Positions 1-64,000 of a stretch of DNA of 64,000 nucleotides are shown here, one piece after another (position 1 is the first letter of the stretch; every line of letters begins with the position of its first letter). Below the pieces are notes generated by a model. It saw nothing but the letters and a program-made list of their open reading frames with translations, made no database searches and had not been told where the DNA came from. Both the position numbers and the translations under genes were made by a program. Source of the stretch: Pseudomonadota bacterium (GTDB taxonomy: Bacteria; Pseudomonadota; Gammaproteobacteria; Nitrosococcales; Methylophagaceae); the NCBI GenBank assembly GCA_030576275.1, contig JALIBN010000019.1, positions 1-64,000 on the forward strand, written 5' to 3'.

Positions 1-20
1 TAACTGCCGGGGCTTTTTTG
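1..20. terminator. Right half of a probable terminator
   Basis: The window opens with CCGGGGC followed by six T residues, which looks like the descending arm and T-tract of a rho-independent terminator whose other arm lies before the window. Only half is visible, so this is an inference. Confidence 0.3.
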
Positions 21-685
21 TTTAAATTTTTGTAATCTTAAATCTTAAATCTTAACGATTGCAGATGTACATTGTTACTTCAAAGCCGAAACGCATATCT
101 GAATATTCTGGTTTAGTCCACATAGTGATCACCTTGTCTGTTGTTTAATTTAATGTTTATTACGACTTACATAATACGTATCAGTTACAAATAAAAGTAT
201 CGGGGATTTGCTTGATTGCGCTCAGGATTTTTCTGAGGTTAACTCTCGCTTGGTTACTGCCTATAAATGAGGGCTAGGGCCCATAATTCCCTGCCATCTT
301 TTAAGTTAAGCGCAATATTTCAAATGGTTGGCGATGCTTGGTTGTTAAGCAAAAGCTGTTGGAAGGGCTACCCATAAAAAGGCTAACACGATAATAGCGA
401 CTGTACACTGGGAGTTTAGCTTTTTAATGTAAGCCGTTTTCGAAATTAAACTTAGGTCTATTGTGGCAAGGAGAGCTAGGTAGTATAACTAAAAATTCAC
501 ATTTATGATTCACAGTGGTATGTTTTAAATCATTAAAAGCAATGACTTGAAGGTTATTTTTCCACACAAAACCTATGTACAAGAGTGTGGTTGTTCAGAG
601 AAGTGTAGAGAGAGCGATGAACAGGATGTACATCAGTTTTACTGAAACTAATGGTGACCAAAGAGTCTTGATTTGGGGGTACATT
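21..685. other. AT-rich stretch with no recognisable gene
   Basis: I see no convincing coding sequence or RNA gene here. The only structure is a short tandem of AATCTTA units near 33-54. An open frame starting at 575 runs through into the decayed gene at 686, but its first 37 codons do not look like a protein and have no ribosome-binding site. Confidence 0.5.
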
Positions 686-1030
686 ATGAGAAACATTATT
701 CCTACATGCTCATTAGTCTTTGCATGCAATACTTATGCTACAGACCTAGAAAAAGTAGATATCGAAAAATGTTCTTATTTGGATGGGATCGCAAGAGAAA
801 CTCAGGTGATAAGAAGTGCCACTGGGGACTCTTTTGATGAGTTTAAGTTACACACTGACTAGATATACAATAAAGGATAGGGCTATAGTATCCTGCTTGG
901 TGTTGTTTGGGAGGTTTACGCTAGTGTAGATTTAAGAGAAGCCCCATCAGATGTTTTTAATTCTCTATTCGACTACTGCATTAACCAGACTATGCTAAAG
1001 AGGAAACAACAAGAGCAAGAAGCCGTATAG
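686..1030 (+). pseudogene. Decayed small secreted-protein gene
   Basis: An ATG at 686 preceded by GGGG six bases upstream starts a signal-peptide-like segment (MRNIIPTCSLVFACNTYA) and a Cys-containing mature region ending at a TAG (860-862). The same frame continues through a second TAG (878-880) into a protein-like tail with YASVDLREAPSDVF and FDYCINQ, ending at a TAG (1028-1030). The pattern of an early CxxL, a central helix and a C-terminal Cys near the end of a roughly 100-residue exported protein recalls small secreted proteins of unknown function in Acinetobacter and Pseudomonas; that likeness is from memory. Either nonsense mutations or compensating small indels near 840-880 could explain the break. 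No function is proposed. Confidence 0.5.
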
Positions 1031-1396
1031 TTGCAGTTGGTGATAAAATGAAAAATATAAAAGAGTACAAATAGTAAGCGTTCACTCTATATTTTAGTAT
1101 CTGTTTCGCAAAAGACGCTATATTTAAGTGATGGCTCTAGGCATCTTTCTGATTTTTAGTTGATTAATCGTAGGTCACCAACCCTCATAATAAATCACCT
1201 TCATTCCGAGCCTGAAGACAGTACCTCTTCCTAAGGAAAGGTTGCACCTTCTAATTGCATCAAGTGAATAATTATTTTAGAGCCGTATTGTTCGAATAAA
1301 TTAAACAACCTTAATTTTTATAGGATGATCGGTAGCTTAGTTTCAGAAATTTAAATAGCCAAAGTACTAAAAAACCCTTAAGATTGCCTACTTCAA
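1031..1396. other. Non-coding gap before the SRP RNA
   Basis: No open frame with coding character was found. A possible promoter for the downstream SRP RNA lies at 1356-1384; otherwise nothing was recognised. Confidence 0.5.
1356..1384 (+). promoter_or_regulatory. Candidate ffs promoter
   Basis: TAGCCA (1356-1361) and TAAGAT (1379-1384) are separated by 17 bases and would start transcription near 1391, just before the 4.5S RNA. Each hexamer matches four of six sigma-70 consensus positions, so the call rests mainly on position. Confidence 0.3.
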
Positions 1397-1513
1397 TGGT
1401 GATTCGCACTGGTCTCCTCGCGACGATATGTTGGTCAGCCCGTCAGACCCGGAAGGGAGCAGCGGAGCCTTCGGACTCGAGCGCCGAGATTTGGCTGGTG
1501 TGAGTCATCGCCC
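1397..1513 (+). ncRNA. ffs: Signal recognition particle 4.5S RNA
   Basis: The universally conserved SRP domain IV is visible at about 1442-1464: a GTCAG strand, the GGAA tetraloop within CCCGGAAGGG, and AGCAG on the return strand. The ends pair: GGTGAT (1398-1403) with ATCGCC (1507-1512), and TCGCAC (1404-1409) with GTGTGA (1498-1503), giving a closed rod of about 115 nucleotides, the usual size of the bacterial small SRP RNA. It partners with Ffh, and with FtsY, whose gene lies at 16694. Lying directly upstream of dnaX is a common arrangement. The exact ends are inferred from the pairing. Confidence 0.93.
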
Positions 1514-1530
1514 AATATCCTTTGCTAAGA

Positions 1531-1566
1531 CTTAATTAACTCAGCTGAAAGCGGTGAATTAAGTTT
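1531..1566 (+). terminator. Weak stem-loop between ffs and dnaX
   Basis: CTTAATT (1531-1537) pairs perfectly with AATTAAG (1557-1563), with an inner GCT/AGC pairing around a GAA loop, followed by only three T residues. It could be a weak terminator for ffs or an element in the dnaX leader. Confidence 0.3.
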
Positions 1567-1599
1567 GATGCGATTCGACACTAGGTATCAAACCATCAT

Positions 1600-3327
1600 A
1601 TGAGTTATTTGGTTCTCGCTCGAAAATGGCGGCCTAAAAAGTTTTCTGAAGTCGTTGGGCAGCAACATGTCCTTCGCGCTCTCATTAATGGTCTGGATCA
1701 AGACCGTTTGCACCATGCCTTTTTATTTGCTGGTACCCGCGGTGTAGGCAAAACAACTCTTGCGCGTATTTTGGCCAAATCACTCAATTGTGAGCAAGGC
1801 GTCAGTTCTACGCCATGTGGTGAATGTCAAAGTTGCCAAGAAGTTGATGCCGGTCGATTTGTTGACTTGATTGAGGTCGACGCCGCCTCACGTACCAAAG
1901 TCGATGATACCCGTGAGTTGTTGGATAATGTGCAATATGCGCCTAGTCGTGGTCGCTATAAAGTCTATTTGATCGATGAAGTTCATATGCTTTCAACAAG
2001 CAGTTTTAATGCTTTACTGAAAACATTAGAAGAGCCGCCACCGCACGTTAAGTTTTTATTCGCTACGACAGATCCGCAAAAACTCCCAGTCACTATTTTG
2101 TCACGTTGTTTGCAGTTTAATTTACGCCGTCTGGAATTAGAGCAAATTTCAGGTCATCTCGCTAATATTCTACAACAAGAAAATATTAAGTTTGAGTCGG
2201 GTGCTTTAACCGAATTAGCTCGCTCTGCTGATGGTAGTATGCGTGATGCCTTAAGCTTGTTAGATCAAGCTATTTCATTTGGCGCCGGTGAAGTGACTGA
2301 TCAGCATGTACATCAGATGTTGGGCACGATAAATCAGAATCAGTTGTTTCATATACTTACAGCACTTATCAATCAAGATGGCAAAGCCTTACTAGAGCAA
2401 GCTCAAGAATTGTCTTCACAAGGTCGTGACTTCACCAGCGTACTTAATGCCTTGTTAGCCTTGTTACAACGCTTGGCAACGGTGCAACTGGTACCTGGTC
2501 TTGAATATTCTAGTGATGAAGAACAACAGTTATTAACATCAATTAGTACGCAAATTAGCCCAGAAACAGTGCAGTTGTTGTATCAAATTGCCTTACATGG
2601 CAAACGCGATTTACCTTTGGCGGCTGATCCTAAAAGTGGCTTTGAGATGACATTGCTCAGAATGTTGAGTTTTCAGCCAAAAAAGTCTGAGCCCGTTAGG
2701 ATTGCTACACCGGTGAATAAGCCGCCACCAACGGCGAGTACAAAAGTTAATCGAACCGCGATAACTGAAATGCAAGTCGCCCCACCGGTTAGTTATGAGC
2801 CAACGGTGCCTGCGAGTTCGGAATCACCATCGCAGATTGCTGAACCGCCTCAACCACTAACTATACCAACGAAACCCGTACCAAAGATTGAAAAGGTAAT
2901 CGTTAGCAATCAAACAGTCAGTAAAACACTTAATGCCAGCAATTGGCTAAGTGTTATTGGTAGTTTGAAATTAGCGGCATTTTCACGCCAATTAGCTGAT
3001 AATAGTGCTTTTATTAAGTTTGAAGATAATAAAGTAACCTTAGCAATTGCACCTGAGTTGGCACATTTAAGTAGTGACAAAACACAGGACAGATTAGCGG
3101 CAGCGCTAGGAAAATATCTAGGCCAAGCAATCAAACTTGTTTTTCAGCAAGAAGCGCAACAAGATGTGATGACGGCAACGCCAACCTTAGCAGCTGAGCG
3201 AGCACATAAAAATCAACTGAGCCATCAACATGCGGTAGATTCGATCCATAATGATCCGACGGTTGATGAACTGAAACAGGCTTTCAATGGCCGAGTCATT
3301 GAAACTACAATTAAACCATTAGATTAG
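1600..3327 (+). CDS. dnaX: DNA polymerase III subunits tau and gamma
   Basis: This is the clamp-loader ATPase of the replicative polymerase. The AAA+ module shows a Walker A loop at residues 45-53 (GTRGVGKTT), the four-Cys zinc knuckle with CGECQSC, a Walker B with LIDEVHML and the sensor region [17 protein letters not shown]. The collar domain ends near residue 360, followed by a Pro/Thr-rich linker and a C-terminal tau-specific part. At 575 residues it is somewhat shorter than the E. coli protein (643). At codons 360-362 it carries the A AAA AAG heptamer used in E. coli to make gamma by a -1 shift, with a stop one codon into the -1 frame (separate entry). It is followed closely by ybaB and recR, the usual neighbours. 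Confidence 0.97.
2679..2690 (+). promoter_or_regulatory. Putative programmed -1 frameshift site in dnaX
   Basis: In the dnaX frame the codons CCA AAA AAG contain the slippery heptamer A AAA AAG (2679-2685). A -1 slip would read GTC and then TGA (2688-2690), giving a gamma-like product of 363 residues that stops just after the collar domain. The heptamer is the one used in E. coli dnaX. I could not see a strong stem-loop directly downstream; a short CGCC/GGCG stem near 2722-2736 is rather distant. Confidence 0.6.
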
Positions 3328-3341
3328 AAAGAGGAATTACA

Positions 3342-3650
3342 ATGAAAGGCGGAATGGGCGACATGATGAAGCAGGCGCAACAAATGCAAGCCAATATGGA
3401 AAAGGCGCAGCAAGAGTTGGCTTTAATGGAAGTAACGGGCCAAGCAGGTGGTGGCATGGTTAAAATTACCATGACAGGCAAGCATGATGTTAAACGCGTC
3501 AGCATTGAAGATGCTTTGTTTCAAGATGATAAAGAAATGCTAGAAGATCTGATCGCCGCTGCCGTAAATGATGCTGTTCGTCAGGTCGAAAAAACCAGCC
3601 AAGATCGTATGGCTGGTCTAATGCCTGCTGGCATGAAACTACCATTTTAA
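3342..3650 (+). CDS. ybaB: YbaB/EbfC nucleoid-associated protein
   Basis: A 102-residue protein of the YbaB/EbfC family, small dimeric DNA-binding proteins of the nucleoid. The Met/Gln-rich N-terminal helix ([19 protein letters not shown]), the central strands around [14 protein letters not shown] and the C-terminal helix with [11 protein letters not shown] are all present, and the length matches the family. The start has a good GAGG ribosome-binding site eight bases upstream. It lies 14 bases after dnaX and 19 before recR, the conserved dnaX-ybaB-recR cluster, so co-transcription is likely. Confidence 0.96.
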
Positions 3651-3669
3651 TTAGCATTACTGATATCTA

Positions 3670-4269
3670 ATGGCGAGTTTAGGACCAAGTATAGAGCAAC
3701 TGATTGATGCGCTACGATGCTTGCCGGGTGTCGGGCCAAAGTCTGCACAACGCATGGCATTTCACTTGCTTGAGCGTAACCGTGCTGGTGGTGAAAGATT
3801 AACAAGTGCTCTCAGTCAAGCCTTAGAAAAAGTGCATCATTGTCAGCAATGTCGAATTTTAAGCGAAACGGATCTGTGTAATAGATGTGGTGATGCGCAA
3901 CGCCGTCAAGATCAACTTTGTATCGTTGAGATGCCGAGTGATGTTCTAGCGATAGAGCAAGCAACGCATTACCAAGGGCAATATTTTGTATTGTCTGGTC
4001 ATTTATCACCATTAGATGGTATAGGCCCAGAAGCGTTAGGCATTCCCAAACTAATTGAACTATTTGAACAGGATACGATTCAGGAAGTTATTCTAGCTAC
4101 CAACCCAACGGTTGAGGGCGAAGCGACAGCTCACTATATTAGCCAGTTAGCACGTGCTAGAAAAATTCACGTCACACGATTGGCGCATGGTATTCCCCTC
4201 GGCGGTGAACTCGAATATGTCGACAGTGGTACACTCTCGCATGCTTTTTCAGGTCGGGAATCGATCTGA
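3670..4269 (+). CDS. recR: Recombination protein RecR
   Basis: RecR acts with RecF and RecO to load RecA on gapped DNA. The helix-hairpin-helix segment [17 protein letters not shown] is at residues 17-33, the four-Cys zinc finger follows ([16 protein letters not shown]), and then the Toprim domain, with [12 protein letters not shown] and the conserved [15 protein letters not shown]. The length of 199 residues is normal. It is the last gene of the dnaX-ybaB-recR set. The ATG has no clear ribosome-binding site, but no alternative start fits better. Confidence 0.97.
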
Positions 4270-4298
4270 TATGAAAAGAAATCAGGTAGAGTATTATT

Positions 4299-5483
4299 AT
4301 GGCTGAGCAAAAGATTCCGTTTGAATTGTTAAAAACATTTTCTGGACTGATTCATCGTCAACCACAATTTGTGACCGACAAGCTCAATGTCAAAAGTTAT
4401 CATCTTAATTTTTTAAATAAGCATGGTGATCCCCTTGATGATGACTCTCCCGTCCCCAGTTTTTTAGAGCAGTTACCGGATATTTTGCCGGCAATAAGTG
4501 ATCGGCAACAAGCACTGTTATCAATACCTGAGTCATGGCGAGATGCATTATATAAAGTTAACGACACAAACTTGTCATTGATATTGGATCTCAATGGTGG
4601 TGACTATCCTAGTGATAATACAAATAATCTTTCTTTTGCCAAACATGCTGGGTTGGTAAATGATGACGACCATTCCAATACATTACTGATTGATATGCAG
4701 AGGCTGAGTCCTCAGGTATTAACTGAACATTTGCCCTATTGGCGTCAAAATCATAAAACATTGTGTGCGACCAATGTGAATGATAATGATGAATATGAAT
4801 TTTGTAAAACGCATGCTTTAGATTTGTTAGAAGGTCTGTTCTATACAGTGCCTTTGACAAATGATAATCATAAAATACCGCTTTCAGCACAAATCTTGAT
4901 GAGCTTATTGGTAAAATTACAGGATCCTGAGGTTGACGCTGAAGATCTAGCAGTAACGATTAACAAAGACTTAAGTTTGAGTTACAAGCTTTTGCGATTA
5001 ATAAACTCTGCATTTTTTGGCTTGCCGCGTGAAGTGGACAGCATTAAACAAGCAATTGTCTTGCTGGGTCATAAAAAGATAAAAACATGGGCAAGTTTGC
5101 TCAGTTTATCTACGGTAGATAATAAGCCTAATGAATTACGTGTTGTCGCGATGACAAGAGCAAGAATGTGTGAATTACTGGCAAAATATTATAAAGCCTC
5201 TGCAGAGCTTTGCTTTGCCGCAGGTTTGTTTTCCACTCTTGATGCTTTGTTGGATAAGTCTTTGGCAACGGTTCTTGGCCAATTACCACTATCGCCGGAA
5301 CTTAGCGAAGCTTTGCTTCATAAATCCGGCCCAGCAGGGCAAGTGTTACGTGATGTATTGAATTATGAAAAAGGTGACTGGCTTGCACTTGGTACATCAC
5401 AGCTACCAGTTGAAATTATTGCTAGGTCATATTTAGATGCTATTCATTGGGCAAAAGAATTGAATACGCAACTCATCGATTAA
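4299..5483 (+). CDS. HDOD-domain signalling protein with degenerate EAL-like N-terminus
   Basis: The C-terminal half (about residues 195-390) is an HDOD domain: the segment DPEVDAEDLAVTINKDLSLS followed by YKLLRLINSAFFGLPR and IKQAIVLLGHKKIKTWASLL is typical. The N-terminal half resembles the EAL part of YuxH/CdgJ-type EAL-HDOD proteins (DLLEGLFYTVPL is the usual end of that domain) but lacks a recognisable EAL motif and metal ligands, so it is probably catalytically dead. HDOD proteins act in motility, biofilm and stress signalling, often without enzymatic activity. The stop codon directly abuts the aat start, so it is likely co-transcribed with aat-bpt. Its specific role is unknown. Confidence 0.8.
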   Translation: MAEQKIPFELLKTFSGLIHRQPQFVTDKLNVKSYHLNFLNKHGDPLDDDSPVPSFLEQLPDILPAISDRQQALLSIPESWRDALYKVNDTNLSLILDLNGGDYPSDNTNNLSFAKHAGLVNDDDHSNTLLIDMQRLSPQVLTEHLPYWRQNHKTLCATNVNDNDEYEFCKTHALDLLEGLFYTVPLTNDNHKIPLSAQILMSLLVKLQDPEVDAEDLAVTINKDLSLSYKLLRLINSAFFGLPREVDSIKQAIVLLGHKKIKTWASLLSLSTVDNKPNELRVVAMTRARMCELLAKYYKASAELCFAAGLFSTLDALLDKSLATVLGQLPLSPELSEALLHKSGPAGQVLRDVLNYEKGDWLALGTSQLPVEIIARSYLDAIHWAKELNTQLID

Positions 5484-6209
5484 ATGGCTATTACTTGGTT
5501 ACCTCTACGAGATGACGGATTATTCCCGCCAGTCAGTGAAGCATTTGATGATGGTTTATTAGCGGCGGGTGGTGATTTATCGTCGTCGCGACTTCTTAAT
5601 GCATACCGACAAGGTATTTTTCCTTGGTTTAATAAAAATGATCCTATTTTATGGTGGAGTCCTGATCCTCGCTTAGTATTGTGGACCGACCAAATTAAAC
5701 TGTCTAAAAGTTTAAAAAAGACAATTCGTACTACATTGATGACAGTGACCTTTGATCGAGCATTTAATCAGGTAATAACCGCGTGTTCACTACCGAGACA
5801 AGAGGATCTTGACCCGGAAAACAGTACTTGGATCCATCCAGATATGATCAGCGCTTACAATGAATTGCATCAACAAGGACATGCACATAGTGTGGAATGT
5901 TGGCTCGATGGCCAATTAGTCGGTGGTTTATATGGTATTGCAATTGGTCAGACATTTTTTGGTGAATCAATGTTCAGCACTGTTACAGATAGTTCAAAAC
6001 TAGCCTTAGTCGCATTGTGTCAACAATTACAGCGATGGGGATGTCCTCTTATCGATTGCCAAATTTACTCAGAACATTTAGCCAGCTTAGGGGCGGAAGA
6101 AATATCTCGCAGTAATTTTATTGAGAAACTTGATGAATTTTGCACACAAAATCCGCAAATAAGCACTGGCTTGTGGCAACTTGCTCCAGATCTTCCAACT
6201 ATCCCATGA
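5484..6209 (+). CDS. aat: Leucyl/phenylalanyl-tRNA--protein transferase
   Basis: Aat adds Leu or Phe to the N-terminal Arg or Lys of proteins, marking them for ClpS/ClpAP degradation. The family signature is clear: GLLAAGGDLSSSRLLNAYRQ, GIFPWF and ILWWSPDPRLVL in the N-terminal part, then HSVECWLDGQLVGGLYGIAIG and FFGESMFS in the GNAT-like core. The length of 241 residues is close to E. coli (234). The ATG follows the preceding stop with no gap, and the gene overlaps bpt by four bases, so the two N-degron transferases are translationally coupled. Confidence 0.97.
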   Translation: MAITWLPLRDDGLFPPVSEAFDDGLLAAGGDLSSSRLLNAYRQGIFPWFNKNDPILWWSPDPRLVLWTDQIKLSKSLKKTIRTTLMTVTFDRAFNQVITACSLPRQEDLDPENSTWIHPDMISAYNELHQQGHAHSVECWLDGQLVGGLYGIAIGQTFFGESMFSTVTDSSKLALVALCQQLQRWGCPLIDCQIYSEHLASLGAEEISRSNFIEKLDEFCTQNPQISTGLWQLAPDLPTIP

Positions 6210-6919
6210 GTGATACTTTAGCTTTTTATCAAGATTCCGCACATCCTTGCTCTTACCTAGAGGGGCGCGAGGCGAGTAATATTTATCCTGATCCAAATAA
6301 ACCGATGACTAATGCGCTATATAGTCACCTAATACAGTATGGATTTAGACGTAGTGGTGATTTAGCTTATCGACCACATTGCCTTAACTGCCAAGCTTGT
6401 GTGCCAGTGAGGATTAATATCGCTAAATTCACATTAAATAGGAGTCAGCGTCGATGTTTACAACGAAATCAACATCTCAATGTCAGTCATCACCCCGCAT
6501 CATTTAATACTGAGCATTATGAGCTGTATTGCCGTTATTTGGCCGCTAGGCATGTTGGTGGTGGAATGGATAATCCGACAGAACAAAGTTACATTAATTT
6601 CTTAATATCAATCTGGTCTGAAACAGGTTTTATTGAAATTAGAGACGATAAAAGGCTTGTTGCTGTCGCAGTGACAGATTATGTTCAACATGGATTGTCC
6701 GCATTGTATACATTCTTTGATCCTGACATGAAAGCCAACAGTCTTGGAACTTATGCCATTCTGCAACAAATTAATATTGCTCAAACACGCGGTTTACCTT
6801 GGATTTACTTGGGTTATTGGATAAGTAATTGTCAAAAGATGAAATATAAACAAAATTTTTCAGGCGTAGAAGGTTACATTAATCAGAAATGGCAAGCTTT
6901 AAATGATGAAAAACTTTGA
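6206..6919 (+). CDS. bpt: Aspartate/glutamate leucyltransferase (Bpt/Ate family)
   Basis: A bacterial arginyl-transferase homologue that adds Leu to N-terminal Asp/Glu of proteins, feeding the same degradation route as Aat. Diagnostic segments are CSYLEGREASNIYPDP near the N-terminus, HCLNCQACVPVRI, NRSQRR and, in the GNAT-like half, YTFFDPDMKANSLGTYAI and YLGYWI. The start at 6206 (ATGA overlapping the aat stop) gives 237 residues and the expected N-terminus; an in-frame ATG at 6140 would add 22 unrelated residues. The order aat-bpt-infA is common in gammaproteobacteria. Confidence 0.95.
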   Translation: MSDTLAFYQDSAHPCSYLEGREASNIYPDPNKPMTNALYSHLIQYGFRRSGDLAYRPHCLNCQACVPVRINIAKFTLNRSQRRCLQRNQHLNVSHHPASFNTEHYELYCRYLAARHVGGGMDNPTEQSYINFLISIWSETGFIEIRDDKRLVAVAVTDYVQHGLSALYTFFDPDMKANSLGTYAILQQINIAQTRGLPWIYLGYWISNCQKMKYKQNFSGVEGYINQKWQALNDEKL

Positions 6920-6978
6920 ATAATCAGTCGTTTTCCTGCAAAATAGTCGTTTAATTTTTGAGTGAACATTAGAATTTT

Positions 6979-7197
6979 ATGTCAAAAGAAGAACATATTG
7001 AATTTGAAGGCACTGTAATAGATACCATGCCAAACACTACTTTCCGAGTAGAATTGGAAAATGGTCATGTTGTGACAGCGCATATTTCTGGAAAAATGCG
7101 AAAAAACTACATCCGTATCTTAACGGGCGATAAAGTAACTGTTCAACTTACACCTTATGATCTGAGTAAAGGTCGCATTACATACCGAGCTCGATAA
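6979..7197 (+). CDS. infA: Translation initiation factor IF-1
   Basis: A 72-residue S1/OB-fold protein that occupies the ribosomal A site during initiation. The sequence is near-canonical: a [12 protein letters not shown] start, [33 protein letters not shown] and the terminal [10 protein letters not shown]. It follows bpt by 59 bases, the usual place. A perfect 26-base palindrome lies about 100 bases downstream and may serve as its 3' end, though it lacks a T-tract. Confidence 0.98.
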
Positions 7198-7598
7198 TTC
7201 AGTCGAAGCATCAGTAAAGAGGAATTTGGACTTGGTTTATTTAAGGATTAATAAATAATTTTTCCACTTAAATCAAAGCTAAAAGATAATGCCGTGCTAG
7301 AAATAACCTAGGTTATTTCTAGGGAATGTCTCTCAGCCATTATCCACAGTCAATTCGAAAAGCCCTCCTCATAACAAACACCATTTTATGACCTACTTAG
7401 GCAGATTAATTTCGCTGACTTACCCAGTGGCTCAAACAATGTCATTTATATAAGTAATCCTTAATATTCTGGCTTTCCTCGCAATCAACATCTCTTAGCA
7501 CTCGACGGATTTCGCGCTCTACGTTAAGCTGAATTAGCTGTCACTTTACGTGAAAAAATAGTCGATTTAATGACATTCCGTCGTTACTTAATACTTGA
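7198..7598. other. Intergenic region between infA and dsbB
   Basis: No gene was recognised in these 401 bases. They hold the palindrome at 7297-7322 and one copy of the DnaA-box consensus 9-mer TTATCCACA at 7340-7348. A weakly protein-like open stretch near 7460-7600 is broken by stops and was not called. Confidence 0.5.
7297..7322. repeat. Perfect 26-base palindrome without loop
   Basis: The 13-base arm CTAGAAATAACCT is followed directly by its exact reverse complement AGGTTATTTCTAG. There is no loop and no T-tract. It could form a hairpin in RNA downstream of infA or bind a dimeric regulator; neither is shown by the sequence. Confidence 0.85.
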
Positions 7599-8084
7599 CT
7601 ATTGACGACGAAATAACTGGCTTAAGGATAAGGTTGCAAGCAAGATAAAGGCAAGTAATGTCCATCCGGGTATACTGATGCCAATAAATGTCCATAATAC
7701 TTCAGCACATTCACCAGAACCTCGAAGCACCATATTAATGGTATCGCCGAGCGGGAAATTATCAAGCATGAAATTCAAGCCAGGTCCGCAACTTGGCACC
7801 TGATCTGCTGGCAAACTTTGTAACCAGAGATGCCTCATAGATATGCCCGCCCCAAGCAATGCTAATAACCCTGCTAAACAGCCATAAATACGCACGCCAA
7901 TATTTTTTGGGTTATGCAATACTGCTATAAGTAATACGCTACCGACAAACAAGGTAAAGACTCGCTGTAATATGCATAAAGGGCAAGGTTCAAGATTATC
8001 AATAAATTGAAAGTAACCGGCGATACCTAACATTGTGGCACAAACTAGAAAACCCAACAAAAATAAACGTCTAGACGATAACAT
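7599..8084 (-). CDS. dsbB: Disulfide bond formation protein DsbB
   Basis: An inner-membrane quinone reductase that reoxidises DsbA. Four membrane segments are evident. The quinone-proximal CPLC motif is at residues 34-37 and the second periplasmic Cys pair is at 99 and 126 (PSCGPGLNFML and GSGECAEVLW). The motif GISMRHLWLQ, which precedes the second loop, is conserved in the family. I chose the ATG at 8084 because GGAG sits seven bases upstream; a TTG at 8096 would place that Shine-Dalgarno inside the gene. The length of 161 residues is normal. It is monocistronic and divergent from the zinc-ribbon gene. Confidence 0.94.
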   Translation of the reverse strand: MLSSRRLFLLGFLVCATMLGIAGYFQFIDNLEPCPLCILQRVFTLFVGSVLLIAVLHNPKNIGVRIYGCLAGLLALLGAGISMRHLWLQSLPADQVPSCGPGLNFMLDNFPLGDTINMVLRGSGECAEVLWTFIGISIPGWTLLAFILLATLSLSQLFRRQ

Positions 8085-8153
8085 AGCTTTCTCCAATTCA
8101 ATTTTTTGTGCTAAGTTACCCTAAACAACAACATGTATAAAGAGGGCATTACT

Positions 8154-8669
8154 ATGAAAGAGCCAAATTTGGACCAAAAACTCATTGTCGCCTATGACAA
8201 GATGATGGCACGTGTTGCTAACTTACTTGATACGGCAGAGCAACAAGCACTGCCCGCATTGCAAAAAAATATTGAGAAAGCAAAGCATCAAGCCGTTGAA
8301 TTAAAAGAAATCACAATGGAAGAAGCTGAAAAACTGGCTTATTATGTTCGCCGTGATCTACGCGATGCGGCTGAATATCTTGAACAAACTGGTGAAGAAC
8401 TCTCAGTATGGTTAAGCTTTGATTTAGAGCTAGTGGAAGAACGATTATTAGATGTATTTTCCAAAGTAGCTGATAAAACACGCTTAGAACTTGCGCAACT
8501 CGAGGCACAAGCGAAGCGGTCAGAAGAATATCATACGGGTGAAATTACCAGTATTGGTACACTTGTTTGTAAAGCTTGTAACACGTTAGTTCATTTCAAA
8601 AAGACCGGTCGCATTCCACCTTGTCCGAAATGTCACCAGACAGTTTTTGTTCGCACATCTCGCCAGTAA
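8154..8669 (+). CDS. Zinc ribbon-containing protein (DUF1451 family)
   Basis: The first 130 residues are charged helix with likely coiled coil (LDQKLIVAYDKMMARVANLL, EEAEKLAYYVRRDLRDAAEY), matching the DUF1451 proteins such as E. coli YbeL. The C-terminus is a zinc ribbon with CKAC and CPKC pairs (LVCKACNTLVHFKKTGRIPP then CPKCHQ). The ATG at 8154 is preferred because GAGG lies eight bases upstream; an ATG at 8133 would add seven residues and has no such site. Function in the family is not established. It is divergent from dsbB and not tightly linked to the next gene. Confidence 0.87.
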   Translation: MKEPNLDQKLIVAYDKMMARVANLLDTAEQQALPALQKNIEKAKHQAVELKEITMEEAEKLAYYVRRDLRDAAEYLEQTGEELSVWLSFDLELVEERLLDVFSKVADKTRLELAQLEAQAKRSEEYHTGEITSIGTLVCKACNTLVHFKKTGRIPPCPKCHQTVFVRTSRQ

Positions 8670-8745
8670 GAGACATTAGGAATAGCAATGTGTAACTTAA
8701 TTTTGGGTTGTATTTTATTAATATAATTAAATCTAACGTGAATAG

Positions 8746-10326
8746 ATGTTAAAAGTGAAAACCCTACTAGCTATTCTTTGCTTGTTAACTAGCCTTTATT
8801 TTCCAGTTCAGGCTACGATGCCACAATCACCTGATTTTCTTCAGCAATATGATAGTGAATTGCAAAATCTTAATGCCGTATCTATCTTTTATAAAAATAG
8901 TAATTCACTGTGGCTAAACAAACAGCAACTTACTAATCAGGCATATGATGCACTTGATTTTATCGCTAGTGCCCCAAGACATGGTCTTAACGCCGAGCAC
9001 TATCATTTGTCTACATTACGGAAAATAGATCCAAGTGAAAATATTGAAGCGTCCCAACATTTTGATGTTTTATTAACGGATAGCTTGTTGGTATTTATAC
9101 ATGACTTGGCTGTAGGACGACTCGAAGCTCATGTCGCTGATCCTGATTGGTTTATTCCACAAGCTGAGTTTGATGCTGTTGCATTTTTACAGCAGGCATT
9201 ACTATCACCACACCTAAAAACACAGTTAAATACCTTGATTCCAACTAGCCGTGAATACAGTAAGTTAACAGATGCATTAGCACGCTATCAAGACTTCGTT
9301 GACCAAGGTGGTTGGCCGATCATCCCTGAGGTCTCATTATTACGACCCGGTGACCAAAATAAAAATATACCTATTATTCGGGCAAGATTAGCGATTGAGG
9401 ATAGGCAATCTCGGGACATAGCTACCGAAAATTTAGAACAATATGATCAATCAACTGAGCAAGCAGTACGCCTATTTCAGAAGAACCATGGGCTTAAAAT
9501 TGATGGTGTAATTGGTAGTGAAACGCATACTGAATTGAATGTATCTGCACAAGATAGAGTGCAACAAATTAAGGCCACTCTTGAGCGCAAGCGCTGGATG
9601 CCTGCTGATTTAGGCTCTCGATATGTGCAAGTGAATTTAGCAAGCTACACCTTAAGTGCAGTAGAAAATAATTCTGAAAAATTAGCGATGCGTGTCATCG
9701 TCGGCAAAAAATATAGGCAAACCCCCAGCTTTGTCAGCCAGATATCACAATTGGTGGTAAATCCATATTGGACTGTGCCATATAAACTTGCGGTATTAGA
9801 CTTATTGCCTAAACAACAGGTTGATATTGATTACTTTCATTTGAATGAGATTCGCATATTTGCCAATGTAAATGGTCGGAGAGTTGAACTGGACCCCTAT
9901 TTAATCGACTGGCAATCGCTGAATAAAAAAAACTTCCCTTACACATTGAGACAAGAACCTGGTGCTCATAACGCTTTAGGCGTTGTAAAGTTTTTATTTC
10001 CAAATCCTTGGTCCATTTATTTGCATGATTCACCGCATAAAGAACTGTTTAATGAAACTAAGCGTAATCTCAGTTCTGGCTGTATTCGTGTTGAAGATCC
10101 ACTAGGTTTTGCCAATTTCAGTTTAGAGGATAGTAAAGCACATCAAAATTTATTAGATATAATACATAGTAAAGAAAATAAAGGCATGAAACTAGCCGAA
10201 CCATTATCCATTTATGTAGTCTACTTCACAGTATCGATTGATGGGGATGAGGTATTATTCTCACCTGATAGTTATCAACGCGATAAAAATATTATTAAAG
10301 AGTTAAAAATACCAAAATTATTATAA
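8746..10326 (+). CDS. L,D-transpeptidase of the YcbB/LdtD type
   Basis: A periplasmic enzyme expected to form 3-3 (meso-DAP to meso-DAP) crosslinks in peptidoglycan. The order is an N-terminal signal sequence (about residues 1-23), an alpha-helical scaffold domain with HGLNAEHYH, a peptidoglycan-binding repeat (AVRLFQKNHGLKIDGVIG) and a YkuD catalytic domain in which His427 (YLHDSPHK) precedes the nucleophile Cys446 in SSGCIRVEDP. At 526 residues it is shorter than E. coli LdtD (615) but keeps all parts. The adjacent downstream gene is a MepK-like endopeptidase, a pairing also seen for ycbB-ycbK in E. coli. Confidence 0.92.
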   Translation: MLKVKTLLAILCLLTSLYFPVQATMPQSPDFLQQYDSELQNLNAVSIFYKNSNSLWLNKQQLTNQAYDALDFIASAPRHGLNAEHYHLSTLRKIDPSENIEASQHFDVLLTDSLLVFIHDLAVGRLEAHVADPDWFIPQAEFDAVAFLQQALLSPHLKTQLNTLIPTSREYSKLTDALARYQDFVDQGGWPIIPEVSLLRPGDQNKNIPIIRARLAIEDRQSRDIATENLEQYDQSTEQAVRLFQKNHGLKIDGVIGSETHTELNVSAQDRVQQIKATLERKRWMPADLGSRYVQVNLASYTLSAVENNSEKLAMRVIVGKKYRQTPSFVSQISQLVVNPYWTVPYKLAVLDLLPKQQVDIDYFHLNEIRIFANVNGRRVELDPYLIDWQSLNKKNFPYTLRQEPGAHNALGVVKFLFPNPWSIYLHDSPHKELFNETKRNLSSGCIRVEDPLGFANFSLEDSKAHQNLLDIIHSKENKGMKLAEPLSIYVVYFTVSIDGDEVLFSPDSYQRDKNIIKELKIPKLL

Positions 10327-10374
10327 TTAAATTAAGATCTTAACTTATATTAATGGTACCATCAGGGTGAACCA

Positions 10375-10962
10375 ATGACATTTAAATCACATCAACATCA
10401 CAAACAAGCTTCAGACATCCGCACATCTTCTAGACGTCGTTTTCTGCAAGTCGGTCTGGGTGCGACCGCTGGCCTTGTTATGCCAAATGCCTTTGCCAAT
10501 TTATTAAAACAGCCTGAACGTAAATTATCGTTACTAAATTTACATACTGGTGAAAGCATTAACGCGACTTATTGGGCAGAAGGTCAATATCAAACGAGTG
10601 AATTACATGCTATCAATAAAATATTACGTGATTTTCGCACTGGTGACATTCATAAGATGGATAATGATTTGATTGATCTGTTGAATATTATGCACCATAA
10701 AATAGGCACTAATAAGCCGTTTCATGTCATCTCAGGTTACCGTTCACCCAAAACAAATGCTGCATTGAGTAAAAATAGTACTGGTGTTGCAAAGAAAAGT
10801 TTACACATGCAGGGTAAGGCGATCGACATCCGCGTACCTGGTCAGAAATTGTCTGACTTACGTAAGGTAGCGCTTAATTTGCATGCTGGTGGCGTAGGTT
10901 TTTATCCTGAATCTGATTTCATTCATGTTGATACTGGTCGTGTCCGGCATTGGGGTGCTTAA
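10375..10962 (+). CDS. MepK/YcbK-like murein endopeptidase (DUF882), Tat-exported
   Basis: The N-terminus carries a twin-arginine signal (SRRRFLQVG at residues 19-27, then a hydrophobic stretch ending near ANA-FA). The rest is the M15-like DUF882 fold with the zinc ligands visible as His144 and Asp151 in HMQGKAID and His184 in FIHVD, plus FHVISGYRSPKTN. E. coli MepK cleaves 3-3 crosslinks, the bonds made by the L,D-transpeptidase encoded 48 bases upstream, so the pair probably makes and breaks the same linkages. AGGGTG six bases upstream supports the ATG start. A palindrome TTAAGATCTTAA lies between the two genes at 10332-10343. Confidence 0.9.
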   Translation: MTFKSHQHHKQASDIRTSSRRRFLQVGLGATAGLVMPNAFANLLKQPERKLSLLNLHTGESINATYWAEGQYQTSELHAINKILRDFRTGDIHKMDNDLIDLLNIMHHKIGTNKPFHVISGYRSPKTNAALSKNSTGVAKKSLHMQGKAIDIRVPGQKLSDLRKVALNLHAGGVGFYPESDFIHVDTGRVRHWGA

Positions 10963-10969
10963 TAGCTAA

Positions 10970-11374
10970 CTAACATTCCTTTAATAGTTCTAATACTAAT
11001 GATTTAAATCTGTCCATTTCTTCCGAATAGGTACGTTTCAATTTTAAATGTTCCTGTTTTGCTTCGTCATGAAGCCTTGATAATGCCTGATGAAACTCCG
11101 TCTGTTGCTCTTGCGTGATGAAACTGGGGCAATTAGAGATACAGCGTTCATCAAGACCACATTCATAGTTATTTACCTGCTGTTCATGCTTTTCTATCAA
11201 GGTCGCATGCTTATTCAATGTTGAAGAATGTTCTGGTAAGGCACGTTCTAACAAATATAATAAAGCAAGTAAGCGTCGTGTCTGATGTTGCCATTGTTCG
11301 ACTTCTTGAATCCACGACATATGTTCTTCATGCCAATACTTATTTTCTTCTCGTAATATTATTTTGCTATCCAT
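10970..11374 (-). CDS. Hypothetical coiled-coil protein with Cys cluster
   Basis: I do not recognise this 134-residue protein. It is soluble, highly charged and rich in helix, with His/Trp-rich N-terminal segments (YWHEEHMSWIQEVEQWQHQ) and three Cys within 13 residues in the middle (CGLDERCISNC), then a long charged coil ending in a Cys. The start at 11374 is chosen because GAGGAG lies six bases upstream; a longer frame to 11455 exists without such a site. The hemerythrin-like scatter of His and Glu is suggestive, but no ligand pattern could be assigned. It is convergent with the MepK-like gene. Confidence 0.65.
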   Translation of the reverse strand: MDSKIILREENKYWHEEHMSWIQEVEQWQHQTRRLLALLYLLERALPEHSSTLNKHATLIEKHEQQVNNYECGLDERCISNCPSFITQEQQTEFHQALSRLHDEAKQEHLKLKRTYSEEMDRFKSLVLELLKEC

Positions 11375-11544
11375 AAGGGACTCCTCAAATAACCTGAAGA
11401 TATGCAAGACTTCAATAATACGCTTTTTAGCTAAGTAGTTCACATCCATCAGCATTTTCTGTTGTTGTAAATATTGATATCAGAGGACAAATGTTCAAAT
11501 GCAACGTAAAATGATGACCATTATTATTAATAAGCAGGAATGTT

Positions 11545-12543
11545 ATGCCTAATGTGGTCGTGTGCGCTTTGTACAGATTTGTCACGCTCGAGGATTACCA
11601 GGAAATAAAAGCGCCTTTGCTTAATTTTATGCTTGAGCAAGATTTGCGAGGCACCTTGTTACTTGCTCATGAGGGGATTAATGGCACGGTGGCAGGTTCA
11701 CGTCATGCGATTAATGCCTTGTTGGCTTTTCTGGGTAATGACCCTCGTCTGGCAAAAGTGAGTTATAAAGAATCATTTGTTGATGAGATGCCATTTTTAC
11801 GCACCCGCGTTAAATTAAAAAAAGAAATTGTCACCATGGGCGTTGAAGGTATTGATCCTAAACGTGTAGTCGGCACTTATGTTCAAGCTAAAGATTGGAA
11901 TGCCTTAATCAGTGATCCTGATGTGCTCCTTGTTGATACACGTAATGATTATGAAGTACAGGTGGGTACGTTCAAACATGCACTGAATCCTAATACCGAA
12001 AGTTTTCGGGAATTCCCGCAATATGTGAAAGATAATCTTGATCCCACCAAGAACAAGAAAGTAGCGATGTTTTGTACTGGCGGTATTCGTTGCGAAAAAT
12101 CGACGGCTTATTTAAAGGAACAAGGTTTTGAAGAGGTCTATCATCTGGAAGGTGGCATTTTAAAATATCTGGAAGAGGTTCCTGAGCAGGAATCTTTATG
12201 GGAAGGTGAATGTTTTGTGTTTGATGAACGTGTTACCGTCAACCATGCCTTGGAAAAAGGTAATTACGACCAATGTAATGCCTGCCGTATGCCGATTACT
12301 GCACAAGACAAATTAAGCGACCATTATCAGCATGGTATTAGTTGCCCACATTGTTTTGATAAATCAACGCCAGAGCAAAAAGCACGTTTTCAAGAGCGTG
12401 AAAAACAAATGACGCTGGCCGCAAAGCGTGGCGAAGCTCATATTGGTGCTGATACCGCTTTAACTATTGCTCAACATCGTGCAACAAAACAGCAACTACG
12501 TACAAATCAGCGTCAATCATCACTTAAAAAGCTTCATCGATAA
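11545..12543 (+). CDS. trhO: tRNA uridine 5-oxyacetic-acid hydroxylase TrhO (rhodanese family)
   Basis: A YceA/TrhO family protein, which in E. coli performs oxygen-dependent hydroxylation of U34 in tRNAs during cmo5U synthesis. The N-terminal acylphosphatase-like domain ([11 protein letters not shown]) is followed by a rhodanese domain with the active loop [16 protein letters not shown], the nucleophile being Cys177, and a C-terminal Cys-rich tail (CNACRMP and CPHC). The length of 332 residues is typical. AGGA five bases upstream supports the start. It stands alone and is convergent with the ferredoxin gene. Confidence 0.95.
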
Positions 12544-12602
12544 GAAAGCCAGTTAAAGTAAAGATGAGCTAAGGTAGAGACGGTAACAAATTGCAGGCTT
12601 AG

Positions 12603-12857
<255 letters not shown>

Positions 12858-12909
12858 TTAAAACTCCAACTCAATTTGTTATTACATGATCTTAGCGTTT
12901 ATAAGCTAT

Positions 12910-13389
12910 TTAGACCAATTTTGCTTTTAAAGCAGTCATCACACATGGCGCTACGAATTCTGACACGTCGCCGCCTAATGCCGCAATTTCACGAACTAAG
13001 CTTGATGAAATATAAGTAAATTGTTCGGCAGGTGTCAAAAATAAGGTTTCAATTTCCGGACGCATTCGTCGATTCATACCAGCAAGTTGAAATTCATGTT
13101 CAAAATCAGATACTGCCCGTAAACCGCGAATAATAACCTTTGCTTGTTTTTGATTTGCCACGTCGATCAGCAAACCTTCAAAGCCACACACTTCAACATT
13201 ATCAAGACCGATCAAGGTCTGTTTAGCTAAATCTACGCGTTCAGTCAAATTAAAAGCGGGTTTTTTTCCCGGATTAATGGCGACAGCTACAATGACTTTG
13301 TTAAACAATTTACTAGCACGCATGACCAAGTCAATATGGCCATTAGTTATAGGATCAAATGTACCCGGATAAATTGCAGTTGTTATCAC
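12910..13389 (-). CDS. coaD: Phosphopantetheine adenylyltransferase
   Basis: Catalyses the penultimate step of coenzyme A synthesis. The nucleotidyltransferase motif [15 protein letters not shown] is at the N-terminus, with [19 protein letters not shown] and [20 protein letters not shown] (the ISSS nucleotide-binding loop) further on. The length of 159 residues matches E. coli. The start is a GTG at 13389 that overlaps the rsmD stop as GTGA, with AGGAGG six bases upstream, so it is translationally coupled to rsmD; rsmD-coaD is a widely conserved pair. Confidence 0.97.
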
Positions 13390-13973
13390 ACCGTGCCTCC
13401 TAAATTATGTGAAAACAGACAGTATCGTACACTACCCGCTTTTTTATCTTTGAGCAATTGCCATTGCGCTGGAAAAACAGGTAAATCACCTTTACAAGGA
13501 CATTCTAGATAAATATAAGCATTGTCTGCCAAAACAGTATTAGTCATTAATTGTTCTGCGATCTCTGACCATACATTGGATTGATAGGGTGGATCAATAA
13601 AGACAATGTCGAACTGTTGCTGTGAACTGCTACTTGTTAGATATTGCTGTGCGGATTTAGTTTCAACTCGACAATTAGTCGCGGTTAACACCTGACAATG
13701 GCTTTGTAATTGTTTACTAGCCTGAGGGTTGTTTTCGACCATCGTAACACTGTCAGCACCACGAGAAGCCGCTTCAAGGCCAAGTGCGCCACTACCTGCA
13801 AATAAATCCAAACAACGAGCACCACCAATTTTATCTTGCAACCAATTAAATAGCGTTTCACGAACTCTATCTGGTGTAGGTCTTAAACCTTCAACATCTG
13901 GGAAGGCTAATTTACGACCTCGCCACCTGCCGCCAATAATGCGCAGTTGACCTGCGTATTGATGTTTATTCAG
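13386..13973 (-). CDS. rsmD: 16S rRNA (guanine966-N2)-methyltransferase RsmD, probable CTG start
   Basis: RsmD methylates G966 of 16S rRNA. The reading frame begins with a CTG at 13973, five bases after a perfect AGGAGG, and gives an N-terminus [20 protein letters not shown] that matches the family; two adjacent TAG codons close the frame just upstream, and no ATG or GTG occurs before the conserved RIIGG. Downstream are [15 protein letters not shown], the SAM site [19 protein letters not shown] and the catalytic IDPPY. The resulting 195 residues compare with 198 in E. coli. A start at an internal TTG (13841) would delete the RNA-binding N-terminus. The 5' end overlaps the stop of the M16 gene by eight bases. 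Confidence 0.92.
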
Positions 13974-15270
13974 CTTGGCCTCCTACTAAAATAGTGACCA
14001 TTTTGTCGGGGTGTACGCGTCGAGTAAAGGCATCTTTAACTTGCTTAATGGTTATCGCATTTACGGTTGTGTTAAATGAATCTAAATAGTCCAATGGCAA
14101 ACCGTAAAAGCCAATCATAGCGGTGTAGTCAGCAATCTTACTATTGCTATCAACTCGCAAGGCAAAACCGCCCGTAATGTTTTGTTTAGCAGCGGTTAAT
14201 TCTTCTTCCGTTGGCCCTTTATCGATAAAGTCAGTAAGCGTTTGTTGCATAACGTCTAAGGCTTCTTTAGCTTGATCATTTCGGGTTTGTAAACCAAATT
14301 GATAAGGACCTAATTCACGCATCGGTCTGAAATAACTATAAGCACTATATGACAATCCCCGTTTTTCGCGGATTTCATTGCTCAATTGTGAAACTAATCC
14401 ACTACCACCTAGAATATGATTGCCGACATATAAAGCAAAATAATCAGCATCGTGGCGACTCATTCCTGGTTGTCCCATCACAATATGTGTTTGTGAAGAG
14501 GGGTGTTCAATAGTTATTTTTTTTGCACTGGTGAGTGTTGCTACCTTAGCTAACGGCTTAGCTAGCTTGCCCTCAGGTAAGTCTGCTATCAAATGCTCAG
14601 CCAGCGCTTTTGCTTGTTCAGTAGTGAGCGCTCCAACTAATACTACAATGGCATTTTTGGCCACGTAATACTGCTGGTAAAATGCTTTCAATGCGGCAAT
14701 ATTTAACTTTTTAACTGAGATTTCATCCCCTAACGGCATCGCAGCATAAGGATGATTACCATACAAATCAGTATAAAAGGCACGTGATGCAATGGCGGCT
14801 GGTGATTGTTTTTCAGCTTGCAAACCAATGAGCATTTGTTTTTGCAGACGTTCAAATGATGTGGATGGAAAATTAGGTTGAGTTAATACCTTACGAAAGG
14901 TCTCTAATGCTGGCTTAAGTGCAAAATCAGCGGTCAGAGTACGCATGCTTAATACTGCCATATCTCGCTCCGATGAATTACTAAATTGTGCACCTACATT
15001 CTCAAATTCTGCTGCAATTTGATTAGTATTTAAACCCGCGGCACCTTCATTTAACATCGCATTGGTTAATAGTGCGCTACCAGACAGCTCACCATCGCGA
15101 GCTGAGCCAGCATCAAAAACAACTTCGATATCGACCATGGCCAATTCAGGCGCCGCCACAAAATAGACGCGAGCGCCATTTGTCGTCTGCCAGTGTTCAA
15201 TTTTAGGACTGGCTTGGACAGATACCGTTATAACTAAGCTTATAACTAAAGCGAATATTTTAGTAATCAT
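13966..15270 (-). CDS. M16-family peptidase-like protein, non-catalytic partner
   Basis: A signal peptide (about residues 1-20, ending VQA) is followed by two M16 repeats. The position where an active M16 enzyme has HxxEH reads LSGSALLTNAMLNEGA, so the zinc site is missing, while the C-terminal half keeps the RxxY-type substrate-binding region (REKRGLSYSAYSYF). Such proteins form heterodimers with an active M16 partner, here encoded directly upstream with an 11-base overlap. AGGAG six bases before the ATG supports the start. It is periplasmic by its signal; the substrate is unknown. Confidence 0.92.
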   Translation of the reverse strand: MITKIFALVISLVITVSVQASPKIEHWQTTNGARVYFVAAPELAMVDIEVVFDAGSARDGELSGSALLTNAMLNEGAAGLNTNQIAAEFENVGAQFSNSSERDMAVLSMRTLTADFALKPALETFRKVLTQPNFPSTSFERLQKQMLIGLQAEKQSPAAIASRAFYTDLYGNHPYAAMPLGDEISVKKLNIAALKAFYQQYYVAKNAIVVLVGALTTEQAKALAEHLIADLPEGKLAKPLAKVATLTSAKKITIEHPSSQTHIVMGQPGMSRHDADYFALYVGNHILGGSGLVSQLSNEIREKRGLSYSAYSYFRPMRELGPYQFGLQTRNDQAKEALDVMQQTLTDFIDKGPTEEELTAAKQNITGGFALRVDSNSKIADYTAMIGFYGLPLDYLDSFNTTVNAITIKQVKDAFTRRVHPDKMVTILVGGQAE

Positions 15271-16636
15271 GACGAGCTCCTGCTGACATTGCTGGATTTT
15301 TACTATCCAAAGGCATGGGAATTAGTTCTGCCACAGTGAGTCCTTCATTAATAAAATATTTTTTGGCTACGGCTTGAACTTGTTCGGCAGTTACCGCTTG
15401 TACATTTTCGACATAGGCATCACTTAAACGCCAATCAAGCCCAATTGTTTCCAGCATGCCAATTTGCATAGCCTGATAAAACACCGTGTCACGCTCATAG
15501 ACTGCATTAGCAACAACTTGTGCTTTGATTCGATTGAGCTCTTGTTCGCTGACGAGTTCTGTTTGTAATTGAGTTATTTGTTGCATAACCGCTTGTTGTA
15601 AATCGGCAATTGATTTGCCTTTTACTGGCGTGCCCGCGACTGTAAATACATCAGCTAAACGTGAAAATAAGCCATAACCCGCACCGACGCTGGCAGCAAC
15701 TTCGTCACCACGGACTAAGTTACGAGAAAAACGCGCACTATCACCACCATCTAAAATTCCCGCTAACATTTCTAGTGCATAGGGTTCCCAGCTTGAAGCC
15801 TGATCGACCGTCGCGACAACTGGTACTTTCCAACCCATCATCATATAAGGCAATTCAGCAGGTGCTTTAACTTCAACCGTCCGTTTGCCATGTTGTTCTA
15901 TTTCAATTTGTGGTTTTAAAAGGGCGGTAGTTTCTGACTTAAGCGGACCAAAATATTGCTTGGCTAATGCAAACACCGCCGCAGGTTCAACATCACCAAC
16001 AATCACCACGGTGGCATTATTTGGCGCATACCATTTCTGATACCACTTACGTAGATCATCTGCTTCATAGTTATTTATATCGGTCATCCAACCAATAACA
16101 GGGTGATGATAGGGACTGTTGACAAAGGCGGCAGCATTAAAGGCTTCACTCACTAAAGCTTGAGGAGCATCATCGGTACGCATACGACGTTCTTCAGCCA
16201 CTACTTCGCGTTCTTTTAATAACTCAGCATTATCGATCACCAATTTGCGCATTCGTTCTGCTTCTAAGCGAAAACTGACTTCTAATCGGTCTTTTTCCAA
16301 GGTTTGGAAATAAGCGGTATAGTCTCGACCTGTAAATGCATTTTCGCTACCGCCATTGGCGGCAATGATTTGAGAAAATTCATTAGGACCAAGGTTTTCT
16401 GTACCCTTAAACATCATATGTTCTAACTGGTGTGAAATACCGGTAGTACCATTTTGTTCGTAACTCGAGCCTACTTTGTACCAGACTTGGGTAACAACAA
16501 CAGGGGCACGATGATCTTCTTTAACGATTAGTTTCAAGCCGTTATCAAGTTGATATTCGGTGACATTTGCCATTGTAATGACCGGAATGGTCACTAGTAG
16601 CCAACAGCTTAGTTTAATTTTTTTAAGCATCTGCAT
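15260..16636 (-). CDS. M16-family zinc peptidase, catalytic subunit
   Basis: A periplasmic pitrilysin-type peptidase. A signal sequence (about residues 1-23) precedes the inverted zinc motif His69-Gln-Leu-Glu72-His73, with the downstream Glu ligand in LKEREVVAEERRMRTDD. The 458 residues cover two M16 repeats. It is the first gene of a minus-strand run M16-M16-rsmD-coaD-ferredoxin and overlaps the second M16 gene. The ATG at 16636 has GGA eight bases upstream; a second ATG two codons later is possible. It is divergent from ftsY by 57 bases. Similar M16 pairs lie next to ftsY-ftsE-ftsX in many gammaproteobacteria. Confidence 0.94.
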   Translation of the reverse strand: MQMLKKIKLSCWLLVTIPVITMANVTEYQLDNGLKLIVKEDHRAPVVVTQVWYKVGSSYEQNGTTGISHQLEHMMFKGTENLGPNEFSQIIAANGGSENAFTGRDYTAYFQTLEKDRLEVSFRLEAERMRKLVIDNAELLKEREVVAEERRMRTDDAPQALVSEAFNAAAFVNSPYHHPVIGWMTDINNYEADDLRKWYQKWYAPNNATVVIVGDVEPAAVFALAKQYFGPLKSETTALLKPQIEIEQHGKRTVEVKAPAELPYMMMGWKVPVVATVDQASSWEPYALEMLAGILDGGDSARFSRNLVRGDEVAASVGAGYGLFSRLADVFTVAGTPVKGKSIADLQQAVMQQITQLQTELVSEQELNRIKAQVVANAVYERDTVFYQAMQIGMLETIGLDWRLSDAYVENVQAVTAEQVQAVAKKYFINEGLTVAELIPMPLDSKNPAMSAGARHDY

Positions 16637-16693
16637 TTATAATTCCATGGCGTGATAAAATTAACGATTGAAGTTTAAAGACAAGCAAAAATC

Positions 16694-17758
16694 ATGTTTA
16701 GTTTCCTAAGAAAAAAACCAAAAATTGTCGAAGAAGAAGCTGTTCAACAGCCTGTTGAGCAGCAAGAGCCGGTTGAACTATACCAACATGATACCTTGGC
16801 CCACTCTGAAACTGAACCGGCTGATGAAAAAGTCAGTTTATTTGATCGTTTAAAACAGCGCCTGACACGTACCAGTAATCAATTGACCGAAGGCTTTGCA
16901 TCACTTTTTTTCGGTAAAAAAGCGATTGATGATGATTTACTTGAAGAGCTAGAAACACAGTTACTTACAGCAGATCTTGGCGTTGATGCTACCCAAACTA
17001 TTATTCGAGATCTGACACAGCGTGTCGCACGTAAACAATTAAGTGATGCCGATTCGTTATTTACGGCGTTGCGTGATGATATGGTCGCTATTTTAAAGCC
17101 AAGTTGCCAGCCTTTAGTTATTCCCGAACAAGAGGGCCCTTTTGTTATATTAATGGTGGGAATTAATGGTGTTGGCAAGACCACAACCATTGGTAAATTA
17201 GCAAAACAATTCCAGCAGCAAGGTAAATCTGTCATGTTAGCAGCCGGAGATACATTTCGTGCGGCTGCAGTAGAGCAATTACAGGTGTGGGGCGAACGCA
17301 ATAAAATCGCGGTCATTTCTCAACATAGTGGCGCAGATTCTGCTTCGGTCATCTTTGATGCATTACAGGCCGCTAAAGCACGCAAGATTGATATTTTAAT
17401 TGCAGACACCGCGGGACGATTACACACCCAATCTAATTTGATGGAAGAGTTGAAAAAAGTAAAACGCGTGATGGGTAAATTAGATCCGTCTGCACCGCAT
17501 GAAATAATGTTAGTGCTTGATGCAGGTACTGGTCAGAATGCATTATCACAAGCCGTACAATTTAATGAAGCGGTCGGGGTGACCGGGCTGACGCTAACTA
17601 AATTAGACGGAACCGCTAAAGGCGGTATTATCTTTGCCATTGCCAAGAAAACCGGCTTACCTATCCGTTACATTGGCGTCGGCGAAACGATTGATGATCT
17701 TCGTCCATTTGAGTCAGAAGAATTTGTCGATGCTTTGTTAGGCCGTGAAGACGCATAA
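16694..17758 (+). CDS. ftsY: Signal recognition particle receptor FtsY
   Basis: The membrane-associated GTPase that docks ribosome-SRP complexes; its RNA partner gene ffs is at 1397. An acidic A domain (about residues 1-55, with EEEAVQQPVEQQEPVELY) is followed by the helical N domain and the GTPase G domain: GINGVGKTTTIGKLAKQ near residue 156, the insertion-box region DTFRAAAVEQLQVW, DTAGRLHTQSNL and TKLDGTAKGG. At 354 residues it has a short A domain compared with E. coli (497). It shares one base with the ftsE start (TAATG), forming the classic ftsY-ftsE-ftsX operon. Confidence 0.98.
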   Translation: MFSFLRKKPKIVEEEAVQQPVEQQEPVELYQHDTLAHSETEPADEKVSLFDRLKQRLTRTSNQLTEGFASLFFGKKAIDDDLLEELETQLLTADLGVDATQTIIRDLTQRVARKQLSDADSLFTALRDDMVAILKPSCQPLVIPEQEGPFVILMVGINGVGKTTTIGKLAKQFQQQGKSVMLAAGDTFRAAAVEQLQVWGERNKIAVISQHSGADSASVIFDALQAAKARKIDILIADTAGRLHTQSNLMEELKKVKRVMGKLDPSAPHEIMLVLDAGTGQNALSQAVQFNEAVGVTGLTLTKLDGTAKGGIIFAIAKKTGLPIRYIGVGETIDDLRPFESEEFVDALLGREDA

Positions 17759-18423
17759 TGATTACATTTACTGATGTTTATAAACGTTACACAAATCAAT
17801 ATGAAGCATTATCTGGGCTGAGTTTTGAGTTATCCAAAGGTGAAATGGCATTTTTAACCGGTCACTCGGGCGCAGGTAAAAGCACCTTGCTTAAACTTAT
17901 CGCCTTGATTGAACGTGCTTCTCATGGTCAAGTCTTAGTTAATGGTCAAAATCTAATGCGATTGCCACAAGGGAAAATTCCTTTTTATCGGCGTCAAATA
18001 GGACTGGTTTTCCAAGATCATAATTTATTACATGATCGCACTGTGTTTGATAATGTCGCTCTACCATTGGTTATCGCAGGTGAAAATCATCGTGAAATTG
18101 GTCGGCGTGTCCGTGCGGCTTTGGATAAAGTCGGTCTGCTCAATAAAGAACGCAACTTACCGATTGCCTTATCAGGCGGTGAGCAACAACGAGTCGGTAT
18201 CGCAAGAGCGGTGGTGAATCGCCCCCCTATTTTGCTGGCGGATGAACCTACGGGTAATCTTGATCCTGATCTATCACGGGATATCATGCACTTGTTTGAG
18301 CAATTTAATCAGGTTGGGGTGACCGTTTTTGTTGCGACTCATGATCTCGAGCTTATTAAAACACTGCCATATCGGCAAGTTATTCTGCACAAAGGGCGTT
18401 TAGCTAAGCAGGGTGAACAATGA
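17758..18423 (+). CDS. ftsE: Cell division ATP-binding protein FtsE
   Basis: The ABC ATPase of the FtsEX complex, which regulates peptidoglycan hydrolysis at the divisome. Walker A is at residues 35-43 (GHSGAGKST), followed by the Q-loop VFQDHNLL, the signature LSGGEQQRVGIARA, Walker B ILLADEPTGNLD and the H-loop ATHD. The length of 221 residues matches E. coli (222). It overlaps ftsY by one base and ftsX by four, indicating tight translational coupling. Confidence 0.97.
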   Translation: MITFTDVYKRYTNQYEALSGLSFELSKGEMAFLTGHSGAGKSTLLKLIALIERASHGQVLVNGQNLMRLPQGKIPFYRRQIGLVFQDHNLLHDRTVFDNVALPLVIAGENHREIGRRVRAALDKVGLLNKERNLPIALSGGEQQRVGIARAVVNRPPILLADEPTGNLDPDLSRDIMHLFEQFNQVGVTVFVATHDLELIKTLPYRQVILHKGRLAKQGEQ

Positions 18424-19355
18424 AAATGATCAATCTGAATATTAAAAATTATTTACTTCGCCATATTCAGGTCATGTTATTTACCCTTGGTCGCATTTGG
18501 CGGCAACCGCTGGCAAGTCTGATGACTTTTATGGTGATTGGTATTGCTTTAGCACTGCCTGCTAGTTTGTATGTGTTATTAAAAAACATTGAGCAAGTCA
18601 GTACTCAATGGGATGATGTTGCACAAATATCCCTGTTTTTAAAACAAAATACCAACGATAAACAAGCCCAAAAAATGGTCAGCGAACTTAAAGCTTGGCC
18701 GGAAATCACTGCTGTAAGTTACCAGTCAGCTAACCAATCCTTGGAAGAATTTCGTCAATTGTCAGGTTTGGGAAGTTTGTTAGATACGCTACCCGCTAAT
18801 CCCTTACCTGGGGTAGTGATCGTAAAACCAGATAGTACAGACTTACGACCTGATGCTATCGGTCGCCTATTATCGCGGCTAGAAGTATTACCAGATGTCG
18901 AACAAGCACAACTAGATATGGAATGGCTACAGCGCTTACGCAGTATTAATGAAACCGGTCAACGCGGTATTAGTATTTTAGGGTTATTGTTATCCCTAAG
19001 TGTATTACTGGTTATCGGTAATACTATTCGCTTAGCGATTCTTAATCAGCAAAGTGAGATACGTGTCATTAAGTTGGTCGGTGGTACGAATACGTTTATT
19101 CGACGGCCTTTTTTGTACACGGGATTTTGGTATGGATTATTAGGAGGATTATTAGCATGGCTAACATTGCTCTTGACCATGAGTCTAATTAACGGGCCGA
19201 TAAATGAATTGGCATCGCAATATAATAGTCAATTTACACTAGTGTGGTTATCTGGTTCGATGATGTTGATACTTCCATTCACTGGCATGATATTAGGTGT
19301 CATGGGGGCATGGTTAGCAGTAGGTCGCCACTTGAATGCCATCGAGCCGACTTAA
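18420..19355 (+). CDS. ftsX: Cell division permease-like protein FtsX
   Basis: The membrane partner of FtsE. The topology expected for FtsX is visible: a first membrane segment (PLASLMTFMVIGIALALPAS), a periplasmic domain of about 130 residues with the ISLFLKQ start, and three C-terminal membrane segments starting at GISILGLLLSLSVLLVIGN, with the conserved IRVIKLVGGTNTFIRRPFL between them. The length of 311 residues is normal for gammaproteobacteria. The gene overlaps ftsE by four bases and is followed 100 bases later by rpoH. Confidence 0.96.
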   Translation: MKMINLNIKNYLLRHIQVMLFTLGRIWRQPLASLMTFMVIGIALALPASLYVLLKNIEQVSTQWDDVAQISLFLKQNTNDKQAQKMVSELKAWPEITAVSYQSANQSLEEFRQLSGLGSLLDTLPANPLPGVVIVKPDSTDLRPDAIGRLLSRLEVLPDVEQAQLDMEWLQRLRSINETGQRGISILGLLLSLSVLLVIGNTIRLAILNQQSEIRVIKLVGGTNTFIRRPFLYTGFWYGLLGGLLAWLTLLLTMSLINGPINELASQYNSQFTLVWLSGSMMLILPFTGMILGVMGAWLAVGRHLNAIEPT

Positions 19356-19454
19356 GCAATAGCCAAGGAACTTTTTCCTGAATTTAAACTCTCAGTTAAG
19401 TTTTGTTAAACTTAATGCTATGATTACAACACTAATTTTTAGAGAGGCCACTCA

Positions 19455-20315
19455 ATGACAACATCTGTAGCCCAATACAATTTAGCTTTAGCTTCCGTTG
19501 GTAACGTAGATTTATATACGAATCTAGTGCACAGCACACCAATGTTGACTGCTGAGGAAGAATATGATTTGGCAACACGCCTGCAACAAAATGGTGATGT
19601 TGATGCTGCCCAGCGTCTGATTTTATCGCACCTGCGATTTGTTAACCGTATTGCAAAAGGCTATAGCGGCTACGGCTTGCCGGTCGCTGATCTTGTGCAA
19701 GAAGGTAATATCGGACTTATGAAAGCGGTAAAACGTTTTGATCCTGATAAAGGTGTGCGCTTAGTTTCATTTGCCGTTCACTGGATCCGCGCTGAGATAC
19801 ACGAATATGTGATCCGCAACTGGCGCATAGTAAAAATTGCCACGACCAAAGCGCAACGCAAGTTGTTCTTTAATTTACGTAGTGCTAAAAAACGTCTTGG
19901 TTGGTTAAATCCAGAAGAAGTGGAAGCGGTTGCCGCAGATCTTGGTGTTACTCCTGACAACGTTATGGATATGGAGCGTCGTTTAGCGCAACCAGACACC
20001 TCATTTGATTTGCCGAGTGATGCTGATGATGAAGATTATAGCTTCTCTCCTGCCGCTTATTTGGAGGGGCCGGAAAATGCAGATCCTTCAATAGAACTTG
20101 AACAAGTCGATTATGCCGATGATCAACACCATAAATTAGTTGAAGCTTTAGAAACCTTAGATGAACGTAGTCGTGATATTGTCAGCCAACGTTGGTTAAA
20201 CGATGATGGCAAATCGACCTTGCATACTTTAGCCGATCAATATCAGGTTTCTGCTGAACGTATTCGTCAAATTGAAAATAACGCAATGAAGAAATTAAAA
20301 CATTTAATGGTTTAA
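19455..20315 (+). CDS. rpoH: RNA polymerase sigma-32 factor RpoH
   Basis: The heat-shock sigma factor. Region 2 shows [21 protein letters not shown] and [20 protein letters not shown], followed by the RpoH box QRKLFFNLR, which separates it from other sigma-70 members. Region 4 ends with the helix-turn-helix ending [17 protein letters not shown]. The length is 286 residues (E. coli 284). GAGAGG seven bases upstream supports the start. A TATGAT hexamer at 19419-19424 may be a -10 element, though its -35 is poor. A strong terminator follows. Confidence 0.98.
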
Positions 20316-20342
20316 TTTCTGCAATGTACCACGTATAGAAAC

Positions 20343-20375
20343 AAAAAAGCCCGCATCGTAACGCGGGCTTTTTTA
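20343..20375. terminator. Bidirectional rho-independent terminator
   Basis: AAAAAAGCCCGC and GCGGGCTTTTTT form a perfect stem around an eight-base loop, with A- and T-tracts on either side. It lies between the convergent rpoH and ferredoxin genes and can serve both. Confidence 0.93.
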
Positions 20376-20394
20376 TGAATTCATTTTGAGTGGT

Positions 20395-20718
20395 TTAGCG
20401 TTCTAGTAACGTCAACTTACCGGTTTTACCATCCCATTCTTCTGCGTCATCTAATTGCTCTTTCTTTTCTGCAAGTACAGGCCAAACGCGTGAAAGTTCT
20501 TCATTAATTTGCACAAATTCCATTTGATCATCGGGTAAATCATCTTCTGAGAAAATAGCTTGCGCGGGGCATTCTGGTTCACATAACGTGCAGTCGATAC
20601 ATTCATCAGGATCAATGACCAAAAAGTTAGGACCTTCATGGAAGCAATCTACAGGGCAGACATCTACACAATCGGTATATTTACATTTAATACAATTTTC
20701 TGTGACAACAAAGGTCAT
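20395..20718 (-). CDS. fdxA: Seven-iron ferredoxin FdxA
   Basis: A 107-residue ferredoxin of the Azotobacter FdI type carrying one [3Fe-4S] and one [4Fe-4S] cluster. The Cys arrangement [20 protein letters not shown] and [16 protein letters not shown], followed by an acidic C-terminal extension of about 45 residues with [15 protein letters not shown], is diagnostic. GGAG eight bases upstream fixes the ATG at 20718; a longer frame to 20802 adds 28 residues foreign to the family. It is convergent with rpoH across a shared terminator. Its electron partners are unknown. Confidence 0.95.
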
Positions 20719-20867
20719 GATTATTCTCCAAAAACACAATCTGTACAGGTTGAACCTGTTTAATGCCAAGTATTTTACATGATTTATCCCAAAACTGGGC
20801 AAGGTTCATTTTTAAGGTATGATCTAGTTATTTGAAATGTCTTCTACCAAGCTTTAAGGAATATGCG

Positions 20868-21167
20868 ATGCGCCGAATTATGACTATTATTTTGTTTGTT
20901 ATTGTACTTATGCTTGGTGCGGGATTTTCTGCGATTAACCTGACGCCTGTTGATATTAATTATTACCTAGGTGTATTGAGCCTGCCACTATCTATGGTTA
21001 TTATTGCCGCGATTATTTTAGGCACCATACTCGGTGCTTTGGCATTATCTACAAGTATTTTGCGACTGAGATATGAAAATCGTCGTTTACGTAAAAAATT
21101 GATCAGCTCAGAGCAGGAAATAAATAGCTTGAGGATTTTACCCATTACCGACGCCGGCAAGGTTTAG
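20868..21167 (+). CDS. lapA: Lipopolysaccharide assembly protein A
   Basis: A 99-residue inner-membrane protein of the LapA/YciS family (DUF1049). Two membrane helices (IMTIILFVIVLMLGAGFSAI and LPLSMVIIAAIILGTILGAL) are separated by a short periplasmic loop with TPVDINYYLG, and a charged coiled coil follows (RLRYENRRLRKKLISSEQEI). AAGGA seven bases upstream selects the ATG at 20868 over one at 20832. It is followed five bases later by lapB, with which it forms a conserved pair. Confidence 0.93.
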   Translation: MRRIMTIILFVIVLMLGAGFSAINLTPVDINYYLGVLSLPLSMVIIAAIILGTILGALALSTSILRLRYENRRLRKKLISSEQEINSLRILPITDAGKV

Positions 21168-21172
21168 GATTA

Positions 21173-22350
21173 ATGTTTGAATGGTTATTTTTACTGCTAC
21201 CTGTGGCCGCCTTATCAGGCTGGTTATTAGCGCGTGAACATTACAAACATAACCCCCGATCGCAAGGCTCAGCAGTTAGCCCTGATTATTTTCAAGGCCT
21301 AAACTATTTACTTAATGAACAACCCGATAAAGCTATTGAGGTCTTTGTTCGTTTACTGGAAGTGAATAGTGAAACGGTAGAAACACACTTCGCATTGGCA
21401 AATTTGTTTCGACGTCGCGGCGAAATTGATCGTGCTATCCGAATTCATCAAAATCTTATTGCTAGGCCTAATTTACCGGTGACACATCGTACACAAGCAT
21501 TGGTTGAATTAGGTTTAGATTACATGAATGCTGGTGTACTTGATCGAGCAGAACAGCTTTTCCTTGATGTGATTAATAAACCTTCCCCACCAACAGTAGC
21601 TTTCCAACAATTACTGCGTATTTATCAACAAGAAAAAGCATGGCAAAAAGCCATAGAAATGGCACAAAAAGTTCAGAGTCAAAGCCAAGAAAATATGGGC
21701 GCGCTCATTGCCCAATTTTACTGTGAGATGGTAGAGCAACAACTTAAATCGTCAAATAATAATGTCGTTACCTTGCTGAAATCAGCGCATTTCCATGATC
21801 ACAATTGTGTGCGGGCCACCTTGCTTGAAGCTAAGCTTTATATGCAAGCAGATGATTTTCGAAAAGCGAGTAAATCATTACTCCGTATTGAAAAACAAGA
21901 CCATCGTTTTTTACAAGAGGCTTTGCCGTTGCTATTAGCTTGTTATTTGCAGATGAATAACTTAAAAGTATTTAAGAATTGGCTATACGCGATATTGGTT
22001 GAGTACCCCAATATGACGAGCGCAAGATTAATGTTGACACATGTTATTCAACTACAACAAGGTAGCCAAGCCGCTCAGGATTATTTATACCCACAATTGC
22101 AAAAACATCCTTCTGTTGAAGGATTACACCGACTGATTTCTTTGGGTGAACAATCTAATCCTATGCTTGTACCATTAATTAAAGGTGTCACCGATAATTT
22201 GGTACGCCGAGGATATAGATATACCTGTAAGACTTGTGCTTTCGCCGGCAAAAGCATGCATTGGCAGTGTCCTGGCTGTAAACAATGGGGCAGTGTACAA
22301 CCAACAGAAATTCACCTTTCCTTTTTAGAATCATTATTGGAATCATCCAA

Positions 22351-22354
<4 letters not shown>
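21173..22354 (+). CDS. lapB: Lipopolysaccharide assembly protein B
   Basis: LapB (YciM) is an inner-membrane-anchored adaptor that in E. coli directs FtsH to degrade LpxC, limiting lipid A synthesis. The 393-residue protein has an N-terminal membrane anchor (LFLLLPVAALSGWLLARE), an array of TPR repeats (NYLLNEQPDKAIEVFVRLLE onward) and a C-terminal rubredoxin-like metal site with CKTC and CPGC. Every expected part is present. It follows lapA by five bases and overlaps the ArsC-like gene by four. Confidence 0.96.
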
Positions 22355-23653
<1,299 letters not shown>

Positions 23654-23700
23654 CCAAGCATAATTTGATATATTGATTATGTTTAGTTTTGGAGATTTTT

Positions 23701-23910
23701 ATGAGTACTATTCCCGCTTTTCAGTCAGCATTAACCGGCATGCAGAGCCTTAACCAAAATTCCTTTAAAATAGCCAATGCCCAATCATCGGGTGATTTAA
23801 CTGAGCCGTTGGTCAATATGATGATTGATAAGCTTCAAGTACAGGCTTCCAGCAAAGTAATTGAGGCGAGTAGCGATATGATCGGTAGCCTATTGGATAT
23901 AACTGTGTAG
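23701..23910 (+). CDS. Small flagellar-hook/rod-like C-terminal domain protein
   Basis: A 69-residue protein with the form of an isolated C-terminal rod/hook segment: an N-terminal ALTGMQSLNQNSFKIANAQS resembles the amphipathic flagellin-type helix, and LVNMMIDKLQVQASSKVIEA resembles the LVNMIxxQxxYxANAKVI end of FlgC/FlgE-type proteins. GGAG five bases upstream fixes the ATG at 23701 rather than a TTG at 23689. It is followed two bases later by a small zincin gene, so the two are probably co-transcribed. No other flagellar gene is in the window. Its function is unknown. Confidence 0.75.
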   Translation: MSTIPAFQSALTGMQSLNQNSFKIANAQSSGDLTEPLVNMMIDKLQVQASSKVIEASSDMIGSLLDITV

Positions 23911-23912
23911 CT

Positions 23913-24437
23913 GTGGACGTCCATAGTACCTATTCAACGTCATTATCTACAATTCAAGCGACTCGTGCGACGGCAAGCCGCAGTGTTCAAAATAAGCAAA
24001 CAACGGAAATTTCAGAGCAGGATCTACAACAATTACGCCAACTTAAATCGCGCGATCTACTTGTTCGAGCTCATGAAGCCGCCCATCTTGCTGCTGCGAG
24101 CGGCATTGTTGTTAGTGGCGCTAGTTATAGTTACCAGCGTGGTCCTGATGGTGTGCAATATGCTATCGGTGGTGAAGTTAGTATTGATACCTCAAAAGTG
24201 GCGGGTGATCCCAATGCTACCTTACAAAAAGCACAACAAATTCAAGCGGCGGCACTTGCACCCACACAACCTTCATCGCAAGATCGAACCGTTGCAGCTA
24301 GAGCAGCGAAAATGGCTATTGAAGCAAAAGCTGAAATCAGCCTACAAGTCATCTCTAATAACGTTTCTCCGACCAATGACTCAGCAACGGATGATGATCG
24401 TCGCTCACTAGGTAATACGATAGACATATCGGCTTAA
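23913..24437 (+). CDS. Putative zinc metalloprotease (SprA-related family)
   Basis: A 174-residue protein matching the small SprA-related metalloproteases annotated as CJM1_0395 family. The zinc motif HEAAH is at residues 54-58 within LLVRAHEAAHLAAASG, followed by SYQRGPDGVQYAIGGEVSID, which is conserved in the family, and an Ala/Gln-rich helical tail. There is no signal peptide. The start is a GTG two bases after the stop of the flagellar-like mini-gene and has no clear ribosome-binding site of its own, which points to translational coupling. It ends exactly where the convergent GST gene ends. The substrate is unknown. Confidence 0.85.
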   Translation: MDVHSTYSTSLSTIQATRATASRSVQNKQTTEISEQDLQQLRQLKSRDLLVRAHEAAHLAAASGIVVSGASYSYQRGPDGVQYAIGGEVSIDTSKVAGDPNATLQKAQQIQAAALAPTQPSSQDRTVAARAAKMAIEAKAEISLQVISNNVSPTNDSATDDDRRSLGNTIDISA

Positions 24438-25094
24438 TCATTGTGTTGTGTGGACTGTAATAGTAATTGGAAACACCGTTTGTTCTTCATCAGCCATCTT
24501 CCATGGCGAGTATTTATGCATAGTTTTTTGGAATAATTCACTTGTCAGCAAGTAATCTAGCCACTGCCTTGTATTAGGGTAGGGCGCGTGTTCAAACCAG
24601 CCCTGTTCGACAGAGACAAATTGACGGATAAACGGAAAAATAGCGATATCGGTCATCGTTACTATGTTACCCGATAAAAAAGCCGAATCAGCTAAAGCGT
24701 GTTCAAGTATCAAGAAGGTTTGTTCGCCTTGTTCTCGATAAAATTGTTGCGTATGTTCAGGATAACGATCTGCATATTTGTAACGATCTAGCCACTGTTT
24801 GAATGGACCATCATTATTCTCAATCAATGCATAGTTGATATTGTTCAACCAAGCACTTGGGTCAGATTGCCGCAAGGCCCACAACATAATATCTAAACTT
24901 TCGTCTATAACCTTTTTCTCTGGAGTAAGTAGCACGGGTACAGTGGCTTTAGATGATATATCGAGTAAGGATTGTGGTTTGTCACGTAAACTGACTTCAC
25001 GCAATATAACCTGCATGCCACTGCTGGCGATAGCCATTCGTGCGCGCATTGCATAAGGACAACGACGGAAACTGTATAGAATAGCTTTACTCAT
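24438..25094 (-). CDS. Glutathione S-transferase family protein
   Basis: A 218-residue protein with the thioredoxin-like N-terminal domain starting LYSFRRCPYAMRARMAIASS, a glutaredoxin-style CPYA in place of the usual catalytic Ser or Tyr, and cis-Pro in SKATVPVLL followed by ESLDIMLWAL. The helical C-terminal domain follows (MTDIAIFPFIRQF). The Cys-type active site suggests a thiol transferase or dehalogenase-like member rather than a classic conjugating enzyme. It abuts the convergent metalloprotease gene with no gap. Confidence 0.88.
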   Translation of the reverse strand: MSKAILYSFRRCPYAMRARMAIASSGMQVILREVSLRDKPQSLLDISSKATVPVLLTPEKKVIDESLDIMLWALRQSDPSAWLNNINYALIENNDGPFKQWLDRYKYADRYPEHTQQFYREQGEQTFLILEHALADSAFLSGNIVTMTDIAIFPFIRQFVSVEQGWFEHAPYPNTRQWLDYLLTSELFQKTMHKYSPWKMADEEQTVFPITITVHTTQ

Positions 25095-25113
25095 GATTTA
25101 ATATTGAACCAAA

Positions 25114-26547
25114 TTAATATTGAACTAAGACGCTATAGCTGAGTGTTTCACTACTTTCAGCGGGGATGGTAATTTGCCATTGCGCTGTGCCCGAAGTCAT
25201 TTTTGTATGTGGGTGATTCTCGTCTAATATTTTCCATTCCCCTGGCACTGGTTCACGAACGATAACGGTAACAGGTTCAGATTTGGCATTTTTCAGCTCT
25301 ATTTCATAACTGCTTTCAAAAGCAACACTATGTGGTGCAAAATATTTGGCTTTTTTGAAATCAGTTTGTTTTTTATTGGCAGTGATATCAAAGGCATCGC
25401 CAAGCTTTAGACGTATATTTTCATTTTTAGGGGTGTGATCTATGTGGTCCTCACCAACAAACTTAGCACTACCTTTACTATCATTTTTATAAACTCGCAC
25501 GATGCCTTTTGGAATAGGTATGCCTAAATGTGTTTTTTCTGCATTGCTAAATTCGATATATACAGCAACCTTCATTTTCTGGCCTAATTCACCGTAACTA
25601 CTGCTGTAATAATAGTCATTGCCTTGTAATAAAAATTCTTTATGAACGGGCACTGAGTCCGCCGAAAGCAATGCGACTTGTTTAGTTTGTTTGTCAGCAA
25701 GATCTGTCGTTCGATTCAGGGTGTAGAGGTGATATTCAAATAAACTTTCTTCAGCAACCGCATTATCACTCATGGATTTCATCATAACTTCTTGCCGGAT
25801 AACGCCTCTAGATAGTTCAGGCTGAATTTGATTAATATCACCTGCGACGAGCTGTAGTTTGACATTATTGTATGCGGTGCCACTTTGGTTAGTCAGTGTG
25901 ATCCAACCAGTTAAATCGAGTTGGCTTTCATCACTATTCAATTCAGCGACATAATCTGCTTTCCAAGCAAGTCCAGCGGTTAGATAACCGAGTTCTACAG
26001 TTTGTTGCTTATCACTAGAACTTGTTAATTGGGTTACTAATGTAGGTTGATCACGTAAATTATCTGGCACTTGGTCAAATATAAAACTGCCTTGGGGGTT
26101 AGTGACTATTTTGTCACCAATTTTAAGTGTCACCCCACTATTTGTGCTGAGTATGGTTGCTGTTTGAATGGTCTCAATACCTGTAGCAGGATTGATGCTA
26201 GCAAGGCGTACTTGTTTGCTGGTATATTTTTCCAACATTTTTTGAGGTGTCAGTAAATCAAAATCAAAATTTTGTTCTAGTACCTGGAGTTGGTTATTGG
26301 GATTCAAACTCCGTAGCAGTGCGGTTTCAGGACGTATTCTGGCACTTACACCGCGAAACGCAAGATTGTTAAAGCCTTTATCCAAAATAACTTTACGTTG
26401 ATCTTTGACCAGTGCCAGATTGTCATTATAAATAGTGACCGCAACGGATGTTTGCTCTTCTAACGTAGTGAGTTTTTCGGTGTCATTCGCAAATGTTGCT
26501 GTGGCGAAAAAAATGGAAAGAGTAAGTATTGATAGCAGTAATTTCAT
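25114..26547 (-). CDS. DUF4139 domain-containing exported protein
   Basis: A 477-residue protein with a clear signal peptide (about residues 1-20, ending ATFA). The middle holds the DUF4139 features: VTIYNDNLALVKDQRKV near the N-terminus, VELGYLTAGLAWKADYVAEL, DLTGWITLTNQSGTAYNN and KLQLVAGDIN, and the C-terminal part ends in beta-rich VTVIVREPVPGEW and SETLSYSVLVQY. The family is of unknown function and probably periplasmic or surface-associated. GGAG lies upstream of the ATG. The gene is divergent from the RND efflux pair across a 192-base region containing two dyads. Confidence 0.87.
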   Translation of the reverse strand: MKLLLSILTLSIFFATATFANDTEKLTTLEEQTSVAVTIYNDNLALVKDQRKVILDKGFNNLAFRGVSARIRPETALLRSLNPNNQLQVLEQNFDFDLLTPQKMLEKYTSKQVRLASINPATGIETIQTATILSTNSGVTLKIGDKIVTNPQGSFIFDQVPDNLRDQPTLVTQLTSSSDKQQTVELGYLTAGLAWKADYVAELNSDESQLDLTGWITLTNQSGTAYNNVKLQLVAGDINQIQPELSRGVIRQEVMMKSMSDNAVAEESLFEYHLYTLNRTTDLADKQTKQVALLSADSVPVHKEFLLQGNDYYYSSSYGELGQKMKVAVYIEFSNAEKTHLGIPIPKGIVRVYKNDSKGSAKFVGEDHIDHTPKNENIRLKLGDAFDITANKKQTDFKKAKYFAPHSVAFESSYEIELKNAKSEPVTVIVREPVPGEWKILDENHPHTKMTSGTAQWQITIPAESSETLSYSVLVQY

Positions 26548-26613
26548 CCTGATTTCTCCGATTATATTGCGATTAGTGAGCTAGCTAGAGCTACATAATA
26601 CACTGTGATAAAT

Positions 26614-26668
26614 TTAGTAAAAGCTAAATAGTTGGTAATATACTGACTTGATAATTAGTGTTTACTAA
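26614..26668. promoter_or_regulatory. Two similar 14-base dyads, possible operators
   Basis: TTAGTAAAAGCTAA (26614-26627) and TTAGTGTTTACTAA (26655-26668) share the form TTAG-N6-CTAA and their centres are 41 bases apart, close to four helical turns. They lie between the DUF4139 gene and the RND efflux genes. No regulator gene is adjacent. Confidence 0.35.
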
Positions 26669-26739
26669 TATAGTGTCTTTGTATGATTAGCTTGCTATGA
26701 TGCAAAGTAGAACATCCCAAAATAATTAAGGATTGCAGA

Positions 26740-27849
26740 GTGAAACATCAAAACATCAGGTCATTCATCGTTGTCTTTATCAGTTGTGTGTTAGTTACTT
26801 TACATACCAGCAATATTGTTCGAGCCGAAACCAATCTTGAAGTCACTGCGGTAGTTGAAAAATCATTTCCACAGCAAACCATTTTTGATGCCGCCATAGA
26901 AGCTATTCATCGTTCAACAGTTTCATCACGAATCGCTGCTGAAGTGATTGAATTGAATTTTGATGTAAATGATGTGGTGCCAAAAGGTGCAACCATTATG
27001 AAGTTTAAGGATGATGAATTTCAGGCGCGGATAGCACAACTGCAAGCAAATTTATTGGCAGATAAGGCTCAAAGTCGTGAAGCATCTGCACGCCAAAAAG
27101 AAGCGGCATCGGAAGCGGAGCGGGTAAGAAATTTATACAAACGTAAATTGTTGGCACAAGCCGCATTGGATAAATCTGATGCCGATTTAAGTGCGAGTAA
27201 TGCACGTCTGCAGGCAATTCAGGCGCAATTAAAGGCGCGTGAAGCGCAGCTGGATGAGGCCGAAGTAGAGTTGTCCTATACGCAGATTATCGCGCCATAT
27301 AGTGGTGTGGTTACTGAGCGACTGATCGAGTTAGGTGAAATGGCGAGTCCCGGTCAACAATTGATGACAGGCCTTTCACTTGAGCATTTACGTGCCATCA
27401 TTCATGTACCACAGTATTTATTGACTGCAATTAAGTCTGCGGATAAGCCGGTATTACTGTTGATGGATGGTCGTAAAGTTACAGGTGAAAGTATAACCAT
27501 CATTCCCCGTGCTGACGTCACTAGCCATAGTTTTTCGGTACGAGTAGATTTACCGACAGGTCTTCAAGATATTTATCCTGGTATGTTTAGCAAAATTCAG
27601 TTTAAAGTGGGAGATGAGCAAGTTAGAGTTATCCCGCAAGTGGCTATCGTACATCGTAGTGAAGTGGCAGCTGTTTATGTTCAGACTAATGATAATAAAC
27701 TCATTTTTAGACAGGTCCGTTTAGGACGCAAAATGACGGATGGACAACGTGAAGTATTGGCTGGACTGGAGGTAGGTGAGGAGGTTGCATTAGATCCTTT
27801 ACAAGCTGTAAGAAGATTGAAACAAAATAGTTCAGAGTCCGCATCATGA
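26740..27849 (+). CDS. RND efflux periplasmic adaptor (membrane fusion protein)
   Basis: A 369-residue HlyD/AcrA-type adaptor. A signal-anchor (residues 1-29) precedes the lipoyl half EAIHRSTVSSRIAAEVIEL, a coiled-coil hairpin (DKAQSREASARQKEAASEAE to EAQLDEAEVELSYTQIIAPY), the second lipoyl half APYSGVVTERLIELGEMASP and the beta-barrel and membrane-proximal domains. The start is a GTG with AAGGA eight bases upstream. It overlaps the RND permease gene by four bases. No outer-membrane channel gene is adjacent, so the pump probably borrows one encoded elsewhere. Confidence 0.93.
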   Translation: MKHQNIRSFIVVFISCVLVTLHTSNIVRAETNLEVTAVVEKSFPQQTIFDAAIEAIHRSTVSSRIAAEVIELNFDVNDVVPKGATIMKFKDDEFQARIAQLQANLLADKAQSREASARQKEAASEAERVRNLYKRKLLAQAALDKSDADLSASNARLQAIQAQLKAREAQLDEAEVELSYTQIIAPYSGVVTERLIELGEMASPGQQLMTGLSLEHLRAIIHVPQYLLTAIKSADKPVLLLMDGRKVTGESITIIPRADVTSHSFSVRVDLPTGLQDIYPGMFSKIQFKVGDEQVRVIPQVAIVHRSEVAAVYVQTNDNKLIFRQVRLGRKMTDGQREVLAGLEVGEEVALDPLQAVRRLKQNSSESAS

Positions 27850-30800
27850 GTGTTGAAAAACTGGGTATTTCTGGGCGAATAGCTAAACAATTTCAGGATA
27901 CTGAAATCACACCATTGTTAGCGGTGATTGGTTTGTTGTTGGGGGTGTTTGCCGTCTTAATCACGCCACGTGAGGAAGAACCTCAGATCGATGTTACCTT
28001 TGCCAATATTTTTATTGCTTATCCGGGTGCCTCAGCAGGTGAGGTTGAACGTTTGCTATCAACGCCAGCGGAACAGATCATCTCTGAAATTGCTGGTCTT
28101 GAGCATGTATATTCCATCTCGAAGCCAGGAATGTCCATACTAACGGCTCAATTTGAAGTGGGTAAGGACTCAACCACGGCTATTGTTAGTTTGTATAACA
28201 AAATTTATTCAAATAGCGATTGGTTACCCACCCAACTTGGTGTGGCGCAGCCGATTATTAAACCAAAAGGCATCGACGACGTACCTATTGTCACCTTAAC
28301 GCTATGGACTGCGGATGAAAACCGTGGTGCTCATGATTTACAAAAAGTAGCACATGCCGTTGAAGCAGAATTAAAACGGGTGCCAGGAACTCGTGATATC
28401 TACACGATTGGTGGCCCAGATAATGTCGTACGAATCCAACTTGATCCACAACGATTAGCGGGATATGGCATTGACTTAGCTCAGTTAAAAAATGCCTTAT
28501 TAGTTGCAAATAGTTCAGCTGAAGCTGGCGTATTAGTTAAAGAAGATCAAGAATCATCGGTGCAAGCGGGCGTATTTCTAACCACAATTGAAGAAATTTC
28601 ATCCTTAGTTATTGGCGTTAATAATAATGCCCCAGTCTATTTACGCGATGTAGCTAATGTCATATCTGGTGCAGATCAACCTTCACGTTATGCTTGGATA
28701 GGCACTGGACCTGCGGCAATGACCAAAGGTATCAGTATACAGGGAGAATTCCCTGCGGTGACTTTAGCCATTGCTAAACAACCGGGAATGAATGCGGTTG
28801 ATATTGCAGATGCTGTTATTGCTCGGTTTGATGATCTTAAAGGTGTCTTTGTACCGGAAGGTATAGAAGTTACGGTGACGCGAAATTACGGACAAACTGC
28901 CGATGATAAAGCGCAGACCTTAATTAAGAAATTGGTCTTTGTTACTATAGCCGTGATCTTTCTGGTTTTATTAGCCTTAGGTTGGCGTGAAGCTATTATC
29001 GTCGGTGTGGCGGTAGTTGTCACCTTGATGCTCATGTTGTTTGCATCATGGGCCTGGGGCTTCACCCTAAATCGAGTTTCATTGTTCGCCTTGATTTTTT
29101 CTATAGGTATTTTGGTTGATGATGCCATTGTGGTCGTGGAAAATATTCACCGTCATAGACAGATAGGCGGCAAGTCATTACGTGACATAATCCCACGCGC
29201 GGTCGATGAGGTCGGTGGTCCTACGATCTTGGCGACCTTTGCTGTTATTGCTGCGTTATTGCCAATGGCTTTTGTGACAGGGTTAATGGGGCCATACATG
29301 AGCCCAATCCCTATCAATGCCAGCATCGGCATGTTGTTATCATTGTTAGTCGCTTATATTTTGACACCGTGGATGGTGTTAAAAATGATGGCCAATCAAC
29401 GACAAAATCATGCACATCATTCTGGTTCGGGATTAGCTAACAACAGCTTGTCTTATCGGTTTTTTCATATGGTTATCGGCATCTTTGTATTAAACCGTGC
29501 CGCTCGTTTTTGGCGATGGATGTTGTTATTGCTAATGATCGCGTTGATTGCCGCTTCGGTAGGTTTAGATATGATGAAGTTGGTGGTGTTAAAAATGCTA
29601 CCGTTTGACAATAAATCTGAGTTTCAAGTGGTCGTGGATATGCCAGAAGGTACCAGTTTAGAACATACCGCTGGTTTATTACGTGAGTTAGGCAGTTATT
29701 TAGCCACGGTGCCGGAAGTCACTGATTATCAAGCTTATGTCGGTACGGCTTCACCTATTAACTTTAATGGTTTAGTCAGACAATATTATTTGCGTGAAGG
29801 CTCAGAATTTGCTGATATTCAAGTGAATTTAACGGACAAGCATTCACGCGATAGAAAAAGTCATGAGATTGCGAGCTCTACACGTGAGCCTTTACAGCTA
29901 ATTGGTGAACGTTGGGGTGGTAACGTTAAAATTGTTGAAGTGCCTCCCGGTCCCCCCGTCCAATCTCCGATTGTAGCTGAAGTATATGGTTTGGATTATG
30001 CGAGTCAATTACTCAGAGCGAAACAGATTCGCGCCGTGTTTGAACAAACAGATGATGTGGTTGATGTTGATGATACGGTTGAAACCAAAGCGCCGCGCAT
30101 GGTGCTAAAAGTTGATCGTGAAAAAGCAGCATTATTTGGTTTGTCTCAGGCGCAAATAGTGGCAGCTTCGCGGATGGCATTAGCGGGTGAAGATGTGGGA
30201 TATTTACACGACATGGCGGTGAAATATGCAGTGCCACTTAGATTAGAATTCACAGCGACGAAACAACGCGACTTAGAGGCGCTGTTGACATTAAGACTTA
30301 GAAATCAGCAGGGTGAATTAATTGCAATCGGTGATGTGGTTGAGGTAGTGCAAACACAACGCGAGCAAACTATTTACCATAAAGATTTATTGCCAGTAAG
30401 TTTTGTGACTGCTGATATGGCTGGCGATCTTGATAGTCCCTTATACGGGATGTTTGATATTGTGAGTCGTTTGCAAAATACAGACATTGAGCAATTTTTT
30501 ATACAGGCACCGATATTGCCGGTAAATGACAGCATAAAGTGGGATGGTGAATGGCAAGTAACCTATGAAACCTTCCGAGACATGGGCTTTGCCTATGCCG
30601 TTGGGATTATTTTGATTTATTTACTGGTGGTTGCCCAGTTTAGGTCGTATTTAATACCGTTGGTTATTATGGCGCCTATTCCATTGACTATCATCGGTGT
30701 TATGCCCGGTCACGCCTTAATGGGCGCCCAGTTTACGGCAACATCGATGATCGGCATGATTGCTATGGCAGGTATTATTGTGCGAAATTCCATTTTATTA

Positions 30801-31061
30801 GTAGAATTTATCAAACAAGCTGTAGATTCGGGAATGAAATTAGATGAGGCGGTGATTCAAGCTGCCGTGGTACGAGCTAAGCCGATTGTGTTGACTGCTG
30901 TAGCGGCAATGTTAGGTGCTTTTTTTATCCTTGATGATCCAATATTTAACGGCTTAGCAGTAGCCTTACTTTTTGGTATTTTAGTGTCAACAGTGCTGAC
31001 TTTATTGGTGATCCCTGTGATGTATTATGCCTTTAATAAGGGTACTCTACGCAGCCGTTAA
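27846..31061 (+). CDS. RND efflux transporter permease
   Basis: A 1071-residue inner-membrane pump of the AcrB/MexB superfamily. TM1 (LLAVIGLLLGVFAVLITPRE) is followed by PQIDVTFANIFIAYPGASAG, the porter domain, and TM4 with the proton-relay pair in SIGILVDDAIVVVENIHRHR; the second half repeats the fold, with TSMIGMIAMAGIIVRNSILL and VLTAVAAMLGAFF. It resembles the long HAE-type permeases from two-gene systems of broad or unknown substrate. It is coupled to the adaptor gene by a four-base overlap. The substrate cannot be read from the sequence. Confidence 0.94.
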   Translation: MSVEKLGISGRIAKQFQDTEITPLLAVIGLLLGVFAVLITPREEEPQIDVTFANIFIAYPGASAGEVERLLSTPAEQIISEIAGLEHVYSISKPGMSILTAQFEVGKDSTTAIVSLYNKIYSNSDWLPTQLGVAQPIIKPKGIDDVPIVTLTLWTADENRGAHDLQKVAHAVEAELKRVPGTRDIYTIGGPDNVVRIQLDPQRLAGYGIDLAQLKNALLVANSSAEAGVLVKEDQESSVQAGVFLTTIEEISSLVIGVNNNAPVYLRDVANVISGADQPSRYAWIGTGPAAMTKGISIQGEFPAVTLAIAKQPGMNAVDIADAVIARFDDLKGVFVPEGIEVTVTRNYGQTADDKAQTLIKKLVFVTIAVIFLVLLALGWREAIIVGVAVVVTLMLMLFASWAWGFTLNRVSLFALIFSIGILVDDAIVVVENIHRHRQIGGKSLRDIIPRAVDEVGGPTILATFAVIAALLPMAFVTGLMGPYMSPIPINASIGMLLSLLVAYILTPWMVLKMMANQRQNHAHHSGSGLANNSLSYRFFHMVIGIFVLNRAARFWRWMLLLLMIALIAASVGLDMMKLVVLKMLPFDNKSEFQVVVDMPEGTSLEHTAGLLRELGSYLATVPEVTDYQAYVGTASPINFNGLVRQYYLREGSEFADIQVNLTDKHSRDRKSHEIASSTREPLQLIGERWGGNVKIVEVPPGPPVQSPIVAEVYGLDYASQLLRAKQIRAVFEQTDDVVDVDDTVETKAPRMVLKVDREKAALFGLSQAQIVAASRMALAGEDVGYLHDMAVKYAVPLRLEFTATKQRDLEALLTLRLRNQQGELIAIGDVVEVVQTQREQTIYHKDLLPVSFVTADMAGDLDSPLYGMFDIVSRLQNTDIEQFFIQAPILPVNDSIKWDGEWQVTYETFRDMGFAYAVGIILIYLLVVAQFRSYLIPLVIMAPIPLTIIGVMPGHALMGAQFTATSMIGMIAMAGIIVRNSILLVEFIKQAVDSGMKLDEAVIQAAVVRAKPIVLTAVAAMLGAFFILDDPIFNGLAVALLFGILVSTVLTLLVIPVMYYAFNKGTLRSR

Positions 31062-31113
31062 ATCAGCAATAACTAGGGGCATTTATAAGACGTCGATTTG
31101 GGATTAATGTTAT

Positions 31114-31713
31114 TTATCTGTCAGATGTACGTAGTGATTTTGATTGACGTAAAAGGATATGTTTGACTAATAAGTTTCGGTCATATTCACTCATATGTGT
31201 GAATACTAATCGTAGGAAATAAGGAGTGTATTTCGGCGCGTCATACTGCTTGTCGCAGGCAATAACATTCGCAATAGTATGAATTATGTTACCTGTGGGT
31301 TGCAATTCAATACGCAGCTCTAGCGTGGCATTATGGGAATATTGATGATCGGTCATAAAAGCAATGCCACCACCACTTAAGTTGGACTCAATCAGATTTC
31401 GATTATCAGTGGTATTTTGTTGGCGTTGAACCATATGAGAAATGATGCTGATTTTATCATCAAGTAATCGTAGCGCCCGTGCGACTTGACGATCTGAGTG
31501 ATTAATTTGCTCAATGAGATGAATCAATGAGGCTTGAATAGTGCTAAGTTGATGTTTGTCTTGGCTAACATTATCAGTCAATGGTGGATTTTTAATCGTA
31601 CTTACAACCTGATTTATCTCATCATGATTTAGTTCTGTAACATCAATATAGATCATGTCATTAATACGGAAAAAATCACGACGATCATTATTGAATTCTG
31701 ACATATTTTCCAT
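31114..31713 (-). CDS. PilZ-domain protein with long helical insertion
   Basis: A 199-residue cytosolic protein carrying both halves of a c-di-GMP-binding PilZ motif: RxxxR at residues 12-16 (RDFFR) and NxSxxG at 111-116 (NLSGGG), followed by the beta-barrel strands LELRIELQPTG and VIACDKQYDAPKYTPYFLRL. The two motifs are normally some 30 residues apart; here about 95 residues lie between them, mostly predicted helix with a possible coiled coil (LIHLIEQINHSDRQVARALR). The second in-frame ATG (codon 4) is an equally good start. No enzyme of c-di-GMP metabolism is adjacent. Confidence 0.82.
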   Translation of the reverse strand: MENMSEFNNDRRDFFRINDMIYIDVTELNHDEINQVVSTIKNPPLTDNVSQDKHQLSTIQASLIHLIEQINHSDRQVARALRLLDDKISIISHMVQRQQNTTDNRNLIESNLSGGGIAFMTDHQYSHNATLELRIELQPTGNIIHTIANVIACDKQYDAPKYTPYFLRLVFTHMSEYDRNLLVKHILLRQSKSLRTSDR

Positions 31714-32074
31714 TGTAAAGATCCTAAATAATGCTTGATGAGTTATTAAAATGTGGTGTTTTAAAATTCAATATTAAGAAAACTTCACCTCAAAAAGTAT
31801 TGAGAAAGTGTAATAATCTAAACTGTATTTGTCGATGATTATGCCATTTTTTTAGATATCATAATTATAATATAAAAGCTTTTTTCACTATTTTAAAGTG
31901 ATAAATAGCTTCGTTTCAGAAGAATTACGTCCTTTGAATTTAGAAGCTAAATACTTGAGGCGGTTAATATCTTCCCACTCTTAAATCGATCCCTAGATCC
32001 CTGCGGGCACGGGGCTCTAAGCCGGAATAACACTCGTTAATATCGATAGTCAGATAATCACAGATATAACATAT
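31714..32074. other. AT-rich intergenic region between PilZ and phoH genes
   Basis: About 360 bases without a recognised gene. It contains a small TCACT/AGTGA stem near 31884-31903 and a G/C-rich patch near 31990-32020, but no clear terminator for phoH and no convincing promoter for the PilZ gene. Confidence 0.5.
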
Positions 32075-33490
32075 TTATAAATTCTCAGATGCAAAGTCAG
32101 CTAAACGAGAACGTTCACCACGTAATAAGGTAATGTGACCGCTATGCTCCCAGTTCTTAAATCTATCAACCACATAGGTCAAACCCGAGGTGGTTTCGCT
32201 TAAGTATGGGGTGTCAATTTGAGTAATATTACCTAAGCAAACAATCTTGGTACCAGGACCCGCGCGGGTTATCAGTGTCTTCATTTGTTTAGAGGTTAAG
32301 TTTTGTGCTTCATCGATAATCAGAAAACGATTAAGGAAAGTTCGACCGCGCATAAAGTTTAGCGAACGAATTTTAATCCGGCTTTGTAATAAGTCATTGG
32401 TCGCTTGTTTCCCCCATTCCCCGCCACTGATATCGGTTTTGTTCAGTACTTCCAAGTTATCCATCAGTGCACCCATCCAAGGTGTCATTTTTTCTTCTTC
32501 GGTACCAGGTAAAAATCCAATATCTTCACCAACGGGTACGGTAACTCGGGTCATTATAATTTCTAGATAACGTTTATTCTCAATGGTCTGAGTTAAGGCC
32601 GCAGCTAGGGTTAATAGTGTTTTTCCGGTGCCTGCTTGGCCTAATAAACTGACAAAATCGACATCTGGATCCATCAATAAATTCAGTGCAAAATTTTGTT
32701 CGCGATTTCGCGCGGTGATACCCCAGACAGCATGATTATCTTTACGATAATCATTAAGCAGTTTAATGTTGGCTACGAAATCTGTTTTGCTGTGAACGAT
32801 AGCTTCAATAGCATTGCTTTCACCAGGTGAGTAAATAAGTTGGTTGGGGTACCAATCTTTGACGATGTCACCTTCAATTTGATAATAGGTATGACCGTCT
32901 TTGGTCCATGATTCCAGTCGGTTAAGATCATCCCAAAAATCAGCGACGAGTTCAGCTGAACCACGGTAAAGAAGATCAACATCATCAAGCACTTTGTCGT
33001 TGAAATAATCTTCTGAATGGACGCCTAAAACAGTCGCCTTAATTCGCAGGTTGATATCCTTAGAAACCAGTGTGACTGTGGTGTCAGGCTTTGATTTTTG
33101 CAAACCTATTACGATGCCTAAAATTGCATTGTCAGCTAATTGTCCAGGTAATTCTTTGGGGAGGTCGTGGGTCATTTGGGTTGTTTGAAAAAATAGGCGA
33201 CCACTGATTTTGGGCGTGTCATTGTTGGCGACAGTTGGTAAGTGTATACCCTTGGCAATGGCTTCAGTATCCCCTGCTTGCAACATTAATTCATCAAGGA
33301 ATCGACTGACTTGACGGACATTACGTGATACTTCGGATAAACCTTTTTTACCACGATCGAGTTCTTCTAAGACAATCATAGGTAGAAAAATATCATGCTC
33401 ATCAAAACGATATAAAGCAGTGGGGTCATGCATTAATACATTGGTATCAAGTACAAATAGACGTTTACCGATGATAGCGCGTTTAATCAT
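32075..33490 (-). CDS. PIN domain-PhoH family ATPase
   Basis: A 471-residue two-domain protein. The N-terminal PIN nuclease domain has LFVLDTNVLMHD, the acidic VLEELDRGK and a third acidic patch in DNAILGIVIG. The C-terminal PhoH ATPase shows LLGQAGTGKTLLTLAAAL (Walker A), RFLIIDEAQNLTSKQMKTLI (Walker B) and ITQIDTPYL. This is the PhoH2 architecture, which in mycobacteria acts as an RNA helicase/nuclease; the role in gammaproteobacteria is not established. AAGGA eight bases before the ATG supports the start. It is divergent from metH. Confidence 0.93.
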   Translation of the reverse strand: MIKRAIIGKRLFVLDTNVLMHDPTALYRFDEHDIFLPMIVLEELDRGKKGLSEVSRNVRQVSRFLDELMLQAGDTEAIAKGIHLPTVANNDTPKISGRLFFQTTQMTHDLPKELPGQLADNAILGIVIGLQKSKPDTTVTLVSKDINLRIKATVLGVHSEDYFNDKVLDDVDLLYRGSAELVADFWDDLNRLESWTKDGHTYYQIEGDIVKDWYPNQLIYSPGESNAIEAIVHSKTDFVANIKLLNDYRKDNHAVWGITARNREQNFALNLLMDPDVDFVSLLGQAGTGKTLLTLAAALTQTIENKRYLEIIMTRVTVPVGEDIGFLPGTEEEKMTPWMGALMDNLEVLNKTDISGGEWGKQATNDLLQSRIKIRSLNFMRGRTFLNRFLIIDEAQNLTSKQMKTLITRAGPGTKIVCLGNITQIDTPYLSETTSGLTYVVDRFKNWEHSGHITLLRGERSRLADFASENL

Positions 33491-33556
33491 TAGATTATTC
33501 CTTAGCTATTAAATTTAGAATGTCACTTTCTGAATCCTGTTTGATTATGATCTAAC

Positions 33557-33628
33557 TTTCACCATGATGGAAGTGAAAAACGATAACTTTTTTTGTGATG
33601 ATTTTGGGGGGATAGGTTCTGATATAAT
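33557..33628 (+). promoter_or_regulatory. metH promoter candidate with upstream inverted repeat
   Basis: TGATATAAT (33620-33628) is a perfect -10 hexamer with the extended TGn element, 43 bases before the metH start; no good -35 is visible, as expected for extended -10 promoters. Upstream, TTTCAC (33557-33562) and GTGAAA (33573-33578) form an inverted repeat with a ten-base spacer, a possible operator for metH or the divergent phoH gene. Confidence 0.42.
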
Positions 33629-33671
33629 GGGAAACTAATTTTAAGATATTCCCTGAACAGGAACAACGATT

Positions 33672-36600
33672 TTGACTACATCAATACACAAAATTCATCA
33701 CCTTTTACAACAACGAATCCTTATCCTTGATGGTGCTATGGGGACAATGATCCAAAGTTACAAGCTTGAAGAAGCGGATTATCGTGGTGAACGTTTTGTT
33801 GATCATCCTTGTGATGTGAAAGGGAATAATGATCTTTTATCATTAACACAGCCTAAAATTATTAGTGATATTCACCGTGCCTATTTTGAAGCCGGCGCAG
33901 ATATTGTTGAAACGAATACTTTTAATGGTACTTCCATCGCCATGGCTGATTACCAAATGGAAGGTTTGGTTTATGAGTTAAATAAAGAATCAGCGATATT
34001 AGCACGGAAAGCGGCAGATGAATTTACCGCTCAAAATCCAGACAAGCCACGCTTTGTTGCTGGCGTGTTAGGTCCAACAAATCGCACTGCTAGTATTTCA
34101 CCAGATGTAAATAACCCAGGTTTTCGTAATGTAAGTTACGATGAATTAGTTGAATCTTATTTAGAATCTATTGCTGGTCTTATTGATGGTGGTGCCGATT
34201 TATTATTAGTTGAAACTATCTTTGATACCTTAAATGCTAAAGCAGCATTATTTGCGATTGAAACCTACTTTGAACAGCATAAAGTTCATTTCCCGGTCAT
34301 GATTTCAGGCACCATTACCGATGCTAGTGGCCGTACATTGTCAGGCCAAACTACCGAAGCCTTTTGGAACTCACTGTCGCATGTGCAACCGATAAGTATA
34401 GGTTTGAACTGTGCTTTAGGTGCTGAACAATTACGCCAATATGTCGAAGAATTATCTCGGATAGCGACCTGCCATGTTAGCGCCCATCCCAATGCTGGTT
34501 TGCCGAATGAATTTGGTGAATATGATGAATCACCAGAAGCCATGGCGCTTCATATTAAAGAGTGGGCGAAAAGTGGCTTTTTGAATATTATCGGTGGTTG
34601 TTGTGGTACATCACCCGCCCATATCAAAGCCATCGCTGATGCAGTCGCAGATGTTACACCACGCATTCCAGCTAAAAATAATCATCACTGTCGCTTAAGT
34701 GGCCTCGAGCCATTCAACATCACGCCGGAAAGTCTGTATGTCAATGTTGGCGAACGAACCAATGTGACCGGTTCTGCTCGTTTTGCAAAATTGATTAAAG
34801 AAGGCGACTACGACACGGCGCTTGATGTCGCTAGGCAACAAGTCGAAAGTGGTGCACCGATCATCGATATCAACATGGATGAGGGCATGTTGGATTCTAA
34901 AGAAGCGATGGTTATTTTCTTGAACCTTATTGCTTCTGAACCTGATATCAGCCGTGTGCCGATCATGATCGATTCTTCTAAATGGGAAGTCATTGAAGCT
35001 GGCCTAAAATGTATTCAGGGTAAAGGTATCGTCAACTCAATCAGTATGAAAGAGGGCGAAGAAAAATTTATCGAACAAGCTAAATTAGTACGGCGTTATG
35101 GTGCGGCGGTGATTGTGATGGCCTTTGATGAAGTGGGCCAAGCAGATACCCGCGAACGTAAGCGTGAGATTTGTACGCGTTCGTATGAGATTTTAACCAA
35201 AGTGGTAGGTTTCCCACCTGAAGATATTATTTTTGACCCCAATATTTTTGCGATTGCTACTGGTATTGATGAACACAATAATTATGCAGTTGATTTCATT
35301 GAAGCCATCAAAGATATCAAACATGCACTACCTCATGCTTTGATCAGTGGTGGTGTTAGTAATGTGTCATTCTCTTTCCGTGGTAATAATCCAATTCGAG
35401 AAGCTATTCATGCCGTGTTTTTATATCATGCGGTTAAAGCAGGTATGGATATGGGGATTGTTAATGCTGGTCAATTAGCTATATATGATGATCTAGCAGA
35501 AGAGTTACGTGAACGGGTAGAAGATGTTGTGCTTAATCGTCGCCAAGATGCGACTGAACGCTTATTGGATATCGCTGAAAAATATAAAGGTGATGGCAAA
35601 ACAGTTGACAAGGTAGAAGACCTCGAATGGCGTAGTTGGCCAGTAGAAAAGCGTCTTGAACACGCTTTAGTCAAAGGTATCACTGACTATATTGATGATG
35701 ACACCGAACTTGCCCGTCAAAATGCAGCAAAACCACTGCATGTTATTGAAGGTCCTTTAATGGACGGTATGAATGTAGTTGGTGACTTATTTGGCGAAGG
35801 TAAAATGTTTTTACCACAAGTCGTAAAATCAGCTCGGGTAATGAAAAAAGCGGTCGCGTATTTAATGCCCTTCATCGAAGATGAAAAAGAAGAAGGCGAT
35901 GTAAGTACTAACAATGGCAAGATATTAATGGCCACTGTTAAGGGTGATGTTCATGATATCGGTAAGAACATTGTTGGCGTGGTTTTGCAGTGTAATAACT
36001 TTGAAATCATTGATATGGGCGTCATGGTGTCATGTGCTGATATTCTTGAAACAGCCAAAAGAGAAAAAGTCGATATTATTGGTTTATCGGGACTTATTAC
36101 GCCATCGTTAGATGAAATGGTACACGTTGCTAAAGAAATGGAACGTCTCGGTTTTCAGCTACCGGTGATGATTGGAGGTGCAACAACATCAATGATACAT
36201 ACCGCGGTTAAAATTGACCAAAACTACCATGGTGCAATTATCTACGTGAAAGATGCGTCACGCGCTGTAGGTGTTGCTCAAAATTTGATTACCGCTGGCA
36301 CCCGTGATGCCTATATCGCAAAAATAAAAGCAGATTATGCAGATAAACGTGCGCGTCATAAAGGTCGTAAAAACACCCGCCGCCAACTCACTATTGCTAA
36401 TGCGCGTGCTAATAAAACTAAAATTGATTGGCAGGCTTATCAACCCACCGTACCTAAACAGTTAGGTGTGCAAAATTTTGAAGATTATCCCTTAGCCGAT
36501 TTGGTTGAGCGGATAGATTGGACCCCATTTTTTCAAGCATGGGAGTTAGCGGGTAAATATCCACGCATTTTAAATGATGAAATTGTCGGCGAGCACGCCA

Positions 36601-37373
36601 CTAATTTATTCCGTGATGCCAAAGCGATGCTGACCAAAATTGTTGATCAAAAATGGTTGAAAGCCCGTGCTGTATTTGGTTTCTTCCCCGCGAATAGTGT
36701 CAATGATGACGATATCGAAATTTATACCGATGATAGCCGAAACGAAGTATTGATGACGTTGCGTAGCTTACGTCAACAAACAGAACGTCCTCCTGGCCGA
36801 CCGAATGCTGCACTGGCTGATTTCATCGCTCCGAAAGACAGCGGCGTAAAAGATTATATTGGCTCATTTGCCGTTACTGCTGGTATTGGTATTGATGAAC
36901 ATGTTGCACGCTTTGAAGATGACCATGATGATTATCAAAGCATTATGATAAAAGCTTTAGCTGATCGCTTGGCAGAAGCGCTTGCGGAGCGTCTGCATGA
37001 GTTGGTGCGCAAAGATTTGTGGGGTTATGTACCTGATGAAACCTTAGATAATGAAGCGTTGATCGATGAAAAATATCAAGGCATTCGTCCAGCACCAGGT
37101 TACCCTGCCTGCCCAGATCATACTGAAAAAGGCATGTTGTGGCAGTTACTCGAACCTGAAAAAAATGCCGGCATGTCGATTACCGAAAATTTTGCCATGT
37201 TACCGACGGCCGCAGTAAGTGGTTTCTATTTCGCTCATCCAGAATCACGTTATTTTGGTTTAGGTAAAATCGACCAAGATCAGGTTGAAGATTATGCCGC
37301 CCGTAAAGGTTGGACGATGGATGTCGCTGAACGCTGGCTAGGACCTGCACTTTCATATGATGGTGATGACTGA
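33672..37373 (+). CDS. metH: Cobalamin-dependent methionine synthase
   Basis: Transfers a methyl group from 5-methyltetrahydrofolate to homocysteine. All four modules are present in 1233 residues (E. coli 1227): homocysteine-binding ([15 protein letters not shown], the zinc ligands in GLNCALGAE and GGCCGTSP), pterin-binding ([18 protein letters not shown]), cobalamin-binding ([20 protein letters not shown] with the His ligand) and the reactivation domain ([15 protein letters not shown]). The start is a TTG with AGGA nine bases upstream. It overlaps slyX by one base. No SAM or cobalamin riboswitch was recognised in the short leader. Confidence 0.97.
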
Positions 37374-37588
37374 TGAGTTCGTTGAACGATGAGATAGTCG
37401 ACTTACAAATGAAAATGTCGTTTCAAGATAATTTGTTGGAAGAATTAAACCAAGTTATTATCGACCAGCAAAAGCAAATTTCACGCATAGAATTGATGCT
37501 TGAAACAATGAAACTGCAAATGAACACCATGCAAACTGGAAGTCAGCAGGAATCAGAGCCACAATATGAGTTGCCACCGCATTATTGA
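37373..37588 (+). CDS. slyX: SlyX family protein
   Basis: A 71-residue protein that is almost entirely coiled coil (EIVDLQMKMSFQDNLLEELN, VIIDQQKQISRIELMLETM) and ends in the SlyX signature PPHY (YELPPHY). Function in the family is unknown. Its ATG shares a base with the metH stop (TGATG), so it is translationally coupled to metH. A strong stem-loop follows 34 bases downstream. Confidence 0.9.
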   Translation: MSSLNDEIVDLQMKMSFQDNLLEELNQVIIDQQKQISRIELMLETMKLQMNTMQTGSQQESEPQYELPPHY

Positions 37589-37622
37589 TTTTAAATTAAG
37601 CCTGACATTGCCGTATTACTTT

Positions 37623-37658
37623 AGTGGGGATTTATGCCCTTTAGCATGAATTCCCACT
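37623..37658. other. Strong 15-bp stem-loop between slyX and tmcA
   Basis: AGTGGGGATTTATGC (37623-37637) pairs along its full length with GCATGAATTCCCACT (37644-37658), with two G-U wobbles and a six-base CCTTTA loop. There is no T-tract on either side, so it is not a textbook terminator; it lies about 45 bases upstream of the tmcA TTG start. Confidence 0.8.
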
Positions 37659-37703
37659 TAAAAATCAGTGGAGTGAGATGATGGTATCTGGGTTTCGTAA
37701 ATC

Positions 37704-39746
37704 TTGACCATAAATCAACGCCAATGTGTAATTCTGCAAGGTGATCGTGATTGGTGTCAGTCATCATCACAGGTTTTGCTAGCGAATTTTGATAAAGACA
37801 AGCTTCTTTGCCTGTCAAATTATGCTGATTTTGCTCATCAGACTATTCCCCAACAACAAGCCCAAAAATACCTAGGTAAAGAGTTTGACTCTGTTATATT
37901 TGATGCGCTAGATGACTTTAATCCAGATAGCTTTGGTGCGATTGTCGGCACGATAAAAGCCGGTGGTGCATTAATCGTCTGTATGGCTAATACCTTACCC
38001 GATAGCTTGTGGCTACAACGCTTTCATCAACTTGCAATTGATTATTCAACTTCACAGCAGATTATTCAGATCATCAAACAAGGTGATAAGTTACCTTCGC
38101 TTGCTATTCCTAAACCACGGAGAGAAGCGACTGAATATAACCCAACAGGCGATCAGCAAGTAGCACTTGAAGGTATTTTAAACGTTGTTCACGGTCATCG
38201 TCGGCGTCCTTTAGTATTATCTTCAGATCGTGGCCGAGGTAAGTCCGCAGTCTTAGGCATGGCGGCAGCCGCGCTAATCAAACAAGGCAAGACGACAATA
38301 ATCGTTACTGCACCAAGTTTAGCAACGGTTGATACGATATTTGAACACGCGGCTCATTTATTGCCTGAAGCTAAATTAAAGAAAGGTCATCTGGTTTTAA
38401 ATAATACTGAAATTAAATTTATCGCCCCTGATGCCTTGATCGAATCAGACCAAAAAGCTGATTTATTACTGGTTGACGAAGCCGCTGCCATTCCCGCGCC
38501 GATGTTAGAACAATTGCTCCATAAATTTTCACGCATTGTATTTGCCACCACATTGCATGGTTATGAGGGTACTGGACTCGGCTTTGCAATACGCTTTAGA
38601 CAAATATTAGAACAGTACACACCGAATTGGCATAGTTTAAGAATGACCAAGCCTATTCGCTGGTCAGAAAATGATGCATTAGAAGCGTTTAGTTTTAAGG
38701 CGTTATTACTTGATGCTTCACCAGTTGATTATGCTTTAATTGAGCATTGTCAGTCGGTTGATTGTGTATTGGAAAAAATAGATCGAAAGCAGCTAATTAA
38801 CGATGAAACTAGCTTAGCCGAACTTTTTGGTTTAATGGTATTGGCACACTATCGGACTCGGCCATCAGATTTACAGCTGATGTTAGATCGCGAGGATGTG
38901 TCGGTTTACGTGATGCGTTATCAAGGATACATAGTTGCCAGTGCTTGGTTAGTCAATGAAGGTGGCTTGGATGATGAATTAGCAAAGGCAATTCATGGTG
39001 GTACTCGGCGCTTAAAAGGGCAGTTATTACCGCAATCTTTGTTAGCCCATGTCGGAGTTACTAATGCGGGATTATTAAAATACCAACGTATTATTCGTAT
39101 TGCTGTGCATCCAGCCATCCAGCAACGTGGCATAGGCCATGCTTTGTTGAATAATATTGTTAGCCAAGTCAGACAGTCAGATCTTGATATCTTAGGGACA
39201 AGTTTTGCCGTGAGTGTGGACTTACTTAACTTCTGGTCAAAGTCACACTTTACACTGGTACGTATAGGTTTGCAGCAAGATGATGTGAGTGGCAGTCATT
39301 CGGTGATGATGCTACAGGCTGTAAGTGAAGCAGGACAAGATGTTGTAAGCCGAGCACAGCAACGTATTCAACATCATTGGTCCTATTTATTGCCCAATGA
39401 GTTTAAACACCTTGAAGCCGCTCTGATTATTAAGTTGTCAGCAATAATTTCTGCCACGTCATCACAACTTTCTATTTGGGATACCCAAGATATTTTGGCA
39501 TTTTGTCAGCAACAACGTCCTTATGAATCCTGTCGTATTGCTTTGTCATTATGGTTGGCACACCAAGTAAAACAAGTTCACTTTGAAAAACTATCAACCA
39601 TGCAACAACAACTCAGCATAATGACATTACAACAACGCGAATGGCCAGATATTGGCAAACGACTGGGTTTGAATGGGAAAGTGCAGATTATTAATGCCTT
39701 GCGTGATGTTGTGGCTTTGTTAAACTCATATGATGAATTAGGATAA
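37704..39746 (+). CDS. tmcA: tRNA(Met) cytidine acetyltransferase TmcA
   Basis: Makes N4-acetylcytidine at the wobble position of elongator tRNA-Met. The helicase-like module has SSDRGRGKSAVLGMAAAAL (Walker A) and LLLVDEAAAIPAPML (Walker B), followed by a GNAT acetyltransferase module with RIAVHPAIQQRGIGHALLN. It has 680 residues (E. coli 671). A TAA at 37698-37700 closes the frame upstream, so translation must start at the TTG at 37704 or later; the ribosome-binding site is poor. A strong stem-loop upstream might affect its expression. Confidence 0.95.
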   Translation: MTINQRQCVILQGDRDWCQSSSQVLLANFDKDKLLCLSNYADFAHQTIPQQQAQKYLGKEFDSVIFDALDDFNPDSFGAIVGTIKAGGALIVCMANTLPDSLWLQRFHQLAIDYSTSQQIIQIIKQGDKLPSLAIPKPRREATEYNPTGDQQVALEGILNVVHGHRRRPLVLSSDRGRGKSAVLGMAAAALIKQGKTTIIVTAPSLATVDTIFEHAAHLLPEAKLKKGHLVLNNTEIKFIAPDALIESDQKADLLLVDEAAAIPAPMLEQLLHKFSRIVFATTLHGYEGTGLGFAIRFRQILEQYTPNWHSLRMTKPIRWSENDALEAFSFKALLLDASPVDYALIEHCQSVDCVLEKIDRKQLINDETSLAELFGLMVLAHYRTRPSDLQLMLDREDVSVYVMRYQGYIVASAWLVNEGGLDDELAKAIHGGTRRLKGQLLPQSLLAHVGVTNAGLLKYQRIIRIAVHPAIQQRGIGHALLNNIVSQVRQSDLDILGTSFAVSVDLLNFWSKSHFTLVRIGLQQDDVSGSHSVMMLQAVSEAGQDVVSRAQQRIQHHWSYLLPNEFKHLEAALIIKLSAIISATSSQLSIWDTQDILAFCQQQRPYESCRIALSLWLAHQVKQVHFEKLSTMQQQLSIMTLQQREWPDIGKRLGLNGKVQIINALRDVVALLNSYDELG

Positions 39747-39747
39747 A

Positions 39748-39777
39748 TTGCTTAGCCGATTAGAACTTAAATATAAT
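39748..39777 (+). promoter_or_regulatory. Candidate promoter of the gmk-rpoZ-spoT cluster
   Basis: TTGCTT (39748-39753) and a perfect TATAAT (39772-39777) are separated by 18 bases, about 90 bases before gmk. The -35 matches only the first three consensus positions. A small AATGCC/GGCATT inverted repeat begins within the -10. Confidence 0.35.
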
Positions 39778-39868
39778 GCCATAAACTATGCGGCATTTAA
39801 GTTTAAGTGACGTGGTAATAATTAAAATGTATTTGTTGATTATCAGCAATATTTATAGGTAGGAAATG

Positions 39869-40483
39869 ATGACAAAGGGTAGCCTTTTTATTGTGGCGGC
39901 GCCATCTGGCGCAGGTAAAACGAGTTTAGTGAATGCGTTGGTTGAACAACAATCAGCTATTCGTTTGTCGGTGTCACATACCACACGACCAGCTCGCGAG
40001 GGCGAAGTGAACGGACAAGATTACTTTTTTGTCAGTCAAGATAACTTTGCGCAAATGCGAGACGCTGGGGCATTTTTAGAATCGGCTACGGTATTTGATA
40101 ATTCATATGGCACCTCAAGTGAAACGGTGTTGGCACAATTGCAGCTAGGCTTGGATGTGATCTTGGAAATTGATTGGCAAGGTGCAGAGCAGGTGCGACG
40201 TAATTTTCCGGAGAGCACCAGTATCTTTATTTTACCGCCTTCTAAAGCTGCGCTAGAGCAACGCTTACGAGGACGTGGACAAGATAAGGAAGATATAATT
40301 GCTCGACGTATGCGTGATGCAGAAAATGAAATGTCGCATTATGTTGAATTTGATTATTTGATTGTTAATGATCAATTTGATGTGGCGTTAAGCGATCTCG
40401 CCGCAATTATTATCGCAAGACGTCATTCGATAGGGGTTCAGAAGCAGGTTAACCTTGAGTTGTTGACGGAACTTCTAGCTTAA
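39869..40483 (+). CDS. gmk: Guanylate kinase
   Basis: Phosphorylates GMP to GDP. The P-loop is FIVAAPSGAGKTSLV near the N-terminus, followed by the GMP-binding SVSHTTRPAREGEVNGQDYFF and EIDWQGAEQVRRNFP, and the lid segment RLRGRGQDKEDIIARRM. The length of 204 residues is typical. Two ATGs are adjacent; the second (39869) has the better spacing from AGGA. It heads gmk-rpoZ-spoT-ridA-recG, an order conserved in Pseudomonas-like genomes that links guanine nucleotides to the stringent response. Confidence 0.97.
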   Translation: MTKGSLFIVAAPSGAGKTSLVNALVEQQSAIRLSVSHTTRPAREGEVNGQDYFFVSQDNFAQMRDAGAFLESATVFDNSYGTSSETVLAQLQLGLDVILEIDWQGAEQVRRNFPESTSIFILPPSKAALEQRLRGRGQDKEDIIARRMRDAENEMSHYVEFDYLIVNDQFDVALSDLAAIIIARRHSIGVQKQVNLELLTELLA

Positions 40484-40531
40484 TGTCCTGATTTTTCGTA
40501 AAATTACTTGTTTAATTCTTGGGGAACTACC

Positions 40532-40792
40532 ATGGCACGTACTACAGTAGAAGATTGTTTAGAAAACGTTGATAACCGTTTTCAATTGGTATTAGTTGCA
40601 TCTAAACGTGCACGTGAAATTGAGCAAGGCGCTGAGCCTTTGGTCCCAAGAGAAAATGATAAACCAACGGTTATTGCTTTGCGTGAAATTGCTGCTGGCC
40701 TAATTGGTCCTAGTATTTTAGATAAAGTGAGTGCACGCGAGCACTCAATGGATAGCATTTCGAAAAAAGAAGCGCTATTCGGCGAAGAGTAA
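40532..40792 (+). CDS. rpoZ: RNA polymerase omega subunit
   Basis: An 86-residue omega subunit, which supports polymerase assembly and ppGpp binding. The start [20 protein letters not shown] and the following [15 protein letters not shown] are near-canonical, and the C-terminal acidic tail ends GEE. GGGGA seven bases upstream picks the ATG at 40532 over one at 40508. It is followed after three bases by spoT, as in most gammaproteobacteria. Confidence 0.97.
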
Positions 40793-40795
40793 ATT

Positions 40796-42955
40796 TTGAG
40801 CGCAAAACCTACAGTCGCTTCTGAGTTAGCGCTAGTTCATGATGCTGAACCACAACTGACCATAGATGATTTATGTTTTGCGACTTCAAACTATTTAGAA
40901 ACTAAGCAGGTTGAAGAGATTCGACGTGCTTATTTTTTTGCTGAAAAATCACACGTAGGACAAACTCGTCGATCTGGTGAAGCTTACATAACTCATCCCT
41001 TAGCTGTGGCAAATGTCTTAGCTATGATGCACATGGATCATGAATGCATCATAGCGGGACTATTGCATGATGTGATTGAAGATACTGAGGTGAGTCGAGA
41101 GGCTTTATCTGAAGAGTTCGGCGAAGAAGTGGCCTTGCTGGTGGACGGGGTAAGCAAATTGGCTAAAGCGGCCTTTGAAACCCAGCAACATGCCCAAGCA
41201 GAAAGTTTAAGAAAAATGCTGTTAGCAATGTCACAAGATATACGAGTGATTATCGTTAAACTAGCCGACCGGCTCCATAATATGCGAACGCTGGGACATC
41301 TACGTGCTGAAAAGCGTCGCCGCATCGCTCATGAAACCTTAGATATTTATGCTCCGATCGCCCAGCGTTTGGGGATGAATCTTATGCGTGGCGAGTTGGA
41401 GGAGTTAGGTTTCCATGTCTTGTATCCCTTACGCTATCGTGTATTGGCTGATGTCGTACGTAAAGCACGGGGTAATCGAAAAGAAATTGTAACTCAAATC
41501 ACCGCTTCTATTTTGAATCGTATGGAACAAGAAGGCCTGTCCGCAGATATTCAAGGACGTGAAAAAAATCTGTATAGCCTGTATCAAAAAATGGTCAAAA
41601 AACATTTGTCCTTTTCTGATGTCACTGATGTTTATGCCTTTAGGATCGTCGTCGATGATGTGGATGCCTGTTATCGCATGCTAGGGGTTGTGCATAATTT
41701 GTATAAACCAGTGCAAGGTAAGTTTAAGGACTATATCGCCATCCCTAAAATTAATGGCTATCAATCGCTACATACGGTGTTATTTGGCCCTTATGGCGTA
41801 CCCATTGAAGTACAGATCCGCTCACGGGAAATGGACCAAATGGCTGAAGCGGGCGTAGCGGCACATTGGCTCTATAAAACCGGTGAAAGTGAAGGTAGTA
41901 ATCTGGCGCATCGTCGAGCTAGGCAGTGGTTGCAAGGTATATTAGAAATTCAAAAAGGGTCGGGTGACTCTATTGAGTTTTTAGAAAACCTACAGATTGA
42001 TTTATTCCCTGAAGAAATTTACGTATTTACACCTAAAGGTAAGATCATGGCCTTACCACGTGGTGCCACGACAGTAGATTTTGCCTATGCAGTACATTCA
42101 GACGTTGGTAATGCATGTGTCGCGGCTAGAATCGGCCGTCATTTAGTACCGTTGAGTACTGCACTTGAAACAGGGCAATCAGTCGAAATCATTACCTCTT
42201 CGACTTCACATCCTAATCCTTCTTGGCTTAACTTTGTGTCTACAGCTAAAGCGCGCACAAATATTCGTCATTATTTGAAGGATCTTCGTAATGACGATGC
42301 AGTGTTATTAGGAAGACGATTATTAAACAAATATCTACACGCATTTTCAACTACGTTAGCTGATGTCGATGAAGCACAGATCGCTCAATTAGTTGCAGAA
42401 CTTGAAATGAATGGCTTTGATGAGATACTGGGCGATATCGGCTTAGGTAATCGCTCGGTTATGACTATTGCACAAAAATTAACACATGATGGGTCATCAA
42501 CTGAATCGTCATCAATAGCGTTAATGATTGCAGGCACCGAAGGTATGGTAGTAAGTTTTGGACGATGTTGCCATCCTATTCCTGGTGACCCGATACATGG
42601 TTTTGTCAGTACTGGTCGCGGGATTATTGTGCATCAGGCCAATTGTAAAAATACGGTTAAATTACGTGCTAAAAGCGATAAATGGCTCGATGTAGCTTGG
42701 GCACAGGATATTAATCGTGATTTCCCCGTTGATATTGTCGTTCACACAAAAAACCAACGTGGTGCATTAGCAACAATTGCCGCTGTGGTATCTGAAATGG
42801 ATTCAAATATTGATAATGTGGTGGTTGATGAGCGTGATAGTGGCTATTCCGACTTACGTTTAACAATTGAAGTCACTGGACGACAACATTTAGCACGAAT
42901 TATTCGACGTTTAAGACATCTTGATATGGTTGAACGGATAACGCGAAATAACTAA
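40796..42955 (+). CDS. spoT: Bifunctional (p)ppGpp synthetase/hydrolase SpoT
   Basis: Degrades and makes the alarmone (p)ppGpp. The HD hydrolase domain is intact (TRRSGEAYITHPLAVANVLA, GLLHDVIEDTEV, LADRLHNMRTLGHL), then the synthetase region (VYAFRIVVDDVDACYRMLG, DYIAIPKINGYQSLHTVLFG), a TGS domain (EEIYVFTPKGKIMALPRGAT) and a C-terminal ACT domain. It has 719 residues (E. coli 702). The intact HD site marks it as SpoT rather than RelA. The start is a TTG three bases after the rpoZ stop. Confidence 0.96.
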   Translation: MSAKPTVASELALVHDAEPQLTIDDLCFATSNYLETKQVEEIRRAYFFAEKSHVGQTRRSGEAYITHPLAVANVLAMMHMDHECIIAGLLHDVIEDTEVSREALSEEFGEEVALLVDGVSKLAKAAFETQQHAQAESLRKMLLAMSQDIRVIIVKLADRLHNMRTLGHLRAEKRRRIAHETLDIYAPIAQRLGMNLMRGELEELGFHVLYPLRYRVLADVVRKARGNRKEIVTQITASILNRMEQEGLSADIQGREKNLYSLYQKMVKKHLSFSDVTDVYAFRIVVDDVDACYRMLGVVHNLYKPVQGKFKDYIAIPKINGYQSLHTVLFGPYGVPIEVQIRSREMDQMAEAGVAAHWLYKTGESEGSNLAHRRARQWLQGILEIQKGSGDSIEFLENLQIDLFPEEIYVFTPKGKIMALPRGATTVDFAYAVHSDVGNACVAARIGRHLVPLSTALETGQSVEIITSSTSHPNPSWLNFVSTAKARTNIRHYLKDLRNDDAVLLGRRLLNKYLHAFSTTLADVDEAQIAQLVAELEMNGFDEILGDIGLGNRSVMTIAQKLTHDGSSTESSSIALMIAGTEGMVVSFGRCCHPIPGDPIHGFVSTGRGIIVHQANCKNTVKLRAKSDKWLDVAWAQDINRDFPVDIVVHTKNQRGALATIAAVVSEMDSNIDNVVVDERDSGYSDLRLTIEVTGRQHLARIIRRLRHLDMVERITRNN

Positions 42956-43003
42956 TTTTTTAAATTAAAAACCGTAAATATAACGGTGATACTGGAGAAC
43001 ATA

Positions 43004-43390
43004 ATGCCCCGTGAAATTATTCATACAATACATGCACCTGAAGCAATTGGTACTTATTCACAAGCTGTAAAAATTGGTGATACTGTTTATTTGTCGGGTC
43101 AAATTCCGCTAGTACCTGAAACAATGTTAGTTATTGAAGGTGACTTTGCGACCCAAGTACGTCGTGTTTTTGATAATTTAACCGCTGTTGCTGTTGCTGC
43201 TGGTGGTAGTTTGCAAGATGTCGTTAAATTAAATATTTTCTTAACGGATTTAAGTTATTTTGGTACCGTAAATGAAATTATGGCGGAGTATTTTGTTCAG
43301 CCTTATCCAGCCCGTGCAGCAATTGGTGTCGCTTCATTACCCAAAGATGTACCTGTAGAAATGGATGCAGTTATGCATTTGGGTGCGTAG
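43004..43390 (+). CDS. ridA: RidA family reactive-intermediate deaminase
   Basis: Hydrolyses reactive enamine/imine intermediates made by PLP enzymes such as threonine dehydratase. The family features are clear in 128 residues: [31 protein letters not shown], the catalytic arginine in [16 protein letters not shown] and the terminal [15 protein letters not shown] seven bases upstream fixes the ATG at 43004. It sits between spoT and recG, a place taken by trmH in E. coli but by ridA in Pseudomonas-like genomes. Confidence 0.96.
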
Positions 43391-43423
43391 TTTAAGAATT
43401 AGAACTTAAGGGATTTACAGATT

Positions 43424-45511
43424 GTGGTAAAAACGGTCGCCTTATCACAAGCTGTCACCGAGTTAAAAGGCGTGGGAGCAAAAGTCGCTGAGCGTTTAGA
43501 TAAACTTGGCATCACACAGATCCAAGATCTGCTTTTTCATTTACCCTTAAGATACCAAGATCGCACATGCTTACTGCCGATGGGCTCACTTCGAGCTCAA
43601 CAAGAGTGTTTAGTGGAAGGAACGGTAAGACTTAGCCAAATAAAAATGGGTCGTCGTCGTTCTTTGTTATGTCATATTGATGATGGTACTGGCTCATTGA
43701 TATTACGGTTTTTTCACTTTTCTAACAGCCAATTATCACAATTAGCTGAAGGTACTCGCGTGCGATGTTTTGGTGAAGCACGAACTGGCCTTTCATCCTT
43801 GGAAATGGTTCATCCCGAATATCAAGTCGTCTCTTCAGATAAAATAATCCCTGTTGAAGCCGAACTAACACCTATTTATCCTACGACTGAAGGCCTACAT
43901 CAACTTAGTTTTAGAAAACTTATCGACCAAGCCTTAGCGTGTTTAGATAGCGATAGTTTGCCTGAATTATTGTCTGATTCGGTTCGTCTTCATCCGGTGG
44001 CTCATTTTTCTTTGGTCGATGCTTTACGGTTTGTTCATCATCCGTCGCCGGATGTTAATGTTCAACAATTATCAGATAGACAACATCCCACGCAACGTCG
44101 TTTGGCCTATGAAGAATTGTTAGCGCAACAGATTAGCATGCGCCAATTACGCGCTACGATGCAGCATCATGCCGCGCCGATATTAAAGGGTGACAGTAAA
44201 CATCGACAATCACTATTAAAGGCATTGCCCTTTCCATTAACACATGCTCAACAACGCGTTGTTAAAGAGATTTTGGCTGATATTGCCCAAGAAATTCCGA
44301 TGCAACGTTTAGTTCAAGGTGATGTAGGTTCAGGTAAAACGGTAGTGGCCGCCATGGCAGTCATTGAAGCGGTTTCAGCGGGTTATCAAGCCGTAATGAT
44401 GGCACCTACTGAATTATTAGCAGAGCAACATTTGCAGACGTTTAAAATGTGGCTGGAACCTCTGGGCATGAGGGTGGGTTGGTGTGCTGGCAAACAAACG
44501 GCCGCTCAGCGTCGAGAAGTGTTAGTGGCGCTAAGTGCCGGTGAAATTCGCGTTGCCGTTGGTACGCATGCCTTATTCCAAGACGAAGTGGTGTTTAATA
44601 ATTTAGGTCTAGTGGTGATTGATGAGCAACATCGATTTGGTGTTCATCAACGTTTAGCCTTAAGGGATAAAGGCCGTGGCAGTCATAGTTATCCTCATCA
44701 ATTAGTCATGACCGCCACGCCGATCCCGCGAACTTTAGCAATGACTGCCTATGCTGATTTAAATGTATCAGTCATAGATGAATTACCTCCTGGTCGCAGT
44801 CCTGTTACTACCGTGGTACTCCCGGATTCCCGTCGCGGTGATATTGTTGAGCGTGTCCATCTTGCTTGTAGGGAAAAACGCCAAGTTTATTGGGTATGTA
44901 CATTAATTGAAGAATCAGAACATTTGCAATGTCAGGCGGCTGAAGATGCGGCGACAGAATTACAAGATGCATTGCCCGATTTAAAGGTTGCTTTAGTACA
45001 TGGACGAATGAAATCAGCCGAAAAAGAACTGGTGATGCAGAGCTTTAAAGCAGGTGAGATTGATCTGCTAGTGGCGACCACGGTGATTGAAGTGGGTGTC
45101 GATGTGCCTAATGCTAGTTTAATGATCATTGAAAACGCTGAACGCCTAGGATTGGCACAATTGCATCAATTACGGGGTAGAGTAGGGCGAGGTACGGTAC
45201 AAAGCCATTGTGTGTTGATGTATCGCTCTCCTTTGTCTAAAAATGGACAAGCCCGCTTGCGTTGCTTGCGAGATACTAATGATGGTTTTGTGATAGCGCA
45301 ACGGGACTTAGAATTACGTGGTCCTGGCGAGTTATTGGGCACGAGACAAACCGGCTTACCGCAGTTTCTGGTCGCAAATTTACTCACCGATCAGGACTTA
45401 ATTGAAGTGATGTCAGAAGCCGCAGATCATTTTGTTCAAAGCACGCCGGAAAATGTAGATGCACTTATTCACCGCTGGTTCGGACAAAAATTAGAGCTTG
45501 GACAAGTATAA
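43424..45511 (+). CDS. recG: ATP-dependent DNA helicase RecG
   Basis: A branch-migrating helicase for stalled forks and Holliday junctions. The N-terminal wedge domain contains the OB fold (CLVEGTVRLSQIKMGRRRSL), followed by helicase motifs: RLVQGDVGSGKTVVAAMAVI (Walker A), VVIDEQHRFGVHQR (the DEQH box), MTATPIPRTLAMTAY (motif III) and QLRGRVGRGT (motif VI). It has 695 residues (E. coli 693). The start is a GTG at 43424. Its stop overlaps the ubiC ATG by one base. Confidence 0.97.
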   Translation: MVKTVALSQAVTELKGVGAKVAERLDKLGITQIQDLLFHLPLRYQDRTCLLPMGSLRAQQECLVEGTVRLSQIKMGRRRSLLCHIDDGTGSLILRFFHFSNSQLSQLAEGTRVRCFGEARTGLSSLEMVHPEYQVVSSDKIIPVEAELTPIYPTTEGLHQLSFRKLIDQALACLDSDSLPELLSDSVRLHPVAHFSLVDALRFVHHPSPDVNVQQLSDRQHPTQRRLAYEELLAQQISMRQLRATMQHHAAPILKGDSKHRQSLLKALPFPLTHAQQRVVKEILADIAQEIPMQRLVQGDVGSGKTVVAAMAVIEAVSAGYQAVMMAPTELLAEQHLQTFKMWLEPLGMRVGWCAGKQTAAQRREVLVALSAGEIRVAVGTHALFQDEVVFNNLGLVVIDEQHRFGVHQRLALRDKGRGSHSYPHQLVMTATPIPRTLAMTAYADLNVSVIDELPPGRSPVTTVVLPDSRRGDIVERVHLACREKRQVYWVCTLIEESEHLQCQAAEDAATELQDALPDLKVALVHGRMKSAEKELVMQSFKAGEIDLLVATTVIEVGVDVPNASLMIIENAERLGLAQLHQLRGRVGRGTVQSHCVLMYRSPLSKNGQARLRCLRDTNDGFVIAQRDLELRGPGELLGTRQTGLPQFLVANLLTDQDLIEVMSEAADHFVQSTPENVDALIHRWFGQKLELGQV

Positions 45512-46047
45512 TGAGACATTGGACACGATGGCATAGGCCACAGCGCCGATTAATGCCAACAGAATTAGTATCGTGGTTAACGGATTCAGGATCATTAACC
45601 CAGCGTCTACAAGCTCACAATAAACATAGTTTTTCTGTGCAACTGTTAAGTACATATTGGATGAAACCATTACCAGATGAAAGCTTGTCTTTGGATATTC
45701 CACTGACAGAGATGGCATATCAGCGAGAAGTAAGGTTGATGGATGGTGGTGAAGCTAACGTTTACGCTCGAACCGTTATTCCTTTAGCAACCTTTCAGGC
45801 AATGAAACAACGCTTTACTACTTTGGGCAATAGACCATTGGGTGATTTATTATTCACTGACCCATCGGTAAAACGTGGGCCGATTGAAATAAGCTGTTTG
45901 AAACCAGGACAATGGTTATATGAAATGGCAGTGCTTGAAGAGTCATTTCGCCCAGAAATGCTCTGGGGGCGACGCTCACATTTTTATTTAAGCGGCAACA
46001 AATTACTGGTAAATGAGATATTTTTGCCGACTTTAGTTAAGGATTAA
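45511..46047 (+). CDS. ubiC: Chorismate pyruvate-lyase
   Basis: Converts chorismate to 4-hydroxybenzoate and pyruvate, the first committed step of ubiquinone synthesis. The 178-residue sequence shows the family segments WLTDSGSLTQRLQAHNKHSF, REVRLMDGGEANVYARTVIP and the C-terminal LWGRRSHFYLSGNKLLVNEI. It overlaps recG by one base and is three bases from ubiA, which uses its product. Confidence 0.95.
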   Translation: MRHWTRWHRPQRRLMPTELVSWLTDSGSLTQRLQAHNKHSFSVQLLSTYWMKPLPDESLSLDIPLTEMAYQREVRLMDGGEANVYARTVIPLATFQAMKQRFTTLGNRPLGDLLFTDPSVKRGPIEISCLKPGQWLYEMAVLEESFRPEMLWGRRSHFYLSGNKLLVNEIFLPTLVKD

Positions 46048-46050
46048 TCA

Positions 46051-46917
46051 ATGGATGCATTGAAACAAACGTTATGGCCTTATATCGAATTAATGCGTTT
46101 AGATAAACCCATTGGTATCTTATTACTGCTGTGGCCTACTTTATCAGCCCTATGGATCGCAGCAGAAGGCTGGCCAGATCTTACTGTGTTCAGCGTGTTT
46201 GTATTAGGAGTAATCATCATGCGGAGCGCGGGTTGCGTTGTGAATGACTACGCTGATCGTAATGTTGATGGTCATGTTACTAGGACGATCAATCGACCCT
46301 TAATAAGGGGCGATGTAACATCGAGGCAGGCTTTAATATTGTTTGCAAGTTTAGGTTTATTGGCTTTTTTTCTAGTCGCTCAACTCAACGAGCTTACTAT
46401 GTGGATGTCCTTAGTGGCTATGCTGTTGGCGACTATATATCCCTTCATGAAACGCTATACTTACTTACCTCAGGTTTTTCTTGGCATGGCATTTGGATGG
46501 GCAATTCCGATGGCATTTGCGGCACAAACCAACGCGGTGCCAACCATTGCATGGTTATTGTTTTTAGCCAATATTTTATGGACTACGGCTTACGACACCT
46601 TTTACGCAATGGCTGATCGAGAAGATGATATGTTCGCAGGCGTGAAGTCAACGGCGATATTATTTGGCGATGATGACCTTGTTATCATTGGTGTTTTGCA
46701 GTTTATATTCTTGTTGGTTATGGTTCTGATCGGTAGTCAATTGGAAATGAGTATAAGCTATTATATTGGGGTACTGGGTGCTGGCTTGTTATCTATTTAT
46801 CAACAGTATGTAGCGAAAGATAAACAACCAGCACATTGTTTGCAGGCATTTTTAAATAATAATTGGGTTGGTGGCGTAATATTTTTAGGTATTGTGTTTC
46901 ATTATGCACTGAGTTAA
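46051..46917 (+). CDS. ubiA: 4-hydroxybenzoate octaprenyltransferase
   Basis: A 288-residue integral membrane prenyltransferase attaching the polyprenyl tail to 4-hydroxybenzoate. Both aspartate motifs are present: NDYADRNVDGHVTRTINRPL and DTFYAMADREDDMFAGVKST. Eight or nine membrane segments are apparent. It follows ubiC by three bases and so receives the product of that enzyme within the same operon. The length matches E. coli UbiA (290). Confidence 0.97.
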   Translation: MDALKQTLWPYIELMRLDKPIGILLLLWPTLSALWIAAEGWPDLTVFSVFVLGVIIMRSAGCVVNDYADRNVDGHVTRTINRPLIRGDVTSRQALILFASLGLLAFFLVAQLNELTMWMSLVAMLLATIYPFMKRYTYLPQVFLGMAFGWAIPMAFAAQTNAVPTIAWLLFLANILWTTAYDTFYAMADREDDMFAGVKSTAILFGDDDLVIIGVLQFIFLLVMVLIGSQLEMSISYYIGVLGAGLLSIYQQYVAKDKQPAHCLQAFLNNNWVGGVIFLGIVFHYALS

Positions 46918-47006
46918 TGAACCCACTTGAAACGAGGTCGAATGTGAGCGGAAACTTATATATACCGAGAATGGGAGATGAATATGACACCATCTTTCGT
47001 TAATGC

Positions 47007-47186
47007 GTGAGCTTGAATACCGAGTTGCATAAGCTGGTGTCACTGGCCAAAAAAATGCATTTATTGTCATCAAATGCCGTTAGTAGGGCCGCCGGCGCCG
47101 GCAGTGAAGGCGATTCATTTCGAGTGTTGACTCAAGATATTCAATTATTGGGTGATGATGTTTTGGCGTGCGTTAAATTGTATTAA
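47007..47186 (+). CDS. Small chemoreceptor-tail-like ORF, 59 residues
   Basis: A GTG at 47007 opens a frame encoding ELHKLVSLAKKMHLLSSNAV, then SRAAGAGSEGDSFRVLTQDI and QLLGDDVLACVKLY. The order SLAKKMHLLSSNA-RAAxAGxxGxxFRVLTxxI resembles the signalling-domain hairpin tip of chemoreceptors (AxxNAxIEAARAGExGxGFxVVAxEI). No membrane or sensor part is present. The GTG lacks a Shine-Dalgarno but overlaps the stop of a tiny ORF (46984-47010) that has GGGAG six bases upstream, so coupled translation is possible. It may instead be a remnant of a larger gene. Confidence 0.55.
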   Translation: MSLNTELHKLVSLAKKMHLLSSNAVSRAAGAGSEGDSFRVLTQDIQLLGDDVLACVKLY

Positions 47187-47214
47187 CTGGCCGTTTTGTA
47201 GGGTGATATCTTCA

Positions 47215-48042
47215 ATGAAATCTGCAATATGTATTTTGATCTTAATTAACCTGCTTTTGCAGGTTAATTTTTTGGCGGCAGATATTTTTCGTCAACAAGA
47301 TGTTAATAGCCAGACACGTTTTGCTGATAAACCTTCTGCTAGTGACACCTTGGTTCAAGGTTCAGTAGCAACTTATCGACAGAAACATTACGTTGCTAAG
47401 GTTTATGATGGCGACACTATCATCCTGAAAAATGGCGAGCGAGTTCGATTATTAGGCATTAATACGCCTGAGATTGAAAGTCGTTTTCGGCAAGATGAGG
47501 CGGGTGGTCAAACGGCTAAAAAGTGGTTGCAAGAAAAACTAAGTTCTGGCGAAGTATATTTAGAGTTTGATAACCAAAAGCGCGATAAATATAAGCGACT
47601 TTTAGCACATTTGTTTTTACCAAATGGCGAACATTTGAACAAAGAAATCGTTAAAGCCGGTTTAGCAACACTCTGCATTATTCCGCCTAATTTAAGTTAT
47701 GTGAAAGAACTTAAAAAAGCCGAGTCTCAAGCACAACAACAAGGTTTGGGAATTTGGTCTATGTCGGCCTACCGACCTATAACAGTCAACCATTTACCTG
47801 AAAAGGTATCTGGTTGGCAGCGATTTTTAGCCACGCCAAAAGAGTTAACGAGTACTCGCAAGTATGTTCGTTTGATTTTAAATAACCACGTCGATATGCG
47901 AATTGCGAAAGAGCATTTAGCCTTGTTTCCTGATTTGAAAATGTATATAGGTAAGCGCTTAGAAATAAGAGGCTGGGCGGCAAAAAATAAAGACCATTAT
48001 TCGATACTAGTTCGCCATCCTAGTGCGATTATCCTGCTTTAG
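47215..48042 (+). CDS. Secreted thermonuclease-family (SNase) nuclease
   Basis: A 275-residue protein with a signal peptide (about residues 1-22, ending FLA) and a staphylococcal-nuclease domain: VYDGDTIILKNGERVRLLG, INTPEIESRF (acidic and arginine catalytic residues), KYKRLLAHLFLPNGEHLN and IVKAGLATL. A further 80-residue C-terminal domain follows, perhaps an OB-like fold. AGGGTG nine bases upstream supports the ATG at 47215; a longer frame from 47152 adds residues before the signal peptide. The end overlaps the convergent unknown gene by 14 bases. Confidence 0.88.
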   Translation: MKSAICILILINLLLQVNFLAADIFRQQDVNSQTRFADKPSASDTLVQGSVATYRQKHYVAKVYDGDTIILKNGERVRLLGINTPEIESRFRQDEAGGQTAKKWLQEKLSSGEVYLEFDNQKRDKYKRLLAHLFLPNGEHLNKEIVKAGLATLCIIPPNLSYVKELKKAESQAQQQGLGIWSMSAYRPITVNHLPEKVSGWQRFLATPKELTSTRKYVRLILNNHVDMRIAKEHLALFPDLKMYIGKRLEIRGWAAKNKDHYSILVRHPSAIILL

Positions 48043-48625
48043 GTTCGGTAGCCAATTTTTTACGAAAAGCTTCTAACCTATCGGGATAGGTAGCGGGATC
48101 ACCGTAGTTGATAAATTGGTAATAAAACCGATGTGGGGCGAGTACTTTTCTTGCATGTTTTATCGGGCAAAAGTAGAGTTCTGTTCGCGCTAAAATTTCT
48201 CGAATATAAGCAACTAGGCCATTGCCATAGGAGCAATATAGACAATGAAACTTCTCAAAAATATTGAGATATGCTAGATGTTGTTGATCAAATATGATGT
48301 AATCAGCGCGCCGCACCTTAGCGATTTTGTAAATTGGAAAACAGCTTAGCTGGTAAAAACTGATAGCAAGGTCAAAGAGGAACAATGGAATGATCATGCC
48401 ATAAATAATGGGCGCAGTAATAATGTTGAGGGGGCGTACACCAAATAGCCATGGGATAATCCCTGTTTTTAATTTACGATGTGCTTCTTTAATACTCTGC
48501 TCAAATTTAACTTTTTTACCTTTTAGATGGTAAAGCATAGTGTCTTCATGTTGATGAAGTTCTTGGCTTAAATCTTCTTCTAACAGCTTAATTTGGTCGA
48601 TTAACTCTTTGATACGATTATTCAT
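48029..48625 (-). CDS. Conserved membrane protein with CxxC and CPIKHA motifs, function unknown
   Basis: A 198-residue protein starting with a short coiled coil (ELIDQIKLLEEDLSQELHQH), then one or two membrane segments (PLNIITAPIIYGMIIPLFLF and the following stretch) and a Cys-containing domain with CLYCSYGNGLVAYIREI and TELYFCPIKHA. I recall similar widely conserved proteins with these exact Cys motifs, but none with a known function; a metal site is plausible. AGGAG five bases before the ATG at 48625 fixes the start. It is convergent with the nuclease, which it overlaps by 14 bases, and follows the broken cyclase gene. Confidence 0.78.
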   Translation of the reverse strand: MNNRIKELIDQIKLLEEDLSQELHQHEDTMLYHLKGKKVKFEQSIKEAHRKLKTGIIPWLFGVRPLNIITAPIIYGMIIPLFLFDLAISFYQLSCFPIYKIAKVRRADYIIFDQQHLAYLNIFEKFHCLYCSYGNGLVAYIREILARTELYFCPIKHARKVLAPHRFYYQFINYGDPATYPDRLEAFRKKLATEPKAG

Positions 48626-48670
48626 ACCTGCTCCTGAGAGACCCTTTTTAGGCCAATATTCCGTAAACAT

Positions 48671-49738
48671 TTAAATGGCGTAATGAACTTGGTTTCGCCC
48701 ATTTATCTTTGCATTATATACTGCTTTGTCGGCTTCTTTAATGAGTCGTTGGCTGGTGATAATCAGTTTAGTTTCATCTAAAACGGCGATCCCAATAGAC
48801 AGCGTGATATTTAGAGATTGTGATAGCGAAATTATGAAGTCATTAGAGGCAATGGTTTTACGGATTCGTTCAGCAATTTCATAAGCAGTTTTCAGTGGGG
48901 TATTAGTCAGTAATATTACAAATTCTTCACCACCATAACAAGCAAGAATGTCGCTGGAACGCATGATGTCATTAAATATTTTGGTAGCTTGTTTTAATAC
49001 ATTATCCCCAGCTTGGTGGCCGTACTGATCATTGACTGACTTAAAATGATCAAGATCGATAAATAAATATGCGAGTGGGGCGTTATTACGCTATGCTAAA
49101 GAGGTTTCTTCTATAATACGTTGATCAAAAAAACGACGATTATTGACGGCTGTGAGTGGGTCACGTAAGCCTAGTTGTTTAATACTTTCTTGTAGACGTG
49201 GATTTTCAAGGCAAGCTGAAATAACGGCGGTTAAATGTTGCAGAAATTGCGTGCCTATTCCCGCCTGAAATCTATCTACTTGGCGGCTACCTAAGTTTAA
49301 ACTTCCGATTATTTTATGTTGGCGAATTAGTGGCAGTATGGCGACTGATCGAAGTGTACTATTATTAGAAGATAATGCTTGGTGCTGTTGGGTAATAAAT
49401 TCAAATAAACGGGGGCGATACTGAACCTTGTAATCTTGATGGAGCGATTGTGCGCTATCGGCGAATAATAATCGGCCTTGCCTGGAGCTAGGTATGCTGT
49501 GAGAGTCTAATAGGCGTTGACATTCATATTCTGGATCAAGCAATATGAGTGATACTTCAGTGAGCTGAAATTAGACTTGATGAATGTCTAATAGAATCGT
49601 AAGTAGATCAAATAATCCCGAACTATTTAATAAATTTAGTTCATATTCTTGGAAATGAATCTGCTTCTGATCGTTATGACTTGCAATAGTAAGTAATGCA
49701 TCCAGCTTATTTTGTAACAGTTCAGCTCTTGATGACAT
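48671..49738 (-). pseudogene. GAF-like/GGDEF diguanylate cyclase interrupted by two in-frame stops
   Basis: One continuous frame encodes a DUF484/GAF-like N-terminal part (LLNSSGLFDLLTILLD, RSVAILPLIRQHKIIGSLNL) and a C-terminal GGDEF domain with LFIDLDHFKSVND, the RSSD inhibitory site five residues before GGEEF, and SIGIAVLDE. It is broken by TAA at 49571-49573 and TAG at 49091-49093 without any frameshift; either stop becomes a Gln codon by one T-to-C change. The active-site motif is intact, suggesting recent loss. AAGG eight bases upstream favours the ATG at 49738; a start at 49813 inside comF is possible. Read-through is an alternative to inactivation. Confidence 0.82.
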
Positions 49739-49779
49739 GGAAGTGCCTTGCGAAAGGGGTGATATGTCGTGAAGGTTGA

Positions 49780-50496
49780 CTAATAATGTCTTATTGCGCG
49801 GGCTATTGTCCATATTTCTATAGTGATTGCGCCAGCTTTGCGTAGTTGTTTGACTGCTGCATTGGCGGTATGGCCAGTGGTCAATACATCATCAATGATC
49901 GCAATATGTGCAGGTACTTTAGTTTGAATGAATTTAAAGACGTGCTGAATATTCTGTTTGCGCGCTATGAAGGGTATGGATGCTTGTGATTTAGTGTCGA
50001 TAGTTCTTATTAAATAACGATTACTGGTCGGAATGGCTAATTTTATTGATAAGGCTTTAGCTAATTCGAACGATTGATTATAACCTCGCTGACGTAGTCG
50101 ATTAGGATGTAATGGAATAGGTATAAGTAGTTCGGGCAGTCGCCTATTGCATAATTTATCAGTCATTAATTGAGCAAAAAACTGGCTAAGGAAAAGTTTG
50201 TCGTGATATTTAAGATCGGCAACTAAACGATCAATAGGATCGAGGTAAGGAAATAAACTGAAGCTTAAATCCTGTTCTGGTGGCTGATTAAGGCAATTAC
50301 CACATAAATAAGCATTGCTTATTGGCAAGGCGCAACGGGGACAAGCATCACCTAATTGCGGTAAGTTTTGCAGGCAGGCCTTACATATTGCTTGATGTTG
50401 ACTCATCGTGCCACAAAGCCTGCACGGTATTGGCATCAGATTGCTGTATAATTGCCAAATTCGATGTGGCAATATAGATAAAAATTCCCTTGCCAT
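49780..50496 (-). CDS. comF: ComF family phosphoribosyltransferase-like protein
   Basis: ComF proteins are needed for DNA uptake in naturally competent bacteria. The N-terminal zinc finger has CRLCG, CKAC, CPRC and CGNC pairs, and the C-terminal phosphoribosyltransferase-type domain has PIPLHPNRLRQRGYNQSFEL and the PRPP loop IAIIDDVLTTGHTANAAVK. The length is about 238 residues. The ATG at 50496 is preceded directly by a TTG that has slightly better Shine-Dalgarno spacing. It is divergent from bioB, a conserved arrangement in gammaproteobacteria. Confidence 0.93.
   Translation of the reverse strand: MAREFLSILPHRIWQLYSNLMPIPCRLCGTMSQHQAICKACLQNLPQLGDACPRCALPISNAYLCGNCLNQPPEQDLSFSLFPYLDPIDRLVADLKYHDKLFLSQFFAQLMTDKLCNRRLPELLIPIPLHPNRLRQRGYNQSFELAKALSIKLAIPTSNRYLIRTIDTKSQASIPFIARKQNIQHVFKFIQTKVPAHIAIIDDVLTTGHTANAAVKQLRKAGAITIEIWTIARAIRHY
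50451..50473. promoter_or_regulatory. TATAAT element with inverted repeat upstream of bioB
   Basis: ATTGCC (50451-50456) and GGCAAT (50468-50473) form an inverted repeat with an 11-base spacer, overlapping a TATAAT at 50447-50452, about 80 bases before bioB and inside comF. It does not match the enterobacterial BirA operator (TTGTAAACC type). Confidence 0.25.
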
Positions 50497-50533
50497 CAAG
50501 ACTTAATCCTTTTAAATCTAATGAAGTAATATT

Positions 50534-51544
50534 ATGCCTGAAAATAGCTTAAATACTGATCAATCATTACGCCATAACTGGCACGCTGAAGAAGTCGAAG
50601 CACTTTATGATTTACCCTTTGCTGATCTTATGTATCAGGCTCAAACGGTTCACCGTGAACATTTTGATCCTAACTCGGTACAAGTTAGCACCTTATTAAG
50701 TATCAAAACAGGTGGTTGTGCCGAAGATTGTGGTTATTGTCCACAAAGTGCACATCATGAATCAGCAGTTAAGGCTGAACCTTTAATGCCACTAGATAAA
50801 GTGTTAGAAAGTGCAGCGGCAGCCAAAGCAACCGGCGCCAGCCGCTTTTGTATGGGAGCCGCATGGCGTAATTTGAAAGACCGTGATCTTGAACGTGTTG
50901 CTAACATGGTGAGTGGTGTCAAAGATTTAGGCTTGGAAACATGCGTTACATTAGGCATGTTAGAAGAACATCAAGCTGTACGTCTTAAAGAAGCAGGATT
51001 AGATTATTACAATCATAATCTTGATACCTCACCAGAATTTTATGGTGACATTATCAGCACGCGTACTTACCAAGATCGTTTAGATACCCTAAATTATGTG
51101 CGTAATGCCAATATTCACGTGTGTAGTGGTGGTATTGTTGGTCTAGGCGAAAGTCGACGTGACCGTGCTGGTTTATTAATCAGCCTTGCTAATTTACCAA
51201 GCCACCCAGAAAGTGTACCTATAAATTTATTGGTTAAAGTGGAAGGTACGCCATTAGCAAATCACGATGATATCGATCAGCTAGAGTTTGTTCGTACTAT
51301 CGCGGTTGCACGATTGATGATGCCTAAATCATATGTTCGTTTATCTGCTGGTCGTGAAAGTATGAGCGATGAATTACAAGCGATGTGTTTCCTTGCTGGA
51401 GCTAACTCGATCTTTTATGGTGATAAATTATTGACCACGGATAACCCTGATACCAATCATGATCAACAATTGTTTAATCGTTTGGGTATTACGACCTTGA
51501 TAGGACAGCATAGTGCTCCTGCTCAGGATGCGTGTAGCCATTAA
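50534..51544 (+). CDS. bioB: Biotin synthase
   Basis: The radical-SAM enzyme that inserts sulfur into dethiobiotin. The [4Fe-4S] motif is Cys62-AED-Cys66-GY-Cys69 within [18 protein letters not shown], and the conserved [16 protein letters not shown] and [20 protein letters not shown] are present, with the arginine and cysteine ligands of the [2Fe-2S] cluster. It has 336 residues. It heads bioB-F-H-C-D, which lacks only bioA; bioA is expected elsewhere, as in Pseudomonas. Confidence 0.98.
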
Positions 51545-51557
51545 AGGTTGTTACTAA

Positions 51558-52736
51558 ATGGCAAGCCTGCCTTGGTCTAAGCAATTAGCGGATAATTTGC
51601 ATCAACGTAAGTTAGCGGGCAGATACCGTCAGCAACGTACACGTGAGGGTGAGCAAGGTATAGAGGTGGTCATTGATGATAAAAAACTGCTGTCCTTTTG
51701 CAGTAATGATTACCTTGGCCTTGCTAATCACCCCGCTTTAAAAAAAGCGTTTATCGCTGCCGTTGAGCAAGATGGTGTTGGTTCGGGGGCAGCGCATTTG
51801 CTCACTGGCCACAGCCGCTACCATGCTGAACTTGAACTTGCGCTTGCTGATTTCACTGGTCAACAACGTGTCTTGTTATTTTCATCTGGTTATCAAGCTA
51901 ATTTAGGTCTGATTGATGGTTTGATGAATCGTGGTGATGTCATCATTCAAGATAAACTTAATCATGCTTCATTATTAGATGGCGGACGATTATCTGCTGC
52001 CGATCAGCTACGATATCGGCATGCTGATATGGCGGCGTTGGCAAAGCGATTACAGCAATCTGAACCAGCGAATAATCGTCTTATTATCAGTGATGGTGTA
52101 TTTAGTATGGATGGCGATATCGCGCCATTACCCGAACTGATGTCTTTAGCTCAGCAACATAATACTGCTGTGATGATTGATGATGCTCATGGCTTTGGCG
52201 TATTGGGTGAAACGGGCCGAGGTACTGTTCAACATTGGCAAATATCGCCTGAAGATATGCCAATAGAAATGGGTACATTTGGCAAAGCCTTTGGCACATC
52301 AGGTGCCTTTATTGCCGCCGATGAAGTGGTGATTGAAAGCTTGATTCAACAGGCTCGAACCTATGTTTATACCACTGCCCAACCTGCCGCAATTGCCGCA
52401 GCAACAATAGTTAGTTTGCAATTAGTACAAGATGAAAACTGGCGCAGAGACAAATTACAGGCATTGATTGCTCAGTTTAGAAAGGGCGCACAAGCATTGG
52501 GTTTGGATTTAATGCCATCAATGACGGCTATCCAGCCGGTGATTATTGGTGATGAAAAGCAAGCGATAAAAATAGGTCAGGCATTAGAAACCAAAGGCTT
52601 ATTAGTTGGCGTTATTAGACCGCCGACCGTACCAGAGGGCTCAGCGCGTTTACGCATTACTTTGTCAGCTAATCATAGTGAACAACACGTGAAGCAATTG
52701 CTCGATGCCTTGGAAGAAATATGCACATTAAAGTAA
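51558..52736 (+). CDS. bioF: 8-amino-7-oxononanoate synthase
   Basis: A PLP enzyme that condenses pimeloyl-ACP with alanine. The 392-residue sequence has LLSFCSNDYLGLANHPALKK, GVGSGAAHLLTGHS, VFSMDGDIAPLPEL, MIDDAHGFGVLGETGRGT and the PLP-lysine loop MGTFGKAFGTSGAF. It follows bioB by 13 bases and overlaps bioH by 16. Confidence 0.97.
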   Translation: MASLPWSKQLADNLHQRKLAGRYRQQRTREGEQGIEVVIDDKKLLSFCSNDYLGLANHPALKKAFIAAVEQDGVGSGAAHLLTGHSRYHAELELALADFTGQQRVLLFSSGYQANLGLIDGLMNRGDVIIQDKLNHASLLDGGRLSAADQLRYRHADMAALAKRLQQSEPANNRLIISDGVFSMDGDIAPLPELMSLAQQHNTAVMIDDAHGFGVLGETGRGTVQHWQISPEDMPIEMGTFGKAFGTSGAFIAADEVVIESLIQQARTYVYTTAQPAAIAAATIVSLQLVQDENWRRDKLQALIAQFRKGAQALGLDLMPSMTAIQPVIIGDEKQAIKIGQALETKGLLVGVIRPPTVPEGSARLRITLSANHSEQHVKQLLDALEEICTLK

Positions 52737-53482
52737 TCGGACAGGGGCCCGACTTAGTCATGCTACATGGCTGGAGTATGCACAGTGCTGTTTGGCATGA
52801 TATGACTGAAGCCTTAGCAAAAACATTCACCTTACATTTAGTTGATTTACCAGGACATGGACAAAGTGAATGGGATGAAAATGCTTTAGATCTTGCCGTG
52901 CTACTAGCCAATCTTGCTAGCGAATTACCTAAATCAGCTTACTGGTTAGGTTGGTCTTTAGGCGGGTTAATAAGCACTGCCTTTGCTGACCAATTTCCTG
53001 AACGAGTTAAAAAATTAATATTAGTAGCGGCAACACCTTGTTTTGTCGAAAAAGACGATTGGTCTTGTGCTATGGACCCAGCTATTTTCGAAGCGTTTGC
53101 TGAGAATTTAAAGCATGATCAAGCTGATACATTACAACGGTTTTTGTTACTGCAAGCACGAGGATCTGTGCATAGTCGTGACACGATTCGACAATTAGCT
53201 GATCAATTAGCTATCGAAAAACCACCAGTAGCAGAAGCATTGTTAGCTGGACTTAATTTGCTGATAGCTACCGATTTACGTGCACAATTAGCGATGCTTG
53301 ATTGTCCAATAATGATGATTTTAGGTGATCGTGACACGTTAATTCCCGACACCATGCTAGACGTAGTAAAACAAATGACCAGCAATGTGCAAACCACCTT
53401 ATTAAAAGGTGCGGGCCATGCGCCCTTTATTTCTCAGCCCAAAGAATGCCAGCAGGCGATAGAACTGTTTATCAATGAATAA
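52721..53482 (+). CDS. bioH: Pimeloyl-ACP methyl ester carboxylesterase
   Basis: An alpha/beta hydrolase that removes the methyl group from pimeloyl-ACP methyl ester, ending pimelate assembly. The catalytic triad is visible: Ser in the elbow LGWSLGGL, Asp in GDRDTLIPD and His in GAGHAPFIS, and the family start VMLHGWSMHSAVW is conserved. It has 253 residues (E. coli 256). It overlaps bioF by 16 bases and bioC by 8, indicating coupled translation. Confidence 0.95.
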   Translation: MHIKVIGQGPDLVMLHGWSMHSAVWHDMTEALAKTFTLHLVDLPGHGQSEWDENALDLAVLLANLASELPKSAYWLGWSLGGLISTAFADQFPERVKKLILVAATPCFVEKDDWSCAMDPAIFEAFAENLKHDQADTLQRFLLLQARGSVHSRDTIRQLADQLAIEKPPVAEALLAGLNLLIATDLRAQLAMLDCPIMMILGDRDTLIPDTMLDVVKQMTSNVQTTLLKGAGHAPFISQPKECQQAIELFINE

Positions 53483-54371
53483 TGAACTTCCTAAAAAACA
53501 TCTTGTTGCTCGATCATTTGGTAATGCCGCCGCACATTATGATGATGTTGCCGTCTTACAACGTCAGACAGGCGATGAATTATTAGACCGTCTATCATTA
53601 GTCACGTTACAACCTAAACGAGTATTAGACTTGGGTGTAGGTACTGGCAGAAACTTAACGTTATTAGCTAAACGTTATCCCAATGCTCAACTGTTAGCAT
53701 TGGATATTGCACCGGCCATGTTGCAACAAGCTCGGCAACGTTATCAGAAAGTATCAGGTATCAAACGTTGGTTACCTTATTCCAATATGCCTTTTTACTT
53801 GGCAGGCGATGCGGAGAAGTTACCCCTAGCAGATAACAGCGTTGATTTGGTTTTCGCTAATTTAGCTTTGCAGTGGTGTGACCCTAGAATGAGCTTTGCT
53901 GAAATTCAACGTGTTTTACGACCTGATGGCTTATTAATGTTTACTACCTTGGGCCCCGATACCTTGCGTGAATTACGCCAAGCATGGGCTGAGGTTGATG
54001 ATTATCCGCACGTAAATATGTTTTATGACATGCATGATGTTGGAGAAGCGATGATGGCGGCGGGACTTGCCGAGCCTGTATTGGATACAGATCGCTACAC
54101 TTTAACCTATGACTCAGCTATGGCATTGATGAAAGATTTAAAAGTGTTAGGAGCCCGTAATGTAAATTCCGGTCGCCGTCGAGGTTTAACTGGTAAAAAT
54201 ACGATTAAGCAGGTTGGCGATGCTTATGAACCGTTTCGTCGCGATGGCGTTTTACCAGCGACCTATGAAGTGGTCTATGGTCACGCTTGGGGTGGACAAC
54301 TTAAGCAACAAAAAATAGATGGCGAGGTACGTATACCCGTTAACCAAATACTACATAGGAAGTCAGTATGA
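53475..54371 (+). CDS. bioC: Malonyl-ACP O-methyltransferase
   Basis: Methylates malonyl-ACP to start biotin's pimelate chain; BioH later removes that methyl. The SAM-binding motif RVLDLGVGTGRNLTLLA and the post-motifs ANLALQWCDPRMSFAEIQRV and RPDGLLMFTTLGPDTLRELR identify it. At 298 residues it is longer than E. coli BioC (251), closer to the length in Pseudomonas-like bacteria. It overlaps bioH by eight bases and bioD by four. Confidence 0.95.
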   Translation: MNNELPKKHLVARSFGNAAAHYDDVAVLQRQTGDELLDRLSLVTLQPKRVLDLGVGTGRNLTLLAKRYPNAQLLALDIAPAMLQQARQRYQKVSGIKRWLPYSNMPFYLAGDAEKLPLADNSVDLVFANLALQWCDPRMSFAEIQRVLRPDGLLMFTTLGPDTLRELRQAWAEVDDYPHVNMFYDMHDVGEAMMAAGLAEPVLDTDRYTLTYDSAMALMKDLKVLGARNVNSGRRRGLTGKNTIKQVGDAYEPFRRDGVLPATYEVVYGHAWGGQLKQQKIDGEVRIPVNQILHRKSV

Positions 54372-55024
54372 ATAGTGTGTTTGTAACGGGAACCGATACC
54401 GATGTTGGCAAAACACGGATCAGTGTGGCAATCATTGAATTATTGCAACGGCAAGGAAAACGCGTTGCGGCAATGAAACCGATCGCTAGCGGTTGTGAAT
54501 TGACAATTGACGGTTTGCGAAATGATGATGCGGTGCAATTAAGTCAGCAAGCCAATGTTGATTTACCTTATCAGTTGATAAATCCTTACGCCTTTGAACC
54601 TGCTATTGCCCCCCATATTGCTGCTGGGCAAGTGAATGCTACTATTGAAGTGGCTGTGATTAAACAGAATTTTGACCTAATACAGCAGCAAAGCGATGCC
54701 GTCGTGGTGGAAGGCGCGGGTGGTTGGTTAGTACCGATCAATCAAACACAAACAATGGCTGATCTAGCGATAAGCTTAGATTTACCGGTTATTTTAGTGG
54801 TCGATATACGTTTAGGCTGTATTAATCATGCCTTGTTAACGGTTACTGCAATAGAGTCGACAGGCTTAAAGTTACAAGGCTGGATAGCTAATAATTTTGG
54901 ACAAAATCCGCAATCTATCGATATTGTCGAGACATTAACGCAACGTATTTGGGCGCCCTGTTTAGGTTATGTGCCGAGGCTTGAAGACAATGAATCAGCT
55001 GCGGACTATTTGGTTTTAAACTAG
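54368..55024 (+). CDS. bioD: ATP-dependent dethiobiotin synthetase
   Basis: Closes the ureido ring of biotin using CO2 and ATP. The P-loop is VTGTDTDVGKTRISVAI at the N-terminus, followed by MKPIASGCE, NPYAFEPAIAPHIAA and the conserved VEGAGGWLVPI. It has 218 residues. It is the last gene of the bio operon, and a strong terminator shared with the convergent zwf follows. Confidence 0.97.
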   Translation: MNSVFVTGTDTDVGKTRISVAIIELLQRQGKRVAAMKPIASGCELTIDGLRNDDAVQLSQQANVDLPYQLINPYAFEPAIAPHIAAGQVNATIEVAVIKQNFDLIQQQSDAVVVEGAGGWLVPINQTQTMADLAISLDLPVILVVDIRLGCINHALLTVTAIESTGLKLQGWIANNFGQNPQSIDIVETLTQRIWAPCLGYVPRLEDNESAADYLVLN

Positions 55025-55082
55025 CTCTTTAAACTTTGTTCTGTCACAAGCCTGTAATTATCATTGAATGAGTTCTAGGCAT

Positions 55083-55123
55083 AAAAAAGCCGGAATAACA
55101 TGACTGCTACTCCGGCTTTTTTT
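55083..55123. terminator. Bidirectional rho-independent terminator
   Basis: AAAAAAGCCGGA pairs with TCCGGCTTTTTT around a 16-base loop, with A- and T-tracts outside the stem. It separates the convergent bioD and zwf genes and can terminate both. Confidence 0.92.
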
Positions 55124-55141
55124 ACCAAGTATTATGTTGGT

Positions 55142-56611
55142 TTAAACGTTATTACGCCATTGATGACATGGATCGTCGAAGATCTGACTTACTTGTTCTG
55201 GTCCCCATGTGCCCGCTTCATATTTATGAACAAAATCTTGCTCTTTAGTCCATTTTTCAATGATTGGATCAACGGCTTTCCACGCTAGATCTACTTCATC
55301 TGAACGTAAAAACAATGACCGTTCGCCTAAGATAGCATTAAGAATCATCGCTTCATAAGCATCTAATTTATGTTTTTCATCTTCATTTTCAACGGTTTCT
55401 AGACCGACGGTGTGAGCACTTATTTCTAAACCAGGTTTTTTGGCTTGTAATTCAATACGTAAGGTATTGTCTGGTTGTAAGCCCATGGTGATCCAGTTGG
55501 CATGACTCGTACCAATTTCAGTATCTTTGAATAGCTCTTGAGGCGGCTTTTTGAAACGAATAGCAATCATCGCTTTTGATTCGGGCATACATTTACCGGT
55601 GCGCAGGTAAAATGGCACATCGCGCCAGCGCCAGTTATCTATGTAAAGCTTCATCGCGGCGTACGTTTCAGTCACACTATTGTCTGGTGCATCATCTTCT
55701 TCAAGGTAGCCTTTAATTTTCTCGCCATTCACTACACCGGCAGAATATTGGCCACGGAAAGCATGACTATCAACCATGTCTTCTGTAATAGGGCGTAGCG
55801 CTTTTAATACTTTAACTTTTTCATCGCGCAATGACTCATCATTTAAATCTGCAGGCGGTTCCATTGCAATTAAGGTCATTACTTGTAATAAATGACTTTG
55901 AATCATGTCGCGCATCGCACCTGAACCGTCATAATAACCTGCACGGCCACCAACACCTTGTTGCTCAGCATGGGTGATTTGCACGTGATCAATGTAGTTA
56001 CGATTCCATAATGGTTCTAGCAATAAATTGGCGAAACGGAATACAAAGATATTTTGAACGGTGCTCTTACCAAGGTAGTGATCAATACGATAAGTTTGTT
56101 TTTCAGTAAAGTTTTTACGTAACACACCTTCAAGTTTAGCGGCACTTTTTTGGTCATAGCCAAATGGTTTTTCAACGACTAGATGACGCCAGCCTTTATC
56201 TTCTTTATTTAAACCGACGGCTGCCAGTTGATCGCCCACTACGCCAAATAATGATGGGCTGATAGATAAGTAGAATACGATATTTGATGAGAAATCCTGA
56301 GCAGGATCGTTTAATATTTTTTGCAGATCTTGGTATGACGCGGCATCATTAATATCATTTTGGAAGTAACTTATTTTAGAAAGAAAATTGTCTAAAGCAT
56401 CAGCTTTAACACCATCACGCGCTTTTAATGAAACATATTCACTTACTAGTGATTTCCATTCATCCTGTGCCATCTCTTGACGACCCATGCAGATTATTTT
56501 GGTATCAGCCGTTAAGCGATTTTCAATGTTTAAATGATAGAGTGCTGGTAGCAGTTTTTTCTTTGATAGATCGCCTGTGGCGCCAAAAATAATGATTGTG
56601 CAAGGTTTCAT
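55142..56611 (-). CDS. zwf: Glucose-6-phosphate 1-dehydrogenase
   Basis: Oxidises glucose 6-phosphate to the lactone, entering the oxidative pentose phosphate or Entner-Doudoroff route. The dinucleotide loop is [20 protein letters not shown] at the N-terminus, and the active-site motif [19 protein letters not shown] is intact, as is [13 protein letters not shown] six bases upstream fixes the ATG at 56611, giving 489 residues (E. coli 491); a longer frame to 56725 would add 38 unrelated residues. It stands alone, with no pgl, edd or gnd gene adjacent, and is divergent from glgA. Confidence 0.96.
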
Positions 56612-56689
56612 GTAATCTCCCGTTGCGGGCTGTGCATATGCCCAAGACCGTATATAATCGGATAATTGTACAATTTTTAGGAGCACGGT

Positions 56690-58144
56690 GTGCGAAAAAT
56701 TCTTTTTGCCAGTAGTGAAGTTCATCCTCTCATTAAAACAGGGGGCTTGGCGGATGTGTCAGGTAGTTTACCGATAGCACTTCGTCAACAGGGGCAAGAT
56801 ATTCGCATAATTATGCCAGCCTACCGTAAATGTCTTGAGGGACTTGATAGTATTCATACTATTGCGACACTTAAACTGGATGGTTTTCATTTACCTATTG
56901 AAATTTTGCAATCAACTTTGCCAGATAGTGATGTGACAATATGGTTAGTTCATTCACCACAACATTTTGATCGCGAAGGAGGGCCTTACAGTGCGCCTAG
57001 TGGTGAAGATTGGGAAGACAATGCGGCCCGATTCACCCTGTTTTCGCGCGCTATTGCGGCCCTATCGATGAACCAAGCAGGTTTAGACTGGCAGCCAGAT
57101 ATTCTTCATTGTAGTGACTGGCAAACGGGTTTAGCTCCTGCTTTGATCGCTGACTTGCCTAATCGTCCGGCGACCGTTTTTACAATCCATAATCTTGCTT
57201 ACCAAGGTTTGTACTCACGTGCAATATTCGATGCATTGGATTTGCCGGACAAGCTTTGGCACAGCGATGGCCTAGAATTTTACGGCTTACTGTCATTGAT
57301 GAAAGGCGGATTAATTTATGCTGACCACATCACTACGGTGAGCCCGACTTATGCAAAAGAAATCTGTAGTTACGAATTTGGTTACGGATTAGAGGGCTTA
57401 CTGTCGCTACGTGCAAAACAAGGCCGTTTATCAGGCATTCTTAACGGCATTGATAATAATGAATGGGATCCCGAAACGGATTCATATTTATCTAAAAAAT
57501 ATACCATCAAAAATATTCGCAATAAATCTATCAACAAATCAAGTCTGCAACAGTATTTTGGTTTACCTGAAAAAGCAGATGTATTGCTGATGGGGCTGAT
57601 CAGTCGCTTAGTTTCACAAAAAGGCATTGATTTAACGCTAGATGCAGTTACGGCATTACTTGAGTCTGGTGCCAATATTCAACTAGCCTGTTTGGGTAGT
57701 GGTGCGGCGGATTATGAGCAGGACTTGCGCATTTTACGCGCACGATTCCCTGATAAAGTAGGGGTTGATATTGGCTATAATGAAAAATTGGCACATCAAA
57801 TTGAGGCGGGTGCGGATGTCTTTTTAATGCCGTCACGATTTGAGCCCTGCGGTCTAAATCAGCTTTATAGTCTACGTTATGGCACCTTACCTATTGTGCG
57901 TAATACTGGTGGTTTGGCTGATACCGTAGTTGATGCGACAGAATCTAACCGTAAAAATGAAATCGCGACTGGCTTTAAATTCAACCAAACTAGTGCCGAG
58001 GCATTGGAAGAAACGATAGTTCGTGCGCTTGATCTGTTTCAACGCCCGCGCATTTGGCGGAAAATGATGATAACGGCTATGGAACAGAATTACAGCTGGG
58101 AACAGAGTGCTGATACTTATCTAGAACTCTATGAAAGTCTATAG
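56690..58144 (+). CDS. glgA: Glycogen synthase (ADP-glucose type)
   Basis: A GT5 glucosyltransferase that elongates alpha-1,4-glucan. The substrate loop [16 protein letters not shown] is near the N-terminus, then [14 protein letters not shown] and [11 protein letters not shown], and in the C-terminal half [38 protein letters not shown] and [10 protein letters not shown]. It has 484 residues. The start is a GTG with AGGAG seven bases upstream, and a TATAAT lies at 56653-56658. It shares a 78-base divergent region with zwf; no other glg gene is nearby. Confidence 0.95.
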
Positions 58145-58203
58145 CGCTTTAATATTGTCCTTAATGTTAAACTACTATGATTATATACAATGGAGAGAGC
58201 CCT

Positions 58204-58569
58204 ATGCAGGCTAAAGAATTAAAATTATTAGTAGTTGACGCGCTAGAAGACATTAAAGCAGAAGACATTCAAATATTGGATGTTACAGCAATGACTGATT
58301 TCACAGATTTTATGATTATTGCGACCGGTAAATCAACACGCCAAGTAAAAGCATTAGCCAACGAAGTTAATGTGCAAGCCAAAGCGGCGGGTGTTGTCCC
58401 TCTAGGAATGGAAGGTGAAGATGTTGGTGAGTGGGCTCTTGTTGATTTGGGTGATGTGATTGTCCATATTATGACCCCAGAAATTCGCGCTACTTATACC
58501 TTGGAAAAATTGTGGAGCGTTCCTGCTAAAACTGATGTTGAAGCTCAGGTGACGGCAGAAGATAAATGA
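58204..58569 (+). CDS. rsfS: Ribosomal silencing factor RsfS
   Basis: Binds L14 and blocks subunit joining in starvation. The 121-residue protein shows the family segments DALEDIKAEDIQILDVTAMT, DFMIIATGKSTRQVKALANE, GEDVGEWALVDLGDVIVHIM and the end of the conserved core TPEIRATYTLEKLW. The ATG at 58204 has GAGAG just upstream and is preferred over one at 58177. It overlaps rlmH by four bases; the order rsfS-rlmH is widely conserved. Confidence 0.96.
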   Translation: MQAKELKLLVVDALEDIKAEDIQILDVTAMTDFTDFMIIATGKSTRQVKALANEVNVQAKAAGVVPLGMEGEDVGEWALVDLGDVIVHIMTPEIRATYTLEKLWSVPAKTDVEAQVTAEDK

Positions 58570-59036
58570 AGTTAAACCTGCTGGCAGTAGGAACTAAAAT
58601 GCCAGCATGGGTAACCGATGGTTATCAAGAATATGCGAAACGTATGCCACGAGAATGTAGTTTACAGCTACATGAAATAATACCCGCTAAACGAGGCAAA
58701 AGTGGCAGTGCATCACAGTGGATGCGTGAAGAAGCTGAGCGAATATTGACGGCCATTCCAGATAGCCACCATGTCGTTGCCCTAGATGTGCAAGGCAAAT
58801 CTTGGCGCACTGAAGAGTTAGCTAAGCAACTTAAAAACTGGATGGCTGATGGGCGTGATGTGTCATTGATTGTTGGTGGGCCAGATGGTTTAACGGATGA
58901 ATGTTTACAGCGTGCAAATCAGCGCTGGTCATTATCAGCATTAACTTTGCCACATCCTTTGGTGCGTATCGTTATGGCTGAGCAGCTATATCGCGCTTGG
59001 ACCGTATTACAAAATCACCCATATCACCGCGCATGA
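58566..59036 (+). CDS. rlmH: 23S rRNA (pseudouridine1915-N3)-methyltransferase RlmH
   Basis: A 156-residue SPOUT methyltransferase that modifies 23S rRNA helix 69. The trefoil-knot motif VSLIVGGPDGLTDECLQRAN and the C-terminal LSALTLPHPLVRIVMAEQLY and RAWTVLQNHPYHR are near-invariant in the family. It overlaps both neighbours by four bases (ATGA), so rsfS-rlmH-maf form one translationally coupled unit. Confidence 0.97.
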   Translation: MKLNLLAVGTKMPAWVTDGYQEYAKRMPRECSLQLHEIIPAKRGKSGSASQWMREEAERILTAIPDSHHVVALDVQGKSWRTEELAKQLKNWMADGRDVSLIVGGPDGLTDECLQRANQRWSLSALTLPHPLVRIVMAEQLYRAWTVLQNHPYHRA

Positions 59037-59617
59037 ATTTCCCTCAAATTTATTTAGCCTCAAATTCACCTCGACGACGTGAACTATTGACTCAAATTGG
59101 CGTCGATTTCACGGTGTTGTCGGTGGATGTTGACGAGAGCCGTTTGGCGAATGAGACTCCAATTGATTATGTTAAACGGGTAGCTATCGCCAAAGCACAA
59201 GCGGGTTGGAGAATCCTATCTGAGTTGGAGAGGCGACCAGTTTTAGGTTCTGATACATCGGTTGTATTAGCTGATATTATTTTGGGAAAACCAATTAATG
59301 ACGATGATGCACGCGCCATGTTGCAGCAGATCTCCGGACGAACACATCAGGTGATGACGGCCGTGGCTGTGGTAACGACAACACACATTAAGTGTGAATT
59401 AAATATCAGCCAAGTGACTTTTTCCGCAATGACAGAGTCTGAAATAGACTGGTATATAGCAACACAAGAAGGTACCGATAAGGCGGGTGCTTATGCGGTA
59501 CAAGGCTTAGCAGCTTTATTTATTGACCAAATACAAGGTAGCTATTCTGCAATTATGGGATTACCGTTACGTGAAACGGGATTGTTATTACAGCAATTAA
59601 CAGGGCAAGCGGAATGA
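59033..59617 (+). CDS. maf: Maf-like nucleoside triphosphate pyrophosphatase (YhdE type)
   Basis: Hydrolyses non-canonical or excess nucleotides, dTTP and UTP in the YhdE type. The signature IYLASNSPRRRELLTQIG is at the N-terminus, followed by PVLGSDTSVVLADIILGKP, SGRTHQVMTAVAVV and DKAGAYAVQGLAALFIDQI. It has 194 residues. The start at 59033 overlaps the rlmH stop (ATGA); an ATG at 58997 would add 12 residues inside rlmH. It overlaps rng by four bases. Confidence 0.96.
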   Translation: MNFPQIYLASNSPRRRELLTQIGVDFTVLSVDVDESRLANETPIDYVKRVAIAKAQAGWRILSELERRPVLGSDTSVVLADIILGKPINDDDARAMLQQISGRTHQVMTAVAVVTTTHIKCELNISQVTFSAMTESEIDWYIATQEGTDKAGAYAVQGLAALFIDQIQGSYSAIMGLPLRETGLLLQQLTGQAE

Positions 59618-61080
59618 GTAGCGAAATATTAATCAACGTCACACCAAGTGAAACGCGCGTTGCGGTGGTTGATAACGGTGTGTTGCAAGAGATATTTATT
59701 GAGCGTACGGAAAGTCGGGGTTTAGTAGGCAATATCTATAAGGGCAAAGTGTGTCGTGTCTTACCGGGTATGCAGGCAGCATTTGTGGAAATAGGTTTTT
59801 CGCGTGCGGCTTTTTTACATGCTTCTGATATTTCGATTCCTAAAGGACAGACCGGTGATTTACAAGAAACAGTAGTGCCACCGATAACCTCATTATTACG
59901 TGAAGGCCAAGAAGTTTTGGTGCAAGTCATCAAAGACCCTATGGGTAGTAAAGGTGCACGATTAACGACACAATTATCGGTTTCCTCCCGTTATTTGGTT
60001 TATATGCCAGAAGCACAAGGCATCGGTGTCTCGCTTAAAATTGAAGGTGAAGAGGAACGTGCACGTTTGAAGTCCTGCCTAGTCTCACAACTAGAACACA
60101 GTGCTGGGGGCTATATTTTACGGACGGCTGCCGAAGGTGTGAGCGAGTCTGATCTTTTAGCTGACTTAGATTTTTTACATCGTCTCTGGGCTAAATTAGG
60201 TGAGCGTAAGTCAAAAATAAAATGTGGTGAACCTTTACATGAAGATTTACCTTTAGCATTACGAGCACTACGTGATTTGTTTTCGCCGGATATTGATCGA
60301 ATTAGGATTGATTCAGGTGAAGCATATGACAAGGCACTTAGCTTTTCTGAAGGTTTTATGCCGGAATGCGCTTCTCGCTTAGAACGGTATAAGGGCGATC
60401 GACCGTTATTTGATATGTTTAGTGTCGAAGATGAAATAAATAAAGCATTAGAACGGAAAGTGCCACTGAAATCAGGCGGCTATTTGATTTTTGACCAAAC
60501 CGAAGCCATGACTACGGTTGATGTCAATACCGGTGGCTTTGTCGGGCATAAAAATTTAGAAGAAACAATATTTAAAACAAATTTAGAAGCTGCCCATGCC
60601 ATCGCCCGCCAATTACGGGTACGAAATCTCGGTGGTATTATTATTCTTGATTTCATTGATATGGAGGAACTAGAACATCGAGCTCAAGTGTTACGCGCTT
60701 TAGAAAAAGCAATGGCACCTGATCGGGCCCGACATAATATTTGCGGGGTATCCGAGTTAGGTTTAGTCGAAATGACCCGCAAACGTACCCGTGAAAGTTT
60801 AGGCCATATTTTGTGTGAACCTTGCCCCTGCTGTGAAGGCAAAGGTTATGCCAAAAGTGCTGAGTCTATATGTTATGAAATTTTCCGTGAAATAATCCGC
60901 GAAGCTAAACAGTACGAGACAACCCAATTTTTAGTGCTGGCATCGCAAGACGTCATTGATCGTCTTAATGACGAAGATTCAACTTATGTTGCTGAGCTAG
61001 AACAATTCATTGGCAAACCGATTTTGTTCCAGTGTGAATCGCAATATGGTCGCGAGCAATTTAACGTGGTATTGATGTAA
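59614..61080 (+). CDS. rng: Ribonuclease G
   Basis: An endoribonuclease of the RNase E/G family that matures the 5' end of 16S rRNA. The S1 domain (GNIYKGKVCRVLPGMQAAFV) is followed by the RNase H-like and DNase I-like parts with the catalytic aspartates in TTVDVNTGGFVG and IIILDFIDM, and a zinc link CEPCPCCEGKGY. It has 488 residues, the length of RNase G (489 in E. coli), with no RNase E-type scaffold tail. It overlaps maf by four bases and precedes yhdP, as in E. coli. Confidence 0.97.
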   Translation: MSSEILINVTPSETRVAVVDNGVLQEIFIERTESRGLVGNIYKGKVCRVLPGMQAAFVEIGFSRAAFLHASDISIPKGQTGDLQETVVPPITSLLREGQEVLVQVIKDPMGSKGARLTTQLSVSSRYLVYMPEAQGIGVSLKIEGEEERARLKSCLVSQLEHSAGGYILRTAAEGVSESDLLADLDFLHRLWAKLGERKSKIKCGEPLHEDLPLALRALRDLFSPDIDRIRIDSGEAYDKALSFSEGFMPECASRLERYKGDRPLFDMFSVEDEINKALERKVPLKSGGYLIFDQTEAMTTVDVNTGGFVGHKNLEETIFKTNLEAAHAIARQLRVRNLGGIIILDFIDMEELEHRAQVLRALEKAMAPDRARHNICGVSELGLVEMTRKRTRESLGHILCEPCPCCEGKGYAKSAESICYEIFREIIREAKQYETTQFLVLASQDVIDRLNDEDSTYVAELEQFIGKPILFQCESQYGREQFNVVLM

Positions 61081-61085
61081 GAATT

Positions 61086-64000
61086 ATGTCGTTTTTTCTG
61101 CGCGGCTTACATATTGCAAGCAAACAAGTTGCTTATTTACTTATTATTCTAGCTACAGCGCTAATGTTGTTGGTGGGCGCCGTTTATTGGCTGGCAGATG
61201 CGGTAGACAAACGACAAGATGAAATTGCCGCGTGGGTCGGCAAAAAATTGAGTTATCCAGTTGAAATTGGTGCTGTGGGTTTGAGCTGGGTTGATCTAAA
61301 ACCTAAATTACAAGTCGATACGATTACTGTGCTTAGGCAGGATAATAAGACTGAATTATTGAGCATTGAATCAATTTACGTCGGATTAGATTTACTCGCT
61401 AGCTTACAACGTGGTGAACCCGTGTTAAATGATTTGTCATTAACCGGCTTACAAATGGCCGTCGTTCGCGATCAGAATGGACAATTTCAACTGCAAGGCC
61501 TTAATTCATCGCCAGAGTCAGATTCGCTTATTATAGATTGGAGAAGCTGGTTAAACTTACTCAATCGTGTTCGATTACAAGACCTTATTATTGATTATAG
61601 TGATCAGACAAACGAAGCTTTCTCTGGCAGTTATCATCTTACTAATGCAGACGTAACCCATCGCTCCGAAAAATGGATAACGACGGGCTTACTAAGTTTA
61701 CCAAGCACTATAGGAACTAATCTTCAATTTTCAGGGCAATGGCTGTTGGATTCGAATGATTTACAGAAGAGTTCGTGGCTGTTGCAGGCGCAAATTGATG
61801 ATCTGAACTTAGCACCATTTTCATCGCAGATTACTTGGCAAGATATTGCTATTCAAAGAGGAAACTTAACCGCAAATATTTCAGCTAATGGCATCGGTGA
61901 TACTGTAGAAACCGTTAAAACAACTATAGATTTAACGCAGACAGAATTGGTTTCTAAACAGGAAAATGTGGTTTATAACCCAGTATTGATTGAGCATTTG
62001 AACGGCCAATTTGATTGGCAACAACAAGGACAAACTTGGCAATTATCCGGCCATGAGATTCAATTTAAAATGAATAGTGACGCTTGGCCTACAACAGCAT
62101 TTAGCATTAAAAAACAGCAGGGAAATGATTGGGTCATCACGAGTAATTATCTGCGGTTAAGTGATATCACAGCAGTGGCTTCTTTAAGTGGTCAGTCACC
62201 AGAAATCATTAGGAAGCAAAAACCTGCCGGCGATGTTGATAGTTTAAATTTGCAATATTCTTTAGCAGAAGGCCTAACGAAATTAGAATTTAATGTTCGT
62301 GATGGTGTGATGTTACCGTGGCAAAATTATCCGGGTGTAACAGGATTAACGGCATCTATCAATTGGCAAGAAGGGATTGCAAACCTTAAGCTAGATAGCC
62401 ACCAAGTTACTTTTTATCCTGAAACCTGGTTAGACGATGCGGTATTTTTTGATTCAGTAACAGGAGAATTAAATTTACGGCAACAAGATCAGTTTTGGAC
62501 ACTACAGAGCCATGCCTTACGGCTATGGAATGATGATTTAAGCATCCAGTTCGATGGTATTGTGCAACACGCAAGTGACGACAAGGTAACTAATGACCTG
62601 AAAATAACGGTGCAAGATGTGCTCGTTAATCGTTGGCAAGCTTATGTGCCACAAAAAATATTAAGTGATAGTTTTAAACAATGGTCAAAGAAAGCTTTTG
62701 TAGCCGGCAATATCATTGATGGCACTATTGAGTTAAAAGGTGATTTAGCAGCTTTCCCTTATGAAGCCCAACCGGAAAAAGGTCATTTTAAAATGGCACT
62801 TCAAGCAGAAAATGTTCAATTGCATTACGCACCGGAATGGCCAGATTTAGTCGATGTTAGTGGACTGATTACAGGCACAGGCAATGACCTTATTATTAAA
62901 AGTCAGCATGGCAAGATATCTGGATTTAATTTTATGGATGTAACCACCACGATTAATAAATTGCTTGAAGACAAACCGATATTGCGAACGGTAGGAACGT
63001 TAACCGGTACAACAGCAAGTGCGCTACTATTTTTAAAAAACAGTCAGTTGAAACAACGCTTTGGCAGTATAGCAGATGCAACCATCGCCCAAGGTGCTAG
63101 TAATATCAAGCTGAATTTGATGGTACCTTTAGCTGATACGGATGCCACCGAAGCGTATGGATCTGTCAGTTTCGTTGATAGTCAGCTACAGGCCAAATCT
63201 ATTCCCGAACTGGTGATGTCAAAGATTAATGGTAAATTAAACTTCACCAATACTGGTGTGACGGCAAAGGAAATCAAGGCGAGCGTATTTGATGAACCGG
63301 TCAACATAAATGTCACACCAAAAGATGACGTGACAATTGTGTCAGCAAGTGGTCAGGTTTCGATACAGCAAATTGAAAAACAACTGACTAAAACCATGCC
63401 TAAATTCATAACTGGCAAAACAGCTTATGAGGTGAATGTCGTCATTTCAGAAAAAGAAGTAGGTGAATTTAACATTAATGCTTCTGTACAGTCTGATTTA
63501 AAAGGTGTTGAAATTGATTTGCCTGAACCTTATGGCAAGGCGGGTAAAAGCATCGAAAATTTTAATGCCTCACTCAAGCAACAAGATAATCTGCAAATTT
63601 ATTCTATTGAATATGGACAGGTCTTGAATACCATCTTAGCTCAAGATGACAAGTTCTGGCGAGGAGAAATTAATCTCGGTTTAGGACAAGCTGAACTGCC
63701 AAACCATGGGGTAAGAATACGTGGTGAATTAGCTGAATTATCATTAGATAAATGGTATGAATGGTCGAAACAGTATAGTAGTCAAAGTAACAATTCATTT
63801 ATCGCCAGCATGAATGATACGGTAGTGACAGTAGGCAAGTTAACCGGATTTCATCAGCAGTTTACCGATTTAACTATCTCAGCAAAAAAAGAGGATCAAG
63901 GTTGGCGTGCAAATATTAATAGCTTGCAATCTAAGGGTTTGATTTACTGGCCCATTGATTTTAAGAGTAGTACTGTATTAAAAGTTGAGCTAGATAAATT
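61086..64000 (+). CDS. yhdP: YhdP family AsmA-like phospholipid transport protein (partial)
   Basis: An open frame of 971 codons starts at an ATG five bases after rng and runs off the window without a stop. It has an N-terminal membrane anchor (LLIILATALMLLVGAVYWLA), then AVDKRQDEIAAWVGKKLSYP and VEIGAVGLSWVDLKPKLQVD, typical of the TIGR02099/YhdP family, followed by long repeats of beta-rich sequence as expected of an AsmA-like bridge. E. coli YhdP (1266 residues) helps carry phospholipids to the outer membrane. The order maf-rng-yhdP is that of E. coli. About 300 residues should lie beyond the window. Confidence 0.9.
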   Translation, partial: MSFFLRGLHIASKQVAYLLIILATALMLLVGAVYWLADAVDKRQDEIAAWVGKKLSYPVEIGAVGLSWVDLKPKLQVDTITVLRQDNKTELLSIESIYVGLDLLASLQRGEPVLNDLSLTGLQMAVVRDQNGQFQLQGLNSSPESDSLIIDWRSWLNLLNRVRLQDLIIDYSDQTNEAFSGSYHLTNADVTHRSEKWITTGLLSLPSTIGTNLQFSGQWLLDSNDLQKSSWLLQAQIDDLNLAPFSSQITWQDIAIQRGNLTANISANGIGDTVETVKTTIDLTQTELVSKQENVVYNPVLIEHLNGQFDWQQQGQTWQLSGHEIQFKMNSDAWPTTAFSIKKQQGNDWVITSNYLRLSDITAVASLSGQSPEIIRKQKPAGDVDSLNLQYSLAEGLTKLEFNVRDGVMLPWQNYPGVTGLTASINWQEGIANLKLDSHQVTFYPETWLDDAVFFDSVTGELNLRQQDQFWTLQSHALRLWNDDLSIQFDGIVQHASDDKVTNDLKITVQDVLVNRWQAYVPQKILSDSFKQWSKKAFVAGNIIDGTIELKGDLAAFPYEAQPEKGHFKMALQAENVQLHYAPEWPDLVDVSGLITGTGNDLIIKSQHGKISGFNFMDVTTTINKLLEDKPILRTVGTLTGTTASALLFLKNSQLKQRFGSIADATIAQGASNIKLNLMVPLADTDATEAYGSVSFVDSQLQAKSIPELVMSKINGKLNFTNTGVTAKEIKASVFDEPVNINVTPKDDVTIVSASGQVSIQQIEKQLTKTMPKFITGKTAYEVNVVISEKEVGEFNINASVQSDLKGVEIDLPEPYGKAGKSIENFNASLKQQDNLQIYSIEYGQVLNTILAQDDKFWRGEINLGLGQAELPNHGVRIRGELAELSLDKWYEWSKQYSSQSNNSFIASMNDTVVTVGKLTGFHQQFTDLTISAKKEDQGWRANINSLQSKGLIYWPIDFKSSTVLKVELDK

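Follow-up and report, generated by a model that had tools for sequence, protein, structure and literature searches.

A slippery heptamer at the domain III edge of dnaX in a Methylophagaceae bacterium, and clearer candidate frameshift sites in a neighbouring genus

The dnaX gene in the stretch of DNA analysed here (the window, 64,000 nucleotides of a Methylophagaceae genome) carries the slippery heptamer A_AAA_AAG exactly where the codons of clamp-loader domain III end, with a stop codon waiting one codon further on in the -1 frame. Judged from the sequence comparisons below, the likeliest reading of this site is as an unstimulated, low-efficiency relative, or a look-alike, of a real programmed frameshift signal, and we hold this reading at about even confidence. 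The clearer result, conservation of the heptamer throughout, comes from g15, a neighbouring genus of the same family, in which dnaX frameshifting could better be demonstrated. Taken for the window species by itself, the finding is a modest one. The two genera differ in the position of the heptamer, in its stimulators and partly in their lysine tRNAs, and this provides a testable comparison of how such a signal is kept, lost or moved. The importance of a short DnaX product was long disputed, and such products are made by frameshifting, transcriptional slippage or proteolysis (PMC5009743).

The slippery cassette in the window

The gene and the site consist of the following features.

1600..3327, + strand: dnaX, DNA polymerase III tau subunit, 575 aa (open reading frame, ATG at 1600)
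2293..2685, + strand: codons of clamp-loader domain III, residues 232-362, ending at the heptamer (Pfam PF12169)
2666..2669, + strand: TGAG, the sole trace resembling a Shine-Dalgarno (SD) sequence, with 3-nt anti-SD matches 9-10 nt ahead of the heptamer, judged too weak (anti-SD scan)
2679..2685, + strand: slippery heptamer A_AAA_AAG, 0-frame codons 361-362 (direct reading)
2686..2760, + strand: region for a possible 3' stimulatory hairpin, with structure no better than that of shuffles (folding z-scores)
2688..2690, + strand: -1 frame stop TGA, one codon (GTC) past the heptamer (direct reading)

Pfam matches in the product are DNA_pol3_delta2, the lid, DNA_pol3_gamma3 (232-362) and DNA_pol3_tau_5 (436-569), that is, clamp-loader domains I-III plus tau domain V, and NCBIfam NF005942 is matched above its cut-off; the preliminary description of this DNA had thus named the gene correctly. 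Codons 359-364 read CAG CCA AAA AAG TCT GAG, and no second in-frame A_AAA_AAN is present in the gene. That description had also given the heptamer as exact and in the correct phase, and a -1 slip as leading through GTC to TGA and ending the product at residue 363, all of which agrees with our reading; the predicted -1 product of 363 aa would end just past domain III, whose Pfam match stops at residue 362. Its comparison with E. coli gamma, said to end likewise right after the collar domain, holds on the window side but not on the E. coli side, where the slip codon is 429, 70 residues past F359, the counterpart of the residue that marks the end of domain III. Closely upstream of dnaX, at 1407-1503, lies a gene for the bacterial small SRP RNA, which likewise adjoins dnaX in 14 of 14 g15 loci checked.

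The site shares with the known -1 frameshift site of E. coli dnaX (Rfam RF00382) the heptamer in the same gene and phase, a UGA after one -1 codon, a product with domains I-III and the peptide KKSEP. Unlike E. coli, the window shows neither an SD resembling AGGGAG nor a 3' hairpin, it is not matched by RF00382, its site lies right at domain III and not ∼70 residues past it, and its genome has a second lysine tRNA whereas E. coli has one. The label 'E. coli-type', given to the site earlier, is therefore not supported.

Stimulatory signals and lysine tRNAs

An SD stimulator upstream of the window heptamer was rejected, the longest Watson-Crick match to the anti-SD being 3 nt compared with 4 nt for E. 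coli in the same scan. Downstream, simple folds of the window gave no 3' structure beyond that of shuffles (z 0.17, 0.52, -0.16 and -0.30), in accordance with the earlier remark that no strong 3' stem-loop is obvious. These z-scores are insensitive, as the E. coli dnaX hairpin itself scores 0.17, and the absence of a hairpin shared by the window's clade is thus the stronger argument: a conserved 3' hairpin was rejected because the three clade loci L001, L003 and L004 share none. Folded singly, L003 may form a 5-bp hairpin (z -1.53), the hairpin of L001 is weak and L004 has none, and the register of the hairpin described below for g15 is absent from the clade, where 3, 3 and 2 of its 10 pairs are found. 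The RF00382 model (DnaX frameshift element) gave no match in window positions 1000-7000, in any of 40 genomes (the window's own included, g15 outside the set), or in the 17 loci made up of L001, L003, L004 and 14 g15 loci, whereas E. coli scored 96.8 bits. Because the g15 loci also go unmatched, the model is evidently narrow. Moreover, a site without stimulators need not be inefficient, since three g15 genes (L136, L137 and L140) keep the heptamer without a recognisable SD.

The heptamer A_AAA_AAG is slippery in E. coli, where the sole tRNA-Lys pairs weakly with AAG (PMC5009743). Both tRNA-Lys(UUU) and tRNA-Lys(CUU) are encoded in the window genome, and the second of these should keep AAG from slipping. 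A tRNA-Lys(CUU) gene was located in two genomes.

L169:1501-1576 (G000:C26:60294) and G006:C14:25214: tRNA-Lys(CUU) gene, the copies 96% identical and their flanks different

By pattern search these are the only cases among 57 family genomes (2/57), and both G000 and G006 belong to the window's clade; excluded from the count were matches to tRNA-Asn, to CAU-anticodon tRNAs and to tRNA-Lys(UUU) that had been let in by mismatches, and a G017 match unlike a tRNA. The gene was not found in G001, the third clade genome, which is 88% complete, nor with two patterns in the 24 g15 genomes. Such absences are likely rather than proven, because a comparable but stricter search pattern failed to find tRNA-Lys(UUU) in 20 of 63 genomes and a covariance search of G051 gave no lysine tRNA whatsoever. 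All six outgroup-family genomes carry tRNA-Lys(CUU), and their six dnaX linkers are without the heptamer. In most of the window's genus (g1) neither this tRNA nor the heptamer was found, so the tRNA set is no simple switch. A decayed partial copy of tRNA-Lys(CUU) is present at G000:C26:46408-46449 (in L289), ∼14 kb from the intact gene.

Low efficiency is favoured because the SD match is 3 nt long, no 3' structure or shared hairpin is seen, tRNA-Lys(CUU) is present and Rfam gives no match. We infer that slippage occurs at all, that it is inefficient and that tRNA-Lys(CUU) damps it. Most ribosomes would then read through 2679-2685 and produce full-length tau, and a minor fraction, of a few percent, may slip by -1 at the AAA AAG codons, incorporate a single valine and terminate at 2690. 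The outcome would be a gamma-like protein of 363 residues that consists of domains I-III. In Caulobacter a shorter gamma-like DnaX product arises by proteolysis (PMC5009743), whereas the window product is predicted from frameshifting.

The site in g15 and its possible origin

Genus g15 comprises 24 genomes of the window's family (loci L128-L137, L139-L146 and L148-L153). The contig title Methylophaga sp. occurs in both genera, for L033 (which contains g15 L148) and for L032 (which contains g1 L008), and cannot separate g1 from g15. A_AAA_AAG is present in the linkers of all 23 intact g15 dnaX genes, where shuffling would give 0.99, and also in the 24th, L153, whose reading frame is interrupted upstream and which was left out of the shuffles. 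The heptamer lies 14-16 codons beyond domain III (22 in L145), and the -1 stop follows 1-6 codons after it. Upstream, at least 4 contiguous anti-SD matches are found in 15 of the 23 genes, three in 4 genes and none in 4, the background being 135 of 1150 control positions in the linkers. On the 3' side, a hairpin that begins 17 nt beyond the heptamer shows at least 8 of its 10 pairs in 14 of the 23 genes; in the remaining nine it shows 3-7. In L136, L137 and L140, which lack a recognisable SD, 5-6 of the 10 pairs are present and the hairpin is interrupted. Because the heptamer occurs in every g15 dnaX examined, often with stimulators, the earlier idea of frameshifting in this gene is reasonable.

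The g15 hairpin was evaluated further on 19 chosen sequences, with L134, L142, L145 and L152 excluded as looking unlike the rest (the pair counts above separately cover all 23). Standard pairs fill 75.3% of cells compared with 67.4% after shuffling, and 19 two-sided changes are seen compared with 8.6, values that 0 of 500 shuffles reach in either case; sliding the partners by 1-3 columns leaves at most 46.3% standard pairs. Two further measures fell within the shuffles (pairs with a two-sided change, 139/500; further pair types, 491/500), and RNAalifold gave no consensus hairpin over the 23 g15 sites or over a 9-member subgroup. The support from these statistics is biased upward, because the structure was derived from the same, selected sequences. 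Moreover, a 17-nt spacer would be long, since reported frameshift spacers are 5-9 nt in many studies and 12-15 nt in a minority (PMC5009743). Directly ahead of the heptamer, L134, L136, L137, L140, L141, L143 and L151 have GGG or GGGG followed by CCCCC, which could pair as a small hairpin.

The g15 and window genes are thus alike in the heptamer, in a -1 stop within 1-6 codons and in a location in the linker soon after domain III, and they differ in that the g15 site stands 14-22 codons past domain III, commonly with an SD-like match of at least 4 nt (15/23) and the hairpin (14/23), in genomes where tRNA-Lys(CUU) was not found. This likeness raises the alternative that the window site is itself a fully functional programmed -1 frameshift site, making substantial gamma with the help of an unrecognised stimulator, and that it is either the g15 signal moved by ∼12 codons through a linker deletion or a replacement site. 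Besides the conservation of the heptamer throughout g15, this alternative draws on the 12-nt cassette of the window, AAAAAAGTCTGA, which is identical in five g15 genes (L143, L144 and L149-L151) and also occurs in two Amphritea-titled loci, L072 and L098, on the presence of KKSEP in E. coli as well, and on the phylogeny, where the window clade and g15 as a single clade are not rejected (p-AU 0.12). We nevertheless consider it doubtful, because the window species has neither SD nor hairpin and possesses a second lysine tRNA, g1 congeners outside the clade are without the site, and in the tree, whose backbone is weakly supported, the window clade and g15 stand apart.

The presence of A_AAA_AAG on the tree needs 3 changes, and retention with a ∼12-codon linker deletion and independent gain are both possible. 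That a dnaX frameshift site is able to shift position is already in print (PMC4066793). A wider proposal, which we put forward as speculative and rather unlikely, is that the dnaX frameshift signal turns over within the family, g15 keeping the heptamer in all its members, often with the hairpin, most of g1 having none, and the window clade having a bare cassette moved to the domain III edge in the sole lineage of the family where tRNA-Lys(CUU) was found. If true, this clade would amount to a natural experiment, with the gain or retention of a single tRNA gene weakening or retuning both programmed frameshifting and the ratio of gamma to tau. Outside the family, 90 dnaX loci had 10 linker heptamers, and in 4 of these a -1 stop follows within one codon, the background being 11.3%. 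A literature search for Methylophaga together with dnaX gave a single match, a paper which, in the part available, concerns resistance genes in a polluted lake.

Conservation in the window's genus and chance expectation

A readable dnaX linker was available for 25 of 29 g1 genomes (the window's own included), G002, G005, G009 and G022 being dropped. The cassette occupies the equivalent place in three of the 25, namely G000, G001 and G006, which form the window's tight clade; this clade is supported 100/99 in the tree of DnaX domains I-III (L155 left out), and DnaX protein identity to the window is 93% for G001 and 83-85% for G006. Conservation in close relatives, which the preliminary description had proposed as the check on its claim, is therefore found in part: the heptamer and the -1 stop are retained in the two nearest species (L003 and L004), whereas the remaining 22 of 25 genomes lack them at this position, and any conservation beyond codon expectation would concern 3/25 genomes, all of one clade with low synonymous divergence. 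Among those 22, A_AAA_AAG is present in one (L014), placed 26 codons later, and 0.76 would be expected from shuffles of 21 non-clade genomes (the partial gene L155 left out). Across the linkers compared, the window site is no part of a genus-wide pattern.

Within the clade AAAAAAGTCTGA is identical in L001, L003 and L004, and the linker behind it is 46-50% identical; 3 of 217 12-nt stretches of the clade linker are fully identical, and 3 linker heptamers are observed against 0.21 expected from shuffles. The cassette abuts the conserved domain III, which brings an edge effect into its apparent conservation. Constraint on synonymous sites around the site was looked for and not found, as nine 15-codon windows rank 82-232 of 561. 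Since no more than 17-35% of comparable codons have changed synonymously within the clade, and the surrounding windows are not unusually conserved, the fact that three species retain the 12 nt is a weak argument.

For the window gene, 5.5% of 1000 within-gene synonymous shuffles placed, among the 50 codons past domain III, an A_AAA_AAG that meets a -1 stop no more than 8 codons on. The heptamer by itself is neither rare nor clearly avoided, because 12 in-frame copies were counted in 464 kb of the window genome (343 open reading frames of at least 150 aa), where 15.5 +/- 4.2 were expected. Genome-wide avoidance was not significant in the genomes sampled (G000, 12 versus 15.5; G051, 9 versus 10.6; G012, 9 versus 14.5). 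A nearby -1 stop is likewise weak evidence by itself, since 16 of 62 linker positions meet one within one codon. Taken alone, the window site would be suggestive but short of compelling. Pure coincidence would mean that the Lys-Lys pair after domain III happens to be written AAA AAG, that tRNA-Lys(CUU) holds the frame and that no meaningful gamma is made. This explanation, which we regard as improbable, is compatible with the shuffle chance of 5.5% per species, the low divergence of the clade, the frequency of -1 stops in the linker and the presence of tRNA-Lys(CUU), and also with g1 loci L007 and L122, where the Lys-Lys pair is encoded by the non-slippery AAG AAA. It accounts less well for the exact retention of both heptamer and stop by three species within a fast-changing linker, and for the conservation of the heptamer in g15, a genus of the same family.

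Thermus thermophilus resembles the window species in having two lysine tRNAs, an A run in dnaX and a short product, which it makes by transcriptional slippage (PMC5009743), its run being of 9 As and that of the window of 6 (PMC3711429). That gamma arises in the window species by such slippage is very improbable, for although the linkers of congeners L011 and L016 contain runs of 9 As, the 6 As of the window are below the 8 or more often seen (PMC3711429), and A_AAA_AAR is near chance in g1 outside the clade (7/21 versus 4.36 expected, reached by 45 of 500 shuffles). On the same figures, a genus-wide enrichment of A_AAA_AAR (9/25 versus 3.55 expected with the clade included) was dropped. In a g1 subclade of six (L010, L014, L016, L018, L019 and L020), picked post hoc, A_AAA_AAR occurs 5 times against 2.37 expected (14 of 500 shuffles), an excess that is suggestive. 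The heptamers concerned, in L010, L014, L016, L018 and L019, stand at differing places in the linker.
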